From Pycnococcus provasolii (lineage: Eukaryota; Chlorophyta; Pseudoscourfieldiophyceae; Pseudoscourfieldiales; Pycnococcaceae), in the NCBI GenBank assembly GCA_938743325.2, contig OW568873.1:496001-560000 (forward strand): DNA of 64,000 nucleotides, in the 5' to 3' direction. Positions within the stretch are counted from its first letter, which is position 1. Every line of letters begins with the position of its first letter. The position numbers and the translations under genes are program-made. Below, one piece after another: positions 1 to 64,000 of the stretch. The notes below the pieces were generated by a model that saw only the letters and a list, made by a program, of their open reading frames with translations, was not told where the DNA came from and did no database searches.

Positions 1-1010
1 ACAGGGGAGGGGCGGGGACTTTGGGGATCCCGCTCGGGGGGTCACCCCGACCATTTTGCACTGGCAGGAGGATTTGTTGTAACGGGAAGAAGGTTCCATT
101 TCAACTGCCTGAACGAAACAGTAATAATGGCGTCCACGCGCTACGGTACCTCGAGGGTCCGCCGACCCACCCATTGCCGTCCGTCGTGCAGCGGATGGCG
201 ACGTTGCAAACGGCGCGGGAGGTGGAGCTGCGCCTGGAGTTCGCTTTCAAGTTTCAAGACGAAGAAGTACTATCGCCAAGTCGCCAAACATCGACGACGA
301 CGACGTCGAGGTGGTTGCGTACGAAGTGGCAATGCAACACGCAAAGTCGCAAACGACCTCAATAACGCTTCCGAACCGAAATTCATGTTGCCATTGCGTA
401 CGCCCTTGCCTGCGAAAAACACGGAAAAACATCCTACAAGAACTTCTACAAACCAACAGACAGGCTCTCAAAAGACGTCCATTTGGTGGAAGGCCTTTCG
501 TAAGGGCGGAAAAGCATGTGCATAACCGCCTAAATCACGAGTTCGCTGATTGCGTGGGTGGCGTCGTGAAGGAATTAGATGAGTTGCATGTCGTACCCGT
601 TGAGGTAACTTTGAGTGATAGGCGGACGTGATTATGAGCCTTTCGCCGATCGCGCAAGCGACGGTTTGGCTTCGGAAGCAGCACACAATTGTCGTGGCGA
701 TGGCGGGCGTGACCACGGCGAACGTGGAGACGGATTACGACGGAAGCGAGTATGGGAAGGCGCCGAATGGCGTCGTGTACCACTGTACGAAGGGGGCGTA
801 CGCCGTACGACGGCTTGCACAATGCACGCCATGATGATTCTGGGATTCGATTCGAATTCGGGGATTCATGAACCTTTGTTGGGCCAAAGTTCTCTGAACT
901 CTCAAAGTTTTCTTTTCCCCCTTGATTCGGACCGGACCGGATCGGAGCAACCTTGCAAGAGATCAATGGCGCCCCGATCCGAACCTGCATCACGCAGCAG
1001 GGTTACGGCC
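1..1010. other. Left-edge region, no supported gene
   Basis: No convincing gene is visible. Several overlapping plus-strand open frames (about 21-365, 263-631 and 628-834) each have a short protein-like stretch, for instance AREVELRLEFAFKFQDEEV followed in another frame by DDDDVEVVAYEVAMQHAKS. None matches a family I recognise and no single frame stays convincing. The pattern could be a decayed gene, an unrecognised spliced gene or chance. The last few hundred bases should include the promoter and 5' leader of the GT29 fusion gene that follows. Confidence 0.4.
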
Positions 1011-3521
1011 ATGGCGTCGTCGTCGCTGTCGTCGTCGTCGTCGTCGGCGGCGGCGGCCTCTTTTATATCTTATGTAGGAATAGCTGCTTGCTCGGTGGTC
1101 CTACCTGTCTTAAACATGTTGATATTGGCCGGTTCTCTTCCACCACCACCGGTTGCCTCAAAATCAGCTGTGAGAAGAAGAAGAAGAAGAAGGAGAAGTT
1201 TATCGGCAGCAATGTGGCAATTTGGCGTCTTATATACGTTCTCTGCGCGCCGCTTCTCCTCCTCCTCCTCCGCCGCCACCGCTGCAACAGCACCAGCATC
1301 AGCATCAGCGGACACAGCAAAGCTCACTCACCACCAAATATCATCAAATATGGACGCCTGCACGCCTCATCATCACTTCTCACCAACTCTCCTCCAAAGC
1401 TCGTCAGAAGAACGCACACAAGCACACATGGGAGAGCACAGCGTCTTCGCCCGCCAAAACGCCAAAACCATAATACCCACAAACTTCAAACACCCTTCGA
1501 ACGAAGACGCGGAAACATTGAGAAAGAAGTATTACGGAAAACTCAAAAGGTGGAGAGATAAAGCTCCAACGTGCTGTGAACCAGACTCCTCCTCCTCCTC
1601 CTCCTCCTCCTCGCCACCGCGACAACGACAACAACCAACAAACACAAGCACGTGGACGCTTGAGGACGATGAAACGTCCTCTTCAACGTCCTCTTCAACG
1701 TCCTCTTCAACGTCCTCTTCAACGTCCTCTGAAACGTCCTCTTCAGAAGACGCAACCACCACCACCACATGCACCCCCTGCAGCACACCGCGCCTGAAAA
1801 CTCATGCTTTAGGCTCTTGTGCAGTCGTCTCACTCAGTGATACGCAACTGAGAAGGAAGCCGCTTGGGCACGAGATTGACTCTCACGACACGGTCGTGCG
1901 ACTCGGGTACGCACCTACCGAAGGGTACGAAAAGTACGTCGGCAGACGGGTGGACGTCACACTCATACGCATGCACACGCGGAAGCGTGACTGCAAGCTC
2001 GCACACGACGTGTGGCGCGAACAGGGTGGCAAGGTGGTGCCGAAGAAGTTTTATGTGCTGCTTTCTGGAGAACGAAAGGGAATCAAAACACGATCGCTTG
2101 CAACAGCGTCTGGGAGCCACAGCTGCACGCCGGCGTCGATGCCAACGTACAAGAACAGACCTGTGCTGTACCTCGAGGATCCACCGGAACAACTTCTTGA
2201 CGTGCGCGACAGCCTCTTCGACAATCTCGCCGCAGAGTATGCCTTCAGAGAGGACAGGAGCAGCAGCAACGACACAGCCACCAATGATGCGTACAACCCG
2301 AAAGGTGGTTTCAAGCCAACGAGCGGGTACTACACCATCTACAGCCTACTCGGTTCGCGGCTGTGCAAGTCAATCACCCTCTACGGCTTCTACGACGATT
2401 ACCAGGCGCTGCACTACTTTGCGTGGCAGCGGTCTGACGATGGGTCGTCGTGGGTGCCGCGCGTGCACAACACCACGGCAGAGAAGGGCAGGAATGCGAA
2501 ACGTGCGCCAGTTCCCTCGCATCCGCTCAAGCCAAATCACGTCAACGGAGCAGAGAGCTGGGTCTACCGCACGCTTATGGCGACTGGTAACGTGTGCGTT
2601 AGAACAGCACCGATCGAGACGAGTAAGGACGACGACGACGACAGCGACGACGGCACGGCAAGTCCAAACCCAAAGAATGATCCAACGAAAGTTGACCATC
2701 TCAAGCCTATAGGTACATCATGCAAAATCCAACCCAATCATCTCGACTACACCGCGAACAAAATTGCAAATGCCACGATGAAAAACGACCCATATCAGCA
2801 CGTGTACATTTCCGAAATTTTTCACAAAGATGTGTACAGGTGCATGATGGACCATCTGCCAACGAACAACAAGGCGTACGGGCGGCTGAAAGCTGGCGTA
2901 GAGCGCTACATGATCACCCTGCTTTCGAACAAGCGCAGCATGCCCGGCAAGACGTCGAGCTCGGGGAAGTTTGTGCCTCTCCTCAGCAGGGACAAGGATC
3001 GCCACGGCTTTGACGCGGATTTCTGGGGTGCATTTGCCAAGGCGTTTGGGTCCGAGAGGTTTCGAGATCTATGGCTAAATCTCTTCGATAACACACTTTC
3101 CTTGAGAAAGGCTGATTGGAGAAGCTTTGCGGGAAGTAATCTTGGATTCAAAATGGAGCTGAACCGGGACCGTGGCGGATTTGAAATTGGGCCGCATACC
3201 GACAGCCACGGCAAGTGGGTGACTGCTCTCTACTACCTGCCTCGCCAAGAAAGAGTCGGCGGCGGAACATGTGTCGTGCGAAGTCGCAGTGGACGCGTGC
3301 AGCACGGAGATAGCTCTTGGGAAACTTGGAATGATCCGGACTTTGAAATTGTGGATCGGGCCGCCTTCCACCCCAACTCCGTATTCGCCTTTGCTCCATG
3401 CCAGTCGAGTTGGCACGCGGTGGAACGCATGTCATCGTCCGCAGCATACAGAGATACGATCCAAAGCTTCGTCATGACTCTTGGCGGCGACAAGGTGAGA
3501 AAGGCGAAATGTGCCAATTGA
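1011..3521 (+). CDS. GT29 sialyltransferase-like / 2OG-Fe(II) oxygenase fusion protein
   Basis: This encodes 836 residues from the ATG at 1011; an in-frame ATG lies at 966 and the frame stays open further upstream. A hydrophobic segment at about residues 15-42 looks like a type II signal anchor, so a Golgi lumen location is inferred. A long Ser/Thr-rich stem follows, including poly-Ser and a 12-bp coding minisatellite. The GT29 domain shows sialylmotif L from about residue 269 (EIDSHDTVVRLGYAPT), motif S near 431-460 (PTSG, then LCKSITLYGF), an HYFAW motif III and a VS motif HVNGAE (H510, E515). The C-terminal domain is a 2OG-Fe(II) oxygenase with the H729-x-D731 pair, distal H802 and R814. 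The usual GNSG of motif L reads SLSD, so the donor may not be CMP-sialic acid. Glycan transfer coupled to hydroxylation is inferred. It converges with a related fusion gene 83 bp away. Confidence 0.85.
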   Translation: MASSSLSSSSSSAAAASFISYVGIAACSVVLPVLNMLILAGSLPPPPVASKSAVRRRRRRRRSLSAAMWQFGVLYTFSARRFSSSSSAATAATAPASASADTAKLTHHQISSNMDACTPHHHFSPTLLQSSSEERTQAHMGEHSVFARQNAKTIIPTNFKHPSNEDAETLRKKYYGKLKRWRDKAPTCCEPDSSSSSSSSSPPRQRQQPTNTSTWTLEDDETSSSTSSSTSSSTSSSTSSETSSSEDATTTTTCTPCSTPRLKTHALGSCAVVSLSDTQLRRKPLGHEIDSHDTVVRLGYAPTEGYEKYVGRRVDVTLIRMHTRKRDCKLAHDVWREQGGKVVPKKFYVLLSGERKGIKTRSLATASGSHSCTPASMPTYKNRPVLYLEDPPEQLLDVRDSLFDNLAAEYAFREDRSSSNDTATNDAYNPKGGFKPTSGYYTIYSLLGSRLCKSITLYGFYDDYQALHYFAWQRSDDGSSWVPRVHNTTAEKGRNAKRAPVPSHPLKPNHVNGAESWVYRTLMATGNVCVRTAPIETSKDDDDDSDDGTASPNPKNDPTKVDHLKPIGTSCKIQPNHLDYTANKIANATMKNDPYQHVYISEIFHKDVYRCMMDHLPTNNKAYGRLKAGVERYMITLLSNKRSMPGKTSSSGKFVPLLSRDKDRHGFDADFWGAFAKAFGSERFRDLWLNLFDNTLSLRKADWRSFAGSNLGFKMELNRDRGGFEIGPHTDSHGKWVTALYYLPRQERVGGGTCVVRSRSGRVQHGDSSWETWNDPDFEIVDRAAFHPNSVFAFAPCQSSWHAVERMSSSAAYRDTIQSFVMTLGGDKVRKAKCAN
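1675..1746 (+). repeat. 12-bp coding minisatellite
   Basis: Six head-to-tail 12-bp units, four identical (CGTCCTCTTCAA) and two variants at the 3' end, encode a Ser/Thr-rich stretch in the stem of the GT29 fusion protein. A CTC trinucleotide run at about 1588-1611 encodes poly-Ser in the same stem. Both are likely to vary in length between strains. Confidence 0.95.
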
Positions 3522-3604
3522 GAAGAAAAACATCGAGAATGTACACACACATACAAAGTATTTTGTACACAATTACAGTTACATTAGTTTTTATTTCAAA
3601 TTCA

Positions 3605-6334
3605 TTACAACAACCTCTTTGACGTGCGAGAAGGTTCGTCCACCACACGCTGAATGATTCCCGCTTCCATCAAATCACGCATGCACTTCTTCTCATATTT
3701 TATAGTCTGGCTCTGGCCAAGCAGACGCCGTACACCACCACCACCACCACCCGCGGCGTACTTCCATTCGTCAATCATCCAGTCCCTCTTATCGAGTGTA
3801 ACGTAGTCGTCCGGCCTTTTGGATTTCCTAATCTTCACGCGCCCCGACGGCATCTTCCTTTTCGACACACCTTCCGTGTAGTACCAAGCCTTGATATCCG
3901 GCTTGGTATCATACACCCCAAAGCCGTACATAGAGATGCTAGCGCAATTGTGAGCTAGGAATAGCATGGAAAGGAACCCAGACGTGGGCCCGTGCCCCAC
4001 GTCTCGAAAGTAAGGAGTCTGCGCGTACTCCTTCGCGAACGACGGGTGCATCACGTGAACCTTCTTCTCATTGAGACGCTTCAAATCACGCGACTTGCAT
4101 GGTGGTCCATGAATGCACCATTTCCCAGCCACCACAGTCTCGTTCTCCTGCTCGCGAAATCCTTCGGAATAATTGTTCGTGTAGCGAAGTGTCGTCTTCG
4201 ATCCTACGTCATCCTCGAAACCCCTCACGGGTGCATTGTTGATGCGCATCACCACGTCGTGCTGATCGATTTCGCGCCCCAATCCGGACTTGGCCATGGC
4301 AGAACTACTGCTGACAAGTGCACATGTGCGAAAGACTTGAAAACCAGCTGGTCCGTGAATTCCATGGGGGGGAAGTCCTTGCAACGAAGCGTCGCTGAGC
4401 GATGCACCCCACGGCGTGTCGCGAAAGGCATCTGCGCCAGACGCTACCATTGTCAGGTCTCCTGAAGAAGTGACATGAGGGAATACGCCGCTCACGCAAG
4501 CTGGCAGTGCTGCGCGCGCTTGGCATAAAGGAGTGCTTTCCTGCACAGATGGACACTTGTTGCCATCTTGGTGGTCGTTCCTCCGTGTCGCAGTGGTTGC
4601 AGCAGCGGCATCTGGCTGTATCACCCGCTCATCTTTCGCTCCGTCACCACCACTTTGCTCCGCCATGACACACTTCGCCTTCTTACCATATTTCTCGATG
4701 GCGTCGTCGAAGCGAACTTTTTTCCCCTTCGCCTTGTCGGCAAAGTACGTCCGCACCTTTTTGTTATGCAAGGCTCGGACCGTGATGAACGCCTGAAGCG
4801 TGTCCCGTGCCGCATTACCAATTGGGCGCACTGCATGCCAACTGGACTGGCAGGGTGCGAAGATAAAAGCGCTGTTCGGAAGGAACGGCGCCGTGTTCAC
4901 CTCCTCAAACTCACCGGCGATGGACGAGTTTTTCCAGTCCGAGCCGTACGTCATGCCGAAACCACCATCCTCGATCCGTGATCGTGACAGGAACGTACTT
5001 GTGCCCACGTGCTTCGCCGAATCGTCCCTGGGCAGGTAGTAGAGAATCGTGAGCGCTTTCTCGTTGGAATCCGTGTGTGGCGTGATGCCGTAATCCTTGC
5101 CATCGCGCGCGAGGTCGAGACGGTGCTCAAATTGCCCGCTGCTAATCTCCACCTCGAGATCTCCGAATCGCGCCGCGAGCGAGGGTTCGAATTTTCGCAG
5201 CCACCTGTTTCTGATGTCGTCTCCCATGAACGTTTTGGCAAAGCTCGCCCAAAACCTGTGCTTCTTTGCGTTTGGAACGCGCTGCACGCTGCCGCCTTCG
5301 CCCTTGACTCTGATGTAGAACCGATTATTCTTTTTCATCGCGTGATAGCGGTTCGTCTGCTCCGGCGTCGGAAGCGCGTTGAGCATGCAAGCGTAGAGCG
5401 ACTCGCTGAACACATTACGCACGAACATGTGCGCGAACGGCTTGTAGTCAACCTTCGTCGCGTCGATGCGATCGAGCGTGTACTTGAGCATCTTTTCAAA
5501 TGCCACCTCACTGCAGTCGCCGTCCGTCTGCTTCGGCGGCCGCTCGCTGACTTCACCGCTGGATTCGCCATCCGGCAGCGAAATTCCACTCGGCAGCTTG
5601 AGCGACCCGTCCTTGATACGAGCGTCTGTGGGATAGACGTAATCGCCGTCCATTTTTATGCGCGTCTGGTAGTTGACTTGGATGGCTCTCCTGTCGCCCT
5701 CGAGCAGCTTGTATCCGTGAAATCCGCTCTTCTTGTTCTGAAACGCTGCCGGGTTCTTGAAGGCGAGCAGGTTGCCTCCGTACGAGTCAACCTGTACCTC
5801 GTAGTCGTCGATATTCCTCGACCGAAGCAGCCTCAGCTTTCCGCCGTCGCCGTCGCCGTGCGTCCACTCCTCGTTGAGGTACACGAGAACGCTTACTCGT
5901 TTGCTCGCGTCGTCAGCGTGAATGCGTCCGTCCATCTTCCAGCTGACACCTCGCATAGATACGCGCGTGAATGTGTTTGCCAAGCTGACGTCGAACGCCG
6001 TTTCCAGCACGTTTCTGAACTCGAGCGACTTGAGTTGTTTTAGCAGGCGGTCAAACTCGCCGTAGATCTCCCCTTTCTGCGCAAGTTCCACCTCGTCGAC
6101 GTGCGCCTTGGTTTTGAGTGACGGCGGGAAGTCTCGGTTGATATGCTCAAGGTGCTTGACGAATTGTGGGATAACGAAGTGCGCAAACGGCTTTTTCACG
6201 ACGCGCGCGTTTTTGATGAGCTCGAGGTCGAAGAGAGATGGCGGAGAGGTGGAGGCGGAGGCGGAGGCGGCACCACAAGCTACCGTTAAGACTGTTAAGG
6301 CGACATGAACGAAACAGAGCAAGAAGGACAACAT
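3605..6334 (-). CDS. Tandem 2OG-Fe(II) oxygenase / GT29 fusion protein
   Basis: This encodes 909 residues from the ATG at 6334, chosen because it opens a clean signal peptide (MLSFLLCFVHVALTVLTVA); the frame is open to 6532. Domain 1 is a 2OG-Fe(II) oxygenase with H139-x-D141, distal H206 and an Arg at 215-216. Domain 2 is a second one with H420-x-D422, distal H500 (WHAV) and R510. Domain 2 closely resembles the oxygenase of the neighbouring convergent gene (shared FAPCQSSWHAV and PHTDS). The C-terminal third is GT29: motif L from about residue 671 (EIDQHDVVMRINNAP), motif S near 781 (GPTSGF, then SISMYGF) and WYYTEG. The canonical GNSG is SSSS, and the VS His is apparently Asp (DWMIDE, 851-856). 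Domain order is the reverse of its neighbour. A secretory-pathway location is inferred. Confidence 0.85.
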   Translation of the reverse strand: MLSFLLCFVHVALTVLTVACGAASASASTSPPSLFDLELIKNARVVKKPFAHFVIPQFVKHLEHINRDFPPSLKTKAHVDEVELAQKGEIYGEFDRLLKQLKSLEFRNVLETAFDVSLANTFTRVSMRGVSWKMDGRIHADDASKRVSVLVYLNEEWTHGDGDGGKLRLLRSRNIDDYEVQVDSYGGNLLAFKNPAAFQNKKSGFHGYKLLEGDRRAIQVNYQTRIKMDGDYVYPTDARIKDGSLKLPSGISLPDGESSGEVSERPPKQTDGDCSEVAFEKMLKYTLDRIDATKVDYKPFAHMFVRNVFSESLYACMLNALPTPEQTNRYHAMKKNNRFYIRVKGEGGSVQRVPNAKKHRFWASFAKTFMGDDIRNRWLRKFEPSLAARFGDLEVEISSGQFEHRLDLARDGKDYGITPHTDSNEKALTILYYLPRDDSAKHVGTSTFLSRSRIEDGGFGMTYGSDWKNSSIAGEFEEVNTAPFLPNSAFIFAPCQSSWHAVRPIGNAARDTLQAFITVRALHNKKVRTYFADKAKGKKVRFDDAIEKYGKKAKCVMAEQSGGDGAKDERVIQPDAAAATTATRRNDHQDGNKCPSVQESTPLCQARAALPACVSGVFPHVTSSGDLTMVASGADAFRDTPWGASLSDASLQGLPPHGIHGPAGFQVFRTCALVSSSSAMAKSGLGREIDQHDVVMRINNAPVRGFEDDVGSKTTLRYTNNYSEGFREQENETVVAGKWCIHGPPCKSRDLKRLNEKKVHVMHPSFAKEYAQTPYFRDVGHGPTSGFLSMLFLAHNCASISMYGFGVYDTKPDIKAWYYTEGVSKRKMPSGRVKIRKSKRPDDYVTLDKRDWMIDEWKYAAGGGGGGVRRLLGQSQTIKYEKKCMRDLMEAGIIQRVVDEPSRTSKRLL

Positions 6335-6744
6335 TTTGGTTATACGCACGCCAAACGTTGGCGGTTGCGGCCGCCAAGAACGACGCGACGACGCCACTAC
6401 GAGGCGCAAACGCAACCCGTCGCCCACCAACACGCGCACCGGCATCGTCGCCCGTGGTGCTTGATCGCTCCGAATCCAAATCAAGCTGCCAAGAACAGAA
6501 TAGGACGGGACGACGCGGATGAGAGTGACCACCCATCACAACGCAGCTTTAGCACGTGCTGTACGGCCATCAGGGCCATGTGCAATTGTGACCATCGTGA
6601 CCAACGAACGTCGAAGCTCCTTCATTAGTACTACCATTCATTTGATGAGTGTGATTCTCACGTATTGTAAAGTGGTATACTGTACACGAAAAATAGTCTA
6701 GTATTACACCTATGAAGTTACACAGCCTTAGTGTGACACCTCTG
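6335..6744. other. Intergenic region between two minus-strand oxygenase genes
   Basis: This 410-bp stretch lies upstream of the tandem oxygenase/GT29 gene and downstream of the stand-alone oxygenase gene. It should hold the promoter of the former and the 3' end of the latter. The part nearest 6600-6745 is AT-rich. No further gene, repeat or telomere-like motif was seen. Confidence 0.5.
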
Positions 6745-7926
6745 TCAGAACCACGGCACGCTGTTCAATCCGTTATGTCCCATGTCCGCAAACGTCTTGC
6801 GATACTGGCCGAGCACTTTTTCGAGAAGGGCCACCTCCTTGTCGTGCATCGCGACGAGCGCGTCGGAGTTCGAGTGAGACGTAAGCAGGCCCGCACGCCA
6901 CGCGTCCGCGAAGTGGAGCTTGAGCATGTGGCGATAGAGAGCGGGGTGGCAGAGATATTCGCGCACGGCGTCCTCGTCTGAAAGCGAAGGAGGAGCCGGC
7001 GCCTTCGGAACGCCCCCGCCGTCGTCCTGTGCCCAAAGCCAAAACGTCAGTAAGCGTCGCACGCCGCTGCGTATGGGCATCGTCGCGTGGAGCATGCGTC
7101 GGCTCGAGAAAAGCACCGCGGTTCCCAAGGAAGGAGTGATGGTCTGCTCACCGTGCTGTGGATACGGCATGAGATTGAGCTCGCCACCCTCCACGTCATC
7201 GTCACTCAAGTAGACGAGGCAAGTCAGCACGCGCTCGTCCACACCCTCAGCTGTGTCAAAGTGCATGGGAAAGTGGTGGTCAGCCGGCGCGTCAGGCGGC
7301 GGCGCGGCTGTGCGCTGTACTTTAGCGCTGATGCCGCGAGATTTTAAGTTGAGCGATGGACAATACACGCCGAAGAGGCTGTTGAGCGCGTGCGCCTCGC
7401 GTGCAAACTGATACAAGAAGGGCGCGTGGATACGTGTCGCGTCATCTGCAAGCTCAGCCTCGTACACGCCACGCTTCGCCACTCGCGCCTGCTTTCCGTC
7501 CTCACCCGGCTTCGCGAGGTGCGTGCTATTTTCATGGAATCCTCCAAACGCGTGCAGGTTATCAATGTCATCACGCAGACGAATGAGCGTGCTCTTGACC
7601 TTACTATTATTATTGTCGTCACCACCACCATGTAAGACATTAGAAACTGCAAATCCGTTTTTCAGAAGGGAATCGCACGTGGTTTGCGTGACGATAAGAC
7701 GAGCGAGAGACTCTGCTAATAAGGACGCCTCCGAACATGGGGTAGAAAGAGCAGGTGGAAGATGCGGGTCGTCGAAAACCGTGCGTGCGGCAGGCAAGGC
7801 GCCTGGTGGAGGTGGTGTGGCTTCTGGTGGGAATATGGATGCTACTGAAGACGTGAAACGCTTGAAGGACTCCTCAGGCAACAAACGCACGACACGGATG
7901 CCGCGGCGGAACATCGTCATCGTCAT
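6745..7926 (-). CDS. Prolyl 4-hydroxylase-like 2OG-Fe(II) oxygenase
   Basis: A 393-residue protein with a C-terminal double-stranded beta-helix oxygenase fold. The iron ligands are visible in HFPMHFDTAEG (H-x-D) and in the distal LHATMP histidine, and the 2-oxoglutarate Arg in VRRLLTFWL. The TCLVYLSD and GGELNLMP stretches are typical of the prolyl 4-hydroxylase-like branch. The first 80 residues are Pro/Ala-rich and could be a targeting region, though no clear signal peptide is seen. Two more in-frame ATGs follow within five codons (MTMTMF), so the exact start is uncertain. It is the fourth 2OG oxygenase domain within 7 kb and is divergent from the RING gene, with only 98 bp between start codons. 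Confidence 0.8.
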   Translation of the reverse strand: MTMTMFRRGIRVVRLLPEESFKRFTSSVASIFPPEATPPPPGALPAARTVFDDPHLPPALSTPCSEASLLAESLARLIVTQTTCDSLLKNGFAVSNVLHGGGDDNNNSKVKSTLIRLRDDIDNLHAFGGFHENSTHLAKPGEDGKQARVAKRGVYEAELADDATRIHAPFLYQFAREAHALNSLFGVYCPSLNLKSRGISAKVQRTAAPPPDAPADHHFPMHFDTAEGVDERVLTCLVYLSDDDVEGGELNLMPYPQHGEQTITPSLGTAVLFSSRRMLHATMPIRSGVRRLLTFWLWAQDDGGGVPKAPAPPSLSDEDAVREYLCHPALYRHMLKLHFADAWRAGLLTSHSNSDALVAMHDKEVALLEKVLGQYRKTFADMGHNGLNSVPWF

Positions 7927-8024
7927 GGGGAGAATAAAAATGACAACGACACTCTCGGAAATCTTCCCCCGGGAAGAAATGCCCCCCCATTCTGAGAATT
8001 CTCCATTTCTCCAATTCCGTTCGC
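7927..8024. promoter_or_regulatory. 98-bp bidirectional promoter region
   Basis: The start codons of the oxygenase gene (minus) and the RING gene (plus) are only 98 bp apart, so their promoters must overlap or be shared. It is the only divergent intergenic region in this window without a TTAGGG-type motif. No TATA box is evident. Confidence 0.5.
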
Positions 8025-9269
8025 ATGTCCTACGAGTGCCCTATCTGCCTCGACGCAGAAGCGCTCGCCGAAGCGCCGTTGACGCTAAGTTGTGGTCACA
8101 GCTTTTGCAAGCGATGTCTCGCCTTGCACGTCGGGAAATCTTTGGATTGCCCGACGTGCAGGGCGAGGCTACCGCGCGGCGGCGGACTCCCTGCGGTGAA
8201 CGTGTTTCTCAGGGACGTGCTCGCGGAGAGGCTCGCGGCGACCGCAAAGGTCGCACCGATGACTCGGGCAACGACGAGCGCCGCGGCGGCCGCCGCACCG
8301 ACGACTCGGGCAGCAACGACGGCGGCGATGACAAGCGGCGGAGCGGCACCGGCGACGCGTCGGGCAACGGCGGCGGCGGTGACGGCAACGGCAGCAGCGA
8401 CAACAGCACCGGCGACTCGGGCAACGGCGGCAAAGCGCAAGCGCGGCGACGCGGGCAACAACGGTGCGTCCACGTCGGCAGCAACTGCGGCGGTAGTGGC
8501 GGTGAAGGAGGAGCCGCAAGGCTCGGCGCTCGTCGGGCGGCGAGTGTGGCGCATCCTGCATAAGCACGGCGTGCGCGCCATGGGCAGGGTTGCAAGGGCG
8601 GAAGCGAAGGGGTACCTCATCGTCTACGAGAACGCCTTGTTCGACGACGAGATGGTGACGCACGCCGAGGTCCGCGAGTCGCTCGTCGACGACGAGGACC
8701 TCGGCGTGCCTGCAATCACGCGGTACCTGTTCACGCGGCGCGGCGCTGGCGCGCGCGGATCGCACAGCAGCACGATCTCGGAGGTGCTAGGTGGATCCGT
8801 CCAAACGACGGTGCCGACGACGCGCGACGGACCAAGCAAATACAACAAGTGCAACTACTATGTCGCATGCTTATTGGACTGGCAATCGACGGTTCCGCCG
8901 CGCCCAGGCGCTGCAGGCGAGCTGCTTGGCGACCAACTGACGCCTCGTGACGTTGTGCCAATCTTCGTCACGAGGCGTCTAAAAAACGCCAAGGGCCATG
9001 GGAGGCGATGGGAGTACTGCGGCAACTACCGGCGCGTCGACGACGACGGCGTCGAGGAAATGTACGTCTACAAAAGGATATCTGATGCCGAGAAGGAGGT
9101 GTGGGTGCACGGGATAGCCGCAAAATATAAAATACCCCCTGAGCAAATGCGTGCGATCTTTGAATCGCGCGCAGACAGTGTGGTATCTTGCCCAATCGAG
9201 TTCGTCAACTATGACGAACGCCTCTATGCCGCGCTCGTCGCAAAGGAGAAGGAATTGTTTGGCTTGTAA
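8025..9269 (+). CDS. N-terminal RING finger protein with conserved C-terminal domain (putative E3 ubiquitin ligase)
   Basis: A 414-residue protein opening with a textbook C3HC4 RING finger (C5, C8, C23, H25, C28, C31, C42, C45), so ubiquitin ligase activity is likely. Residues about 75-150 are an Ala/Thr low-complexity linker ending in a basic KRKR patch that could be a nuclear signal. Residues about 170-225 (GRRVWRILHKHGVRAMGRV, then GYLIVYENALFDDE) have the look of a Tudor-like chromatin reader barrel; this is inference from pattern only. The remaining 180 residues, including RRWEYCGNYRRV and the C-terminus, look folded and conserved but I cannot name the family. It converges on the beta-galactosidase gene, with stop codons about 20 bp apart. 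Confidence 0.75.
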   Translation: MSYECPICLDAEALAEAPLTLSCGHSFCKRCLALHVGKSLDCPTCRARLPRGGGLPAVNVFLRDVLAERLAATAKVAPMTRATTSAAAAAAPTTRAATTAAMTSGGAAPATRRATAAAVTATAAATTAPATRATAAKRKRGDAGNNGASTSAATAAVVAVKEEPQGSALVGRRVWRILHKHGVRAMGRVARAEAKGYLIVYENALFDDEMVTHAEVRESLVDDEDLGVPAITRYLFTRRGAGARGSHSSTISEVLGGSVQTTVPTTRDGPSKYNKCNYYVACLLDWQSTVPPRPGAAGELLGDQLTPRDVVPIFVTRRLKNAKGHGRRWEYCGNYRRVDDDGVEEMYVYKRISDAEKEVWVHGIAAKYKIPPEQMRAIFESRADSVVSCPIEFVNYDERLYAALVAKEKELFGL

Positions 9270-9290
9270 ATAATAAATATTCCATAGAAA

Positions 9291-12200
9291 TTACAAAGCT
9301 ACTTCTATAGCATCATTTTGTTGTATGTGTGTTCCAAACGCGACACCCACATTCTTCCGTAAAGAAATCAACCACGGCTTCTTCGTGTGCGGTGCCCAGC
9401 TCGTGTCACCACCCAAGCCCATGTGCATGCTGTCCAAGTGCACGTACACGCTATCTTCGACAGCGAGCTCATCGGCGTGTGACGTGTGCATCACACGAGA
9501 CATCGATGCGCGCCTCGCAGATGCACACGCGAAGGGCTCACCGTGCAGAGGCGAGAATGTGATGTGCGGCGATGATGTGTCGCTCACGAGCGTGAGCTGA
9601 CGCACGTTTGTGCGAGCGCCACTCTCGCTCGGCTTGATGTACGGCGTGGCCATCGCATTAAGCGGGATGTCGTAAATGCCAGGGAGCGCCGATTCACGTC
9701 GGTCGGGGTAGCACTCATGAGGTCCGTCGCCGTGCCAGCGCACCGTGTCACATCCCTTTGACACAATCTCAGCACAGACACCCACACGAGCCACGGGCGG
9801 CCACGCAACCTCAGGAGTGAGCACGTAGGCGGTGGATATCGTGCATGCATTGCAGTCGAGCGCCACATGCAGCGCAATGCGACCCACGCGACAACCTCCG
9901 CACCACACTGCCATGGCAACTGCCACGGCATCGCGACCTGCAGGTTGCGCTCCCATGCAGCGTAGCTCCGCGCAATCTAGCCCAAAGTCTCGCCAGCGCG
10001 ACGCGAAGGAACCACGTGGCCCGCTCGTTTCGCCACCCTCGTCGTTGTCTGTGGGTGCACGGTAGAAGCACGGCGCGAGTGATGCGAAGATCACGCGCTT
10101 AGTTCGACCTCCTCCGCAAATCCAAGTGCACTGCTCAAGGCGAGCACCCTCATCCAGCCGAATAGTCACGTGCATGGAAGCCGTGGGACTTTGAATGCGC
10201 CAGATCACGCAGCCTGTTGAAGCGCCTGTGCCAGCCACCTGGAATGATTTCTGCCAAGAACGACCTTCGTCGAGCGAAAATTCACTCAGCGTTGTCGAAA
10301 TCGCGCGTACGGCACGAGGAACAGGCTCAGCTTTCCGCACGACAAGTCGATCGAACGCAACGACTGGACACGTGCTACGAGAACGACTTGCTGCAACGGC
10401 ATCGCGAGGGGGCATCATGCATGAGCCAGCATTTTCACGGCATCTTGCACGACACACTACCGTGGCGATCGATACCACTGTGGATGCCGCGCGCTTCATA
10501 TGCGATGCATCGAGCGCAAATGGTGCAAAGCGATAATTCCATTCACCTTCTTGCTGCTTCGTGGCGCTCGACACGGCTCCGAAGGGCATCTCCGCAGTGA
10601 GTACCACACCGTCGTCGTCGTACAGCTGCCACGTGAAATCAAGCTCATCTGCCGGCGACACGAACGACGTGTAAGGCAGCACCACCACATCACTAAGAGC
10701 ACCGTCCGACCACACGAAGTGAAGAGGCTGCATGCAGTGTCTAATTTCAAAGCATGCTGGCTTGGGCACGCGGTCAGGGAAGAAGATGCCGTTGATGTTG
10801 AAGTTGGCATCGTGAGGGTACGCTTCGTCATGTGGCTTGAAATCGCCGCCGTAGCGATAGGGTGGAGGCTGCGACGTCGCCGCCAACTTTGGTCGACGCG
10901 CCGCGTTCGACCGATGCCAGCGGAGGTCGTCGTCGAACTGAGCAACCCACGCGCGGTACGCATCCGGTGCATTGCTCCCGCAGTCACCTTCGACGTCGTC
11001 GATATGCTTACGATGGCTGTCAGCAAGCAGTCCTTGGTCAATCATATCCCAGATGAAACCGCCTTGGAAGGCGGGGAATTGCTGCCTGCGGCCCGATCGA
11101 CCTCGCACTGTATCCCAGTAGTCGGAGAAGTTGCCATTCGAATTTCCCATGGCGTGAGAATATTCGCACTGAATGAGAGGCTTCGCTTTGCTGTCGCGTC
11201 CGTCGTGGAACGATGCGTCATCCCACACATCCGCCTCGTCCTCGTCGTCCACGTCGTCACCTCGCGAGGACATCAACCTCTTGAACTCGCAGTACTTCTC
11301 GCACATCTCGCTGCTCCAGTACATGGGAAAGGCAATATCAGAGACTGTGCCCGCGCCATCGTTCACGCCCGCACCTTCGTAGGCGATCGGCCTTCGGTGT
11401 GCCGCGTACGCGTCCGCAAACTCCTGATGGCGCACGTATGCATACATCGCCGCAATCGTGGGTCCGCTACCACTCTCGTTCCCAAGACTCCACATCACAA
11501 TGCTGCAGTGATTTCGATCTCTTGCCACCATGCGCGCCGCACGCTCCATGTAGTGCGCGATCCACCGATCGTCGTGTGCGAGAAAGTGCCGCGACAGCTT
11601 CGCGTGTCGCGCGGGAGCGCGCGAAGACACCCATGGCAGCGGACTAATGTCACTGCCTGAGGTGCTCAGGTCCATGCCGTGCGTTTCGAGATTCGCCTCG
11701 TCGACGACGAGCAAGCCGTAGAAGTCGCACGCGTCGTACAGTGCGCCGTGATTAGGATAGTGGCTCGTGCGGACGGCGTTGAACCCGTAGTCGGCGAGAA
11801 GCCGAACGTCGTCCCAAGCATCACGCGGTCGGATCGCCTTGCCTCGATGCGGGCAGTGTTCGTGCCGATTCACGCCGCGAATTTCCACCGGCTGTCCATT
11901 TAGCGTGAGCATCGCACAAGGCTCGCGTGCGATGCGAACTGTGCGAAATCCAACGCAAAATGCCTCCGATTCGAGCACATGCTCTCCTTGGTGTCGCAGT
12001 GTTACGGTGAGCACGTAGAGGTGTGGTGCCTCGGGTGACCAGAGTCGCACGGAAGAATCGTCATTCGCGTCATCAACGGCAAAGCGATGTCTGCATCGAT
12101 ACATGCCATAACGTCGGTTTGGCATGATTTCCGCTTGTTTGCATGACAGTCGCACGAGTTCCTTCGGGGGCACAAATGCGGCAGATGGCGACATGAACGC

Positions 12201-13175
12201 GTCTGTATGCGGTGCACCACCGACAGCATGAAATGGGCGCAGTGCGACGTCAACTTCCAGAGAGTTCCACCGCTCATCGTCGTCGACGCCAACATGCACG
12301 CACGCGGCGAGCACACCTGTCGCGGTGGCTGTGAAGTTGACATCCTCGATGCGCGCAAGTTTTGGCTTGGCACGTATCCAAACTTCTCTTGTGAGACCTG
12401 AGAGGTGCCAGTGGTCCTGGTCCTCGAGGAAGCTTCCTGCCGACCACCTGCGAACGACGATGGCGATACGGTTGTTGGTTTGGAACGACCCATGTTCGGT
12501 GACGTCGATTTCCAGGGGCAGTTTTGCGTCGCTTCCGCTTCCGACGTGCTTGCCGTTGAAGTAGACGTCTGCGCAGCTGTCCGCCGCCTCGACGCACAGC
12601 ACGATTCGTTTTTGTCTCCACGTCTCTGGCCACGGCGCAACAGTCGTTCGAAACACGCCCGTAGGGTTGTGGCGCGGCACGTTCGGCGGGTCGATTTTGA
12701 TGGGGTACGTGATATTCGTGTATACTGGCGGGTCGTTGTTCGCGCACGACGGGTGGAGTTGCCAGCACATGGGCACGTCGATGACGTTGTTGAGGTTGCC
12801 ATCGTCGTCATCGTCATCATCATGGTCGGAGGAACATGTCGAGTTGACGAGGTGCAGGATACGTGACTCATCATCAGCACCTGTAGAAGAGGCCTGGTCC
12901 TCCCTAGATGAGCACAATACCACTAACGACCACCTAAACAGACGCAGACAAGAATCAGAAGAAGAATCACCACAAGGAGGAGGAGGTATGAGAGAACCAG
13001 AAACTGCGAAGACATATGCGTCACACTCGTTTGAAAATGAAAATAAAGGGACGTGTGATTTCTGCCGACGTTCTCCTACCACCAGCATATGGGACAAAGA
13101 CGACACAGACAAAGACGACAAAGAGGACGCCATAGGTGAAAAACAGGTGTTTGACATGCGAAGAATGAAGGGCAC
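9291..13175 (-). CDS. Beta-galactosidase, LacZ-type glycoside hydrolase family 2
   Basis: This encodes 1294 residues. From about residue 134 (VPMCWQLH, VYTNITYPI) it follows E. coli LacZ: jelly-roll and immunoglobulin-like domains, then a TIM barrel with GVNRHEHCPHRGKA, acid/base E567 in WSLGNES and nucleophile E671 in CEYSHAMGNSNG. The C-terminal small-chain domain has FYRAPTDNDEGG, GPHECYPDRRES and MGLGGDTSWAPH. It should hydrolyse terminal beta-D-galactosides. The first 130 residues are Ser-rich with an Asp run and lack the LacZ segment containing the SLNG-W-F motif, so the true start may lie further along, or an upstream exon has been missed. No signal peptide is evident. Its length exceeds the usual 1020-1050. 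Strongly conserved catalytic residues suggest it is functional. Confidence 0.88.
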   Translation of the reverse strand: MPFILRMSNTCFSPMASSLSSLSVSSLSHMLVVGERRQKSHVPLFSFSNECDAYVFAVSGSLIPPPPCGDSSSDSCLRLFRWSLVVLCSSREDQASSTGADDESRILHLVNSTCSSDHDDDDDDDGNLNNVIDVPMCWQLHPSCANNDPPVYTNITYPIKIDPPNVPRHNPTGVFRTTVAPWPETWRQKRIVLCVEAADSCADVYFNGKHVGSGSDAKLPLEIDVTEHGSFQTNNRIAIVVRRWSAGSFLEDQDHWHLSGLTREVWIRAKPKLARIEDVNFTATATGVLAACVHVGVDDDERWNSLEVDVALRPFHAVGGAPHTDAFMSPSAAFVPPKELVRLSCKQAEIMPNRRYGMYRCRHRFAVDDANDDSSVRLWSPEAPHLYVLTVTLRHQGEHVLESEAFCVGFRTVRIAREPCAMLTLNGQPVEIRGVNRHEHCPHRGKAIRPRDAWDDVRLLADYGFNAVRTSHYPNHGALYDACDFYGLLVVDEANLETHGMDLSTSGSDISPLPWVSSRAPARHAKLSRHFLAHDDRWIAHYMERAARMVARDRNHCSIVMWSLGNESGSGPTIAAMYAYVRHQEFADAYAAHRRPIAYEGAGVNDGAGTVSDIAFPMYWSSEMCEKYCEFKRLMSSRGDDVDDEDEADVWDDASFHDGRDSKAKPLIQCEYSHAMGNSNGNFSDYWDTVRGRSGRRQQFPAFQGGFIWDMIDQGLLADSHRKHIDDVEGDCGSNAPDAYRAWVAQFDDDLRWHRSNAARRPKLAATSQPPPYRYGGDFKPHDEAYPHDANFNINGIFFPDRVPKPACFEIRHCMQPLHFVWSDGALSDVVVLPYTSFVSPADELDFTWQLYDDDGVVLTAEMPFGAVSSATKQQEGEWNYRFAPFALDASHMKRAASTVVSIATVVCRARCRENAGSCMMPPRDAVAASRSRSTCPVVAFDRLVVRKAEPVPRAVRAISTTLSEFSLDEGRSWQKSFQVAGTGASTGCVIWRIQSPTASMHVTIRLDEGARLEQCTWICGGGRTKRVIFASLAPCFYRAPTDNDEGGETSGPRGSFASRWRDFGLDCAELRCMGAQPAGRDAVAVAMAVWCGGCRVGRIALHVALDCNACTISTAYVLTPEVAWPPVARVGVCAEIVSKGCDTVRWHGDGPHECYPDRRESALPGIYDIPLNAMATPYIKPSESGARTNVRQLTLVSDTSSPHITFSPLHGEPFACASARRASMSRVMHTSHADELAVEDSVYVHLDSMHMGLGGDTSWAPHTKKPWLISLRKNVGVAFGTHIQQNDAIEVAL

Positions 13176-13845
13176 ACAGGGCGGCGAGGACGAGGAAAGG
13201 GGTTAGGGTTGTATGACAGACAACTAGGGTTACTGGGTTCGGGACCCCGAACCTGTCGCTGTTTCCGATGCATCGCGCGAATTCAGCCAAAGGGGAGAGG
13301 TTGAATGGAGAGGAGGAGGTGGTTTTGTCCCAGACGGCCAGACGGCCACCATGGAGAGGAGACTGTGCACAGACTGTGGTTGATGCTCAAGGTTGCTTTC
13401 TTGTGATCGAGCTCTCGCCGACGACATTGCCACATTGGGCACGACGCTGGCAACTGGCAAGAAGGTGATGACCAGTTCTGGCAAAGTGGCAAGAACCACA
13501 CGGCGAAGTCGGCGAGAACTCACGCACGAGGCTGGCGAGCGAGATGTGGGATTTTGCCACCAATTGCCTGGTTGGATGGCATCATGATTCATGGCAACAA
13601 ATCAGCTTGCACTTGCCACTTGATTCCCCGCGCACCGCTCGTCCAGCCAGGCGTGAGACGCGTCTGTCTCAAGACAAGTCGGAGGAAGGAAACGCGCCCT
13701 CCAGGCAGGCTCCACCTGAGGGGGAAACCTGGAGTCTGGAGTCCTCGCGACGCCGGCCGGGAGTTTGGCGCTCGCGAGCATCTTCCCCTCCGGCCCTCCG
13801 GCTCTCGCATCTATCATTCCCTCGCGCGTCATTCCCTCGCGCGTC
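13176..13845. other. Divergent intergenic region between beta-galactosidase and a membrane protein gene
   Basis: About 670 bp without a supportable gene. A short TTAGGG-type cluster sits next to the beta-galactosidase start (see separate entry). At about 13238-13257 there is a small GGTTCGGG/CCCGAACC inverted repeat. From about 13825 a 15-bp CATTCCCTCGCGCGT unit is repeated in tandem just before the downstream start codon. Confidence 0.45.
13201..13242 (+). repeat. Degenerate TTAGGG (telobox-like) cluster
   Basis: GGTTAGGGTT is followed by ACTAGGGTTACTGGGTT, in plus orientation, immediately upstream of the beta-galactosidase start in a divergent intergenic region. Confidence 0.7.
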
Positions 13846-14688
13846 ATGTCTTCATTGTCCCTGGGCTCTGCTGTAGAATCTTCATCAGGTCTCAAGAAAG
13901 GAGGAAGTTCTCGAAGTCAACGTCAACGTCAACGTCAACGTCAAGCTTCTGGTTTTATTTTCTTCAGGAATTTGTTTCTGATTGGATTCTGTGTCGGCTT
14001 CCTTCTGGTCGTCATCATGGCACCTTCCGTATCAGCGGCCTCTTCCTCCAAAAACAGTCATCGTGCTAGTCTCATGACGACACCGCCAGGCGTAATCGGC
14101 GTTTACGTCGAAAGCTTCGCAGACTCGTTGGGAATCACAAAGATGTATCCCAACGTCAAGGAAATACTTACCGACTTTAAAAGCCTGCCGCTCATCATGC
14201 AGCTCGTCGAGATCGTGCTCCTCTTCTCGCCCGTGCTGCTCTTCTACCTTATCGCAGGGCCGGCACCAGGAGATCAGAAAAATGTCAAGCGAGCAACCAA
14301 GGAGGCGCCGCCGCCGGCACCCGTCTCCAAGGCGCCGCCGCTCGACCACGTCAAGGTGGGTGACGTGCCCACAAGTCGAGAGGCTGCACGCATAGTCTCC
14401 ACCGCCGGAAAGGTGAGCGCGCAGTCCATCATGGATCTCGCGGCGACGTACGAAAGCACCCCTGCCGAAAAGGAAGCGGCCACACTAAAGATCCAAAAGA
14501 TACGCCGAGACGCCGTCGCCACGCGTAACGCGAGGGAGCAGAAGATTAAGGAAGTGTCGGCCAAGAAGGCGAAGGAGGCGGCCAAGGTTGCTTCACCACT
14601 TGCCAAGGCTGAGGAAAGGAAGCAGAAGAGGAAACTCGCGCGTAAACAGATGATGAAGACGCTGCGCAAGATGTTCTGCATGCGCTAA
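13846..14688 (+). CDS. Two-span membrane protein of unknown function
   Basis: This encodes 280 residues from the ATG at 13846; the frame is open upstream to 13765, but that part is built from a tandem promoter repeat. The sequence shows a Ser-rich head, a basic RQ repeat (residues about 25-34, from a 6-bp CGTCAA repeat), a transmembrane helix at about 36-58, a loop with GVIGVYVESFADSLGITKMYPNVKE-like content, a second helix at about 113-137, a Pro-rich segment, and a strongly charged Lys/Ala/Glu-rich helical tail of about 110 residues ending in KQMMKTLRKMFCMR. No family is recognised. The long basic tail suggests a coiled coil or nucleic-acid/ribosome contact on one face of a membrane, which is inference. 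It converges on the GyrB gene. Confidence 0.6.
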   Translation: MSSLSLGSAVESSSGLKKGGSSRSQRQRQRQRQASGFIFFRNLFLIGFCVGFLLVVIMAPSVSAASSSKNSHRASLMTTPPGVIGVYVESFADSLGITKMYPNVKEILTDFKSLPLIMQLVEIVLLFSPVLLFYLIAGPAPGDQKNVKRATKEAPPPAPVSKAPPLDHVKVGDVPTSREAARIVSTAGKVSAQSIMDLAATYESTPAEKEAATLKIQKIRRDAVATRNAREQKIKEVSAKKAKEAAKVASPLAKAEERKQKRKLARKQMMKTLRKMFCMR

Positions 14689-14854
14689 ACGAGCCGAGCC
14701 GGCTGATCTCCTTCAAACTATTTTTTGTTTTGTTTCTGCCGATAAAACGCATGTCGTGTTAAGGGCGCGTTTCCGGTGAAAGCAAAGTGATTCGTTTTCA
14801 TTTTTTTTTCTAGAACAAAAAAACTTATTTTACTCTTACAGTCAGCGTACATCG

Positions 14855-17680
14855 TCATACCATGCCTGCAGTGTCGTCGAGCGAGCGTCGCCGCGCCCCC
14901 TCCTCCTCAATCATCTCGCGACGCCGTGCGACGCCGCTTCCCATGAGATCTACGAGCATTTTCTCCGCAACCTCCATGTCTGACACGGTCACGCGCTTGA
15001 TCGTGCGCCGCTTCGGATCCATCGTCGTCTCCCAGAGCTGCTCAGCCTGCATCTCGCCAAGACCCTTGTATCGCTGAAGTGCGTACCGTGGCGTGCGACG
15101 TGCTTTAGACGTGTTTTTCTCCTCCTCCTCCTCCTCCTCCTCCTCCTCCCCACGCTCCGCCGACACGTCGCCAACGACGATGTCCGAGATGTCGGCGAGA
15201 CCCTTCTTCTTCATCGCCTTCTCTAAGCCCTCCCTGTCATGATGGTACGATATGCTCGCTTTCTTACCACCTCCCACCGTCAGCTTGAAAAGAGGGGGCA
15301 CGCCCACGTACACCGCGCCAAGCTGAAATAACTCCGGTCGATACCTCCAGAGAAACGTCAGCAGGAGAGCTCGGATGTGTGCACCGTCCGCATCGGCATC
15401 AGTCAGGATCACAATCTTGCCATAGCGAAGTGTTGTCTCAGGATCGAAACTTGCAACGTCCGACGTGCGTCCAAGGCCGATCGCCTGCACGAGGCTCTTC
15501 AGCTCCTCGTTCTTGTGCGTTGCCGAGTCCAGAGCATCCGCAAGAAGGCGCTCAACATTTAAGATTTTCCCGCGCAGCGGTAGCACTGCCTGAAACGATC
15601 GGTCTCGGCCCTGCTTCGCGCTGCCACCGGCGGAATCTCCCTCGACGACAAAGAGCTCACGATCCTCCATCGGCACACCACCCTTACCGTTGCAGTCGGA
15701 CAGCTTGCCCGGCAGAGCACTCAGGGCACCCATAGTCCCCCCGCTAGCTCGGTTCATGCGCTCGCGCTCGCGTGCACGTCGAGCCGCCTCGTCCGCGGCG
15801 GCTGAAACGCGCGCCGCATTGACGATCGAGGGTAGCATGGTCGTGGTCTCGCAAGCCTGTGTCAGCGCTGCCGATACAGCGGCATCTACAGCGCGTCCTG
15901 CACTACCATTTCCGAGTTTGCCCTTCGTTTGCCCTTCGAAGACCGCATCCTGCAGCTGCACAGTCACCACGGCCATGAGGCCCTCGCGGATGTGGTCGCC
16001 CTTCAAAGGTGGGTCATCCGAGGATATCAGGTTGTAACGTCGAGCGAGCGTGTTCACGACGCGCTGCACGGATCGCCGCACGGCATCCACGTGAGCCCCA
16101 CCTTCCGGTGTTCGCACGGAGTTGGCATACCCCGTGATGCGATCTTTGCCTGCAGACGCGGATGTGGAAGCTGCCGGCGTTGCCTTCAACTCGCCCTTGT
16201 CGTCGATTGAAACTTGCACAGTTGGAATTCGCGTCCAGATGAGCGCGCCGTCGACGCGAACCATGTTCTTCGCCTTATTGGCGTCTCCGTCGGGGTTCGC
16301 GTTGCCGTCGATGTCAAACGTTCCGCTGAACCTGATTGGACTGTGAACGAATGGGCTTGCACCCTCGATGGCAAGCATCGCGTCTGCTTCAGGCGTTCCC
16401 GGCGGCGGCAGGTTGTACCTCTCGTGAACGAGATGCTGCACATACGACGTGAGGCCACCGTCGTAGTAGAAGCTCTCCTCCTCCACGTTGGCTTTGGTGT
16501 CTCCACGGAATTCGACCGGCACCGCGCCGGCGTCGTCCTTCGTTCGCAGCGTGTACCTGCTTCCAGCGTGCAGAAAGGCGAGCTCTCGCAGCCTCGTTCG
16601 CAGGATGGACGGATTGAAGCGCAGGTGTCTCTGTGCGTCGTCGACATCTTCGCCATCGTCTTCGCCAGGCGCTTCCTCCGCTGCCGCGTTGCCTTGCTTG
16701 AAGATGAGTGGATCTGGCAGGAATCGCACGCGCGTTCCTGTTCTCGCCTTATCTTTCTTCGAGCCTTCGATGGGCACGGTCGTCACTTCTGACGTTGGCG
16801 TCCCTCGCTCATAGCTCTGCGTGTGCTTACCGCCCGCACGCCATACGGTCACCTCCACGTTAGATGCGAGTGCGTTGACGACACTGACGCCGACGCCGTG
16901 CAGTCCGCCGGCGACGCCGTATCCCGCCGAGGCTCCTTCGTGCCCTCCTCCGAACTTGCCACCTGCGTGCAGTTTCGTCAGCACGGTTTCGATGGCCGAC
17001 ACGCCCGTCACGGGGTGTATCTCGTGCGGTATGCCGCGCCCGTCGTCGACGACGCTGAGCCACTGTCTCGATTTGGAGAGCGCGACGACGACGTGCGAAG
17101 CGTGTCTCGCCTGCACTTCGTCGGCGGCGTTGTCGAGCACCTCGCTGAAGAGGTGGTGCATGCCTTTTGCGTCCGTGGATCCGACGTACATGCCCGGTCT
17201 CTTGCGCACAGCCTCGAGTCCTTCGAGCACCTGTATTTGCGACGCGCCATATTCCTGCGAGGCGAGAGCTTTTGCGCTGCTGCTGCTTGAAGCTGCTGCT
17301 GATGATGCGTGTCTTGCCGCACTTGTATTTCTTCTTGTGGCATGATGTGTTTTGAACGAACCTAATGGAGCGTCGTTGTTGTTTCCAGGGGCACCATTAC
17401 CGTGCGCCGCGAACGTCAAGAATCTCACCTTGGAGGATCCTTTTAGAGGCGAGCCTGCGACACCATGATTCCCATGACCATAGTAACATCGAGACTGTTT
17501 ATATTTATTTTGGAATCCATTACCACCTAACCCACGTGATCCTTGAAACGTCCTACCCGAACGAGACCGAGAAACCGAGAAGCCACCACCCCCACCACTA
17601 AAGAATGAACACAGTCCAGAACCACTACTCATGAGATGACTCCTGCTGCGCATGCGCATGTACAGTATTCCCTGTATCAA
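14855..17680 (-). CDS. GYRB: DNA gyrase subunit B, predicted organelle-targeted
   Basis: A 941-residue bacterial-type GyrB, the ATPase subunit of the topoisomerase that supercoils organellar DNA. The GyrB body starts near residue 145 (IQVLEGLEAVRKRPGMYVGST). The GHKL ATP site shows LFSEVLDNAADE, VDDGRGIP and GGLHGVGVSVVNALA. The Toprim domain carries ELFVVEGDSAGGSAKQGRD, PLRGKILNVE and the acidic TDADADGAHIR, and the C-terminus has QRYKGLGEMQAEQLWETTMDP. About 140 residues precede the core and are Ser/Gly/Arg-rich with almost no acidic residues, as in plastid or mitochondrial transit peptides. Internal Met codons at residues 9, 11 and 18 leave the start open. A run of about ten Glu before NTSKARR is encoded by a TCC/CTC repeat at 15121-15150 and lies in a surface linker. 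Confidence 0.93.
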   Translation of the reverse strand: MIQGILYMRMRSRSHLMSSGSGLCSFFSGGGGGFSVSRSRSGRTFQGSRGLGGNGFQNKYKQSRCYYGHGNHGVAGSPLKGSSKVRFLTFAAHGNGAPGNNNDAPLGSFKTHHATRRNTSAARHASSAAASSSSSAKALASQEYGASQIQVLEGLEAVRKRPGMYVGSTDAKGMHHLFSEVLDNAADEVQARHASHVVVALSKSRQWLSVVDDGRGIPHEIHPVTGVSAIETVLTKLHAGGKFGGGHEGASAGYGVAGGLHGVGVSVVNALASNVEVTVWRAGGKHTQSYERGTPTSEVTTVPIEGSKKDKARTGTRVRFLPDPLIFKQGNAAAEEAPGEDDGEDVDDAQRHLRFNPSILRTRLRELAFLHAGSRYTLRTKDDAGAVPVEFRGDTKANVEEESFYYDGGLTSYVQHLVHERYNLPPPGTPEADAMLAIEGASPFVHSPIRFSGTFDIDGNANPDGDANKAKNMVRVDGALIWTRIPTVQVSIDDKGELKATPAASTSASAGKDRITGYANSVRTPEGGAHVDAVRRSVQRVVNTLARRYNLISSDDPPLKGDHIREGLMAVVTVQLQDAVFEGQTKGKLGNGSAGRAVDAAVSAALTQACETTTMLPSIVNAARVSAAADEAARRARERERMNRASGGTMGALSALPGKLSDCNGKGGVPMEDRELFVVEGDSAGGSAKQGRDRSFQAVLPLRGKILNVERLLADALDSATHKNEELKSLVQAIGLGRTSDVASFDPETTLRYGKIVILTDADADGAHIRALLLTFLWRYRPELFQLGAVYVGVPPLFKLTVGGGKKASISYHHDREGLEKAMKKKGLADISDIVVGDVSAERGEEEEEEEEEEKNTSKARRTPRYALQRYKGLGEMQAEQLWETTMDPKRRTIKRVTVSDMEVAEKMLVDLMGSGVARRREMIEEEGARRRSLDDTAGMV

Positions 17681-18136
17681 TCACTGTGACGGAAGATGAA
17701 CAACACGTGTGACTGACAACGATGAACACTTTTAAATAGCAAGGGGCGAGCAACAATGCAAGTGCGAGCAAGTGCAGAGGAGGAGGTGCAGATACCTCTA
17801 TATATACACACACACACACACACACACGTGATCTCTTTGGTTTTTTGCTGAAATAAAAAAAACGTGTTCGAAATGGCCCACAATGGCGACGGCGGCGGCG
17901 AAAAGAAACCTGAAAAAGGGGGGGCTGGAAATCCGCAGGGAAACTCCGGAGGGATTGGAAAACTCCTCATACTAAACTAGGGTTTCCGACGGGTTAGGGT
18001 TAGGGTTAGGGTTAGGCTGTTAGGGTTAGGGTTAGGGTTAGGGTTCGGCGGTTCGGGTTAGGGTTCGGCGTGGGATCCACACTCGTCGTTCCCGCCTCCT
18101 TCCTGGGACCCGCGGAAATGAAACGTTTCTTTATAC
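17681..18136. other. Divergent intergenic region between GyrB and a secreted-protein gene
   Basis: 456 bp with a CA dinucleotide run at about 17806-17827 and a dense TTAGGG array nearer the plus-strand gene (separate entry). It presumably contains both promoters. No gene is seen. Confidence 0.5.
17991..18069 (+). repeat. TTAGGG interstitial telomere-like array
   Basis: About ten TTAGGG units in plus orientation, interrupted once by CTG and ending in TTCGGC variants, sit between the divergent GyrB and secreted-protein starts. Confidence 0.95.
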
Positions 18137-18808
18137 ATGCCACGTATGATGGCGAAGATGAACATGTCCGTGGTGGTGGTGGTTTCTGCGTGTGCACTTT
18201 CGTTCATTTCAATGTCGGCGTTCCCTATCCCATTGATGTGTGAGGCGCGGCCCTTGTATACATCAGCCGATGCATACATCTCCGATGTGCTGAAGCCGCA
18301 CCACGAGTCACTCGTGGGTGGGTTAGGGCAGCTTAATAGTTCTAAGGGTACCTTTAAGGGGGACTTTAAGGGTGCTCTTCCCTCCTCGACCTCGGGAGTA
18401 CTTCATAATAATCAGATGGATGGGAAACCTTTAAGTGCAGGTGACGCGCAGTCCTTAGTGTTGAACAACGTCACGCAAGTTGACTACAAACACGGATGGA
18501 ACTACTACAAGGTGAGCGTGCCGCAGGAAGCCGCGAACAAACACATGGTTGTGCAAGTGCAAGGACTCGTCGAGGAACCGCACGGAAACTTGGACCTCTT
18601 CATTAAGGTGGGAAGCGTGCCGGACTTTGACGACTTTGACTACGCAGACACAGGATGCCAGCAGGACTACAAGACGTTCGCGGGAATTCTCGTCACGGGA
18701 GGAAACTACCACGAAGCGTGCACAGGAACGCAGGGAGAGTACTACCTTGGGCTCTACAGCCAGGTGCTTATCAAAGGCCGGGCGCAGATCTGGCCGCGAA
18801 TCATCTAA
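18137..18808 (+). CDS. Secreted or lumenal protein with PPC-like beta domain
   Basis: A 223-residue protein. Residues about 9-34 form a hydrophobic signal sequence (MSVVVVVSACALSFISMSA) after a short Met/Lys-rich start; other Mets at residues 4, 5, 8 and 10 make the start approximate. The C-terminal half (NVTQVDYKHGWNYYKVSVP, NLDLFIKVGSVPDFDDFDY, GEYYLGLYSQV) reads like the beta-sandwich of pre-peptidase C-terminal (PPC) domains, with the usual aromatic core and acidic turns; this is a pattern-based assignment. It ends soon after that domain, so either it is a small stand-alone PPC protein or a downstream exon was missed. It converges on the phosphodiesterase gene. Confidence 0.6.
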   Translation: MPRMMAKMNMSVVVVVSACALSFISMSAFPIPLMCEARPLYTSADAYISDVLKPHHESLVGGLGQLNSSKGTFKGDFKGALPSSTSGVLHNNQMDGKPLSAGDAQSLVLNNVTQVDYKHGWNYYKVSVPQEAANKHMVVQVQGLVEEPHGNLDLFIKVGSVPDFDDFDYADTGCQQDYKTFAGILVTGGNYHEACTGTQGEYYLGLYSQVLIKGRAQIWPRII

Positions 18809-18825
18809 GCGGCAAACGTGACGTA

Positions 18826-18835
<10 letters not shown>

Positions 18836-18867
<32 letters not shown>

Positions 18868-18868
18868 C
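18836..18868 (+). repeat. GCAC tetranucleotide microsatellite
   Basis: About eight copies of GCAC lie just after the stop codon of the PPC-like gene, in its probable 3' UTR. Confidence 0.95.
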
Positions 18869-18950
18869 ACTTTTGAGCTAAGGTCGCTCATTCAGTAATG
18901 GAACTGGGTTGGTATGAGTAAGAGTTCCCTATGTAACTAACATAGTCTCT

Positions 18951-20788
18951 CTACAGCGAGCTCGGTGCCGCCGCCTGTGCCGCGCCGAGCTCTTCATATT
19001 TCGCTATGTTGCGATCGACGTGGGCCAACTGCACGTCGCGAATGCGCGGCAGGAATGCAGACACCGCCGTGAATGTCGGCTTCACGATGAAGTTGATGAA
19101 TCCGAGCTGGCACATGGCAAACTCCGTCGTTTCGCGGTCGCACATAGGGCTCACGGGCAAGCCCTCCGCCTTCTCCACGTCACCTTGGTCCCAAAACTCG
19201 TCAACGCAGTGGCAACCCCACTTATGGCTGCGCTCCCAAACCTTGCAAGGGTTCGAGATGTCGCACACGTGCAGTATCTGGCGTAGAACAATCTGCTTGC
19301 ACGATCGCCACGGCTTGTCGTTCAACGCGCCATCTTCGTCATAAAGCGGGCCATTCGCCTCCGTGAGTTCCTTGAACTCGTCGAGGTGTAGAAAGTGCTT
19401 TGTCATGTCCGTGCCAAGAATGAGCTCGATCACCAGCGTACGCACCTTCTTGCGATCCTGGTCATTCATGTCGCCGATGAAGTTGCACGAACCGTCGCCG
19501 CCGTGCATGATGCGAAAGGCTCGCGCGCAGTGCTCCGACTCGTGCACGGAGATGTCGTTGTGATCAATCGCACGCTGGCTCATGGAATTGATGTGGTACA
19601 GGTTATTCTTGCCGTCGTGGCCGAGATCGTGCACTATGGCGGCAAACAAAATCACGAATATCTCCAGCGGCTCCAGCAATTCAGAGAGACCTGCGCCACC
19701 TAACTTCGTTGGCGTCAGCATCCAGTGAACAGACTGCACGATATCGGCCGCGTGCAGCGCGTTGTGGTAAGGCGTGTCTTCGTAGCCTTTTGCCACCTCG
19801 CCCAGGTATTTCCACAGACGGCTGTGGCAGTTCAGCAGGCCGGCAACTCGGTTAGGGATGTCCCAAACGTCTACGAGGACGTGCCAAGACAGCATGCGAA
19901 GAGCCTCGCCCTTGCCGCCGGCTAAACGCTCGAGCTCGAAAATGTCAAAGTCGTCCCAGCTCGCGTGCTTGGCAAGGACATCTCGGCACTGCCTGCCATG
20001 GTCACCTCGGATTGAGAGACGCGAGACCGCGTCCGTGAGCCCTTCCTCGCCGTCTTCGGGCACCACCGCGACTTCGCTCTTACGCTTTTCCGCCAAGCTG
20101 GCTTTCGTGCCCTTGGCCAGGCGCTTCATCTTCACCGCCCCCAGAGCGAAGTCTGCGAGAACGCCCATATTTCGCCGTGCGTCAGCCGCGGCAATATGAC
20201 CGGTTACGGTGAACTCCCGGCTCAGGTATCGCACGATTTCCTCGTTGGGTACCGTTGCGATCTGACCGCTAAGCTGGCGCTCAAGTACGGCCGTTTCGTT
20301 TTGACTGGCTTGGAAAAGTTCCTGATGTTTGTTTGGTTTGTTTGTTTGATTGGTTGGTTGGTTTTCGTAAGTTTTCGTGAGCGTCATTTGGAAGGTGAAC
20401 GGTTTTTATGTTCAAGTGGTAGTTGTCGAAAACTTCGTACGTCTGGCAGCACGTCCCTGTCCATGGGTGTCGACGGCGTGGTTACGGAGTTTGCTCTTGC
20501 TTTATTCAGCATCACGCGCTCGAGCGACATCTCCACAGAGTTGAGCGCACTGAAATCTTCCGCGGTGAGAGCCTGAGCACCATTCTCAGCTTGTACTTTT
20601 TTGTTGACCATTTGCATCAATCTGAGCGCCTCGGCGATTGTGTTTAACGTCGCGGCAGATATGCGTCCGGTTGAGAAGGCGGGCGTCGTTGGGCTGAGGC
20701 TCAGGCTACTTATATTTTCCATGACCGTGTTTAAGGATGCTGGATCGGCCGAGGCTGGCGAGGGCACGTTCACGGGTGCGGGCGGCAT
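18951..20788 (-). CDS. Class I 3',5'-cyclic nucleotide phosphodiesterase (two exons)
   Basis: Spliced coding sequence: exon 1 20788-20441 and exon 2 20321-18951, giving 572 residues. The intron was inferred because the upstream frame (start MPPAPVNVPSPASADP) stops shortly after a GTACGA donor, and a CATCAG acceptor restores an open frame in phase 0. The catalytic domain is a class I PDE: YHNALHAAD (H302), signature HDLGHDGKNN (H347, D348, H351) and the second metal Asp in ILHVCDISNPCK, with downstream substrate-pocket sequence CQLGFINFIVKP. It hydrolyses cAMP and/or cGMP. The N-terminal 270 residues show no GAF or transmembrane region; residues 40-110 are helical and polar, probably regulatory. 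Cytosolic or flagellar location is possible. A TTAGGG-type cluster lies about 430 bp upstream. Confidence 0.85.
20322..20440 (-). other. 119-nt intron of the phosphodiesterase gene
   Basis: Donor GTACGAAG follows CCAGAC, and acceptor AACATCAG precedes GAACTT on the minus strand. Splicing is in phase 0 and joins MDRDVLPD to ELFQASQNE. The intron contains a repetitive AACCAA/AACAAA tract. Confidence 0.7.
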
Positions 20789-21425
20789 AGGAAACTTGTG
20801 TGTCGAAAACAGTACAGAACAAGCGAGTGCAAGACCTGTGCAAGTTGAACGAACGAACGCTTAAGCCTGTAAGGGTACAGCAGCTTCGACAGACGCGCAC
20901 ACACAGCTTCTTCGAGAGACAGAAGCGCACAGACAGCTGCAAACCCGCTAACAAGCAATGATTGCCGTCAAAGAAAATAATAAATGCAAAAGCTGCGAGG
21001 AAACGACAAAGTACAAGCCAGGCTACGGGTAGAAAAGTAGGCCGCCTGGGGATACGCTCTTGCGCGTATAAGTACACATTGCGGCCTGTAAAATGGTGCC
21101 TTCGCGAGTTTCGGAAGACCTCACGCAAGCCCGTCTCAACGGACTTTACACTATCGAAGGACGACACGTGTCCAGAGTCTCGCCGTCTCGCAGGCAGCGC
21201 GTTGGGGGGAGGCACATCGTAACCCTAACCCTAACCCCTAACCCCTAACGCTTCCTTTTCGTTTCGACTTTAGGGGTTGGGATCACGCGCAGCCCTCCAC
21301 CTTGGGCACGTCTCACGTCCGGTGCACCTCCAGAATTGGTCTTGTGTTGTAATTTTGTGTCGGAGGTCTCTTTTGAGGCGGTCGACGTCGTGCTCGGCGT
21401 CGTCGGCTGTGTCTCTGCACTTGAG
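20789..21425. other. Divergent intergenic region upstream of the phosphodiesterase
   Basis: About 640 bp without a supported gene; it contains a CCCTAA cluster at 21220-21249 and presumably the phosphodiesterase promoter and 5' leader. Confidence 0.45.
21220..21249 (-). repeat. CCCTAA telomere-like cluster
   Basis: Four to five CCCTAA/CCCCTAA units (TTAGGG on the minus strand) lie in the divergent intergenic region between the phosphodiesterase and the plus-strand frames. Confidence 0.9.
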
Positions 21426-21686
21426 ATGCAGCAAACTCGGGATAATAATGGCGTCCAAGTGGGCGCGTCCATGCAAACCTTCGCCGAGGTGAGACGGCGA
21501 CTTCACCTCCTGGGACTCGAATGCACGTTCTGCACCGTCGCGTACGCGAACAAGGCGTGCAAGGTGGGACAAACGCCACCACCAAGGCCACCGCCGGGAA
21601 CTCTGCGCATACTTGCAGTCGTGTGCGAGCCGAACAATCCAACGGATAAGCGTCTACTCAAGCTTAAGCCGAAGGGTGCGTCGTAA
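21426..21686 (+). CDS. Possible small protein, unidentified
   Basis: An 86-residue frame starts at the first in-frame ATG and stops 118 bp before the next gene. The translation (MQTFAEVRRRLHLLGLECTF, then LRILAVVCEPNNPTDKRLLK) has a plausible mixed composition with a cysteine-containing central part and a basic tail, but I recognise no family. The opposite strand is also open over much of the same stretch (21270-21572), so the coding strand is uncertain. It could also be the 5' leader of the following RING gene. Confidence 0.3.
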   Translation: MQQTRDNNGVQVGASMQTFAEVRRRLHLLGLECTFCTVAYANKACKVGQTPPPRPPPGTLRILAVVCEPNNPTDKRLLKLKPKGAS

Positions 21687-21804
21687 ATAGAATCAAATAT
21701 GGACTCAGCATCTTTGCCAAGTTCACGTTCGCTGACTTTTCCACCCCCCTCAAAACTTAAATGCAGTCCCAGGCGCGGCGACGCGAAATACGTGGGGTGA
21801 TACG

Positions 21805-23043
21805 ATGAGCTCGCTCGACGCTGGGCCTAGTTGGCAAGTCACGGAGCTTAGCCCAACCCTTACGGTCTCGAGAGAGGTTCCTTGCAGCCGCATCGTGCAC
21901 GCAACACTGCTCGACGAGTCGCCGAACGCGGAGAGCGCGTGGTTTGCTGTCGCGTTCTTGACGCGCGCTGTGCCGCACGGAGCGAGTGTGCGCAACCGTG
22001 ACCTGAATAGCTTCACCATGCACTGCGCAACGCGTGCCGCGGCGGTGGAATTGGTGCACGTACTCATGCACGAACGTGGCTTGCACGCACCTGCACTCGC
22101 CCCCGCGCCCGCTCCCACCCCTTCGCCTGCACGTACCGCACATTCGCCTCCTCCCCGTGTCGCTCAGCAGGCGAACGACTGGCCAACCGGGACTACGCCG
22201 ATGGTCATGCCAGAGGCGGAGGATACGGCGCCTTCTTGGATGACGAGTGGGCCACTGCCGAACTCGCAACGGGCGGCGGCGGGCGTAGACGGTAACCCGA
22301 GCACGCTTGTCGCACTTGCGGCGAGCGCCGACGACGCCGACGACGAGTTTCGACGCCTTGACAGCCTTGCGTACAACTTGATCGTGACAGCTGAGAAGCT
22401 TTACCCTCGTCCACCCGCGGGCTTGGATATGAGTGCAGCTTTGAGCAAGCTTCGCGTCGGCTGCGATCGCCTCCGACGAGGTGTCGACGACGCGCTGATT
22501 GGCGGTGGCGCATCGACACCGGGAAATGAGCGCAGCGTGGAGTTGTGGCTGAGTGCCGTGGACGCAATTAATGAGACGCTCGAGAATGTGCGCCAAAGGG
22601 AGATGCAGAGCAACAACAGCGTGAACACGGACAACGCCTACTTGGGCGAGATGATGTCATCTTCAGCAGACCTCGCCCGTGAAAGTGCTGCTGCGGCTGA
22701 GGCGGCTGCTGCATCGGCGGCGGGTGAGGATACCGAGCAGCAGGCGGCCGCTGCTGTTGATGTGGATGTTGCTGCTGCCGCCGCCCCTCCCACATTGGCA
22801 CGCGAAACGGACGTGGACGATGCGGACGGCAGCGCTGTTCAGGCGGATGAGTGCGGCGTGTGCTTTGAGGCATTCTCGCTCAACGGCGATGGTCGCCGCG
22901 CTTTGTTCTTTCCCTGCTTGCACGCGAAGCAGTGCCTGAGTTGCGCGATGAGCGTGTGGGAGAGCGCCTCTCCGACTGGCGACGTGACCTGCCCGTGGTG
23001 CAGTGTCGTGTTGAGTGCGCCCCCCGCCGCCATCTGGATGTAG
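21805..23043 (+). CDS. C-terminal RING-type zinc finger protein (putative E3 ligase)
   Basis: A 412-residue protein whose last 60 residues form a RING-like finger: CGVCFEAF, then FPCLHAKQCLSCAMSVWE and CPWC, giving C-x2-C, C-x-H-x3-C-x2-C and C-x2-C spacing close to C3HC4. The H-x3-C spacing (rather than H-x2-C) resembles MAPL/XIAP-type RINGs. The N-terminal 95 residues (residues 1-95, including HATLLDESPNAESAWFAVAF) look globular but are unassigned. Then comes a Pro/Ala linker, a helical segment at about 180-275 (FRRLDSLAYNLIVTAEKLYP, VELWLSAVDAINETLENV) and an Ala-rich low-complexity stretch. Ubiquitin ligase activity is inferred from the RING. It is followed in tandem by the TBL1 gene. Confidence 0.7.
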   Translation: MSSLDAGPSWQVTELSPTLTVSREVPCSRIVHATLLDESPNAESAWFAVAFLTRAVPHGASVRNRDLNSFTMHCATRAAAVELVHVLMHERGLHAPALAPAPAPTPSPARTAHSPPPRVAQQANDWPTGTTPMVMPEAEDTAPSWMTSGPLPNSQRAAAGVDGNPSTLVALAASADDADDEFRRLDSLAYNLIVTAEKLYPRPPAGLDMSAALSKLRVGCDRLRRGVDDALIGGGASTPGNERSVELWLSAVDAINETLENVRQREMQSNNSVNTDNAYLGEMMSSSADLARESAAAAEAAAASAAGEDTEQQAAAAVDVDVAAAAAPPTLARETDVDDADGSAVQADECGVCFEAFSLNGDGRRALFFPCLHAKQCLSCAMSVWESASPTGDVTCPWCSVVLSAPPAAIWM

Positions 23044-23610
23044 CAATAACTACTATGCGTGAGATGTAACATAACCAAAACTTCCATGAAAAAAATTTAA
23101 AAAGTACCCTACACACAAACAGCGCCATGAAAAAAGCCGGCCGCTAATCAAAAAGTGTCACACTGCGCGTCACGATCTGCCGAGAATTCAGGGGAGGTAT
23201 GATAGTTAACCCTAACTAAGAGTAACCCTAACCCTATTGGGTTCATGTGAATATGGGGGCCAACCCTAACCCCTCCCAAGACCAACTCCCAGGACCCAAA
23301 CCGAACAAGAAAAAAGAAAAAAGAAAGAACCCCTAAAAGAAACCCTAAAAGAAACCCTAACCCAAACCCAAACCCTAACCCGAACCCTAACCCGAACCCT
23401 AACCCTAAACCCTAACCCGAAGTCCCCATGAACAGGGGCCCCAGGAACAGTAACCCTAAGGGTACTTCCCGGGAGGAGAACCCTAACCCTAACCCTGACC
23501 CCCCTGCCCATAATACCCATGCCGCTCCCAGGAACTTCCCAGCCCCCAGGGGAAGGGTTTTGTCATTCCATATTTTTAGGTATCATTCTCCCCTCCGTTG
23601 AAGAAAACCT
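23044..23610. other. Intergenic region with long degenerate telomere-like tract
   Basis: 567 bp between two plus-strand genes. About 300 bp of it is CCCTAA-derived repeat (separate entry), with an AAGAAA-rich purine run near 23308-23330. It presumably serves as the TBL1 promoter. Confidence 0.6.
23206..23500 (-). repeat. Degenerate CCCTAA telomere-like tract
   Basis: A 295-bp tract contains CCCTAA, CCCAAA, CCCGAA and CCCTAAAAGAAA variants, all C-rich on the plus strand, in several blocks. It is the longest telomere-like tract in the window and sits directly upstream of the TBL1 gene. Confidence 0.9.
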
Positions 23611-25185
23611 ATGGCGCTGAGCAGTGACGAGTTGAATTTTCTCATATTCAGGTATCTGCAAGAAAGCGGGTTCTCGCACTCCGCATTCACGTTCGGGTGC
23701 GAATCCGCAGTTAGTAGCCTTGCCATCAGTGGACCCGACGTACCGCCGGGAGCACTCGTGTCCTTCCTGCAAAAAGGACTGCAGTACCTTGAGCTCGAAT
23801 CCAACCTCAACGAAGCGGGAACAGACGTCGACGGTGACTTCAGACTCCTCACGCCACACGACTTACTGTACAAAGATGTGCCTGAACTAAAACGTGTCGT
23901 GCTCGCCCGAAGAGCTGAGGCGCGAGCGAACGACGCGGCGGCAGCCTCCGAGAAGAGAGCCAGCGAGAAGGCGGCGGCGATGGCGGCGGCAAGTGGACCG
24001 GCGGCGGGTGGAGACAACGACGCCGGGCGTAACGGCGACGACAACGACGCCGCGGCGGGTGGCTCGGGGGAGCCCATGGCGGTGGACGCGAGCCAGCTGA
24101 CCGAACTGAGGGGGCACCAGCAGGAGGTGTTCATCTGCGCGTGGAACCCGAACCAGAGCCTGCTCGCCAGCGGAAGCGGCGACGCCACTGCGCGCATATG
24201 GGACCTCGACAAGGTGTCGCCTTCAGAAGACGGAACGGAACAGGGCGTCGTTCTGCGCCACCTCGCACCGAGCAGGGCAGGGAACGTGCAGCCGAGCGCC
24301 GCGTCGAACAGCGGCGGCGAGAAGGCGAAGGACGTCACCACGCTCGACTGGAATCCGACAGGAACGCTGCTCGCGACGGGCTCGTACGACGGCGTCGCGC
24401 GCATCTGGAGCGCTTCGGGAAGCCTCGTGGGCACGCTCGCAAAGCACCAGGGTCCCATTTTCTCGCTCAAGTGGAACAAGCGCGGCGACGCTCTGCTGAG
24501 CGGTTCCGTCGACCGAACGGCAATCGTGTGGGACGCAGCCAGCTGCACCGTGAAGCAGTCGTTCGAGTTCCACTCCGCGCCGACGCTGGACGTCGACTGG
24601 CGCGATGACACCATGTTCGCGACGTGCAGCACGGACAAGACGATACACGTATGCCGGCTGGGGCTGAACCGGCCACTGCGAACGTTCACGGGGCACAAGG
24701 ACGAGGTGAATGCCATCAAGTGGGATCCCAGCGGAAGGCTTCTGGCATCGTGCAGTGATGACAAGACGGCCAAGGTGTGGGATACAGACGCGGGCGAGCT
24801 GCTGCATGATATGCGCGAGCACAAAAAGGAAATCTACACGCTCAAGTGGGCACCGGTGGCGCCGCTGCTAGCGACGGCGTCGTTCGACGCGACGGTGAAG
24901 CTCTGGGACGTGGAGACGGGCAGGTGCGTGCGCACGTTGAACCAGCATCGCGACGCGGTGTACAGCGTCGCATTCAGCCCGGATGGCAAGCTCATTGCGT
25001 CGGGAAGCAGTCCTGAGGGCATGCTGAACATCTGGGAGGCACAAAGCGGGAAGCTCATCAAGCAGTACAAGGGCGGCGGTGGCATCTTCGACGTCAGCTG
25101 GGATCGTGAAGGACGGCGTGTTGCGGCGTGCTTCGGCGAGCCAAAGAATGTTGTTGCTGTTGTTGATATGGACGTTCGTATGTAA
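23611..25185 (+). CDS. TBL1: TBL1/TBL1XR1-type LisH-WD40 corepressor subunit
   Basis: A 524-residue orthologue of animal TBL1/TBL1XR1, plant HOS15 and yeast Sif2. The N-terminal LisH dimerisation motif is clear (SSDELNFLIFRYLQESGFSH). It is followed by the F-box-like segment (LLTPHDLLYKDVPELKRV), an acidic Ala/Gly/Asp linker at about 105-165, and a C-terminal beta-propeller of about eight WD40 repeats, starting LRGHQQEVFICAWNP and including ARIWDL, AIVWDA, AKVWDT, VKLWDV and LNIWEA. In animals and plants this protein bridges histone deacetylase corepressor complexes to chromatin and to the ubiquitin system; a nuclear role is expected here. Length matches the family (about 510-610). The convergent MATE gene begins its 3' end 38 bp downstream. 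Confidence 0.92.
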   Translation: MALSSDELNFLIFRYLQESGFSHSAFTFGCESAVSSLAISGPDVPPGALVSFLQKGLQYLELESNLNEAGTDVDGDFRLLTPHDLLYKDVPELKRVVLARRAEARANDAAAASEKRASEKAAAMAAASGPAAGGDNDAGRNGDDNDAAAGGSGEPMAVDASQLTELRGHQQEVFICAWNPNQSLLASGSGDATARIWDLDKVSPSEDGTEQGVVLRHLAPSRAGNVQPSAASNSGGEKAKDVTTLDWNPTGTLLATGSYDGVARIWSASGSLVGTLAKHQGPIFSLKWNKRGDALLSGSVDRTAIVWDAASCTVKQSFEFHSAPTLDVDWRDDTMFATCSTDKTIHVCRLGLNRPLRTFTGHKDEVNAIKWDPSGRLLASCSDDKTAKVWDTDAGELLHDMREHKKEIYTLKWAPVAPLLATASFDATVKLWDVETGRCVRTLNQHRDAVYSVAFSPDGKLIASGSSPEGMLNIWEAQSGKLIKQYKGGGGIFDVSWDREGRRVAACFGEPKNVVAVVDMDVRM

Positions 25186-25223
25186 GGGAAAAAAAAATAT
25201 TGGTACCGTACATGCAGTTTTTT

Positions 25224-26765
25224 TTATACATGACTTCCCGACGATGGCGTTGGCGCCCAGAAAAGGAGGCTGTGAGCCATCCCAGAGGATGATCGCACAA
25301 CATTCATCAATGTCTTAGCAGTCCACACAGCTGCAAGCGTTGTTAGGTACTCGTGCGTCTCCGAAGGGTGATATTTCTGAGCGGCTAAGTATGTGCCTAG
25401 CACCACGGTAAACACTAAAAGCCCCCAACACATGATATTGCGTGCAATCCCGAAGCTCTGCGACGCGGCAAGCGCACCGTCCGCGAGGAACGCGAAAGCA
25501 TTGATTGGCTGTGCGGCGATGAGCACCGCCCAAGGCGACACACGCGAGCCACGACCGAACAGATCAGACATGACCTTATCATGATCGGCTTGTCTCAGAA
25601 ACAGACGCACAGTCGAGTGAGGAGCAAACGCAAAGGCAAGAGCGATCGACGAGCTGATGGCAACGGCGTGCACGCTCGCACGGCCAAGAAGATGTCTGAT
25701 TTTGATGGTGTACTCGTGCCGCCGTTCGTCTTCTTGCTCCTCGTTGTCGCGTGCGCTACTGAGTTTTGACCCCAGAATGGTTACGGCATCTGCAACGCCG
25801 TCAACGGCGTAGCTCGTTACGAGCCAGAGAGTTAAGATGATTTGGTGCGCTGCGAGAGCGGTGGAGTCGACGGAAGCTACGACGAGCGTTGCGGCGAGGA
25901 ACGACGCTTGTAGAGCCAAGCTTCGCACGAAGTGGCGAACGCCGTCTGCAAGGAACGTGTAGAACATGTTCTTGATGTTCACGTTGTCATCGTCTTCGTT
26001 CGTGTCGTAGGAATGCAGCAGTGCTTCATCCAAGGGAGCTCCCGCCTGGATTTGTTCCTCCTCCTCTTCTGCCTTTTTTTTCCTTCTCCAAGACCGCCAT
26101 GCTCGCATGGCCGTTGCGATGACTGACAACACCGCCCAGCTTATTGCAGTGGCCGTTCCTGCACCTCTCATTCCCGAAGGAAGAAACGGCGGCGGCTTCG
26201 TGAGAGATGTGTAGGTGAGAGACGCTTCGATGACGACTTGCACGAGTGACAGCGCGGCTGCGGCGTACATTTGTCCGTCCGCGGACATGGCAGCTTGTGC
26301 GCTCATGGCAACGACACGGAACGGTATGCTCGCGACACGCGGGTAGTAGTACGCGAGTGTTTCTTGTTGAGGTGTCTTTAAGATGGCAACAAGCTGAGAT
26401 GCTGCAGCTGCTAGAATCGCTGCAGGCAGAGCCCCCGCGAATATGGCGCTGATGGTGGTAATCATTTCGAACGAGTTTTTCTTATTCGAACCTGTTGACG
26501 ACGTCGGCAGGGATGTGAGCGCTGCGACCTTTGATGCGACTCCGACGGCGAAGTAGTTGGTAGGAAATGCGGCAAACGAGCACATGCTGGATACCGCCGC
26601 AAAAATGGCAAGTGATGTGTGTCCTTTGATTCGACCAAATAACACACTAGAAATGAGAGTTCCTAGTGGTGTCGCGAGGTTCAAAATCAAAGCTGGTAAG
26701 GCTAACCTAATAAGTGACAGATGGGATGGTTCTGAAGGACATGGCGAGTGGACAGGAGGCGCCAT
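25224..26765 (-). CDS. MATE family efflux transporter (DinF-like)
   Basis: A 513-residue polytopic membrane protein with about 12 predicted helices in two halves, as in the MATE (multidrug and toxic compound extrusion) family. The start LIRLALPALILNLATPLGTL is the usual MatE opening; the second half has DSTALAAHQIILTLWLVTSYAVDGVADAVTILG-type sequence, matching the conserved AAHQI and DG-A motifs of the DinF/eukaryotic branch. The central loop (about 220-265) is charged with a KKK/EEEE cluster and lies on the cytosolic side. MATE proteins export organic cations, acids or flavonoid-like compounds in exchange for protons or sodium; the substrate cannot be told. It may sit in the plasma, plastid or vacuolar membrane. 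Confidence 0.85.
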   Translation of the reverse strand: MAPPVHSPCPSEPSHLSLIRLALPALILNLATPLGTLISSVLFGRIKGHTSLAIFAAVSSMCSFAAFPTNYFAVGVASKVAALTSLPTSSTGSNKKNSFEMITTISAIFAGALPAAILAAAASQLVAILKTPQQETLAYYYPRVASIPFRVVAMSAQAAMSADGQMYAAAALSLVQVVIEASLTYTSLTKPPPFLPSGMRGAGTATAISWAVLSVIATAMRAWRSWRRKKKAEEEEEQIQAGAPLDEALLHSYDTNEDDDNVNIKNMFYTFLADGVRHFVRSLALQASFLAATLVVASVDSTALAAHQIILTLWLVTSYAVDGVADAVTILGSKLSSARDNEEQEDERRHEYTIKIRHLLGRASVHAVAISSSIALAFAFAPHSTVRLFLRQADHDKVMSDLFGRGSRVSPWAVLIAAQPINAFAFLADGALAASQSFGIARNIMCWGLLVFTVVLGTYLAAQKYHPSETHEYLTTLAAVWTAKTLMNVVRSSSGMAHSLLFWAPTPSSGSHV

Positions 26766-28067
26766 CTCCGAACGAGGCTCACGAACGACTGATGTACGAC
26801 TGACTTATGCCCAATGGAGGTTACCCACCCAATGCAATGATGGGAGAACGTCAACTGACAGACTGACCCAGTACTGGTCACCCCCCCGGGGCCCGTGTGA
26901 TGAGACAAGCACAGCGTTGCAAGCACTCTGCAACTGCAATTACCCAATGAGGCGAATGAGTCCCGTGCTCAAGGCAAAGTGCTCAATACGGCAGCCACAA
27001 AGCACACACAAAGCACACAAAGCACAGATGATGAGGTGGCGCAGTAGTCCTATGGTTTCCCCCACCTAGGGGCAGGGGGAGCGCGTTCCGACCCTAACAA
27101 CCCGACAGCCCAACCCTAACCCTAACCCTAACCAGCTAACCCTAACCCTAAGAGTCGCCCAAACCCAAACCCTAACGGGAAGGGTTCCCATCTGGAGAGC
27201 ATCTGGAGAGGGTTAGGGTAGAGTGGTTAGGGTTAGGGTTACTAGCCCGTTCTCCCCGCCAAATAACTTCTTCTCAAGCATTCAAGGAGGGCTGAGGAAC
27301 GATTGAAATTTGCCCCCCGGCTCCTGCCGAAGTTCCGGTGGCGGAACTTCCTGCATCAGAAAGCCGTGAACTCGAGTGGACTGTGGAGGGGGGGATCTGG
27401 GGCTGGGTTGAAGCACTGTATGTTGGAAATGTTGGAAACCCCAGGGGGCGAAACCCTGATCAGGTTTCGGAGGCGCTGCCCCTCAGCTCTCAGCTGCCCC
27501 TCTGAGTGTTGTCGGACCCTGTTGTGCCCATCGCTGAAACGTTGCAACGTCTGTCATCATTGGCCCGGTCTGTCAACGCGCTTTCATCTTTCCCCTCGAG
27601 GGCTCTCATTACCTGGCGTCGGTTGTATCGTGTCTCTAGTACATCTTAGTGTCTCTAGCTCTGTGTGTGTGTGTGTGTGTGTGTCTTTGTCGCTATTCAT
27701 AGGATTGGATTCTCGTTGATTTCATTGTTGGCGCACTTCTTGTGGACTTCCTGAAGGTCTTCTCTCGGAAGGAAGGAAGGGTTCGCCGCGAATCTATTTG
27801 TCAGGCGCAGGCACGCGAACGATTTGTGAAACCTCGACGCTCAGCTTATTGGTTTTGCGGGTGGGCTGGGTGACTTCACCTTGTTGGTTTACATAAATAC
27901 CGTTGGTTCTTGCAAAAAAATAAAAAAAAAAGAACAAGATGGTGAATCAATAGCCTACGCTGGCGCCTTTGATTGCGCTGCTCAAAAGAAACCAAACGAA
28001 ACAAAACCCTCTCCCCCGCCAAAAAAACCACACCGTCAACATCAAGAAAATACAACACACATAACCG
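26766..28067. other. Long divergent intergenic region
   Basis: 1.3 kb between the divergent MATE and Nudix genes. It holds the telomere-like array at 27091-27240 that reverses orientation, a GT microsatellite at about 27660-27684 and an A-rich tract at about 27910-27935 near the Nudix start. Open frames here (for example 27303-27719) have biased, non-protein-like composition. No RNA gene was recognised. Confidence 0.5.
27091..27240. repeat. Telomere-like array with orientation switch
   Basis: CCCTAA units fill 27091-27176, then after a GGAGAGCATCTGGAGAG spacer TTAGGG units run to 27240. The two blocks are inverted relative to each other, in a divergent intergenic region. Confidence 0.9.
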
Positions 28068-28934
28068 ATGGCGACAACAGCCGTTCTTGAAACACCCGCA
28101 ACACCAAACGCAACCGACTGCCACCTCACAGAAAGTCGCACGGGGCGGCATAAGCAGCGGTACTCGGCATCTGGCGAGCGCCTGCTCGCGGGGTGTATAC
28201 CAGTCCGAGCCGTGCCACAGCTGCTGTCCGCACCGTCGACGAGCACAGCCGTGCTTGCAGATCTCGGCGTTGACGCGACAAGCACAACACCACCACCTTT
28301 GCCAACTTCGCCCTCGTTGGCCAGCACAGTTCCCGCGTTGCCAGCACACGCCACGCCGAGTTGCTCGACAACAACCACGACAGCGGCAACTACAGCCACC
28401 AGGCCAACTTCGTCGATGATCGAGGTGCTCATGGTGAGCAGCACGCGCGACGCCGACGAGCTCGTCTTTCCCAAAGGCGGTTGGGAGAACGACGAGGACC
28501 TGAAGTCCGCAGCCCTTCGCGAGACGATGGAGGAGGCTGGCGTAGGAGGCGTTCTCACTGCGCAGCTTGGCACGTACCGTTACGCGAGCAAACGGCGCGC
28601 ACTTGGTGACGTGGACGCGAAGATGTCGTGCGTGGCTCACATGTTCACGATGCGCGTCGACGCCGTCATGGACACTTGGCCTGAGATGTCGCGCGGGCGC
28701 GTCTGGATTCCGGCGGAGGCTGCTGCCGCGCGTTGCCGCCACAAGTGGCAGGCGGATGCGGTCGAGCACTTGCTAAGCCTTCCTCCCGCCAGAGTGCTGA
28801 ACGGCGAGCTTGAGCTTGACGACGAGCTGAATGGCGTCGAAGCTACGGCAGCAGCTCTAGCAGCACCTGAGACGACGGACGGGGAGAAGAATGCACCACC
28901 CGCTCCCGCGCCTGCGAAGTCATCGTGCACGTGA
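28068..28934 (+). CDS. Nudix hydrolase, diphosphoinositol polyphosphate phosphohydrolase-like
   Basis: A 288-residue protein with a perfect Nudix box: GGWENDEDLKSAALRETM, then EEAGVGG, matching G-x5-E-x7-RE-x2-EE-x-G. The surrounding sequence (LVFPKGGWE, LGTYRYASKRR, HMFTMRVD, EMSRGRVWI, HKWQADAVEHLL) is typical of the DIPP/NUDT3-NUDT4 and plant NUDT12/13 branch, which hydrolyses diphosphoinositol polyphosphates and diadenosine polyphosphates. Unusually, a Thr/Pro/Ala low-complexity insertion of about 65 residues (about 48-112) separates the first strand (GCIPVRAV) from the next (SSMIEVLMVSS). The C-terminal 40 residues are Ala-rich and probably disordered. Cytosol or nucleus is expected. Confidence 0.85.
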   Translation: MATTAVLETPATPNATDCHLTESRTGRHKQRYSASGERLLAGCIPVRAVPQLLSAPSTSTAVLADLGVDATSTTPPPLPTSPSLASTVPALPAHATPSCSTTTTTAATTATRPTSSMIEVLMVSSTRDADELVFPKGGWENDEDLKSAALRETMEEAGVGGVLTAQLGTYRYASKRRALGDVDAKMSCVAHMFTMRVDAVMDTWPEMSRGRVWIPAEAAAARCRHKWQADAVEHLLSLPPARVLNGELELDDELNGVEATAAALAAPETTDGEKNAPPAPAPAKSSCT

Positions 28935-29000
28935 TATACCAATAGGAGTGTGACATGGTCACTGCGTATGTGACTTCTCTTTTTTACTCGATGCAACATA

Positions 29001-29060
29001 TCATCATCCATCATCATCATCATCATCATCATCATGAAGAAACAAACAAACAAACAAACA
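29001..29060 (+). repeat. CAT and AAAC microsatellites
   Basis: A CAT trinucleotide run (about 29001-29036) is followed by an AAAC tetranucleotide run (about 29039-29060) between the convergent Nudix and CZIB-like genes. Confidence 0.9.
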
Positions 29061-29118
29061 CGAGAGACTCCCGCGGCGCGTTCACACAACCCGCCCGAAC
29101 GGAGGGGTGATATTTTTT

Positions 29119-29613
29119 TCACTTCTTCGGCTTGTGCTTGACAATGCGGCTTTCCATCTCGGAAATCCCGACGGGTTCTTCTCCCTTCTCGCAGTACTCG
29201 TTCCAGTCCTCCTTCAGGTCGACGTCCGTCCACGTGGTTCCTGCTGTACTTCGTACGATGTATCCACTTTCTGGGAACCACTTGGTGATGTCAGCACCTC
29301 GGCACTCGAACGCGGCGATGGGCACGTAGGTTTCTGAGTCTTCTGCGTCAATGTATGGCCGCGTGTGTTTCGGTATGGAGACGACGTTGATGGTTGCTTC
29401 CTTTTTGCTTTCCGGCCACTTCATGACGAAGTGCGCGGTTCCCTTTGAGTTTGGAATATCGAATTCTTCGTTGTCTGATATGAAGACGGTATCTTTGGTT
29501 TCCATGCCGTCGGGACTGGATAGGCTGACGCAGAACGTGTGGTGAGGTGGAAGCGCGAGTCGAGCGACGTTCTCCAGCGAGCAACGAGCTTCGATGACGA
29601 GGAACACCATCAC
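29119..29613 (-). CDS. CZIB (DUF866/C1orf123) homologue lacking both CXXC motifs
   Basis: A 164-residue protein, close to the usual 160. The match to the CXXC-motif-containing zinc-binding family is clear in CSLENVARL near the start, KGTAHFVMKWPESKKEATI in the middle, and PYIDAEDSETYVPIAAFECR followed by WTDVDLKEDWNEYCEKGEEP and GISE towards the end. In animal and plant members one CXXC follows the first strands (KCGNC) and a second follows the G-TA-HLIQ segment (KCKLC); here those positions read SLSSPDG and KWPES, so no zinc site is left. The fold appears intact, suggesting a metal-free version. Function of the family is poorly known (proposed chaperone or peptide-binding role). The start may be either of two adjacent Mets. 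Confidence 0.8.
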   Translation of the reverse strand: MMVFLVIEARCSLENVARLALPPHHTFCVSLSSPDGMETKDTVFISDNEEFDIPNSKGTAHFVMKWPESKKEATINVVSIPKHTRPYIDAEDSETYVPIAAFECRGADITKWFPESGYIVRSTAGTTWTDVDLKEDWNEYCEKGEEPVGISEMESRIVKHKPKK

Positions 29614-31219
29614 AGGGAAGGGAGCAAGCGAAAATCAAGGGTGTGATGTGATGGCAAGTGTGTAAAAAATACACAAGGGAGGAGGGACACGTCAGGCAGG
29701 TTTTTCCACGTCGGGACCCGTTCGTCCGGCCCCATACTGTACACAACAAACTGCGCAACAGCGCAACAGAGTGCACTAGTCGGTCGCGAGGAGTCGGGTT
29801 AGGGTTGTGGATCACCCTAGCCCTAACCTATCGTAGTGGCCCCTAACCCTAACCCTAATCCTAACCCTAACCTTGCGTACTTGTTCATCCCGGAGGACTG
29901 TTGGCTGTTGTGAACGGCCTATCCTATAAAGGTTTAAGTGGGCCTGCTCTTCAGTCATCAGGCCTCTCCCATGGTGGTGGTAACTGGTACAGTAGTTCTA
30001 AGGTTAGGTTTTTCCCACTTCTCGGCGCGAGGCTCGTTGTCTTCGTCGGCGATGACGCGACGATAGACTAGTCACTAGGGTAGGTACAGGTACCCGGTAA
30101 TGCAAGTTGCGACGTCACTCGACTCGAGAACAGAGAGAATGTCCAAGACTCGCCATCCATTGCAATCAAGGCGCAAGCAAGACAATGCCCAAGACCAGAG
30201 CTCTCTATCTGACCGACCGTCTTACGGGCGTTGGACTTCAAGACGGTGATCCACCGTTGCATGTTCAGGCCTGATATGCGGCACCTCCAGGAGTCCAGGT
30301 GCTAGGGAGTAGGGGACGGCAACCTGAACCTGGATGGAGATGGAGAGGGAGACTTCATCCAGTCGTCACTCACTCACTCGAAGAAATAGCGTCAAGAAAC
30401 AGCGAGGCGAGGAGGCTTGAAGAAGAAGGATTCACCAGGCACAGGCACAGGCAACGTCTTGCAAGCCTTACTCTTGATGAAAGGGGCCATCTCCGCCGAT
30501 GACGGTCGGTCAGGACTCAGAGGTCTCCGTCTAATAAGGTTGTGGGACTGGGACCCACCTGACTGAGTTGAGTGAGGTGCGAGCGAAGAAGAGCGAAGAA
30601 GAGCTCAGGCGCAGGCGCAGAAGAGAGAAGAGAGCCTGATGAAGAGAGCCTGAAGAGAGCACCGGCGCAGAAGAGAGCTCTGCAGGAACAGAAAGGAGCT
30701 CTGAAGTGAAGTCTGGCTGGAGGTGGAGGTGTGCACGGTGCGGTCTCTGCTCGTCTCGCTGCTTTGGTGCTGCTTCGCCTGGTGCTCTCGTCTGGACTCT
30801 GGAGGGGAGCCAGCCAGCCAAGCCAGCCAGCGCTTTGCTCCGAGACTACCTTATTACCTGTGGTCTCCGGAGTCAGCTGAACAAGAAAGACGTTGTAACA
30901 GGGGCGCCGAGTGCGTGTGCGTGTGCGTGTGCGTGTGCGCGCTCAACAGCCTAGCTTCGTATAAGCTTGGTGGTGGTTCTAGGGAGTCACTCCACACACA
31001 GGTGCGTGTGCGTGTGTGCGTGTGTGCGTGTGTGCCTTGTTGAGGCCGGCCTTAAGGTTGAGGCCTTAAGGGCGACACCACCTGTGTCTCGGTCGGCACA
31101 ACTTCTCTGAGGAAGGACAACTTCTTCTGCCGCCAATCTTCTGGTTTCGTGTCGCCGCCTGCTCCGGAGCCTCTGTATCATCCGTTCCTAAGACGCCCCA
31201 GGAACTCGAGACTCGTTCC
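29614..31219. other. Long divergent intergenic region before the dynein gene
   Basis: 1.6 kb with a telomere-like cluster near 29795-29873, purine-rich direct repeats built from GAAGAGAGC/GCGAAGAA at about 30580-30690, and GTGTGC runs at about 30908-30937 and 31001-31040. The right part is probably the promoter and 5' leader of the dynein gene. No protein-like frame or RNA gene was recognised. Confidence 0.5.
29795..29873. repeat. Telomere-like cluster with orientation switch
   Basis: TTAGGG units at 29795-29806 are followed by CCCTAG/CCCTAA units to 29873, inverted relative to the first. It lies between the divergent CZIB-like and dynein genes. Confidence 0.9.
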
Positions 31220-34200
31220 ATGGCGGCGAACTTCAACATAGAAGACAGCTACACAGCAATAGGAGGAGGAGGAGGAGGAGGAGGAGGAGGAGGTGCCGGC
31301 GCGATGCGTGACCCGTTCCTCAAGGAGCTGCCCGACGACGCGCGACTGCTCATATGGCCCATCGCCGACGTTCTCGGCGATACGGCGGAACGTGCGACGG
31401 CGCCCGCAGTCGACCGAGACGTCAACGTCGCCGCGCACTTTGCCAAGGCGACGGAAATGAACATAGCGAAGCACGTGTCGCGTACCAGCAAGCGCATGCC
31501 GCCCATACTGAACGGCGACGCGCTCTTCACGCAGAGCGCGCCTTTCGGCGACACGAACGACCTGTACTATCACAGCCCGGCGAACAGAATCGGAAGCAAC
31601 TACTCACCGAGCTCTTTCTTCGCAGGCTCCGTGCTTGTCGAGAACATTCCCGCCGGTGGGTCCGCCGCGAGCGGAGGAAGCTTGCCTCCGCTGCGCAACG
31701 GAAAGGCGAAAAAGGCGAAGACTCAGCTCGAGGTTCTCGCCGAGAGTGCGATGGCGCGAAAGGCGCGTGCACTAGCGCCGGCACCCGCGCCCGAACCCAT
31801 TCACCCCGAACCTCTGCTTGACTCCGTGAAGGATCGTGGAAGCTGGAAGGACTTCTCCGCGCCGTTCGCGGAGCCAACTCAGCCGACTCGATACTTTCAC
31901 GAGACGGTGGATCTGATGCGCAACGTCCCAGACTTCACGCGATTTGGCGACCCCGTCGACGTGAGGCGGTACTCCGACGACGAGGTGAAGTCCATCGCCT
32001 CGGCCGTCACACGGTACCACTACTACGTGGAGCAGGGCATCGACGACTACTTCGTTGCGCCGTTCAACGACGAGTGGTGGGAACGCGCTATGATGCTTGT
32101 GCCGTCGTCGCCGCCGCGCAACGTTGCCAGCGAGTACTACGAAGAGCTGCTAGACAGCAGCTACCACGAAATCGTTCAGGACTACGTGCGCAGCGTGAAG
32201 ATGTGCATCCTCGACTACACGCTGTGCTCGTACAAGGAGCGCGCGCGTCTGGACATGGAGGCGATCCTGCCTGTGCTGCGCGTTCCGCCGAGCCAGCGCG
32301 CGCCGCTGGGAGAGTACCTCCCCGAGGTGTGGCGCGCGAACGTCGAGGAGGCGCGCGAGGACATCGCGTGGTCGCTGCAGACGCTCAGCCAGAATGCGCT
32401 CGAGCTGTCGGCTCTCTGGGAAGGGTTCGTGTCGAAGCTGCTGCTCGACACCAGCTCGGACGAGTTCAGGGCGAAAATGCCGTTCAAGAGCGAAGGGTTC
32501 CGCGCATTTCAGACCGAGTGCACGGAGCGCGTGAAGGGCGCGCTGTGGACGACTTGGGTGCCGAAGAGCGCCGAGCTCTTCCGCCGCATTCCGCCCATTT
32601 TCATCAACGCGGACGCGGAGGCGTACTACCGCTCCGTGTCGACACTGCAGAGCAACCAGCTTCGCAAGCTCGTCACGGACTCGTTCGGCGCGTACATATC
32701 ACTCTTCGAGTTATACTCGCCAGCTCCCACGGAGTGCGACCCGCAGGGCGACGTTCTCAAGTGGTCGAGTCCGCCGTGCTTTCACATCTCGCTTGTCGCG
32801 CACGGCGCGAAGCAGGTGTTCGAGCCGAGCTTCCGCGAGATTGCCGATATGGTCGAGGAGACGATCGAACAGTGCGTGACGAGCGTGCAGGGCATCCCGC
32901 GCGTTGGCGCTGGTGCCGGCGGCGGCGTCGCGTCGTCGTCCGGAGGTGCGTCGGGACCAGCGCCACCTGCCGGTGCTGGTGCGGGCGCCGCCGACAGCGC
33001 CGGTGCCGGTGCCGGTCCGATGATGGGAGGCCAGGCGGCACGTAAGCTGGCGCACATCCCCGTTACCAACCTCGACGAAGGCAGTGTGGCGATGGTCAAG
33101 GCGCGCGTGGAATCCATCCTCGAGGAGAACACGATCGCGCCCACGAAGCTCGCGGCTCTCTTCGACGACTTCATGTACATTCTTGACATTGACATTCCCC
33201 CTTATCTGGAGAAGTTTGGCTCCGAGCAGCACACGCTCGATGAGTACGCCGCGGAGATTGACAAGTTCTACAAGGCGGCTAATGATGTGTACTACATGTG
33301 CTGCTCGAGCGTTCGCACGGGCATGTACGTCATGAACTGCACCGGCCTGCAGACGGCGATCATCGACAAGGCGAACGAGGTGGCGTCGAAGCTGCTCGAC
33401 CAGATTCGCAGAACGATGATGGAATCGAACAACACCATCGTCGAGCGGTACACGATCATGCACGCGGAGGTGCAGAAGGTGGCGACCACCACCGAGGAAA
33501 TACTGTCGTTGAAAAAGTACATTCAGAAGTGCGCGACAGAGCTCGAACAGCTGCAGAACGAGATCAATGCGAACAAGCAGCGCGAGGCGTTCCTCTTCGA
33601 CAACCGATTCGAGTGCCCCGAGGTGGACTTCCTGCTGGCGATCAAATCGTACGAGTGGCCAAAGAAAATCATCAGCATCATGAAGGAGGCTGTGACGAAG
33701 GCGAACCAGGAGTACCGCGCCTTCGAGGATCGCGTCAAGCAGCGCCGCACCGCTTTCGCGCAACTTCTCACGCAGTACGAGGAGGAGATCGCGCTGTACG
33801 CCGACCGCGGCGAGCTTGAGTCGCGCGACAAGTACGCGAGCGAGCTGAAGGACATGAAGGAGAAGCTTGCGGCGGCTCAGATTGAGGGAGACGAGATCAA
33901 CTACCAAGAGCAGCTGTTCGGCTGGCCGAAGACGGCGTTCACGAAAATCCAGGAAATGGTGACGACGGTTGAGCCATTCTACAACCTCTGGACGATTGCC
34001 AGCGAATTCTACAAGAGCTGGGCAATTTGGATGAATGGCCCTTTCAGCCGTCTCAATCCGGAGGATGTCGAGGAGAAGGTTGGCGACATGTTCCGAACCA
34101 TCTTCAAGCTGAACAAGTTTTTCTCCGGTGCCACGGGCAACCCTGAGCTGCCGGAGCCGCTCAAGGTGGCGCAGACGTGCAAGGAGAAAATCGAGAAGTT

Positions 34201-37200
34201 CCAGGAGCTGCAGCCGATCATTAACAGCGTATGCAACCCCGGTCTTCGCGACCGCCACTGGGTCGCGATGTCGGAGATTGTTGGCTTCGACATCAAGCGA
34301 GACGACCACACGAGCTTGAGCCGCCTGCTCGACCGCCACATCGAGGACCACAAGCAGCCTCTCGAGGAGCTGAGCGATCACGCGTCGCGCGAGTCGTCGC
34401 TGGAGAAGACGCTCGACAAAATGGAGGTTGACTGGCAGGGCGTTGCATTCGAGTGCAAGGTGTGGAAGGAGACGGGCACGTACATCCTTGGAGGTGGTCC
34501 GATCGATGAGGCTCAGCTGCTCCTTGACGTAAGTCTACCACTAACCACCTAAAATACACAAAAAAACAATCTCTAACAAGCTAACACACTAAATAAAACA
34601 GGACCACATCATCAAGGCGCAGGCGATGGCCGCGTCGCCGTTTGCCAAGCCGTTTGAAGACCGCCTCAATCCGTGGCTTGCGAAGCTCACTCGACTGCAG
34701 GACATTCTTGACAGCTGGCTGAAGTGCCAGAGCTCGTGGATTTATTTAGAGCCCATCTTCGGCGCGGAGGAGATTATGAGGCAGATTCCCGTCGAAGGTG
34801 CCGCATTCCGAGCCATGGACACAGCCTGGAGACGCATCATGAAAGACACGCTGGAAGAACCTTTGGCCATGGACATTGCGATACGCCACAACTTGCTGGA
34901 GGACTTGCTGGAGTGCAACAAGTCACTTGCTGTTGTCGAAAAGGGACTGAGTGACTTCTGCGAGGGCAAAAAGATGGCTTTCCCGCGCTTCTACTTTTTG
35001 TCGAACGACGAGCTGCTTGAGATCCTGTCGGAGGCGAAGGACCCTATCAAGGTTCAGCCGTTCATCTGCAAGTGCTTTGAATCCATCAAGGAGGTGGAGT
35101 TCACTCCTGAAGTGACCATCGTCAGCTTGGTGTCTTTCGAGCAGGAGAAGGTGCCGTTCGTGCGTGCGATCAATCCCGCGGAGATGGGAGGCGTCGAAAA
35201 TTGGATGCTTGAAATTCAGAACGTCATGCAGCAAAGCCTGCTTAAGGTGGCGAGCGATTCGATTCAAGCCTACGCGAACAACACGCGTGAACGCTGGATT
35301 CTTGAGTGGCCTGGCCAGCTCGTTTTGTGTATTGGTCAGCTCTACTGGACACTCGAGGTGACCAAGGCCCTGGACGAGAAGGGAAACGATGGCCTGCGCG
35401 AGTACGGCGAGAAGTGCTCGGGTCAGCTCACGAATATTGTGAATTTAGTCCGCGGCGAGCTCACGAAGCTTGAGCGCGCGACACTCGGCGCGCTCGTTGT
35501 CATTGACGTGCACGCACGCGACGTTGTCGTGCAGATGGCAAACGAGGGCGTTTCGGCGACGACGGACTTCATGTGGCTGGCTCAGCTGCGCTACACGTGG
35601 GAGCACGACGACTCTCGCTTCAACACGGAGACAATCTACTGCCGCATGATTAACGCTGAGGCGCTGTACGGCTACGAGTACCTCGGCAACAGCTCACGTC
35701 TTGTGATCACGCCTCTGACAGATCGTTGCTACCGCACGTTGATGGGGGCGATTCACCTGTACCTTGGAGGTGCACCCGCCGGACCCGCCGGGACAGGAAA
35801 GACAGAGACGACGAAGGATCTCAGCAAGGCGCTCGCGATTCAGTGCGTTGTGTTCAACTGCTCCGACTCTATGGATTACATCATGCTTGGCAAGTTCTTC
35901 AAAGGCCTGGCGTGCTCGGGCGCGTGGGCGTGCTTCGACGAGTTCAACCGCATCGAGCTGGAGGTGCTATCGGTCGTGGCGCAGCAGGTGCTGACCATCC
36001 AGCGCGCCGTGGCTCGCCGCGCGGTTACGTTCGTGTTCGAAGGCGTGGAGCTGAAGCTCGTTTGGACGTGCAACGTCTTTATCACCATGAACCCTGGCTA
36101 CGCCGGACGTTCGGAGCTCCCGGACAACCTGAAGGCGCTGTTCCGCGACGTCGCGATGATGGTTCCCGACTACGGCATGATTGGTGAGATTATTTTGTAC
36201 AGCTTTGGGTACCTCGAAGCTCGTTCGATGGCCCGCAAGCTCGTGCAGACGTATCGTCTTTGCTCCGAGCAGCTCAGTTCGCAGGATCACTACGACTACG
36301 GCATGCGCGCGGTCATCTCCGTGCTGCGCGCGGCGGGCAACCTCAAGCGCAAGTTCACCGAGGAGCAGGAGGACGTTTTGATGCTCCGCTCGATTCAGGA
36401 CGTGAACCTTCCCAAGTTCCTCGACCAGGACGTGCCGTTGTTCAAGGGCATTCTCTCCGACCTCTTCCCCGGCGTCGTGCTTCCAGTGCCCGACTACGTT
36501 GCCATCACAGACGCGCTTCGTGACAACTGCATCAAGCGATCGATCGAGCCGCTGGACAACTTCTTCGAGAAGACCATCCAGCTGTACGAAATGATCGTCG
36601 TGCGCCACGGCCTGATGCTCGTCGGCGAATCGTTCGCGATGAAGACGGAGTCGTACCGCGTGCTCGCCATGGCGCTCGGCGACCTGTGTGCTAAGGGCTT
36701 GAATGGCGAGGAGAAGACGAAATACTACGTTCTCAATCCCAAGAGCGTGACCATGGCTCAGCTGTACGGTAACGAGGACCCTGTGTCGAAGGAGTGGCAG
36801 GACGGCGTTCTTGCGGTTATTTTCCGCAATGCCGCGCGCGACACGAGCCCCGATCGCAAGTGGGTCATCTTCGACGGCCCCGTCGATGCCATCTGGATCG
36901 AGAACATGAACACCGTGCTGGACGACAACAAGAAGCTTTGTTTGAACTCTGGCGAGATTATTGCCATGCAGGGATTGATGAACATGATTTTCGAGGTGCA
37001 GGATCTCGCTGTCGCAAGTCCCGCCACCGTGAGTCGCTGTGGTATGGTCTACATGCAGGCATCCCTTCTCGGCTGGCAGCCGGTTCTCACGTGCTGGCTG
37101 CGCACGCTCCCAGAAACGCTGAAGGAGGAGCACAAGGAGCTCATCAAGGCGCTGTTCATGTGGCTCGTGCCGCCGTGCCTACGCGTGGCGACAAAGATGT

Positions 37201-40200
37201 GCAACATGATGCTCCCGCTGCAGGAAATTAACATCGCTCGTGCGTGCATGCGCATGTTCACATGCCTTGGCGACGCGTTTGAGGATGCGGCGCTTCTCGA
37301 AACGATGAACGACAACCTGATCGCCGTGCACATCCAGTCGAAGTTCCTCTTCAGTCTTGTGTGGTCGATTGGCGGCGTTCTCGACGACAGCGGGCGCGAG
37401 GTGTTCGACAAGATGCTGCGCAAACTTCTCGTCGACGATCCGCCGAAGGAGCTCAAGCCGTTCGTGAAGAGCCCGCCGCAGAAAATCACGCACCTGTTCC
37501 CCGAGGGCAAGTCTGTGTACGAGTGGGTGTTCAACACCGAGACGGCGAAGTGGTCGACGTGGATGGACATGGCGGAGGAGCAGAAGATCGACCCGGAGGC
37601 TGAGTACACGAGCATCGTCGTGCAGACTCTTGACACCATTCGCTACACGTACATTCTCGACCATCTCGTGACGCACGGCATTCAGTGCATGTTCGTCGGC
37701 CCTACCGGAACGGGCAAGACGATTTACATCAAGAGGCACCTGAGCGAGCAAATGAATGTGGACAAGTACCGCTACCTGTTCTTCAACTTCTCCGCTCAGA
37801 CATCCGCGAATGCCACGCAGGACATCATCGACGGCGCTCTTGACAAGCGCCGCAAGGGTGTGTACGGTCCGCCCATCAACCAGCTGATGACAATCTTTGT
37901 CGACGACCTGTCCATGCCGCAGATTGAGGAGTACGGCGCGCAGCCACCGGTTGAGCTGCTCCGTCAGTGGATGGACCACCAGGGATGGTACGACCGCAAG
38001 GAGAACACGTTCCGACAGCTCGTCGACATCCAATTTATTGCAGCAACGCCACCACCTGGTGGAGGCCGAAACAGTGTGACGAATCGGTACCTGCGCCACT
38101 TCAGCATCGTTTCCGTCACCGAGTTCAACGACGCGACGCTCACTAAAATCTTCCTCTCGCTCGTCGACTGGTGGGTAGTGCGGTACAACTACGACGAAAA
38201 GATCAGCAAGGGACGCACCGCGCTCGTTTCTGCCACGATCGATTTGTACAAAACCGCAAGGAGAGAATTGCTGCCGACTCCCGCGAAGAGCCACTACACG
38301 TTCAACCTACGCGATCTGTCCAAGGTGTTCCAAGGCTTGACGAGCAGCGGCGGATCTGTGGACGATCAGGGTGAGATGATGCGCCTGTGGGTGCACGAGG
38401 CGCTGCGCGTGTTCCACGACCGCCTCACTGACGACCCCGATCGCGACTGGTTCGTTCACAAGGTTGAGGATATTGTCGAGACTCACTTCAAGACGTCATT
38501 CTCCAAGGTCATGGCGCGCCTCGACACGGACCGCAACTCGAAGATCTCCATGCAGGAGCTTCGCAAGCTCGTGTTTGGCGACTTTATGACCCCCGGCGCG
38601 GACAACCCTCCGTACGACGAGATTGAGGACGTGAACAAGATGGAGGAGGTCATCAAAGAGTACCTGAGTGACATGAACGCTACATCAAAGACGCCCATGA
38701 ACTTGTGCATTTTCGGATACGCTATGGAGCACATCTCCCGCATTTGTCGTGTCATCAAGCAGCCGTCGGGCCACGCGCTTCTCGTGGGACTCGGAGGATC
38801 GGGACGGCAGAGCTTGACGAAGTTGGCGGCGTACATGGAAGAGTACGAGTTGTTCAGCATCGAGATTTCTAAGCAGTATGGCAAGACGGAGTGGTCGGAT
38901 GACCTCAAGAAGGTCATCAGGATGGCTGGCGAGCTTGGCAAGAAGACGTGCTTCCTGTTCTCGGACTCGCAGATTGGATGGGAGGGAATGGTTGAGGACA
39001 TCTCCAACATCCTCAACACGGCCGAGGTTCCAAATCTACTTGACGGCGGTGACTTCGCGACAATCTTCGAGAACATCAGGCCGAAGGCAAAGGCTGCTGG
39101 TATGGACAAAGATCGCACAGCCATGTACAACTTCTTCCTTAAGGAGGTGAAGAAAAATCTGCACATCTGCTTCTGCATGTCGCCCGTTGGCGATGCGTTC
39201 AGGGACAGGCTCCGGAAGTTCCCCGCTCTGGTGAACTGCGTGACCATTGACTGGTTTGCGCAGTGGCCTGCGGATGCACTCGAGACGGTTGCCGCCTTCT
39301 TCTTTGCGAACCTCGATTTTAAGGAAAATGTGAAAGGTGCTCTCGTTAAGGTGGCGGTGAAGTTCCACGAGAGCGTTCACAAGCTGGCCATCAAATTTCT
39401 CTCTGAGGAGCGCCGCCACTACTACGTCACGCCGACGTCGTACCTCGAGCTGATCAACCTGTACCTCTCGGTTCTAGACAAGAGGCAAGTTGAGGTGAGT
39501 GCCGCCAAAAAGCGATACCTCGTCGGTTTGGAGAAGCTCACCACGACGGAGGAGTCCGTTGCCGGAATGCAGGAGGAGCTCGAGGCTCTGCAGCCTCAGC
39601 TCATCGAATCTGGTAAGGAGACGGATGCCGCGATGGTGGTCATTGCGGAGGAGACGGTGGAGGCTGACAAGGTGAAAGCTGTCGTTTCGCAGGAGGAGGC
39701 GGTTGCCAGTGCCGAGGCGGCAAAGGTGAAAGCATTCAAGGATGAATGCGAGGCGATGTTAGCGGAGGCGATGCCCATGCTCGAAGCGGCGCTGAAGGCG
39801 CTCGACACGCTGACGAAAAATGACATCGTCGAGGTGAAGGGTATGAAGAGCCCTCCGAAGGGCGTCAAGCTTGTTATGGAGGCTGTTTGCATCATCAAGG
39901 GTTTCAAGGCTGCCCGTGTGAAAGATAAGGACAGCGGGAAGATGGTTGATGACTTCTGGGTCACGAGTCTGACGCTGCTGCAGCAGCCAGACTTCCTGCA
40001 GAGTCTGCGAGACTTTGACAAGGATAACATTCCAGCGCCCATCATCGCCAAAATTAAGCCTTACGTCGAGATGCCCGAGTTCGATCCTGCGCTGATCAAG
40101 AAGGCGTCGAATGCCGCGTACGGCCTTTGCTGCTGGGTCCGAGCGATGGAGGCATACGACAGAGTCGCGAAAGTTGTGGAGCCGAAGAAGATTGCGCTCG

Positions 40201-43200
40201 CCGAGGCGGAGGTGCAGCTCAAGAGTGTCATGGATGCCCTTGCGATCAAGCAGGCGGAGCTACAAAAGGTGGTGGACAAGCTGAATGCGCTTGACGCCGA
40301 CCTACAGGCAAAGAAGGATAAGAAGGCAAAGCTCGAGGCGGACGTCGAAATGTGTACCGTCAAACTCGACCGTGCGCAGAAGCTCATCAGCGGGCTTGGC
40401 GGTGAGAAGACAAGGTGGACAGCGGCGGCGCAGGACCTTGGCGATCAGTACGAGCGTCTCACGGGAGACATCATGCTTGCGGCGGGTGTGATTGCGTACC
40501 TTGGCCCGTTCACGTCCAGCTACCGCGCCGAGGTGATCCCAGGATGGGTGGAGATGTGCAAGGAGCTAGAGATCCCATGCTCGGACAAGTTCACGCTTGT
40601 GAACGTGCTTGGCGATCCCGTGAAGATCCGCAAGTGGAACATTGACGGCTTGCCTCGCGACGAGTTCTCGAGCGAGAATGGTGTCATTGTCGACGTCGGA
40701 CGGCGGTGGCCACTCATGATCGATCCGCAGGGTCTTGCCAACAAATGGGTACGTGCCATGGAGAAGGAGCGCGATCTGAAGACGATCAAGCTGACGGATG
40801 GCGACTACCTGAGAACGCTCGAGATCTGCATCCAGTACGGCAAACCTGTTTTGCTGGAGAATGTCGGCGAGACGCTCGACGCCGCTCTCGAACCTCTGCT
40901 TCAGAAGCAGGTGTTCAAGCAGAGCGGAGCTCTGTGCATCAAGCTTGGCGACTCCGTTGTCGAGTACAACAGCGCCTTCAAGTTCTACATCACCACGAAG
41001 CTGCGAAATCCGCACTATGCTCCCGAAATCTGCACGAAAGTGTCCATGTTGAACTTTGGAACCGTATTTGAGGGTCTGACGGACCAGATCCTCGGCATCG
41101 TCGTCGCGAAGGAGCGGCCGGATCTCGAGGAGGAGAAGAACAAGCTTATTATCCAGGGTGCGGAGAACAAGCGCAAGTTGAAAGAGATTGAGGATCGTAT
41201 CCTTCACGTGCTTTCGTCGAGCGAGGGAAACATCCTCGACGACGAGGGCGCGGTCGCCACACTCTCTGAGTCTAAGGTGGTGTCTGACCAAATCGCGGAG
41301 GAGCAGAAGGTGGCCGATGAGACGGAGGTGAAAATCGACTCCGCTCGTGTCGGGTATGCGCCCGTGGCGGCACACGCAAGTCTGCTGTACTTCGGTGTCA
41401 GCGACATGGCCAACATCGACCCCATGTACAAGTACTCGCTGGACTGGTATGTCAACCTGTTTGTGCGAGGCATCAAAGACTCGACGAAGAGCGCGAATCT
41501 TACACAGCGGCTTTCCAACTTGTCGGATTACTTCACGTTCCTATTATTCCAGAACGTCAGCCGAAGCTTGTTTGAGAAGGACAAGTTGCTGTTTGCGTTT
41601 AAACTGGGTACGAAGCTGCAGCTCTACCACAAGAAAATGGACCCTGACGAACTTCGATTTTTCTTGACGGGTGGAATCAGCACAGGTGATAATCCATACG
41701 AGAATCCGGCGGAAGATTGGCTCATTGGCAAATCTTGGGGTGAGGTGTGTCGTCTCAGCGAATTGCCCAAGTTCAATGGATTGCGCGAGCACTTCGAGAA
41801 CGAGACTGAGCTGTGGAAAGCAATCTATGACAGCAGTGAACCGCACAATGCCACATTGCCCGGCGTCTGGGGTGAAAAGCTCAATGCTTTCCAATTCTTG
41901 CTTGTGATCCGCTGCGTTCGCCCTGACAAGGTGGTTCCAGCACTCACGCACTTCATTAGCGAGTCTATGGGCAAGCGCTTCATCGAGCCGATTCCATTTG
42001 ACCTCACGCCTTCATATAACGAGTCGAGTGCGACGCAGCCACTGCTATTCGTGCTATCGCCAGGTAGCGACCCCATGGCAACTCTTCTGAAATTTGCCGA
42101 CGACAAGAAGGTGCGCGTCGAGCAGGTTTCCCTTGGGCAGGGCCAAGGTCCGATTGCGGCAAATTGGATCGAGCAGGGTGTCCAAGAAGGCTTTTGGGTG
42201 GTGCTTCAGAACTGCCACCTCGCCAAGTCGTTCATGACACCTCTCGAGGTGATCTGCGAGACAAAGCTGGTCCCGGGCAAAGTTCACCAAGACTTCAGAC
42301 TGTGGCTTACCAGCTATCCGTCCGATCTGATGCCGGTGAGCATTCTGGAAAATTCAGTGAAAATGACCAATGAGCCGCCGAAGGGCCTGCGTGCGGGTAT
42401 CCTGCGCACGTACCGTTCGGATCCCATTTCAGACCCGGAGTGGTTCAACACGTGCACGAAGGATGCGTGGTTCCGCAAGCTGCTGTTCGGCCTCACATTC
42501 TTCCACAGTATAGTTCAGGAGCGTCGCAAGTTTGGTGCCATCGGATGGAACGTTCCGTACGAATTTAACGAGAACGACCTGCGCATCAGCCTCAGGCAGC
42601 TTAAGATGTTCCTCGACGAGAACGAGCAGGTGCCGTACGATACGATCCGATACACGTGTGGCGAGTGCAACTACGGCGGCAAGGTGACAGACGCGCACGA
42701 TCGCGTCACACTCATGACGATTCTGAAGAATTACTACTGCGAGGACACGCTGGACGACACGTACCGTTTCAGCTCGAGCGGAACGTACTACGCACCGCCA
42801 CACGGCGACCACCAGGCCACCCTCGACTTCATCAACTCTTTCCCGCTCATCGCCAACCCAGAGGCGTTCGGCCTTCATGAGAATGCCGACATCACCAAGG
42901 ACATTGGCGAGACGAATCTGCTGCTGGATAGCTTTATGCTCACGCAGAGCGCAGCCTCGGGTGGCGGTGGCAAGAGCGAGGACGAGATCCTCGGCGAGCT
43001 TGCCGCGGGCATTCTCGAGCGAGTCCCCCCGAACTTCGACCTCGAGGCGGTGGAAAACAAGTACCCGCAGGACTACTACAACAGTATGAACACCGTGCTG
43101 GTGCAGGAGCTCGAGCGCGCAAACCGTCTGCTCGTGGTTGTGCGAAATTCGCTCGTCGACCTTGGCAAGGCGGTCAAGGGACTTGTGCTGCTTTCTGCCG

Positions 43201-43823
43201 AGCTCGACCAAATTGGACGCTCGATGGTGATTGGCAAGATTCCCGCGGCGTGGCTGAAGAAGTCCTTCCCCAGCTTAAAGCCGCTCGGGTCGTATGTCAA
43301 TGAGATGGTCGAACGATGCGCCGTCTTCCAAAAGTGGATCGACGAAGGTTCGCCGACTGTCTACTGGCTCAGCGGCTTCTTTTTCACGCAGGCATTCATG
43401 ACGGGTGCCAAGCAGAACTTTGCTCGCAAATACACGATCCCGATCGACGGTGTAGACTTTGACTACGTGGTAAAGGATGGCGAGCACGACTTGGACGAGC
43501 CACCCGAAGATGGCGTGTACTGCAATGGTATGTTCATCGAAGGCGCGAGGTGGGACTACGACGAGCACGTGGTTGGTGAGAGCCAGCCTAAGGTTCTGTG
43601 CACCCCCTTCCCCGCCATTTGGTTCGAGCCGGCGGAGACGACGAAGTTCCGCGAATTCAAGCACTACAATGCGCCGTTGTACAAAACGCTGGAGAGAAGA
43701 GGCATTCTGAGCACTACCGGACACTCCACGAACTTCGTCACTGACATCCGAATACCTACGGAGAAGGATGAAAGTTGGTGGATTAAGAGAGGCGTGGCAC
43801 TGTTTACAAGCCTAAGCGACTAA
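31220..43823 (+). CDS. Axonemal inner-arm dynein heavy chain (DNAH7/DNAH3-like), two exons
   Basis: Exon 1 is 31220-34528 and exon 2 is 34602-43823; together they give 4176 residues, full length for a monomeric inner-arm heavy chain. The N-terminus has a Gly run, then tail and linker (DDHIIKAQAM, WIYLEPIFGAEEIM). The AAA+ ring has P-loops at about residue 1497 (AAA1, GPAGTGKT), 2136 (AAA3, GPTGTGKT) and 2499 (AAA4, GLGGSGRQS). AAA2 at about 1778 reads GESFAMKT, lacking the last P-loop Gly. An EF-hand-like DTDRNSKISMQEL lies between AAA3 and AAA4, followed by the coiled-coil stalk, AAA5/6 (GQANKW-type GLANKW, RNPHYAPE) and the C-terminal domain ending GHSTNFVTDIRIPTEKDE. Close agreement with DNAH7 through the stalk and C-terminus identifies the branch. 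It powers flagellar bending. Confidence 0.95.
34529..34601 (+). other. 73-nt intron of the dynein heavy chain gene
   Basis: Donor GTAAGT follows CTCCTTGAC, and acceptor AAAACAG precedes GACCACATC. Splicing in phase 0 joins QLLLD to DHIIKAQAM, restoring a highly conserved linker sequence. The intron is A/C-rich with possible branch motifs CTAAC. Confidence 0.93.
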
Positions 43824-43977
43824 TTCACCAATACATTATTCACCAATATCACCACCACCACCACCACCACCATTTGGATGGCCCCCCTTTTTTTCAAAAG
43901 TTTAATCAATTGAAAGTAACAAAAAGAAAAAAGTTTTCCATCATTATTTATAGGATGCGTCGGTCTCTGTTTCGTCG

Positions 43978-44390
43978 CTATTCAGCCGCATCTAGATCGG
44001 CCATGAAATCCCATCGTCGGATGCAACGGATAGGGAGTGAAAACGAGTGGCTCGTCATACCAACATGCTGCATGTAAACCTCCATCGTCGTCCAGGTCGC
44101 TGTGTCCATCATACCCGTCCGACGTGCGATGTCGCGAAGCACGGATGGATTGGGCAATTGCCTGAGGCAATTGCCCAATCCATCACTTCCGGCGGCGACG
44201 ACGATGTCGATGCCGTTGTTGCTGCGACTGCGATCGACGACGACGACGATTTTTTCAGCGCGTCTTCGATCTCTCCCCTCTCCTTCTCCTTCTCCCGCGC
44301 CTTCGCCTCTTGGAACGTCGTCCTCCGGCTCACGCCGTCGAGCGGACGCGCCCATTCATTGGCGAGCACGGCATAAGTAAGCCGCGACAT
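43978..44390 (-). pseudogene. Small gene interrupted by a perfect hairpin (possible pseudogene or unrecognised intron)
   Basis: Two minus-strand frames meet at a perfect inverted repeat (44144-44184). The upstream one begins at 44390 (MSRLTYAVLANEWARPLDGV, then a charged KAREKEKERGEIEDALKK helix) and reads to 44109. The downstream one, in another frame, reads RQLPNPSVLRDIARRTGMMD, YMQHVGMTSHSFSLP and ends at 43978. Both look protein-like, so one gene split by a frame change is likely. The hairpin contains two inverted copies of a 19-bp segment, as if a copy of GGCAATTGCCCAATCC had been inserted. A tiny intron (GTGATGG to CTCAG, 25 nt) is formally possible but much shorter than others here. 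No family is recognised. The gene sits just downstream of, and convergent with, the dynein gene. Confidence 0.45.
44144..44184. repeat. Perfect 19-bp inverted repeat with 3-nt loop
   Basis: Arms 44144-44162 and 44166-44184 are exact reverse complements separated by TGA, forming a strong hairpin on either strand. It lies inside a small minus-strand gene, where the reading frame changes. Confidence 0.97.
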
Positions 44391-44771
44391 GCGAAGAGTG
44401 TTGAATTGGAACTTGAATTCTTCCGCTAAGCCCCAGCCCCGTCGAGGGAAAAGACTTGTCTTGTCCTTGAGTCCTCACTCATTCCTTCAACATCCATGGT
44501 GCGCTTGCAGTAGTAAGTCACTTTTGCTGCATTGAATTCAGAGACTGTCGAGTACGAATCGTGTGCAGGAACGACATATAGACTAACCATGGCACGACCG
44601 GGATGCACGAGCGGGATCCCCAAAATGCCAAAAATCCCAAAACGGAGCAGTTTAGGGGGATGGTGCTACAACGGATCCCTGCAGAGGGAAAAATCGACTA
44701 TAGGAAGACACGGAATTAGGTTGTTTTTGATGGAGGAGTCTTTGTTACTTCTTTATCAAGTGCAACGTTGC
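44391..44771. other. Intergenic region between small gene and SmB gene
   Basis: 381 bp with both neighbours on the minus strand, so it contains the promoter of the small gene and the 3' region of SmB. A near-repeat GCCAAAAATCCCAAAA occurs around 44627. No gene or telomere-like motif is seen. Confidence 0.45.
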
Positions 44772-45359
44772 TTATTGCGGCGGTGGCGGCATCCCAGGAG
44801 GCGGTGGTGGCATTCCAGGAGGCGGTGGTTGCATACCAGGCGGTGGTGGCATGCTGGGCGGCGGTGGCATACCAGGTCGAAACGGCGGAGGTGGCATGCC
44901 AGGCGGTGGTGCGCCCATCATGAAACCCGGTTGAGGTCCACCCACCCCGCGCGCGGGTCCCGCAAGTCCCGCGGGGGCACCCGAAGCTGGCCTCGGCGGT
45001 GCTGGTGGTGCGCCTCGTCCGACGGCGCGCGCGACGCCCTGTCCGGTGGGCACGCCTCCCGCGGGCACGACGGGCGTGTGTACCGCCGCAGGCGGTCCTT
45101 CGATGGTCAAGTTGACAACCTCGATGCCTCGCACGAGTACGAGTCCAAGCACGCGCCGAATTGATCGCGCGTTTGCGTCTGCGGCTGCACTTGCGTTATG
45201 TTTCCCCACGAGCCTGATTTCTTCTGTGTCCGCGAGTACGAGGTTGAGGTGTCTGTCGAACGCGAGGAACCTTCCAATGAGCGCGCGTCCGTCCTGGAGC
45301 GTGACTCTCACTCGGTGGTTGACGTAGTTGAGCAGCTTCGACGTCTTGCTGATGGCCAT
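44772..45359 (-). CDS. SMB: Small nuclear ribonucleoprotein SmB/B'
   Basis: A 195-residue core spliceosomal Sm protein. Residues 1-90 form the Sm fold: Sm1 in HRVRVTLQDGRALIGRFLAF with DRHLNLVLADTEEIR, and Sm2 in VLGLVLVRGIEVVNLTIEGP. Residues 91-195 are Gly/Pro/Ala-rich and end in repeated PPPPGMP units with a GRG-type patch, the hallmark of SmB/B'/N, which binds proline-recognition domains. It assembles with the other Sm proteins around U1, U2, U4 and U5 snRNAs. Length is shorter than human SmB (231-240) but like many protists. The gene is divergent from SLY1, with a TTAGGG array between. Confidence 0.93.
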   Translation of the reverse strand: MAISKTSKLLNYVNHRVRVTLQDGRALIGRFLAFDRHLNLVLADTEEIRLVGKHNASAAADANARSIRRVLGLVLVRGIEVVNLTIEGPPAAVHTPVVPAGGVPTGQGVARAVGRGAPPAPPRPASGAPAGLAGPARGVGGPQPGFMMGAPPPGMPPPPFRPGMPPPPSMPPPPGMQPPPPGMPPPPPGMPPPPQ

Positions 45360-45734
45360 GGTATGTACTTGCTGCTATCACAAACAACAAGTATGTAACT
45401 GCGTCGCACACTATATACACTATAGAACGTGTAAACACGAACGGGAAAACAGGTAGTTACTCAAGGGGGAAAGGAGGAATCCAGTACACAAGGGCGCCGC
45501 CGCCAGCACTACGATAAGGACTACCTTGCGGGTACCCGGGTATCAAGAACCCTAAACTGAACCTTAGGGTTAGGGTTAGGGTTAGGGTTAGGGTTTTTGC
45601 CGCGCCCCATCCTTCCCTTCTGCCGAATATTCCCCTTAGGGTCCTGTTCTCTGGACCTCGAGGGATCTCCCTCCGTGGCCTTTCGAAACATTTATATTTT
45701 ATTCTCACACGCCGTTTGTTTCCGAGTCTTTCAG
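45360..45734. other. SmB/SLY1 divergent intergenic region
   Basis: 375 bp between divergent start codons, presumably a shared promoter. It contains a TTAGGG array (separate entry) about 140-170 bp upstream of the SLY1 ATG. A TTTCAG immediately precedes that ATG, so a 5' UTR intron ending there is possible. Confidence 0.5.
45564..45596 (+). repeat. TTAGGG telomere-like array
   Basis: Five uninterrupted TTAGGG units in plus orientation lie between the divergent SmB and SLY1 genes; a single CCCTAA occurs just upstream near 45550. Confidence 0.95.
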
Positions 45735-47777
45735 ATGGCTCTCAGAGAGAAAAGTGGTGGTGCGATGTCTGGAGCAGATGTCGCGTCGTTACTGTCGTTG
45801 CCATTTCTGTCCGACAACTCGATCAGGTCACGTCAAATCCTCTCATTAGCTAAGCTGCTCTCATCGCCTTCTCCTGGAGAATCCCCTGGGGACTCGGGGG
45901 AGTTCAAGGTGTTTGTTTTAGATGCGCTGGCGAGAGATATCGTTGCACCTCTTCTTAAAGTTCAAGATTTACGTAAACTTGGTGTTACACTTCACCTCGC
46001 TCTGGAAGACGCGTCAAGACAAGCAATACCGGACGTGCCCGCAGTGTACCTGTGCGCACCTACACCTGAAAATATCTCACGCATCGTGAACGACACCGTC
46101 GCTGGCATGTACGCCGCTGCCTCACTCAACTTCACACCCTCAATCAGCCGCGTGTCCATGGAGGCACTCGCGCGAGAAATGATCAACGGAAGCAAGGCTG
46201 GCGGAGGAACGGACGCGTCGAACGGAACGGCGTCGGGAAACGCGTTAAGCCGTGTCAGATCAGTCTTCGACCAGTACATGTCGTTCGTCAGCCTAGAGCC
46301 AAACTTCTTCAGCCTGCGTATCCCGGACGCGTACGTCGCATTCAACGATCCCGCGGCGCGTGACGTCGACGTCGCCAACGCCACGTCGCGCGTCGTGGAA
46401 GGCCTGTTCTCAGCGCTCGCCACCGTCGGCGCCATGCCGTGGTGCCTGCGCTGTCCTCGTGGAGGTATCGCGGAGCACGTTGCCGGCGCACTTCACGCCA
46501 AACTCAAAGACCACGCAAATCCAGCGAAAAGTACAATCTTCGCGACCGACGACGCCGCGAGGCCACTCGTCGTCATCCTCGACCGAAATTTCGACCTCGG
46601 AACGGCTCTTGCTCACAGCTGGGACTACCAGCCGCTTGTGCACGACGTGCTCAGCCTAAAGCTGAACCGCGTCTCCGTTCCGCCGTCGTCGGGGGGAACG
46701 GCGTCGCCCAAGGCTGCGAAGACGTACGATCTCGATCGCGACGACTTTTTTTGGTCCACGCACGCAGCTTCGCCATTTCCCAAGGTTGCCGAGGACGTGG
46801 ACGTTCAGCTGAACCAGTACAAGCGTGCGGTGGAGGAAATCTCCAAGCAGGCAACCGCGGGTGACGATCCGTCCGCGGCATTCGACGCAAATCGCAGCGA
46901 CCTGAGCGCGAACACAAAAAAGCTCATGTCCGCCGTCAACTCGCTTCCAGAGCTCACGGCGCGCAAGCGCATCATCGACAAGCACACGAACATTGCGACG
47001 AGCTTGCTTGGATCCATCAAGACGCGAAGCCTCGACGTGTACTGCTCGGTAGAGGCGGAGCTGATGACTGGCAAGGGTGACCGCGCCGCGGCGGCGCAGC
47101 TTTTGTCCGCGGCGGTGGGAGGCGGAGGTGGCGAAGGGTCGCTGCGTGGCACGGCTACGGACCACCTGCGCCTTGCGCTCGTGCACCTTCTTTCCGGCGG
47201 ATCTGGCGCCGGCGACTCGGAGGGCGTGGAGTCGAGCCTGCGATCTCTTGGATGCGACATGGGTGCTTACCTGTACGCGAAGCGCATGGTAAGCCTGAAC
47301 CTCGCGGGTCCCGCGCCTGGCAGCGGCGTTACCGGCGCCTCGGCCGGCGTCGGCGGAATGACGGCGCGCGATTCAGACGGCAATCTGCTCAGCGACTGGG
47401 CGGACAAGGCATTCAGCTCCGTCACGAAGGGTGTCAAGGCGCTGATGATGAGCGAGCGCCGGCCGGCGGTAGTGGACGCGTGCGAGGCTCTGATTTCAGA
47501 GGGCGCGTCGTCCTCCGCGGTGCCTCTGGGCACGGCACCGCGCATTGACGTCTCAAACTTCGCCCGTTTCGAGCCACGCGGCTCCTCTAGCGGCACCGCG
47601 CCTCGTTCTGTGGTGGTGTTCATGGTTGGCGGCGGTTGCTACGCGGAGTACCTGAGCTTGAATGCATGGAGCAAGAGCGTGGGCGTGCGCACGACGTACG
47701 GGTGCACAGAGTGCGTGTCCGGCGGCGAGCTCGCGGCGCAGCTGTCGGTGCTGGGTGACAAGGCGAGTTTGAAGTAA
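45735..47777 (+). CDS. SLY1: SLY1/SCFD1 Sec1-Munc18 protein for ER-Golgi fusion
   Basis: A 680-residue SM protein from the ATG at 45735 (the frame is open upstream through a telomere-like array, so the upstream part is not counted). Family landmarks are LLKVQDLRKLGVTLHLALED near residue 70-95, PAVYLCAPTPENISRIVND, RPLVVILDRNFDLGTALAHS followed by WDYQPLVHDVL, and the C-terminal VVVFMVGGGCYAEYLSLNAW with TTYGCTECVSGGELAAQL, which matches SLY1 rather than VPS45, VPS33 or SEC1. It binds the syntaxin-5/Sed5 N-terminus and chaperones SNARE assembly in ER-Golgi traffic. A Gly/Ser-rich insertion sits at about 310-330 and another near 520-545. Slightly longer than human SCFD1 (642). Confidence 0.9.
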   Translation: MALREKSGGAMSGADVASLLSLPFLSDNSIRSRQILSLAKLLSSPSPGESPGDSGEFKVFVLDALARDIVAPLLKVQDLRKLGVTLHLALEDASRQAIPDVPAVYLCAPTPENISRIVNDTVAGMYAAASLNFTPSISRVSMEALAREMINGSKAGGGTDASNGTASGNALSRVRSVFDQYMSFVSLEPNFFSLRIPDAYVAFNDPAARDVDVANATSRVVEGLFSALATVGAMPWCLRCPRGGIAEHVAGALHAKLKDHANPAKSTIFATDDAARPLVVILDRNFDLGTALAHSWDYQPLVHDVLSLKLNRVSVPPSSGGTASPKAAKTYDLDRDDFFWSTHAASPFPKVAEDVDVQLNQYKRAVEEISKQATAGDDPSAAFDANRSDLSANTKKLMSAVNSLPELTARKRIIDKHTNIATSLLGSIKTRSLDVYCSVEAELMTGKGDRAAAAQLLSAAVGGGGGEGSLRGTATDHLRLALVHLLSGGSGAGDSEGVESSLRSLGCDMGAYLYAKRMVSLNLAGPAPGSGVTGASAGVGGMTARDSDGNLLSDWADKAFSSVTKGVKALMMSERRPAVVDACEALISEGASSSAVPLGTAPRIDVSNFARFEPRGSSSGTAPRSVVVFMVGGGCYAEYLSLNAWSKSVGVRTTYGCTECVSGGELAAQLSVLGDKASLK

Positions 47778-48029
47778 CCCACAACTCATCTTTCTTCCAA
47801 CTAAGAGTACAGTAAGTACTACAGAGGTCGCTGATCTTCAAGCTGATGTTGTGCTTTTATTAAAATCTACATAGACCTAACCCCGACTGACTCCTGTACT
47901 GTGATCCCTCCCTTCGGCCTTCCTTCTGTAGTTCTGTCAGTGAAGTGAAGTGAACCCCAGGGGGCCCCCGGGGGTGAGTGACCGGTCTTTGGAATCCTTC
48001 GTCTCCCCGAATGGAATTGATTTCTTTGG

Positions 48030-48983
48030 ATGTCCCCCGTGGCAAATCAGAATTTGATGTCCTCCGCATCAAATCAGCCGTGCTTTTATTATGATGATGG
48101 CATTGCTCGCCACGTCTGCGCCCGCGGCTGCTTCTTCGCCTCCTACGAGCCCGCGCGTCGGCTGATGGCTCTCAAGCTTGCGTGTCTCGTGAGTTCAGGT
48201 GAGTTTGTGGAGGAGTCTGGTGGGTCTCGTGGGGGGGAGCGTTTGGTGGGTTGGAGCGCGTTTTGGTCACCTCGTGATTCTGGTAAAGGTGACGTTTGTT
48301 TCGTCGCACCGGACGGTACCATATGCACATCCACAAAATCTGCGCTGCGTAAGGCGGGTATGCACGAAAAAGTCATCAGTGCGAAGGATGTTGACGCACT
48401 TGCGCGTGACGCAAACGACGAGCACGTGAACGCGTGCATCGCGGATATCGCAAACATGGCGTCGACGACGACCCACGACTGGAGTGAAGGCTCAAGTCCG
48501 TTTGGACTTCTCGAGGAAATCTATGCACACGACGCGTCGCCGTGGAGATTGCTGGCGTCTTGCATCTTGCTCAATCAAACGAGAAGGAGAATATGCTTGG
48601 ACGCCGTTGCAACACAACTATTCCGTAGGTTTCCGACACCACTTGCACTCAAAATGGCTGCATCAAGGAATGAAATCGATGTTTTGGCGTTGTTGACAAC
48701 CTTACTACGCCCTCTCGGCATGCACCGCAAACGTGCCAAGACGCTTATTGCGCTGGCGTCAGCACTCGAGTCGAAGATGTGGGCAGTCGATACGTCGCCA
48801 ACCCCTATCCTGTGGCGCGACCGATTAGCGGCTTTGAAGAGTCTACCAGGCGTTGGTCACTACGCAGTGGAGGCATACACGCTCTTTATTGAGCGGCGTA
48901 TCGATGAGGTGCATGGCAAGAGCGATCATGCGCTTCGTTGGTACCGTGCCTGGCGTCGCCATTGCGACTTGTGTACGGAATAA
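48030..48983 (+). CDS. MBD4-like HhH-GPD DNA glycosylase with possible MBD
   Basis: A 317-residue protein. The C-terminal half is an HhH-GPD glycosylase of the MBD4 type: SPFGLLEEIYAHDASPWRLL, ASCILLNQTRRR, LLRPLGMHRKRAKTL, helix-hairpin-helix LPGVGHYAVEAYTLF and the catalytic Asp near residue 299 in KSDHALRWY. There is no iron-sulfur cluster. Upstream, about residues 73-110 (LVGWSAFWSPRDSGKGDVCF, then APDGTICTSTKSALR) resembles a methyl-CpG-binding domain, as in animal MBD4, though this is a weak match. It should excise T or U from G mismatches made by deamination of 5-methylcytosine, in the nucleus. The start is the first ATG; a second at residue 10 is possible. Confidence 0.85.
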   Translation: MSPVANQNLMSSASNQPCFYYDDGIARHVCARGCFFASYEPARRLMALKLACLVSSGEFVEESGGSRGGERLVGWSAFWSPRDSGKGDVCFVAPDGTICTSTKSALRKAGMHEKVISAKDVDALARDANDEHVNACIADIANMASTTTHDWSEGSSPFGLLEEIYAHDASPWRLLASCILLNQTRRRICLDAVATQLFRRFPTPLALKMAASRNEIDVLALLTTLLRPLGMHRKRAKTLIALASALESKMWAVDTSPTPILWRDRLAALKSLPGVGHYAVEAYTLFIERRIDEVHGKSDHALRWYRAWRRHCDLCTE

Positions 48984-49146
48984 GAATTCAAGAATTCAAT
49001 TGTATTAAGGTTAGTTAGTGTATGTACTGTATGCGTAGCAAAACAATCCAAATTCAGCTCAGTAACAAAGTTATTTTTTTGAAACCTAAAGTAGTAAAAT
49101 AAAGAAGCAAAATCGCCAAGCAACACAAAAACACAAAAAAAGTTGA

Positions 49147-50658
49147 TCATGCAGCCTCCAGTTCCTCGGCATCATCAGCTTCCATGGCAGAGTCGCCGGT
49201 TCCGCTGACGTCGCCGCCTCGCTTGTACGTCGATTTTGGCAACGCCGGCATCGCGACGCCAGTCAGCTTTTCGTGCTCGCGGCAGAGGGCTTTGTATCGC
49301 ACTCGCAAATCGTCAAGCTCTGTGCCCAGCTGCGCATTCTCATTCACGAGACGCTGCACGCGTCCATGTAGGTCCTCACACTCAGACTGCTTTCGAAGTC
49401 GGCTCCGACGAGCGCTCTCGCGATTGCTCTGCTTGCGTCGCTGACGCTTCACCTCGCGTTCATCCCCACCTGCCGTCACGGCGAGGATACCCGCCGCAGC
49501 AGCGGCTGCCGCATCGTACGTCGCTTTTCCGCTTCCGCTTCCTCCAGGGGCGGCGTCACGTCCTCCATCCGCGTCGCTGACACCAGGAGTCCCGCGTCGG
49601 CTTGGTGTGGGAAGCGCAGTGCCACTCGTTTGTGTGCGCTCGTGTCCGGTCGTGTCCAACTTAACTTGCTGCTTGCCGGCGGATGGCGCCGCGGGTGGCG
49701 GCGGTGGCGGCGGCGGCGGTGGTGGTGGACCTCCTTCTTCGGCTGTCGGCGTCAGAGCTCTGTCGACGCTCCCTCCAAACAAACTGCTGAGCGCGGCGGC
49801 TGCAAGTTCCTCCTGCGTGTCCTTCTTGCGTTTGGACGACTCCTTCGCCAGCTTACCGCTGAGATCCGTCTCCGACGCCGTTCGTCGCGTGGCGAGAGGT
49901 CTCATCGGCTGCGCGCGCGTGTCGGTTGCGTTGGACGGCGTGGCCGCACGCTGTTGCTGCGACATGAGCGCGGCGAGGCTTGGTGCACTCTGCGAGGGCA
50001 CCATGCCGAGTGCCGCGTGCGTCTCGTTGTCGTGCTGGTGGTGTCCTCCCACCGCCGCGGCTGCGGCTGCGGCTGCGGCTGCAGCCGCCGCCGCGGATGC
50101 AGCGGCGGATGGTATTTGGGTCGTGTTGTTTGCTGCAGACGGGCTGAAAGCTCCAAACGCACCAAACTGACCAGCGGCTGCGAGATACGGCGTGAACATC
50201 GCCGCCTTTTGTTGTTGGTTGGGAGGGGGAAGTGTGTGTGTGTGTGTGTGTGTGTGGTTGGTGAGTGAGTGAGTTTTGTTTGGAGCGAGCTTGTTGAGTT
50301 TGCTGGCGTGAGTTTTATGAGAACATACCTGGTTTGCCCACAGGTTCGCAAAGTTCGCCGCCGTGGCTCCTGGCGCCGCCCCAAACATCGCCGCCCCTTG
50401 GGACGCGGCAGCACCTGAGAAGTTCTTCGCGAAGAGCGCGGCGAACGCCGCGGGGTCCATAGACGCTGCTGCTGCTGCTGCTGCTGCACCCATATTTGAG
50501 GCGGACCCCGCTAGCCCTCCCTGAGAGACCCCAGCCGCATTCAGATTAGCCGTATTAGCTAGTGCGGCATCCCCACCACTCTGAGATGCCGCCTTTTTCC
50601 CTCCCATAGCCTGCCCTCCCCTGGAAGGGAGCTGCACGGTCAGTGAGGTGGTAGTCAT
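49147..50658 (-). CDS. bZIP transcription factor, plant G-box-factor-like (two exons)
   Basis: Coding exons 50658-50329 and 50205-49147 give 462 residues; the intron between is a multiple of three and reads through without a stop. The basic region EVKRQRRKQSNRESARRSRL with RKQSECEDL is followed by a leucine zipper (heptads through LVNENAQLGTELDDLRVRYK). N-x7-R (NRESARRSR) and flanks agree closely with plant group G (GBF) bZIPs, predicting binding to ACGT-core G-boxes. The rest is low complexity: Ala runs, a Pro run of about 12, Gly-rich parts. The start codon at 50658 (MTTTSLTVQLPSRGG) was chosen over an upstream frame of non-protein-like composition. Nuclear location is expected. Confidence 0.88.
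   Translation of the reverse strand: MTTTSLTVQLPSRGGQAMGGKKAASQSGGDAALANTANLNAAGVSQGGLAGSASNMGAAAAAAAASMDPAAFAALFAKNFSGAAASQGAAMFGAAPGATAANFANLWANQVCSHKTHASKLNKLAPNKTHSLTNHTHTHTHTLPPPNQQQKAAMFTPYLAAAGQFGAFGAFSPSAANNTTQIPSAAASAAAAAAAAAAAAAAVGGHHQHDNETHAALGMVPSQSAPSLAALMSQQQRAATPSNATDTRAQPMRPLATRRTASETDLSGKLAKESSKRKKDTQEELAAAALSSLFGGSVDRALTPTAEEGGPPPPPPPPPPPPAAPSAGKQQVKLDTTGHERTQTSGTALPTPSRRGTPGVSDADGGRDAAPGGSGSGKATYDAAAAAAAGILAVTAGGDEREVKRQRRKQSNRESARRSRLRKQSECEDLHGRVQRLVNENAQLGTELDDLRVRYKALCREHEKLTGVAMPALPKSTYKRGGDVSGTGDSAMEADDAEELEAA
50206..50328 (-). other. 123-nt in-frame intron of the bZIP gene
   Basis: Donor GTATGT follows AACCAG, and acceptor CAAAAG precedes GCGGCGATG on the minus strand. 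Removal leaves NLWANQAAMFTPYLAAAG; retention would insert 41 residues including a Thr-His run from a CA repeat. The contrast in composition supports an intron. Confidence 0.85.
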
Positions 50659-51814
50659 TATGGATGAAGAAAGAGCCAGGAAGTGGAAATACACGAGATC
50701 TCCAGAGGTGGTAGCCTGTTTCAAGACACGGAAATGACAAAGGAGGACGTGGAGCCTCCGCGAGATGGAGACCGATGAAGGGAGGGTGCCCCCAGATGGA
50801 GGCGTCGACGTGGAGCCAGTATTCGTTTTGTTTTTTCCAGGGCTGAAGGGGGGGACTCCGGGGGGTGCCGGGAGTCCCAGTGGGAAATTCCGCATCCCCT
50901 CAGCCGCTCAGACCTCGCGCCACCAAACCACACCACAGACCGGGGAGTTTCCCTGAGTGTGAGGTGCTGGTGCCCCCTGGACCGGAGGGCCAACAGGGAC
51001 CCGTCAGCTTTAGGTCGGCACCTCGGGCCACCGAGTCCAAGGAATTGTGTCGTCTTTGGGCGAGATTAGCGTAGTTGTGTTTGGACGGCCTAGATTTGCC
51101 GCCGGCGTGTTTGGTGTGGCCACGAAGGCGGCCCATTTCCGCCCTTCGGGGTGCCTCCCAGTGCCTTCCAGTTGCCTCCCGCCAACTGCATTCTCCTGAA
51201 TAGGACGCCAACTTGGCGTCTAAGCTTGGCCGAACTCACAGTCTCACAGGTAGACTGGTGTAGACAGGGCCGGAACGGGGAGTATGTACGATAGTACTAC
51301 AGTAGTCCGAGGTTCCTCGACCTAAAGTGGCTGCGTGCATTTTGCAGTGCCAACACAGTACAGGCGTTGTGCGAGACGGCGGCCTGCACAGTGGACCTGG
51401 ACACTGGTGCACTTTTCCAACGTGGTGGTCAAGACAATTTCTAGTGCTACCAAATTCGTCCAGAAAAATCAAAGCGTTAGGCAGCCCCTTGGGGGCTCCT
51501 TTCGCAGTCGCAGATACCTCTCGCCTCGAAAGAACATGATGAGCTCGTATTTCATGCGACTAACAGCCGGGTTTTTTTGACCACTTGAATCAACGTGATG
51601 CAAGACTGGTGTTTTGCGATCCGAGAAACTCGACGAGGCTTCGTTGGCTTGTGTCTCTGTCTGACCGCCATGCTCTCCCTGCTCCTCTAGTCCGCTGCGA
51701 GCTGCTCGCAATCACAAGTGAAGACATTATTGCCGCAGGAGTGTCGCTCCTCCTCCACAGACTGTACGGTACTACACATATCATTTATTACAAAATAAGT
51801 GCACATTTCGCAGG
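50659..51814. other. Intergenic region upstream of the bZIP gene
   Basis: 1.16 kb between two minus-strand genes; it should hold the bZIP promoter and leader and the 3' end of DPH1. A GACGCCAA/TTGGCGTC inverted repeat occurs at about 51203-51219. No telomere-like motif, RNA gene or convincing frame was seen. Confidence 0.5.
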
Positions 51815-53299
51815 TCAAAATGCATTCAATCGGCCACCTTTCACGGCACTGCTACTTCCCCAGGGACCGGCATCTTTCGCGTAGTAGTCCATCGGATACG
51901 CTCGCGGCGACTCACCCCACCACGCGTTCACGTGGCCGCGCGCCACCTCCACCTCGTAGGGCGTCAGCAGAGGAGCGTCGCCAACCTCGTCGCCCCAGTC
52001 AATTGATAGGCGAGGACAGGCAACTTGCACATAAACGTCTGCACCGAGAGCCTTGAGACGATCTGGACGAAGTTCCGCCATCAGCACGACACGAGCGCGA
52101 GACGACTCTTCCTCGATTCTCTCGACAACGTGCTTCACAAGGCGCGGATTGCCCTGCCGTCCCAGCGTGCCAAATAGAGCCACGGCTGTTCCACCACGCT
52201 CGAGACGACCACGCGCCTCCTCCACGGCGTGGCGGCGGCTTTGGCGCATGCCCGTGTGGTCGTACTCCTCGCGAACCATCTCCTTCACGTACGGGTCGTA
52301 GCGGAATGCCGTCGCATTCGGATTCGCCATCATCATCGCCTCCATGTGAAAACGGCCGTCGGCGACAAACACAAAGGCGTCCAAGTTTGGCACGGACGGT
52401 GCGGTGCACCCCAGAACCTCGCCTGGAGAAAGCGGCTTCGCCTGCGGCACCGCGCCACGTCGGTCGCACATGCACGGGTACGCCTTCTGCCCGTCTTCCG
52501 TCTCCTCCGCAGCCAGCAGAGCTCTCGCCGCCGGCAGCGCGTGCGTGAACTGCACCGTTCCCGCGAGCGCCCACCGCGTCGACGGCCCTATGACAGGACT
52601 CGTCAGCTTGATGGACTCCACGAGGTGCTCGACGTCAACGGCGATGGTAACGAACACGTACATGACGGGAATGACTGTGCAGTCCACGGGAACAAGGCAC
52701 GAGTGGCCGTAGTGCACGAGCAGGTCAGCGCCGAGCGCCTTGGCGTTGAGGTCGTCAACGCAGCACGCGCCGTACGCGACGTCACCAAGCACGATGGCGA
52801 ATTCCACCTGCGGCCCTCCAAACGTCTCCACCAGGTCTGCGAGCGTGAGTGCGAACATCGCCAGGCCTTCTGGAAGCTGCAGTGCGATTCGTTTCGCCTT
52901 ATCTTTGTTGACCCGTGCGAGTGTCTTATCAATTTCAAAGTTGTACGCCGGTGGTAGGGCATCGACCATCGTGGCAAACTGCGGCGAGGATCTCCACCAG
53001 TAGTTTGTCGACCCTGATGTTGCCGCACTTGACGCAGACTGTGACGAAGGACGTGATGCGGCATCGATGGACGTTCGGGCGGAGATGCGCAGTGGAGCCG
53101 CCACACCACAAGCTGAAGGCTGATTCGTTGCTTCAAAGCAAGAAGAAGGACCACCACCACCACCACACGCACCACCACCACCACCACCACCACACGCACC
53201 ACCACCACCACCACACGCGTGATTGTTGTCGTTCATTGGAAATGAAACCCAAGGGAAAACGAAACGAAATCGGACAACAGGCGGCGGCGACACCGACAT
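51815..53299 (-). CDS. DPH1: Diphthamide synthase subunit DPH1
   Basis: A 494-residue subunit of the radical-SAM enzyme that transfers the 3-amino-3-carboxypropyl group to a histidine of elongation factor 2, the first step of diphthamide synthesis, with DPH2. The conserved core starts at residue 113 (ALPPAYNFEIDKTLARV, IALQLPEGLAMFA). The three iron-sulfur cysteines are in YGACCVDD (C179), LGCTAPSV (C298) and VACPRLSIDWG (C428). LVHYGHSCLVP and MDYYAKDAGPWG are family signatures, and the DPH1-type C-terminus separates it from DPH2. The first 110 residues are unusual: Gly/Cys-rich repeats from a GGT/CAC trinucleotide tract at about 53151-53217 and a Ser/Ala-rich linker. Starts at 53299, 53236 or 52969 are possible. 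Cytosolic. Confidence 0.93.
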   Translation of the reverse strand: MSVSPPPVVRFRFVFPWVSFPMNDNNHACGGGGGACGGGGGGGACGGGGGPSSCFEATNQPSACGVAAPLRISARTSIDAASRPSSQSASSAATSGSTNYWWRSSPQFATMVDALPPAYNFEIDKTLARVNKDKAKRIALQLPEGLAMFALTLADLVETFGGPQVEFAIVLGDVAYGACCVDDLNAKALGADLLVHYGHSCLVPVDCTVIPVMYVFVTIAVDVEHLVESIKLTSPVIGPSTRWALAGTVQFTHALPAARALLAAEETEDGQKAYPCMCDRRGAVPQAKPLSPGEVLGCTAPSVPNLDAFVFVADGRFHMEAMMMANPNATAFRYDPYVKEMVREEYDHTGMRQSRRHAVEEARGRLERGGTAVALFGTLGRQGNPRLVKHVVERIEEESSRARVVLMAELRPDRLKALGADVYVQVACPRLSIDWGDEVGDAPLLTPYEVEVARGHVNAWWGESPRAYPMDYYAKDAGPWGSSSAVKGGRLNAF

Positions 53300-53466
53300 C
53301 AGGCAGGCTCAAAGGGAACCCCCTCCCTGGTTAGGGTTAGGGTTAGGGTTAGGGTTTGGGTTAGGGTTAGGGTTTGGGGTTCGGGGTTGGTGGTCTCTTT
53401 TTTCACTTATCCCGTCCCGCTCGTCCCCCTCTGTGTCTGCGCATTTCTTTCCGAATCTTCTTGGGC
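53300..53466. promoter_or_regulatory. Short divergent promoter between DPH1 and nitronate monooxygenase genes
   Basis: Only 167 bp separate the two start codons, and about a third of it is a TTAGGG array, making this the clearest case of a telomere-like motif acting as, or sitting in, a bidirectional promoter. Confidence 0.55.
53331..53390 (+). repeat. TTAGGG/TTTGGG telomere-like array
   Basis: About eight units, mostly TTAGGG with TTTGGG and TTCGGG variants in the second half, in plus orientation between the DPH1 and nitronate monooxygenase starts. Confidence 0.95.
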
Positions 53467-54603
53467 ATGGCCACTCTTACTCCACCAATAAAGGCGTTGA
53501 GATTACGCCCTTGTGGCCTTCGTCTCCGTCTTTCCCGAGTCACGCGGGCCCCATGTCGGACTCGGACTCGGCCTCGTGTGATGATCTCTCTCTCTTCCAT
53601 GAACACGCGCTTTTCACGAGAATATCAACTAGCCTCACCACTGATGCTCGCACCCATGGGAGGGTGCGCCGGTGGAAAACTCGCTGCGGCGGTTTCTAAA
53701 GCAGGTGCCCTGGGATTAGTAGGAAGCGGAGGAGAGTCACAAAAGTATCTAAGGCAACAGTGGTCAATAAGTCAAGCTCAAGGAGGATGCCACGGATTTG
53801 GAATCAACGTCGCGCAAGTCAACGCAGAAGACCTGCGAACGCTCGTAGACACTCTAAAGCCGCAGGTCGTCTACTTAAGCTTCGGCGACGTGCGCGAAAA
53901 AGGACACGCCAACGCCGTCATCGACGGCGGCGCGCAGGTCATTGCTAACGCAGCCGATGTACAGACAGTCGTGAAGCACGCAGATGCGGGCGTGGCGGTG
54001 ATTGTCGTGCAAGGTGCGGACGCAGGAGGACACACAGACGGCAGGGCAAGCGCGTTTGCGGTGCTGCCCGAGGCACGCGACGCGCTCGACGCCGCAGGGC
54101 ACAACGACGTGCTTCTCGCGTACGCAGGAGGTGTCGCGGACGGCCGCGGAGTTGCCGCGGCGCTCACGCTCGGTGCTGACGCCGTTGTGCTGGGCACACG
54201 GCTCGCGGCGGCGGAGGAGAGCGACTACCTCGCGACGCAAAAGGAGGCGCTGCGAGGCGCGTCGGATGGCGCGAACGCCACGACCATCGGACGCTTCGTC
54301 GATGCGCTCAACGGCATTGACGAGCACTCGAGCGGCTTGCCTGGTCGTTGCTTGGTGAACCGCAGCACCGCGCTCAAGGATGCATGGGATAGTGCACCGT
54401 CGCCCGAGGCGCGTGCAGAGCTCTCAACCCAACACCGGGCTGGGGTGGCCGCCGCCGGCGGCGACGGCGCGGAGTGGGGAACAACATGGGCGGGTGCGGG
54501 CGTTGGGCTCGTGCCTGCGCATTCGCAAAGCGCCGCGGCCATTCTCGAGGAGGTTACCGCGGAGGCGGAGGCGGCGTTGAAGCGCGCAGGTTTATTGCTA
54601 TGA
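53467..54603 (+). CDS. Nitronate monooxygenase (2-nitropropane dioxygenase family)
   Basis: This encodes 378 residues from the ATG at 53467; the frame is open upstream across the promoter repeat. An FMN-dependent TIM-barrel enzyme: PLMLAPMGGCAGGKLAAAVS at the first strand, LGLVGSGGES, HGFGINV, the GADAGGHTDG signature with the catalytic His, and LLAYAGGVADGRGVAAAL followed by GADAVVLGTRLAA, which bind the FMN phosphate. It oxidises nitronates and related toxic nitro compounds such as propionate 3-nitronate. The first 40 residues (MATLTPPIKALRLRPCGLRL with RLSRVTRA) are Arg/Leu-rich without acidic residues, consistent with a mitochondrial or plastid transit peptide. Divergent from DPH1. Confidence 0.88.
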   Translation: MATLTPPIKALRLRPCGLRLRLSRVTRAPCRTRTRPRVMISLSSMNTRFSREYQLASPLMLAPMGGCAGGKLAAAVSKAGALGLVGSGGESQKYLRQQWSISQAQGGCHGFGINVAQVNAEDLRTLVDTLKPQVVYLSFGDVREKGHANAVIDGGAQVIANAADVQTVVKHADAGVAVIVVQGADAGGHTDGRASAFAVLPEARDALDAAGHNDVLLAYAGGVADGRGVAAALTLGADAVVLGTRLAAAEESDYLATQKEALRGASDGANATTIGRFVDALNGIDEHSSGLPGRCLVNRSTALKDAWDSAPSPEARAELSTQHRAGVAAAGGDGAEWGTTWAGAGVGLVPAHSQSAAAILEEVTAEAEAALKRAGLLL

Positions 54604-54877
54604 GCGTTCCTGAGATCCCTTATTCAGTAATGAAGTTGCACTGTACTCTGTCCAGCGGTTGTCCATTCACATCATTCACTTTCACCATTCAGCCCATTCA
54701 CCGGTGCCATTCACTGCGCGTTTTTGTTCATGGCGCAGGTGATTTCGAAGGTTGTATCACTCTATCAGGGCGCTTTCGTAAGCGTAGTGAGGGCTCCGGT
54801 TGCGACTTGCCTTCGTTGATGTCGTCGCCAGCGCCAGGAGCGTTCTTGTAAATGTTGGTATTACAGTAAAGTAGTGC

Positions 54878-56431
54878 TTACTCTGTTGTCGCGGCAGCAC
54901 CAGCACCTCCTCGTGAAACGCAACCTTTCTCGTCCACCATACCGAGCTCCTGCGCTGACGTGCCGTGATGACCGCAACGGTACTGCAAGTCCAAGCTGTG
55001 GCGACCCAAGTGCTCGGAATTCAAGTAGATGGCAAACTCGCCCACGGCACTCGAACATTTCACCAGGAAGTCGGCGTGAGCAAGCATCAACGCGTCCGTG
55101 AGAACGCACAGCGCCTTGAAACGGTCCATGCGAACGCCGTAGCTGCGCCAAAGGCTATTTTGGTACTGCTCGAGGCGCGCCGCATCGCCACCGCCGCCGC
55201 CGCCGCCTTGTAGTCCGACATCCAACAGGCGATTTCCAAACTCCGAGTTGGCGCGCAAGTTGCTTGAGCGAGGCATGCGACGCGCGAGAAAGCTACCACA
55301 CGTCGTCGTCGTCGTCGTCGTCGCATCTCGCACGTTCTCAGATGTTAGCACAGCCACACCACGCGATTCGTACCTGCGGCGAAAGGCATGCACGAAGTCG
55401 CGCGTGTCTGAGGCAACGTAGATGGCAGCACCTTTGCCACCACGGTTTGCAAGGTACGCGTCGACGGCGGGAAAGTAGTGCGCAGGTCCGAGCACCTCGC
55501 CTCCCCAAGCCTTGTCCGTGCCACGCAAATGCACGCCGACAACGTTCCTTGAGCGCCACGCGTCGTGTTCACGGAGCAGGCTCAATGCGTAGCTCACGCT
55601 CGACGCGCGCAAACGCACGTGCCTGTCGAGGATACCTGCGGCAAGCTTTCGATTTGTGTCGTACAGGTTAGCAGGGTAGTGCTCCCTCCTCGGGTCGTTA
55701 GCTTCCTTGGAGTACGTGTACGTGGTGATGTACTGTTCAGGCGGCGGTCTGTTGTTGAGGTGTATGGCCCAGAACGTGCCTTCGTCGACACGTTTGCAGC
55801 ACGTCGGTACAGGCGCGTGTTCGTCGTCGTCTCCGACGGGTAGGAAGAACGCCGTCCAGAAGTCGCCGCTATTTCTTCTCCTGCTTCTTGCAGTAGTCCT
55901 CCTTCTTCCCCACAGCGTTGCAAATTGGTTGTTCTCACCTTTGTGCGCGGGATATCCGTAGTGTTTGTTCTCCCACCTCACGCGAGGCTTGAGTTTGTGG
56001 TATTCCGCAAAGAGGAGTTGGTTGAATACTTGCACGACGGATGCGAAGAATCCCGCACCTGGGTCAAAGTTCGTCAAATGCAGGCAGTTGCATGACGCCG
56101 CCGCCGCCGACGCCGCCGCCGACTCCTCTGCATGTCTGCTGTCCGTATTTGTAGAAGGTGCAAGACGCGATTCATGTTCCCCATAATCATTTTCACGACA
56201 AAGAATCGTGTACTTTTGTAAAACGGGAGAGAATTCACACACGACAGGATTCAACGCGACTGCGACTGATGAAGAGTGGGAAGAAGAATCGGAAGAAGCA
56301 TGACTTGCCATAAACATCATCATCATCATACCTGTGAAAGTGACGCATAGTAAGAGTAACGTTCTTCTGTCATGTAGATGTCTGTCACGTCGAACTGTAA
56401 TGCGGCGACATGCACGCATGTCGTTCATCAA
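54878..56431 (-). CDS. Fucosyltransferase-like type II membrane glycosyltransferase
   Basis: A 517-residue protein with a basic head, a transmembrane anchor at about residues 24-44 (TLLLLCVTFTGMMMMMFMAS) and a lumenal domain, the layout of Golgi glycosyltransferases. The catalytic part has VVGVHLRGTDKAWGGE, which matches the H-x-R-x-TD motif of the GT23/GT68/NodZ fucosyltransferase superfamily, followed by AAIYVASDTRDFVHAFRRRY and DALMLAHADFLVKCSSAVGE, typical of the GDP-fucose-binding half. The specific acceptor cannot be told. A poly-Thr tract (from an ACG repeat near 55302) and a Gly run sit in loops. Convergent with the nitronate monooxygenase gene and divergent from RPN2. Confidence 0.78.
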   Translation of the reverse strand: MMNDMRACRRITVRRDRHLHDRRTLLLLCVTFTGMMMMMFMASHASSDSSSHSSSVAVALNPVVCEFSPVLQKYTILCRENDYGEHESRLAPSTNTDSRHAEESAAASAAAASCNCLHLTNFDPGAGFFASVVQVFNQLLFAEYHKLKPRVRWENKHYGYPAHKGENNQFATLWGRRRTTARSRRRNSGDFWTAFFLPVGDDDEHAPVPTCCKRVDEGTFWAIHLNNRPPPEQYITTYTYSKEANDPRREHYPANLYDTNRKLAAGILDRHVRLRASSVSYALSLLREHDAWRSRNVVGVHLRGTDKAWGGEVLGPAHYFPAVDAYLANRGGKGAAIYVASDTRDFVHAFRRRYESRGVAVLTSENVRDATTTTTTTCGSFLARRMPRSSNLRANSEFGNRLLDVGLQGGGGGGGDAARLEQYQNSLWRSYGVRMDRFKALCVLTDALMLAHADFLVKCSSAVGEFAIYLNSEHLGRHSLDLQYRCGHHGTSAQELGMVDEKGCVSRGGAGAAATTE

Positions 56432-56447
56432 TCAACACGTGTGCCCA

Positions 56448-56459
56448 ACCCTAACCCAT
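56448..56459 (-). repeat. Short CCCTAA telobox-like motif
   Basis: ACCCTAACCC about 20 bp from the start codon of the fucosyltransferase-like gene, in a divergent intergenic region. Confidence 0.7.
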
Positions 56460-56591
56460 AAATAGAAATGCGGGGCCCCAAGAAATGCAAATGCGGGCTG
56501 GGCTGGGAAATCACCCTTGACAAAAAAAAAATTTCCCTTAAACCCCGAATTCAAACCCCAATTATTCCTAAACCCCGAATCAAACCCCAAT

Positions 56592-56647
56592 CAAGGGCAT
56601 ATTAACGTAGGCATTAACGTAGGCATATTTACGTTAATATGCCCTTG
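56592..56647. repeat. Perfect 18-bp inverted repeat with 20-nt loop
   Basis: Arms 56592-56609 (CAAGGGCATATTAACGTA) and 56630-56647 are exact reverse complements. The loop contains a second partial copy of the GCATTAACGTAG segment, so the structure looks like a duplicated and inverted short unit. Confidence 0.97.
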
Positions 56648-56988
56648 CCCCAATCCCTTACAGTACCCCCGAATTCTTCAAACCCCAATTCCTTACCCCC
56701 GAATCAAACTCGAAAATTGAAAATTCCCTTAAACCCCGAATAATTCCCCGTGTCAATTATGAATTATCTTATATTTGGGGAACCGTCCTCGGTCCCAAAA
56801 GGTCAAAAGGGGTTTCGAAACCCAGGGCCCCCTTTGAATGAATTTAGGGTTTGGAAGCCCTCCCCCCCAGGGGGACTCTCGTTGGCCTGATCTGATTGGT
56901 TGAACCTTGAAGGTTTTTTCCCGCGGTCTCGCCGTTTTAGGTCATTTCCCCGGGACTCTCATTCTCATTCGCACTCTCCACTCACACC

Positions 56989-59900
56989 ATGGCGTCCCTC
57001 ATGGTCTCCAGCCACCCTTTAACAACAGGGAGTCTGAACAAGGGTGGGGCTCATTATAATAATGGCTCCTTCTCCACGTTCATGTCGACGAAGTCTGCGG
57101 CGGGGCTCCTGGCTCTCCTCGAAGAATCGGACGATCGACTGAAACAACACGCACTCTCGTGCCTGTTAAAAGTCGTCGACGCGCTCTGGTTTCAAGTCAG
57201 CTCGTCATTGCCGCTCATCGAAGCGCTCGCGGAAGACGAAGACTTCGAAGGTGCACAAATGGCGGGACTGCTGTGTGCGAGAGTCTTCTATCACCTTGGG
57301 GAGACGTCAGAAGCTCTCAGCTACGCGCTTTCCGCAGGGGCGCTCTTCGACCCGTCAGACGCGTCGGAATTCACACAAACCTTAATCGCCAAGTGCATCG
57401 AAACGTACGTCGCAGCTCGACAAGCCACGTACGACGCCGCGCTTAAGGCGTCGACGTCCGCAGACGGCGCGGCGGCCGACATCGACAAGCGCATCGAGCC
57501 GGTTGTCGAACGCATGCTCAAGGCGTGCGTCGATGACGGGAACACCGAGCAGGCTGTCGGACTCGCGATCGACTGCCGACGCCTCGACGCGCTCGAAACT
57601 GCAGTCAGCCAGTCAGCCATGGGAGGAAACGCCAGAGGTTCGCCCGACGCCGTCGCCGCAGCGCTCAGGTACGCGCTCAACGCCGCGCACACGTGTGCCG
57701 GCTCGCGCGCATTCCGCATCGAGCTGCTGCGCGTGCTCGTTCGCCTGCACCGCGCGCAGACGGACGTCGACCACCTCGCCGTCAGCCGCATACTTGTGCA
57801 CCTCGGTGATGCCAAGGGCGTCGCCGAACTGCTCGCGGGACTCGTCGCGCCGTCAGGCGACAGCATGGACGCGGAGGATGCCGCGGTTCCGGAACCGGTG
57901 CTCGTCGCGTACCAGGTGGCATTCGAGCTGTTCGAGGCGGAACAGCCGCCATTCCTTGCCGCGGTGCGCACAGAGGTGGAGACGATGGTCAAGCAACCTG
58001 CCGCGGAATCCGTCGAAGGGGAGGGTGCAGCGGCAGCAGCAGCGGCGGCGACGACGTCAACGCACGCGAGCGTTCTGCTTCGCATCCTGTCCGGCACCGT
58101 GCCAATGCACCTTCGCCTCGAATTCCTGTACAGCAAAAATTCCGCCGATCTGCTCGTACTCAAGGGTGTTAAGGATGCGATCGACAGTCGCTCGAGCGTG
58201 AACCACGGCGCGTGCGTTCTCGCGAACGCGTACATGCACACCGGAACGACCGTCGACACGTTCCTGCGCGAAAACCTCGACTGGCTCAGCCGGTCAACGA
58301 ACTGGAATAAGTTCTCCGCCACCGCGGGACTGGGGTGCATACACCGTGGACACGTCGCGCAGTCGAGGGCGCTACTCGCTCCGTACCTGCCGCGCACGGG
58401 GGGAGGCTCGAGCTCGCCGTACAGCGAAGGTGGCGCTCTGTATGCGCTAGGCCTGATCCACGTGAATCAGGGATCGTCGGCGACGCCGTTCCTGCTGCAG
58501 AGCCTGCGCGCTGCGTCGCACGAGGTGATCCAGCACGGCGCGTGCCTGGGTGTTGGCCTCGCCTCGATGGGTACCGCGGACGCTGAGACGTACGAAGACC
58601 TGAAGGGTGTGTTGTACACGGACAACGCCGTCGCTGGCGAGGCTGCTGGCATTGGCATCGGCCTGCTTCTTGCAGGGCGCATGGCACGCGCCGGCGATGC
58701 GCCGTCGTCTGGCAGGGATGCTGACGACGCTGCATCCGCGCTGTGCGCATCGGCATCGAGCGAACTGCTCGCATACGCTCACGACACGAGCCACGAGAAG
58801 ATCTCGCGCGGCATCGCCATCGGACTGGCGCTCATGTGCTTCGGCGCCGAGGAGGGTGCTGACACGCTCATCGCGACGCTATGCAACGACACGTCCGCGG
58901 TGCTACGGTACGGTGGAATGCTGGCGCTCGGACTCGCGTACCGTGGCACGGGCTCGAACGCCGCGGTGGCGAAGCTGCTGCACCACGCCGTCAGCGATGC
59001 ATCCGACGACGTGCGCCGCGCGGCGGTCACGAGCCTCGGATTCGTGCTGCCGCCGGGCAGCGAGCAGTGCGCGCATGTCGTGGGCCTGCTCGCCGAGAGC
59101 TACAACTCGCACGTGCGATATGGCGCTGCGATGGCGCTCGGCCTGTGCCACTGCGGGTCGTACTCGAAGACCGCGCTTGAGCTGTTGGACACCATGTCGA
59201 AGGACGGTGTTGACTTCGTGAGGCAGGGCGCGGCGATTGCCAAGGCGATGTGCCTCGTGGGAACGCCGGAGAGTGTCAAAGCTGTGCCCGCATTCCGCAA
59301 GGCGCTGGAGAAGAGCTACAAGGACAAGCACGAGGAGACGATGGCGAAGATGGGTTCCATCATGGCGGTGGGCATCCTCGACGCCGGAGGTCGCAACTGC
59401 ACGCTTAGCCGCGGGCGTGACAACGTGCCTCGCATGACGTCGACACTTGGCATGGCGCTTTTCATGCAGTACTGGTACTGGTACCCTCTCTCCTACATGC
59501 TTTCCGCGTCGTTCTCCCCATGCGCAATGATTGCCGTGAACGGCAAGCTGGCGATGCCAAGCAACTTTGTCGCTTGCTGCGACGCCAAGGCTTCCGTGTT
59601 TGCGTATCCACCGAAGCTGAGCAGTGACGCCGGCAAGGAGAAGGCGCGCAAGGGCGGTGCCGCGGTGCTGAGCACGACTGCCAAGGCTGCGAAGATGCGA
59701 AAGCAGAAAGCTGCCGCATCCGGTGGCGAAGGAGGCAAAGCTGCCATGGAGACGGAAAGCTCCGTGCCCACGAAAGGTGGGGCTGAGGGAACCGCGAGTG
59801 GAGACGGCGCGGCGACGGAGGATGGCAAAAAGGAGGAGGAGGAGACACCGTACAACCTTCTCTCGAACCCATGCCGCGTTGTTCCCACGCAGGAGACTAA

Positions 59901-60201
59901 GGTTCGCTTCTTCTCTCTGCCAAGCGACGGAGACGCGGCGATGACGGATGTTTCGCACGAAAATTCGCTCGCCGCAGCTCAGGCGGGTGTGCGCTACACT
60001 CCCGTTCGAGGCGACGGTGCGACGTGTGGAATTGTCGTGCTGCGCGACTCGCGCCCCGAGGATCCAGAGGAGCTCGTCGCGACAACGACGAGTGCCGAAG
60101 GTGCGGAAGAGCAGGCAGCAGCTGGTGGTGCGGCGGCAGCAGAGGAGGAGGAGGAGGAGGAGGAGCCTCCTGCGCCGTTCGAGTACCAGCCTGAGGCATG
60201 A
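56989..60201 (+). CDS. RPN2: 26S proteasome regulatory subunit RPN2 (PSMD1)
   Basis: A 1070-residue proteasome 19S base scaffold subunit, somewhat longer than human PSMD1 (953). The N-terminus shows AAGLLALLEESDDRLKQHAL and a helical rod; the middle carries proteasome/cyclosome repeats, visible as repeated ALGLI, GVGLASMG, GIGLLLAG, ALGLAYRG, SLGFVLP and ALGLCHCG units from about 460 to 770. The C-terminal beta part includes NVPRMTSTLGMALFMQYWYW. The very end, PPAPFEYQPEA after an acidic run, keeps the PFEY core that docks the ubiquitin receptor RPN13 in other eukaryotes. Insertions include an Ala/Thr tract near 345 and a charged Lys/Ala/Gly segment at about 885-945. Nucleus and cytosol. Confidence 0.95.
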   Translation: MASLMVSSHPLTTGSLNKGGAHYNNGSFSTFMSTKSAAGLLALLEESDDRLKQHALSCLLKVVDALWFQVSSSLPLIEALAEDEDFEGAQMAGLLCARVFYHLGETSEALSYALSAGALFDPSDASEFTQTLIAKCIETYVAARQATYDAALKASTSADGAAADIDKRIEPVVERMLKACVDDGNTEQAVGLAIDCRRLDALETAVSQSAMGGNARGSPDAVAAALRYALNAAHTCAGSRAFRIELLRVLVRLHRAQTDVDHLAVSRILVHLGDAKGVAELLAGLVAPSGDSMDAEDAAVPEPVLVAYQVAFELFEAEQPPFLAAVRTEVETMVKQPAAESVEGEGAAAAAAAATTSTHASVLLRILSGTVPMHLRLEFLYSKNSADLLVLKGVKDAIDSRSSVNHGACVLANAYMHTGTTVDTFLRENLDWLSRSTNWNKFSATAGLGCIHRGHVAQSRALLAPYLPRTGGGSSSPYSEGGALYALGLIHVNQGSSATPFLLQSLRAASHEVIQHGACLGVGLASMGTADAETYEDLKGVLYTDNAVAGEAAGIGIGLLLAGRMARAGDAPSSGRDADDAASALCASASSELLAYAHDTSHEKISRGIAIGLALMCFGAEEGADTLIATLCNDTSAVLRYGGMLALGLAYRGTGSNAAVAKLLHHAVSDASDDVRRAAVTSLGFVLPPGSEQCAHVVGLLAESYNSHVRYGAAMALGLCHCGSYSKTALELLDTMSKDGVDFVRQGAAIAKAMCLVGTPESVKAVPAFRKALEKSYKDKHEETMAKMGSIMAVGILDAGGRNCTLSRGRDNVPRMTSTLGMALFMQYWYWYPLSYMLSASFSPCAMIAVNGKLAMPSNFVACCDAKASVFAYPPKLSSDAGKEKARKGGAAVLSTTAKAAKMRKQKAAASGGEGGKAAMETESSVPTKGGAEGTASGDGAATEDGKKEEEETPYNLLSNPCRVVPTQETKVRFFSLPSDGDAAMTDVSHENSLAAAQAGVRYTPVRGDGATCGIVVLRDSRPEDPEELVATTTSAEGAEEQAAAGGAAAAEEEEEEEEPPAPFEYQPEA

Positions 60202-60459
60202 CACATTACGTTCGAGAAGACTTTCTTTTCCGAGAGAGTCTTTCTTCGTTTGGTTTTGGAAAGGGGGCGCAAGTAACAAAAGAAAATCTTCCATTGCGCA
60301 AATTTAAATTCCTACCCTGCCCCACTATTACATTCAACCAAACGGCGGACTTAGGTGGACTTAGGTGGGCCTAACCTCCCAGATTGCCCAAAATTGGACA
60401 TTTCTAATTATGATTGTAGGATATAAATAAAATAGAAACAATCCTACAAGAATTTAATA

Positions 60460-63063
60460 TCAATGAGCCTTTTTGTCGTAGTAGCCACCGCTTGAGCCGC
60501 TGCCTCTACCACACGATAGTACACAAAACGCAATTGCAACGAAACCAGTCACGGCGAAAGCCGCGACGACAAGCGAAATGCCGTGCTCGTCATGCCGGTT
60601 TGCGCCAGCCGTCCCATTCATGCGGCCGCATTCATTGCCAGCGTGGTCACGCTCCTGGGCCACTCCAACAATCTTCCGAATGTCCTCGGCGTCCACTCGA
60701 CTTGCCCTTGCGAGATACGCACTTTCGTTGTAATTTGCAAGACCAAGAGCGCCGGCGCATCGGCCAAGTTTGTATATGAAAAGGCCAGATCGCGCGTAAA
60801 ACCGCTCGAGCTCCGCGGGAAGGAGCACACGGCTTGCGCCGCCGAGCGCCTCGACATCCTCCCATGCTTTGCGTGCCACATCCATCGCCGAGCTTGCTGT
60901 CGCATGCACGGCAAATGCCTTGGCAGCATCCACTGCGGAAAAGCTCAACGAAGCCACGGGATTCGTGTGTGATGTGAACGAATGGCTCGCCTGAGCGGCT
61001 GGGCTCTCTGGTGCCCAGAATGCGGCGGGTGGCGGCACGGCCCATCCCGCCTGCGCTAACACGGGAAGTGCCGCGGCCGCCACCTCTCCCGGGCGTGCCG
61101 CGGGGGGCGTTCCATCAGGGCATGCGAGGTTCGCGTGCCACCCGCGCATGGGTGCCGCGTCTCCGTCGATCGTTGCGCCGCGCAGAGCACGCAGCGCCAC
61201 GGCGCGCGGCGCGCCGTGTGGGGCTGCCCTCGCCTGTGCGACGCCGTCGAGCAATGGCGTGTCGATCCCATCCCACTCCAGAACATACAGCACCACGCGT
61301 CTCGAGTCGGGCCGTGGCGGAGTCACGCCAAGTGCCTTGAGCGTGCTTGGCTCGAGGCGTGCGAGATCTGCGAAGAGCGGCCCGGCGGCGATCGCCGTCT
61401 CATCCACCGCCTCGTTAACTTCGTGCTGCAGTGACGGAACTCGATGCCGCTCGGCGCGGCGAATGGCGGCGCCAATCCCAGGCACGGAAGCAAGAGGCGC
61501 ACGACGGTATGTAATGTGTGCCGATTGACCTGGAAGCAAAATACGTGGCACCTCACGGCGCAGGCTGTCTCGCAAACGTTCGAGAGGGGGCACGTGAGAG
61601 AAACTCGAGGCGCCATCTTCGTTCGTGTGTTTTTGTTGCTGTTGCTGCATGTTGCTGGCCGCCGCGGAAACCTTAGCCGACACCTCGCCCGGATCGTCGT
61701 GCAAGACCACGACAACAACCTCAACGAGCGTCAGAGATGCATCAAGCGGTTCGGGAACGTGGCCCATCGGCGGTGCGAGCGCAAAAGCAGCAAAGGTGCG
61801 TGCCGTGGCAATGGCTGCCGCAGGTGAGACAATCGTCGCCGACATGCGCCGCTGCACTGGTGTGGGTGGCACAGCTGCATCGAATGCCACAGCGGCCTCG
61901 GCATCGACGTCCGTCCAACCGAATCGCGACGTCGGATGCCGTGCGAATCCCGTTGACGGGCACGCGGCGCCCACCGCGTGGTACGCGTATGCGCGGTGTT
62001 GAACATTCCTGAGAGCCGTCTCTCCACCCATAGACGCGAGCTGTGCCGTCGCGCCACCGTCGCCAATCGCACGGCGCGGGGCAAAGCTCGTGATGTAAAA
62101 CACCGGAGCGCCTGCGGGAGCGCCACCTGTGTGTCGTGTCGCCGCGCCGCCAAAAGCTCTATCAAAGTCGTCTTCAAGCGCCCTTTCGATGGCATCTGGG
62201 TCTACGAGGGTCAAGTTGCTTGGCTTAGGTTGTGCCAGAACTTGCTTAGCGAGCGCCACACGCGCGGCGCGCGCCACGCCGTGTGGCGCGTGCGTGAGGT
62301 GCATCTCCACGGAAGTATGAACACGTGGCGTCGGTATTCTCTGCATGTGCGACACCAGCTCTTGTGGCATGGCGACGCCTGGCGGCGGTTTTCTCTTCGT
62401 CGTCATTGGGTGTCGTTGGTGGTTTGCGTGTTGCGGTGTCGTGTTGTCGATGACCCGCGCCGCGAACGTCGTCGTTCCCGCCGCACTCGCCTGCTGACTG
62501 ATTGCGCGAAACCTCTTTATTTGTTCGTCTTGAGATGCGTCGTTAAGTCCGACCATGCGTACTTCTATTGGTTTCGTGACGTCGAGTCGTCTTAGCGTCG
62601 CCACGACGGGATGTGTCTGTTTCATGGCGGCGGAGGCCGATGGCGGGTACACCTCAGCGAGTGCGCGCGCCCACGCGGAAATCTGCTGATCGGAGAGTTT
62701 CGTGAAAGCGTCGCGTCTCGCGAGGGGATCCCACATCGTGGATGCCGTGCCGTATGCAAGCGAGGCCAGCGAGGCCGCGGAGGCTGCATCGTTACCACCA
62801 CCACCACCACTCCTGGGTTTCCCAGGCCCAGGGTGACTCACAGCTCTCTTACTTGCAGCTTGAGCTGAGTATGCGCGAGCAAGCGACTGCGACGAGTGAA
62901 GGTTCAAGGCCACAACCCCAACTGAGCCAGAAGAAAAGAAACTAACCCAGGAAAACACACACACGAAGTACACAATAAGGCTTCTTCGGTGCGCCGCCAT
63001 GTTTCGCATTCTTCGAGGGCGGCTTCGAAGATTTCGTTCGAAGATCGGGACAGCTGTGCCCAC
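60460..63063 (-). CDS. Large single-pass membrane protein of unknown function
   Basis: An 867-residue protein with a hydrophobic N-terminal segment at about 28-53 (SLIVYFVCVFSWVSFFSSG) that should act as a signal peptide or anchor, a lumenal/extracellular region of about 770 residues, one C-terminal transmembrane helix at about 827-849 (ISLVVAAFAVTGFVAIAFCV) and a short Gly/Ser-rich cytosolic tail. The body is rich in Ala, Pro and Arg and has conserved-looking blocks such as DDDFDRAFGG-type acidic sequence after DPDAIERALE, GAPVFYITSFAPRR, RRVVLYVLEWDGIDTPLLDG and LPAELERFYARSGLFIYKLG. I do not recognise the family. Alternative starts at residues 19 and 22 would shorten the head. A type I topology at the cell surface or endomembranes is inferred. 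Confidence 0.65.
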   Translation of the reverse strand: MGTAVPIFERNLRSRPRRMRNMAAHRRSLIVYFVCVFSWVSFFSSGSVGVVALNLHSSQSLARAYSAQAASKRAVSHPGPGKPRSGGGGGNDAASAASLASLAYGTASTMWDPLARRDAFTKLSDQQISAWARALAEVYPPSASAAMKQTHPVVATLRRLDVTKPIEVRMVGLNDASQDEQIKRFRAISQQASAAGTTTFAARVIDNTTPQHANHQRHPMTTKRKPPPGVAMPQELVSHMQRIPTPRVHTSVEMHLTHAPHGVARAARVALAKQVLAQPKPSNLTLVDPDAIERALEDDFDRAFGGAATRHTGGAPAGAPVFYITSFAPRRAIGDGGATAQLASMGGETALRNVQHRAYAYHAVGAACPSTGFARHPTSRFGWTDVDAEAAVAFDAAVPPTPVQRRMSATIVSPAAAIATARTFAAFALAPPMGHVPEPLDASLTLVEVVVVVLHDDPGEVSAKVSAAASNMQQQQQKHTNEDGASSFSHVPPLERLRDSLRREVPRILLPGQSAHITYRRAPLASVPGIGAAIRRAERHRVPSLQHEVNEAVDETAIAAGPLFADLARLEPSTLKALGVTPPRPDSRRVVLYVLEWDGIDTPLLDGVAQARAAPHGAPRAVALRALRGATIDGDAAPMRGWHANLACPDGTPPAARPGEVAAAALPVLAQAGWAVPPPAAFWAPESPAAQASHSFTSHTNPVASLSFSAVDAAKAFAVHATASSAMDVARKAWEDVEALGGASRVLLPAELERFYARSGLFIYKLGRCAGALGLANYNESAYLARASRVDAEDIRKIVGVAQERDHAGNECGRMNGTAGANRHDEHGISLVVAAFAVTGFVAIAFCVLSCGRGSGSSGGYYDKKAH

Positions 63064-63112
63064 CTGGGTGACTTCACTTCATGTGAATGTGGTAGACGCT
63101 TGATTTAGGCGC

Positions 63113-63131
63113 GGTTAGGGTTTAAGGGGTT
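63113..63131 (+). repeat. Short TTAGGG telobox-like motif
   Basis: GGTTAGGGTTTAAGGGGTT, plus orientation, about 50 bp upstream of the start of the large membrane protein gene on the minus strand. Confidence 0.65.
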
Positions 63132-63157
63132 ACACGACCCGTTACAACTTACACGGA

Positions 63158-63198
63158 TGTCACGCCCCACGAGGGCTGATCCTCAGCTCCTCTCTACT
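63158..63198 (+). repeat. 41-bp direct repeat, copy 1
   Basis: Begins TGTCACGCCCCACGAGGGCT and is identical to 63551-63591, 393 bp away. Confidence 0.97.
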
Positions 63199-63550
63199 TG
63201 TACTTCGATTCTTCTCGCTCCGTGCGCTCCTCAAACCGATTTAAGCAGCTGCGGTGTGATTGACAACTTTGCAGCAACTTACCTTAACCTCTGTTGGGTT
63301 ACACGTTCACTCACTCTCACTTCTCTCACGGTATTCACGCCACGCGCGTAAAAACTCGCTCCGTATGAACGGGCGAACCGGGGCAAGGGCCCTAAGGGAA
63401 CCCCCGACCTTTCCTTTCTGACTCACCCCTCTCCAGCCTGGTGGCCCCTCGTTTGCGAGTGCCGCCTCCTTCCTCTTCTTCCTCACCTTCCTCCGCGCCG
63501 TAGCCGTGGCTGCGCTCGCTCGTCACGCGCCCGAGTATGTGCCTGACAGC

Positions 63551-63591
63551 TGTCACGCCCCACGAGGGCTGATCCTCAGCTCCTCTCTACT
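63551..63591 (+). repeat. 41-bp direct repeat, copy 2
   Basis: Identical to 63158-63198. It overlaps the 3' end of the open frame that runs off the right edge, which stops inside the repeat. Confidence 0.97.
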
Positions 63592-64000
63592 CTCCCCCCC
63601 ATCACATCTGCAGCTGCTTTGTGTAGCACCGGTAGTGCCATCCAGCTCGCGGTCTGGGTCGTGGCATGGCGCACGAGCTCCCTCCACCGGCCTGGGGACT
63701 TGGTCACGACGAGCCAAGCGCAACGCTTGCCAAGTGGCCCCACGGGTAGTCCAGTCACCAATATCATCCTGTCTGCTTCAGCAAGATCATTCAACCAGCG
63801 CTGCCTTGCGGCGGTGGTCGACGTCACCCATAGTGGCGGTACATGCAAGCACGCCACGTCAGTGACCCTAGCACACACCAGCGGTGCCACGAGGTCGAGC
63901 AAGCGGAACCAGCAGCTCGTGATCACGGCCGGCACGCCTCCCATTTCGTCGAAATCGTTCCAGAAACCCACCTGGCTGGCGTCTTGTTGCAGCGTAGCTG
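63576..64000 (-). CDS. Partial open frame at right edge, possible mobile-element protein
   Basis: An open frame on the minus strand continues to the window edge, so its start is not visible. The last 140 residues have an ordinary protein composition (GFWNDFDEMGGVPAVITSCW, WLNDLAEADRMILVTGLPVG, CAWLVVTKSPGRWRELVRHA) with Trp, Cys and Arg well distributed, so it is probably or was recently coding. I recognise no family. Its stop lies within a 41-bp sequence repeated 393 bp away, which hints at a mobile element terminus, but no transposase or polymerase motif is visible in this part. Confidence 0.45.
   Translation of the reverse strand, partial: ATLQQDASQVGFWNDFDEMGGVPAVITSCWFRLLDLVAPLVCARVTDVACLHVPPLWVTSTTAARQRWLNDLAEADRMILVTGLPVGPLGKRCAWLVVTKSPGRWRELVRHATTQTASWMALPVLHKAAADVMGGRVERS

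What the first reader, a model, noticed from the sequence alone, without database searches (positions are those of the whole stretch)
1011..6334. Two convergent genes fuse GT29 sialyltransferase-like and 2OG-Fe(II) oxygenase domains in opposite order
Seen: gene 1 is TM-stem-GT29-2OG; gene 2 is signal-2OG-2OG-GT29. The motifs L and S of GT29 and the H-x-D...H...R set of each oxygenase are all visible. The oxygenase of gene 1 and the second of gene 2 share FAPCQSSWHAV, so they are related copies. Established: GT29 enzymes transfer sialic acid or, in some plants and algae, are sialyltransferase-like with other substrates; 2OG oxygenases hydroxylate sugars, peptides or lipids. Inference: a locus where glycan transfer and hydroxylation of the same acceptor or donor product are coupled, reshuffled by duplication. 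I know of no described GT29-2OG fusion.
Basis: partly seen in the sequence, partly recalled or inferred. Interest (0 to 1): 0.85.

Follow-up and report, generated by a model that had tools for sequence, protein, structure and literature searches.

The report
Sialyltransferase-like enzymes fused to oxygenases
A tiny marine green alga carries two neighbouring genes that each join a sialyltransferase-type sugar enzyme to oxygen-using enzymes; the genome suggests the sugar involved is Kdo rather than sialic acid, which makes them candidates for building an unusual acidic sugar of algal scales and plant walls.

Summary
The fusions look real by sequence. Gene 1 (1011-3521, +) is anchor-stem-GT29-2OG; gene 2 (3605-6334, -) is anchor-2OG-2OG-GT29. 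Contig sizes identify the genome as Pycnococcus provasolii CCAP190/2. Gene 1's GT29-2OG part recurs in four other protein clusters (45-47% identity over 97% of it). Gene 2 is annotated as one gene in Pseudoscourfieldia marina; no other fused relative was found. The GT29 modules come from different subfamilies, so two separate fusions are likelier than a local duplication (not proven). Neither GT29 is canonical: gene 1 has Gly for a motif-L Asn, gene 2 has Gln for the catalytic VS His. All three oxygenase modules keep HxD...H...R. The shared oxygenase family has no Pfam hit; bacterial relatives adjoin an FkbM methyltransferase in 27 of 33 loci, and its closest solved structures are PolD and PasI, enzymes of 8-carbon sugar acids (weak by sequence). 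The genome shows no NeuB but has KdsA and two KdsB genes, so CMP-Kdo is the likely donor. Best reading: Golgi proteins that oxidise Kdo-type glycans. Boldest: they make Dha from Kdo. No activity was tested.

The parts
1011..3521 (+). Gene 1: anchor-stem-GT29-2OG fusion, 836 aa (P0001); start may be the in-frame ATG at 966
   Evidence: open frame; relatives of the GT29-2OG part P0005-P0009
1074..1130 (+). Predicted membrane anchor of gene 1 (aa 22-40)
   Evidence: hydropathy 2.34 over 19 residues
1782..2600 (+). GT29 module of gene 1 (aa about 258-530)
   Evidence: PF00777 58 bits; PDB sequence matches to ST6Gal1 and ST3Gal1, E 7.6e-7
1905..1907 (+). Motif-L residue Gly299 where paralogues have Asn
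   Evidence: N in 27 of 28 aligned paralogues with a letter there; G in gene 1 and P0006-P0009
2538..2555 (+). Motif VS of gene 1, H510-x4-E515, retained
2601..2720 (+). Asp/Ser-rich linker between GT29 and 2OG
   Evidence: one-codon length difference between P0001 and P0005
2721..3518 (+). 2OG oxygenase module of gene 1; H729/D731/H802/R814 at 3195-3197, 3201-3203, 3414-3416, 3450-3452
3605..6334 (-). Gene 2: anchor/signal-2OG-2OG-GT29 fusion, 909 aa (P0002); a start at 6445 corresponds to the 946-aa NCBI model
   Evidence: open frame; P0003 annotated as one gene
6275..6334 (-). Hydrophobic N-terminus of gene 2 (signal or signal anchor)
   Evidence: hydropathy 2.35
5615..6226 (-). First 2OG module of gene 2 (H139/D141/H206/R216)
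   Evidence: PF13640 42 bits; PasI E 0.00046, PolD E 0.0018; one other weak hit in the genome
4655..5512 (-). Second 2OG module of gene 2, same family as gene 1's (H420/D422/H500/R510)
   Evidence: 118.5 bits, 37%
4370..4654 (-). Low-complexity linker between 2OG-2 and GT29 of gene 2
   Evidence: open frame; GC3 falls to about 0.5 here
3608..4369 (-). GT29 module of gene 2
   Evidence: PF00777 99 bits; ST3Gal1 E 4e-18; fold match to 2wnf
3707..3709 (-). Gln876 in place of the catalytic VS His
   Evidence: His in 25 of 27 aligned paralogues with a letter there; Glu881 retained
3884..3886 (-). Trp817 in place of the motif III His
   Evidence: its closest relatives L040/L041 also have Trp

Best explanation
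Both genes encode secretory-pathway (probably Golgi) proteins that oxidise a sugar of Kdo-type surface glycans. The GT29 module transfers (gene 1) or mainly recognises (gene 2) an ulosonic-acid glycan, and the tethered 2OG oxygenase(s) hydroxylate or oxidise the sugar placed or held there. Shown by sequence: the open fused frames, the complete iron/2OG ligand sets, the altered GT29 signature residues, no NeuB match and the presence of KdsA and KdsB. Inferred: Golgi location, CMP-Kdo as donor, a sugar rather than a protein as oxygenase substrate, and the link to scales or wall.
Confidence: 0.45

Rival explanations
1. LH3-like enzyme: the 2OG module hydroxylates an amino acid of a cell-surface protein and the GT29 module glycosylates the new hydroxyl or a sugar on it.
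For: One chain with hydroxylase and glycosyltransferase activity is known: mimivirus L230 and LH3 (PMC9546862 passages; domain orders recalled). Next-best folds are protein hydroxylases OGFOD1/Tpa1 and PHD2. Weak YhhC match of gene 2's first oxygenase.
Against: The GT is GT29, whose characterised members act on sugars (PMC10225777 passages). The oxygenase family adjoins FkbM methyltransferases in bacteria, and its best structure matches are sugar-acid enzymes.
Confidence: 0.2
2. The GT29 modules are inactive and serve as glycan-binding or targeting parts; only the oxygenases are enzymes.
For: Gene 2 has Q for the catalytic VS His and W in motif III; gene 1 and P0006-P0009 lack the motif-L Asn kept by 27 of 28 aligned paralogues with a letter there. 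All oxygenase ligands are intact.
Against: Gene 1 keeps motif III His and VS His-x4-Glu, as do P0006-P0009. Relatives of gene 2's GT29 (L040, L041) keep the VS His although they too have W in motif III.
Confidence: 0.25
3. Open-frame artefact: gene 2 (or both) are separate genes read through, or an in-frame intron lies in the linker.
For: GC3 is 0.48-0.56 in gene 2's linker (codons 551-700) against about 0.7 before it, and 0.48-0.54 in gene 1's (526-600), though gene 1 has such values elsewhere too; no RNA at hand; no second species group with the gene 2 order found.
Against: Gene 1's order recurs in P0006-P0009. NCBI annotates gene 2 as one protein. A separate GT29 in gene 2 would have no anchor of its own. 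The linker of gene 1 differs from that of P0005 by a whole codon.
Confidence: 0.07

Closest known systems
GT29 sialyltransferases (ST3Gal1, ST6Gal1) and the plant GT29 Kdo transferase RCKT1/MGP2
   Same: PF00777 match, sequence and fold matches to solved sialyltransferases, motifs L and S
   Different: Fused to 2OG domains; motif-L Asn or VS His replaced; no NeuB match in the genome. RCKT1 itself was not aligned here
PolD (polyoxin) and PasI 2OG oxygenases of octosyl-acid nucleosides
   Same: First-ranked solved relatives by profile and fold
   Different: 21-22% identity in the structure alignment; bacterial enzymes; substrate of the algal modules unknown
Lysyl hydroxylase/glycosyltransferases LH3 and mimivirus L230
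   Same: One chain joins a glycosyltransferase and a 2OG oxygenase
   Different: Different GT family; protein substrate; no such domain in the Pfam scan
Expanded GT29 families of Bathycoccus and Chloropicon
   Same: Many GT29 genes in a small prasinophyte genome
   Different: The passages seen describe a C-terminal GT29 after a TM and stem in almost all Bathycoccus genes; 'oxygenase' does not occur in either main text
FkbM-associated bacterial 2OG proteins and viral MptE-MT-FkbM-2OG proteins
   Same: Same oxygenase family, 26-28% identity to gene 1's domain
   Different: Partner is a methyltransferase or MptE-like domain, not GT29

Membership tests
GT29 (CAZy) | Profile match over curated cut-off | tested here: met
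   58 and 99 bits vs 23
GT29 (CAZy) | Fold of solved sialyltransferases | tested here: met
   Foldseek 2wnf E 5.8e-11 (TM by target 0.53) for gene 2; 5bo9 and 2wml E about 2e-6 (TM by target 0.42-0.43, rmsd about 9) for gene 1
GT29 (CAZy) | Catalytic VS His | tested here: inconclusive
   Differs by gene: gene 1 keeps H510-x4-E515; gene 2 has Q876, so not met there
GT29 (CAZy) | Motif-L Asn of R-x-N | tested here: inconclusive
   Differs by gene: gene 2 keeps N699; gene 1 and P0006-P0009 have G, so not met there
Sialyltransferase (uses CMP-sialic acid) | Sialic acid made by the organism (NeuB) | tested here: not met
   0 NeuB matches; KdsA and two KdsB present; uptake of sialic acid not excluded
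2OG-Fe(II) oxygenases | Double-stranded beta-helix fold | tested here: met
2OG-Fe(II) oxygenases | HxD...H...R ligand set | tested here: met
   Complete in all three modules
PolD/PasI octosyl-acid oxygenases | Acts on an 8-carbon sugar acid | not testable with these tools
   Needs an assay
PolD/PasI octosyl-acid oxygenases | Sequence similarity beyond fold | tested here: inconclusive
   E 0.0027 (PolD) and 0.099 (PasI) for the shared family; E 0.0018 and 0.00046 for gene 2 domain 1
LH3/L230 lysyl hydroxylase-glycosyltransferases | Collagen-type GT and lysyl hydroxylase domains | tested here: not met
   At E up to 1 Pfam lists GT29, 2OG-FeII_Oxy_3, and sub-threshold 2OG-FeII_Oxy_4 and DUF3201 only
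Plant RG-II Kdo transferase RCKT1 | Closest kinship to RCKT1 within GT29 | not tested
   No plant GT29 was aligned here

The most novel reading that the evidence does not exclude
The fusions are the missing Dha-forming enzymes of green algae: Kdo, put on the glycan by a GT29 (the fused one or a neighbour), is oxidised in place by the tethered PolD-like 2OG oxygenase, which cleaves C7-C8 and leaves the seven-carbon diacid 3-deoxy-lyxo-2-heptulosaric acid, so that no activated Dha donor would be needed.
Probability: 0.12. Interest if true: 0.92.

Novelty: new variant of a known kind. Interest (0 to 1): 0.66.

Why it matters
Kdo and Dha are rare acidic sugars of plant pectin (RG-II) and prasinophyte scales. 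How Dha is activated is open (PMC12168206 passage: nucleotide form undefined; PMC11288761 passage: activated form to be identified). A conserved chain that joins a GT29 to an oxygenase close in fold to C8-sugar-acid enzymes gives a concrete protein to test. It also adds a pairing to the small set of glycosyltransferase-oxygenase fusions, and it stands in a genome with a large 'sialyltransferase' family and no match to the sialic acid synthase.

Tried and rejected
Local duplication as origin: not favoured. GT29 modules lie in different subfamilies (gene 1 clan 100/99; gene 2 with L040/L041 97/94), but holding gene 1's clan and gene 2 together is not rejected at 0.05 (p-AU 0.053), and the oxygenase tree is unresolved. 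P0010, without a GT29 match but 47% identical to gene 1's oxygenase, leaves open whether the gene 1 fusion was gained late or lost there.

Repeat-borne origin of gene 2's GT29: its GT29 relatives L038/L040/L041 lie in dispersed repeats, but gene 2 shares no DNA with them at E 1e-5; dropped.

Searches: the shared oxygenase profile found no relative in prokaryote genomes; the viral member as query found 33 loci. One phage record matched at 24.7% (MW202512). P0004, a fish protein, covers 6% of gene 2 and was set aside. The model of gene 2 is poor overall (pLDDT 58.1; much of its first oxygenase under 30), so only its second oxygenase and GT29 were used. PHROGs had no match for either gene, NCBIfam only the weak YhhC match. 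In the structure re-alignment of gene 1 the rows cover the oxygenase half; no lysyl hydroxylase is in its 50 rows, which excludes nothing. The viral fold library gave 2OG and sialyltransferase matches and was not used further.

Rows dropped before counts: 5 of 36 fetched GT29 loci (L036, L045, L047, L048, L050) had no match to gene 2's GT29 at E 1e-3 and are not in the motif counts; L038 was left out of the GT29 tree; 117 of 123 chosen neighbour ORFs, from 28 of 33 bacterial loci, went into. The FkbM profile was built from the neighbours of six of the loci it then counted.

Full report
WHAT IS THERE. The window is bases 496001-560000 of contig 13 of a 32,333,900-base genome in 46 contigs. Contig sizes and number match the Pycnococcus provasolii CCAP190/2 assembly ucPycProv1.2 (44 chromosomes plus two organelles, chromosome 13 of 0.87 Mb; PMC11130579, outline and section 5 read). 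Two long open frames face each other with 83 bp between them: gene 1 at 1011-3521 (+) and gene 2 at 3605-6334 (-). Pfam finds GT29 in both and 2OG-FeII_Oxy_3 in the first oxygenase of gene 2. The gene 1 oxygenase and the second one of gene 2 have no Pfam hit. They belong to one family with five copies found in the genome; the other three stand in proteins without a Pfam match. Two of these have near-identical database copies with a hydrophobic N-terminus (P0011, P0012); the third shows one by eye.

ARE THE FUSIONS REAL? A search of 5.8 billion proteins with residues 255-836 of gene 1 found four clusters (P0006-P0009) with the same GT29-2OG order at 45-47% identity over 97% of the query, from unnamed sources, and a 99% identical one (P0005). 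P0005 differs from the window by one whole codon in the linker. For gene 2 the only full-length relative is P0003, annotated as one 946-aa 'glycosyltransferase family 29 protein' of Pseudoscourfieldia marina. Against: third-position GC is low in both linkers, there is no RNA, and gene 2's order is known only from this species group. A GT29 cut off from gene 2 would have no anchor of its own.

THE GT29 MODULES. The genome search gave 174 GT29 matches, as a lower bound; merging the listed rows by eye gives roughly 115-120 places, the list being cut. I fetched 36 of them, 20 from the top and 16 from the foot of the list, and could align 31. The R-x-N Asn of motif L is N in 27 of the 28 that have a letter there (H in one); gene 1 and P0006-P0009 have G. 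The VS His is H in 25 of 27 with a letter; gene 2 has Q, with the Glu kept. Motif III His is H in 22 of 31; gene 1 keeps it, gene 2 has W as do L038, L040 and L041. That the VS His is the catalytic base is from PMC10225777 (passages). So gene 1 keeps the catalytic pair but departs in motif L, consistently across its relatives, and gene 2 has lost the base. Nearest paralogues differ: gene 1's GT29 has none above 42.4 bits (self 652), while gene 2's matches five copies at 126-134 bits. In the tree (36 rows) gene 1 and relatives form a 100/99 clade and join L035/L039/L042/L044 at 98/98; gene 2 groups with L040/L041 (97/94). Forcing gene 1's clade and gene 2 together costs 20.3 log units, p-AU 0.053. 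Two separate fusions are therefore favoured, not proven. The oxygenase tree does not resolve; pairwise, gene 2's copy is 37-41% identical to the other nine algal sequences compared.

RELATIVES ELSEWHERE. A scan of viral contigs found one locus, and a second scan with it found five more contigs, two of them nearly alike at the match. In three contigs (L053, the same contig as L052; L054; L055) one chain of 887-903 aa joins MptE-like, a methyltransferase domain (under its cut-off in L055), FkbM methyltransferase and this oxygenase. In bacteria 33 loci were found; an FkbM methyltransferase lies on the same strand within 400 bp in 27 of 33. Among 117 neighbouring ORFs the families most often matched are FkbM (15), TPR repeats and CoA-transferases; the first 25 of 122 families hold no ulosonic-acid gene. 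FkbM methyltransferases often act on sugars (recalled), so this association fits a sugar substrate without proving it.

WHICH SUGAR? NeuB has no match in six frames; KdsA is present in two exons of 181.6 and 160.9 bits (each alone under the cut-off of 314); both CMP-sugar synthetases found are KdsB equivalogs (213 and 211 bits vs 155.2). RCKT1 of Arabidopsis is a likely Kdo transferase by mutant analysis, with assays outstanding, and plant GT29s are reported not to use sialic acid (PMC12168206 and PMC11288761 passages). Prasinophyte scales contain 5-O-methyl-Kdo and Dha. Kdo is thus the likely donor sugar. Sialic acid uptake is not excluded, and the assembly report gives BUSCO completeness of 86.9%. 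Chloropicon has 59 GT29 genes with no scales seen, so the link to scales is open.

MECHANISM. Best reading (0.45): anchored Golgi proteins that couple recognition or transfer of a Kdo-type sugar with its oxidation. The boldest reading (0.12) is on-glycan conversion of Kdo (C8) into Dha (C7 diacid) by a PolD-like reaction. Against it: Dha also occurs in land plants, yet no hit of the two searches bears a land-plant name (the hits bear no organism names, and sensitivity is limited), and residues for sugar binding were not compared. Rivals are an LH3-like protein modifier, inactive GT29 modules used for binding, and a read-through artefact.

NOVELTY. Paper searches for sialyltransferase with 2-oxoglutarate, alga and fusion (five papers listed), Pycnococcus with sialyltransferase (none) and glycosyltransferase family 29 with oxygenase, fusion protein and domain architecture (at least three of the four terms, 10 of 64 listed) showed no description in their listings; the library holds open-access papers only. 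The kind (GT plus 2OG in one chain) is known from LH3 and L230; this pairing of families is, as far as these searches go, undescribed.

Noticed in passing
L038, L040, L041 (G000 contigs 37, 44, 22): Dispersed multi-kilobase repeats, 81-95% identical over long pieces, that carry a GT29 piece; in L041 it lies beside a BspA-like repeat gene (name recalled from the repeat motif). The L038 GT29 copy holds in-frame stops.
   Followed up: partly
L053, L054, L055: Viral-contig proteins of about 900 aa joining MptE-like, methyltransferase, FkbM methyltransferase and a 2OG oxygenase.
   Followed up: partly
L059-L091: Bacterial 2OG genes of this family overlap or adjoin an FkbM methyltransferase in 27 of 33 loci; L082 has both in one open frame.
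   Followed up: yes
window 6745-7926 (-): A further 2OG gene next to gene 2, prolyl-4-hydroxylase-like by PDB match.
   Followed up: partly
window 9291-13175 (-): A glycoside hydrolase family 2 (beta-galactosidase-type) gene close to the fusion pair.
   Followed up: no
window 8025-9269 (+): RING finger joined to DUF6697 in one frame.
   Followed up: no
G000 contig 13:429944-430636 and contig 1:1006367-1007065: Two KdsB genes in one genome; the second might activate another ulosonic acid such as Dha (speculation).
   Followed up: no
G000 contig 20:566411-568863: A GT29 copy with stops and a PF13640 oxygenase lie 1.5 kb apart on opposite strands.
   Followed up: no
G000 contig 30:242510-242908: 2OG domain in a 992-codon open frame, the only other (weak) match to gene 2's first oxygenase; its other domains were not seen.
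   Followed up: no
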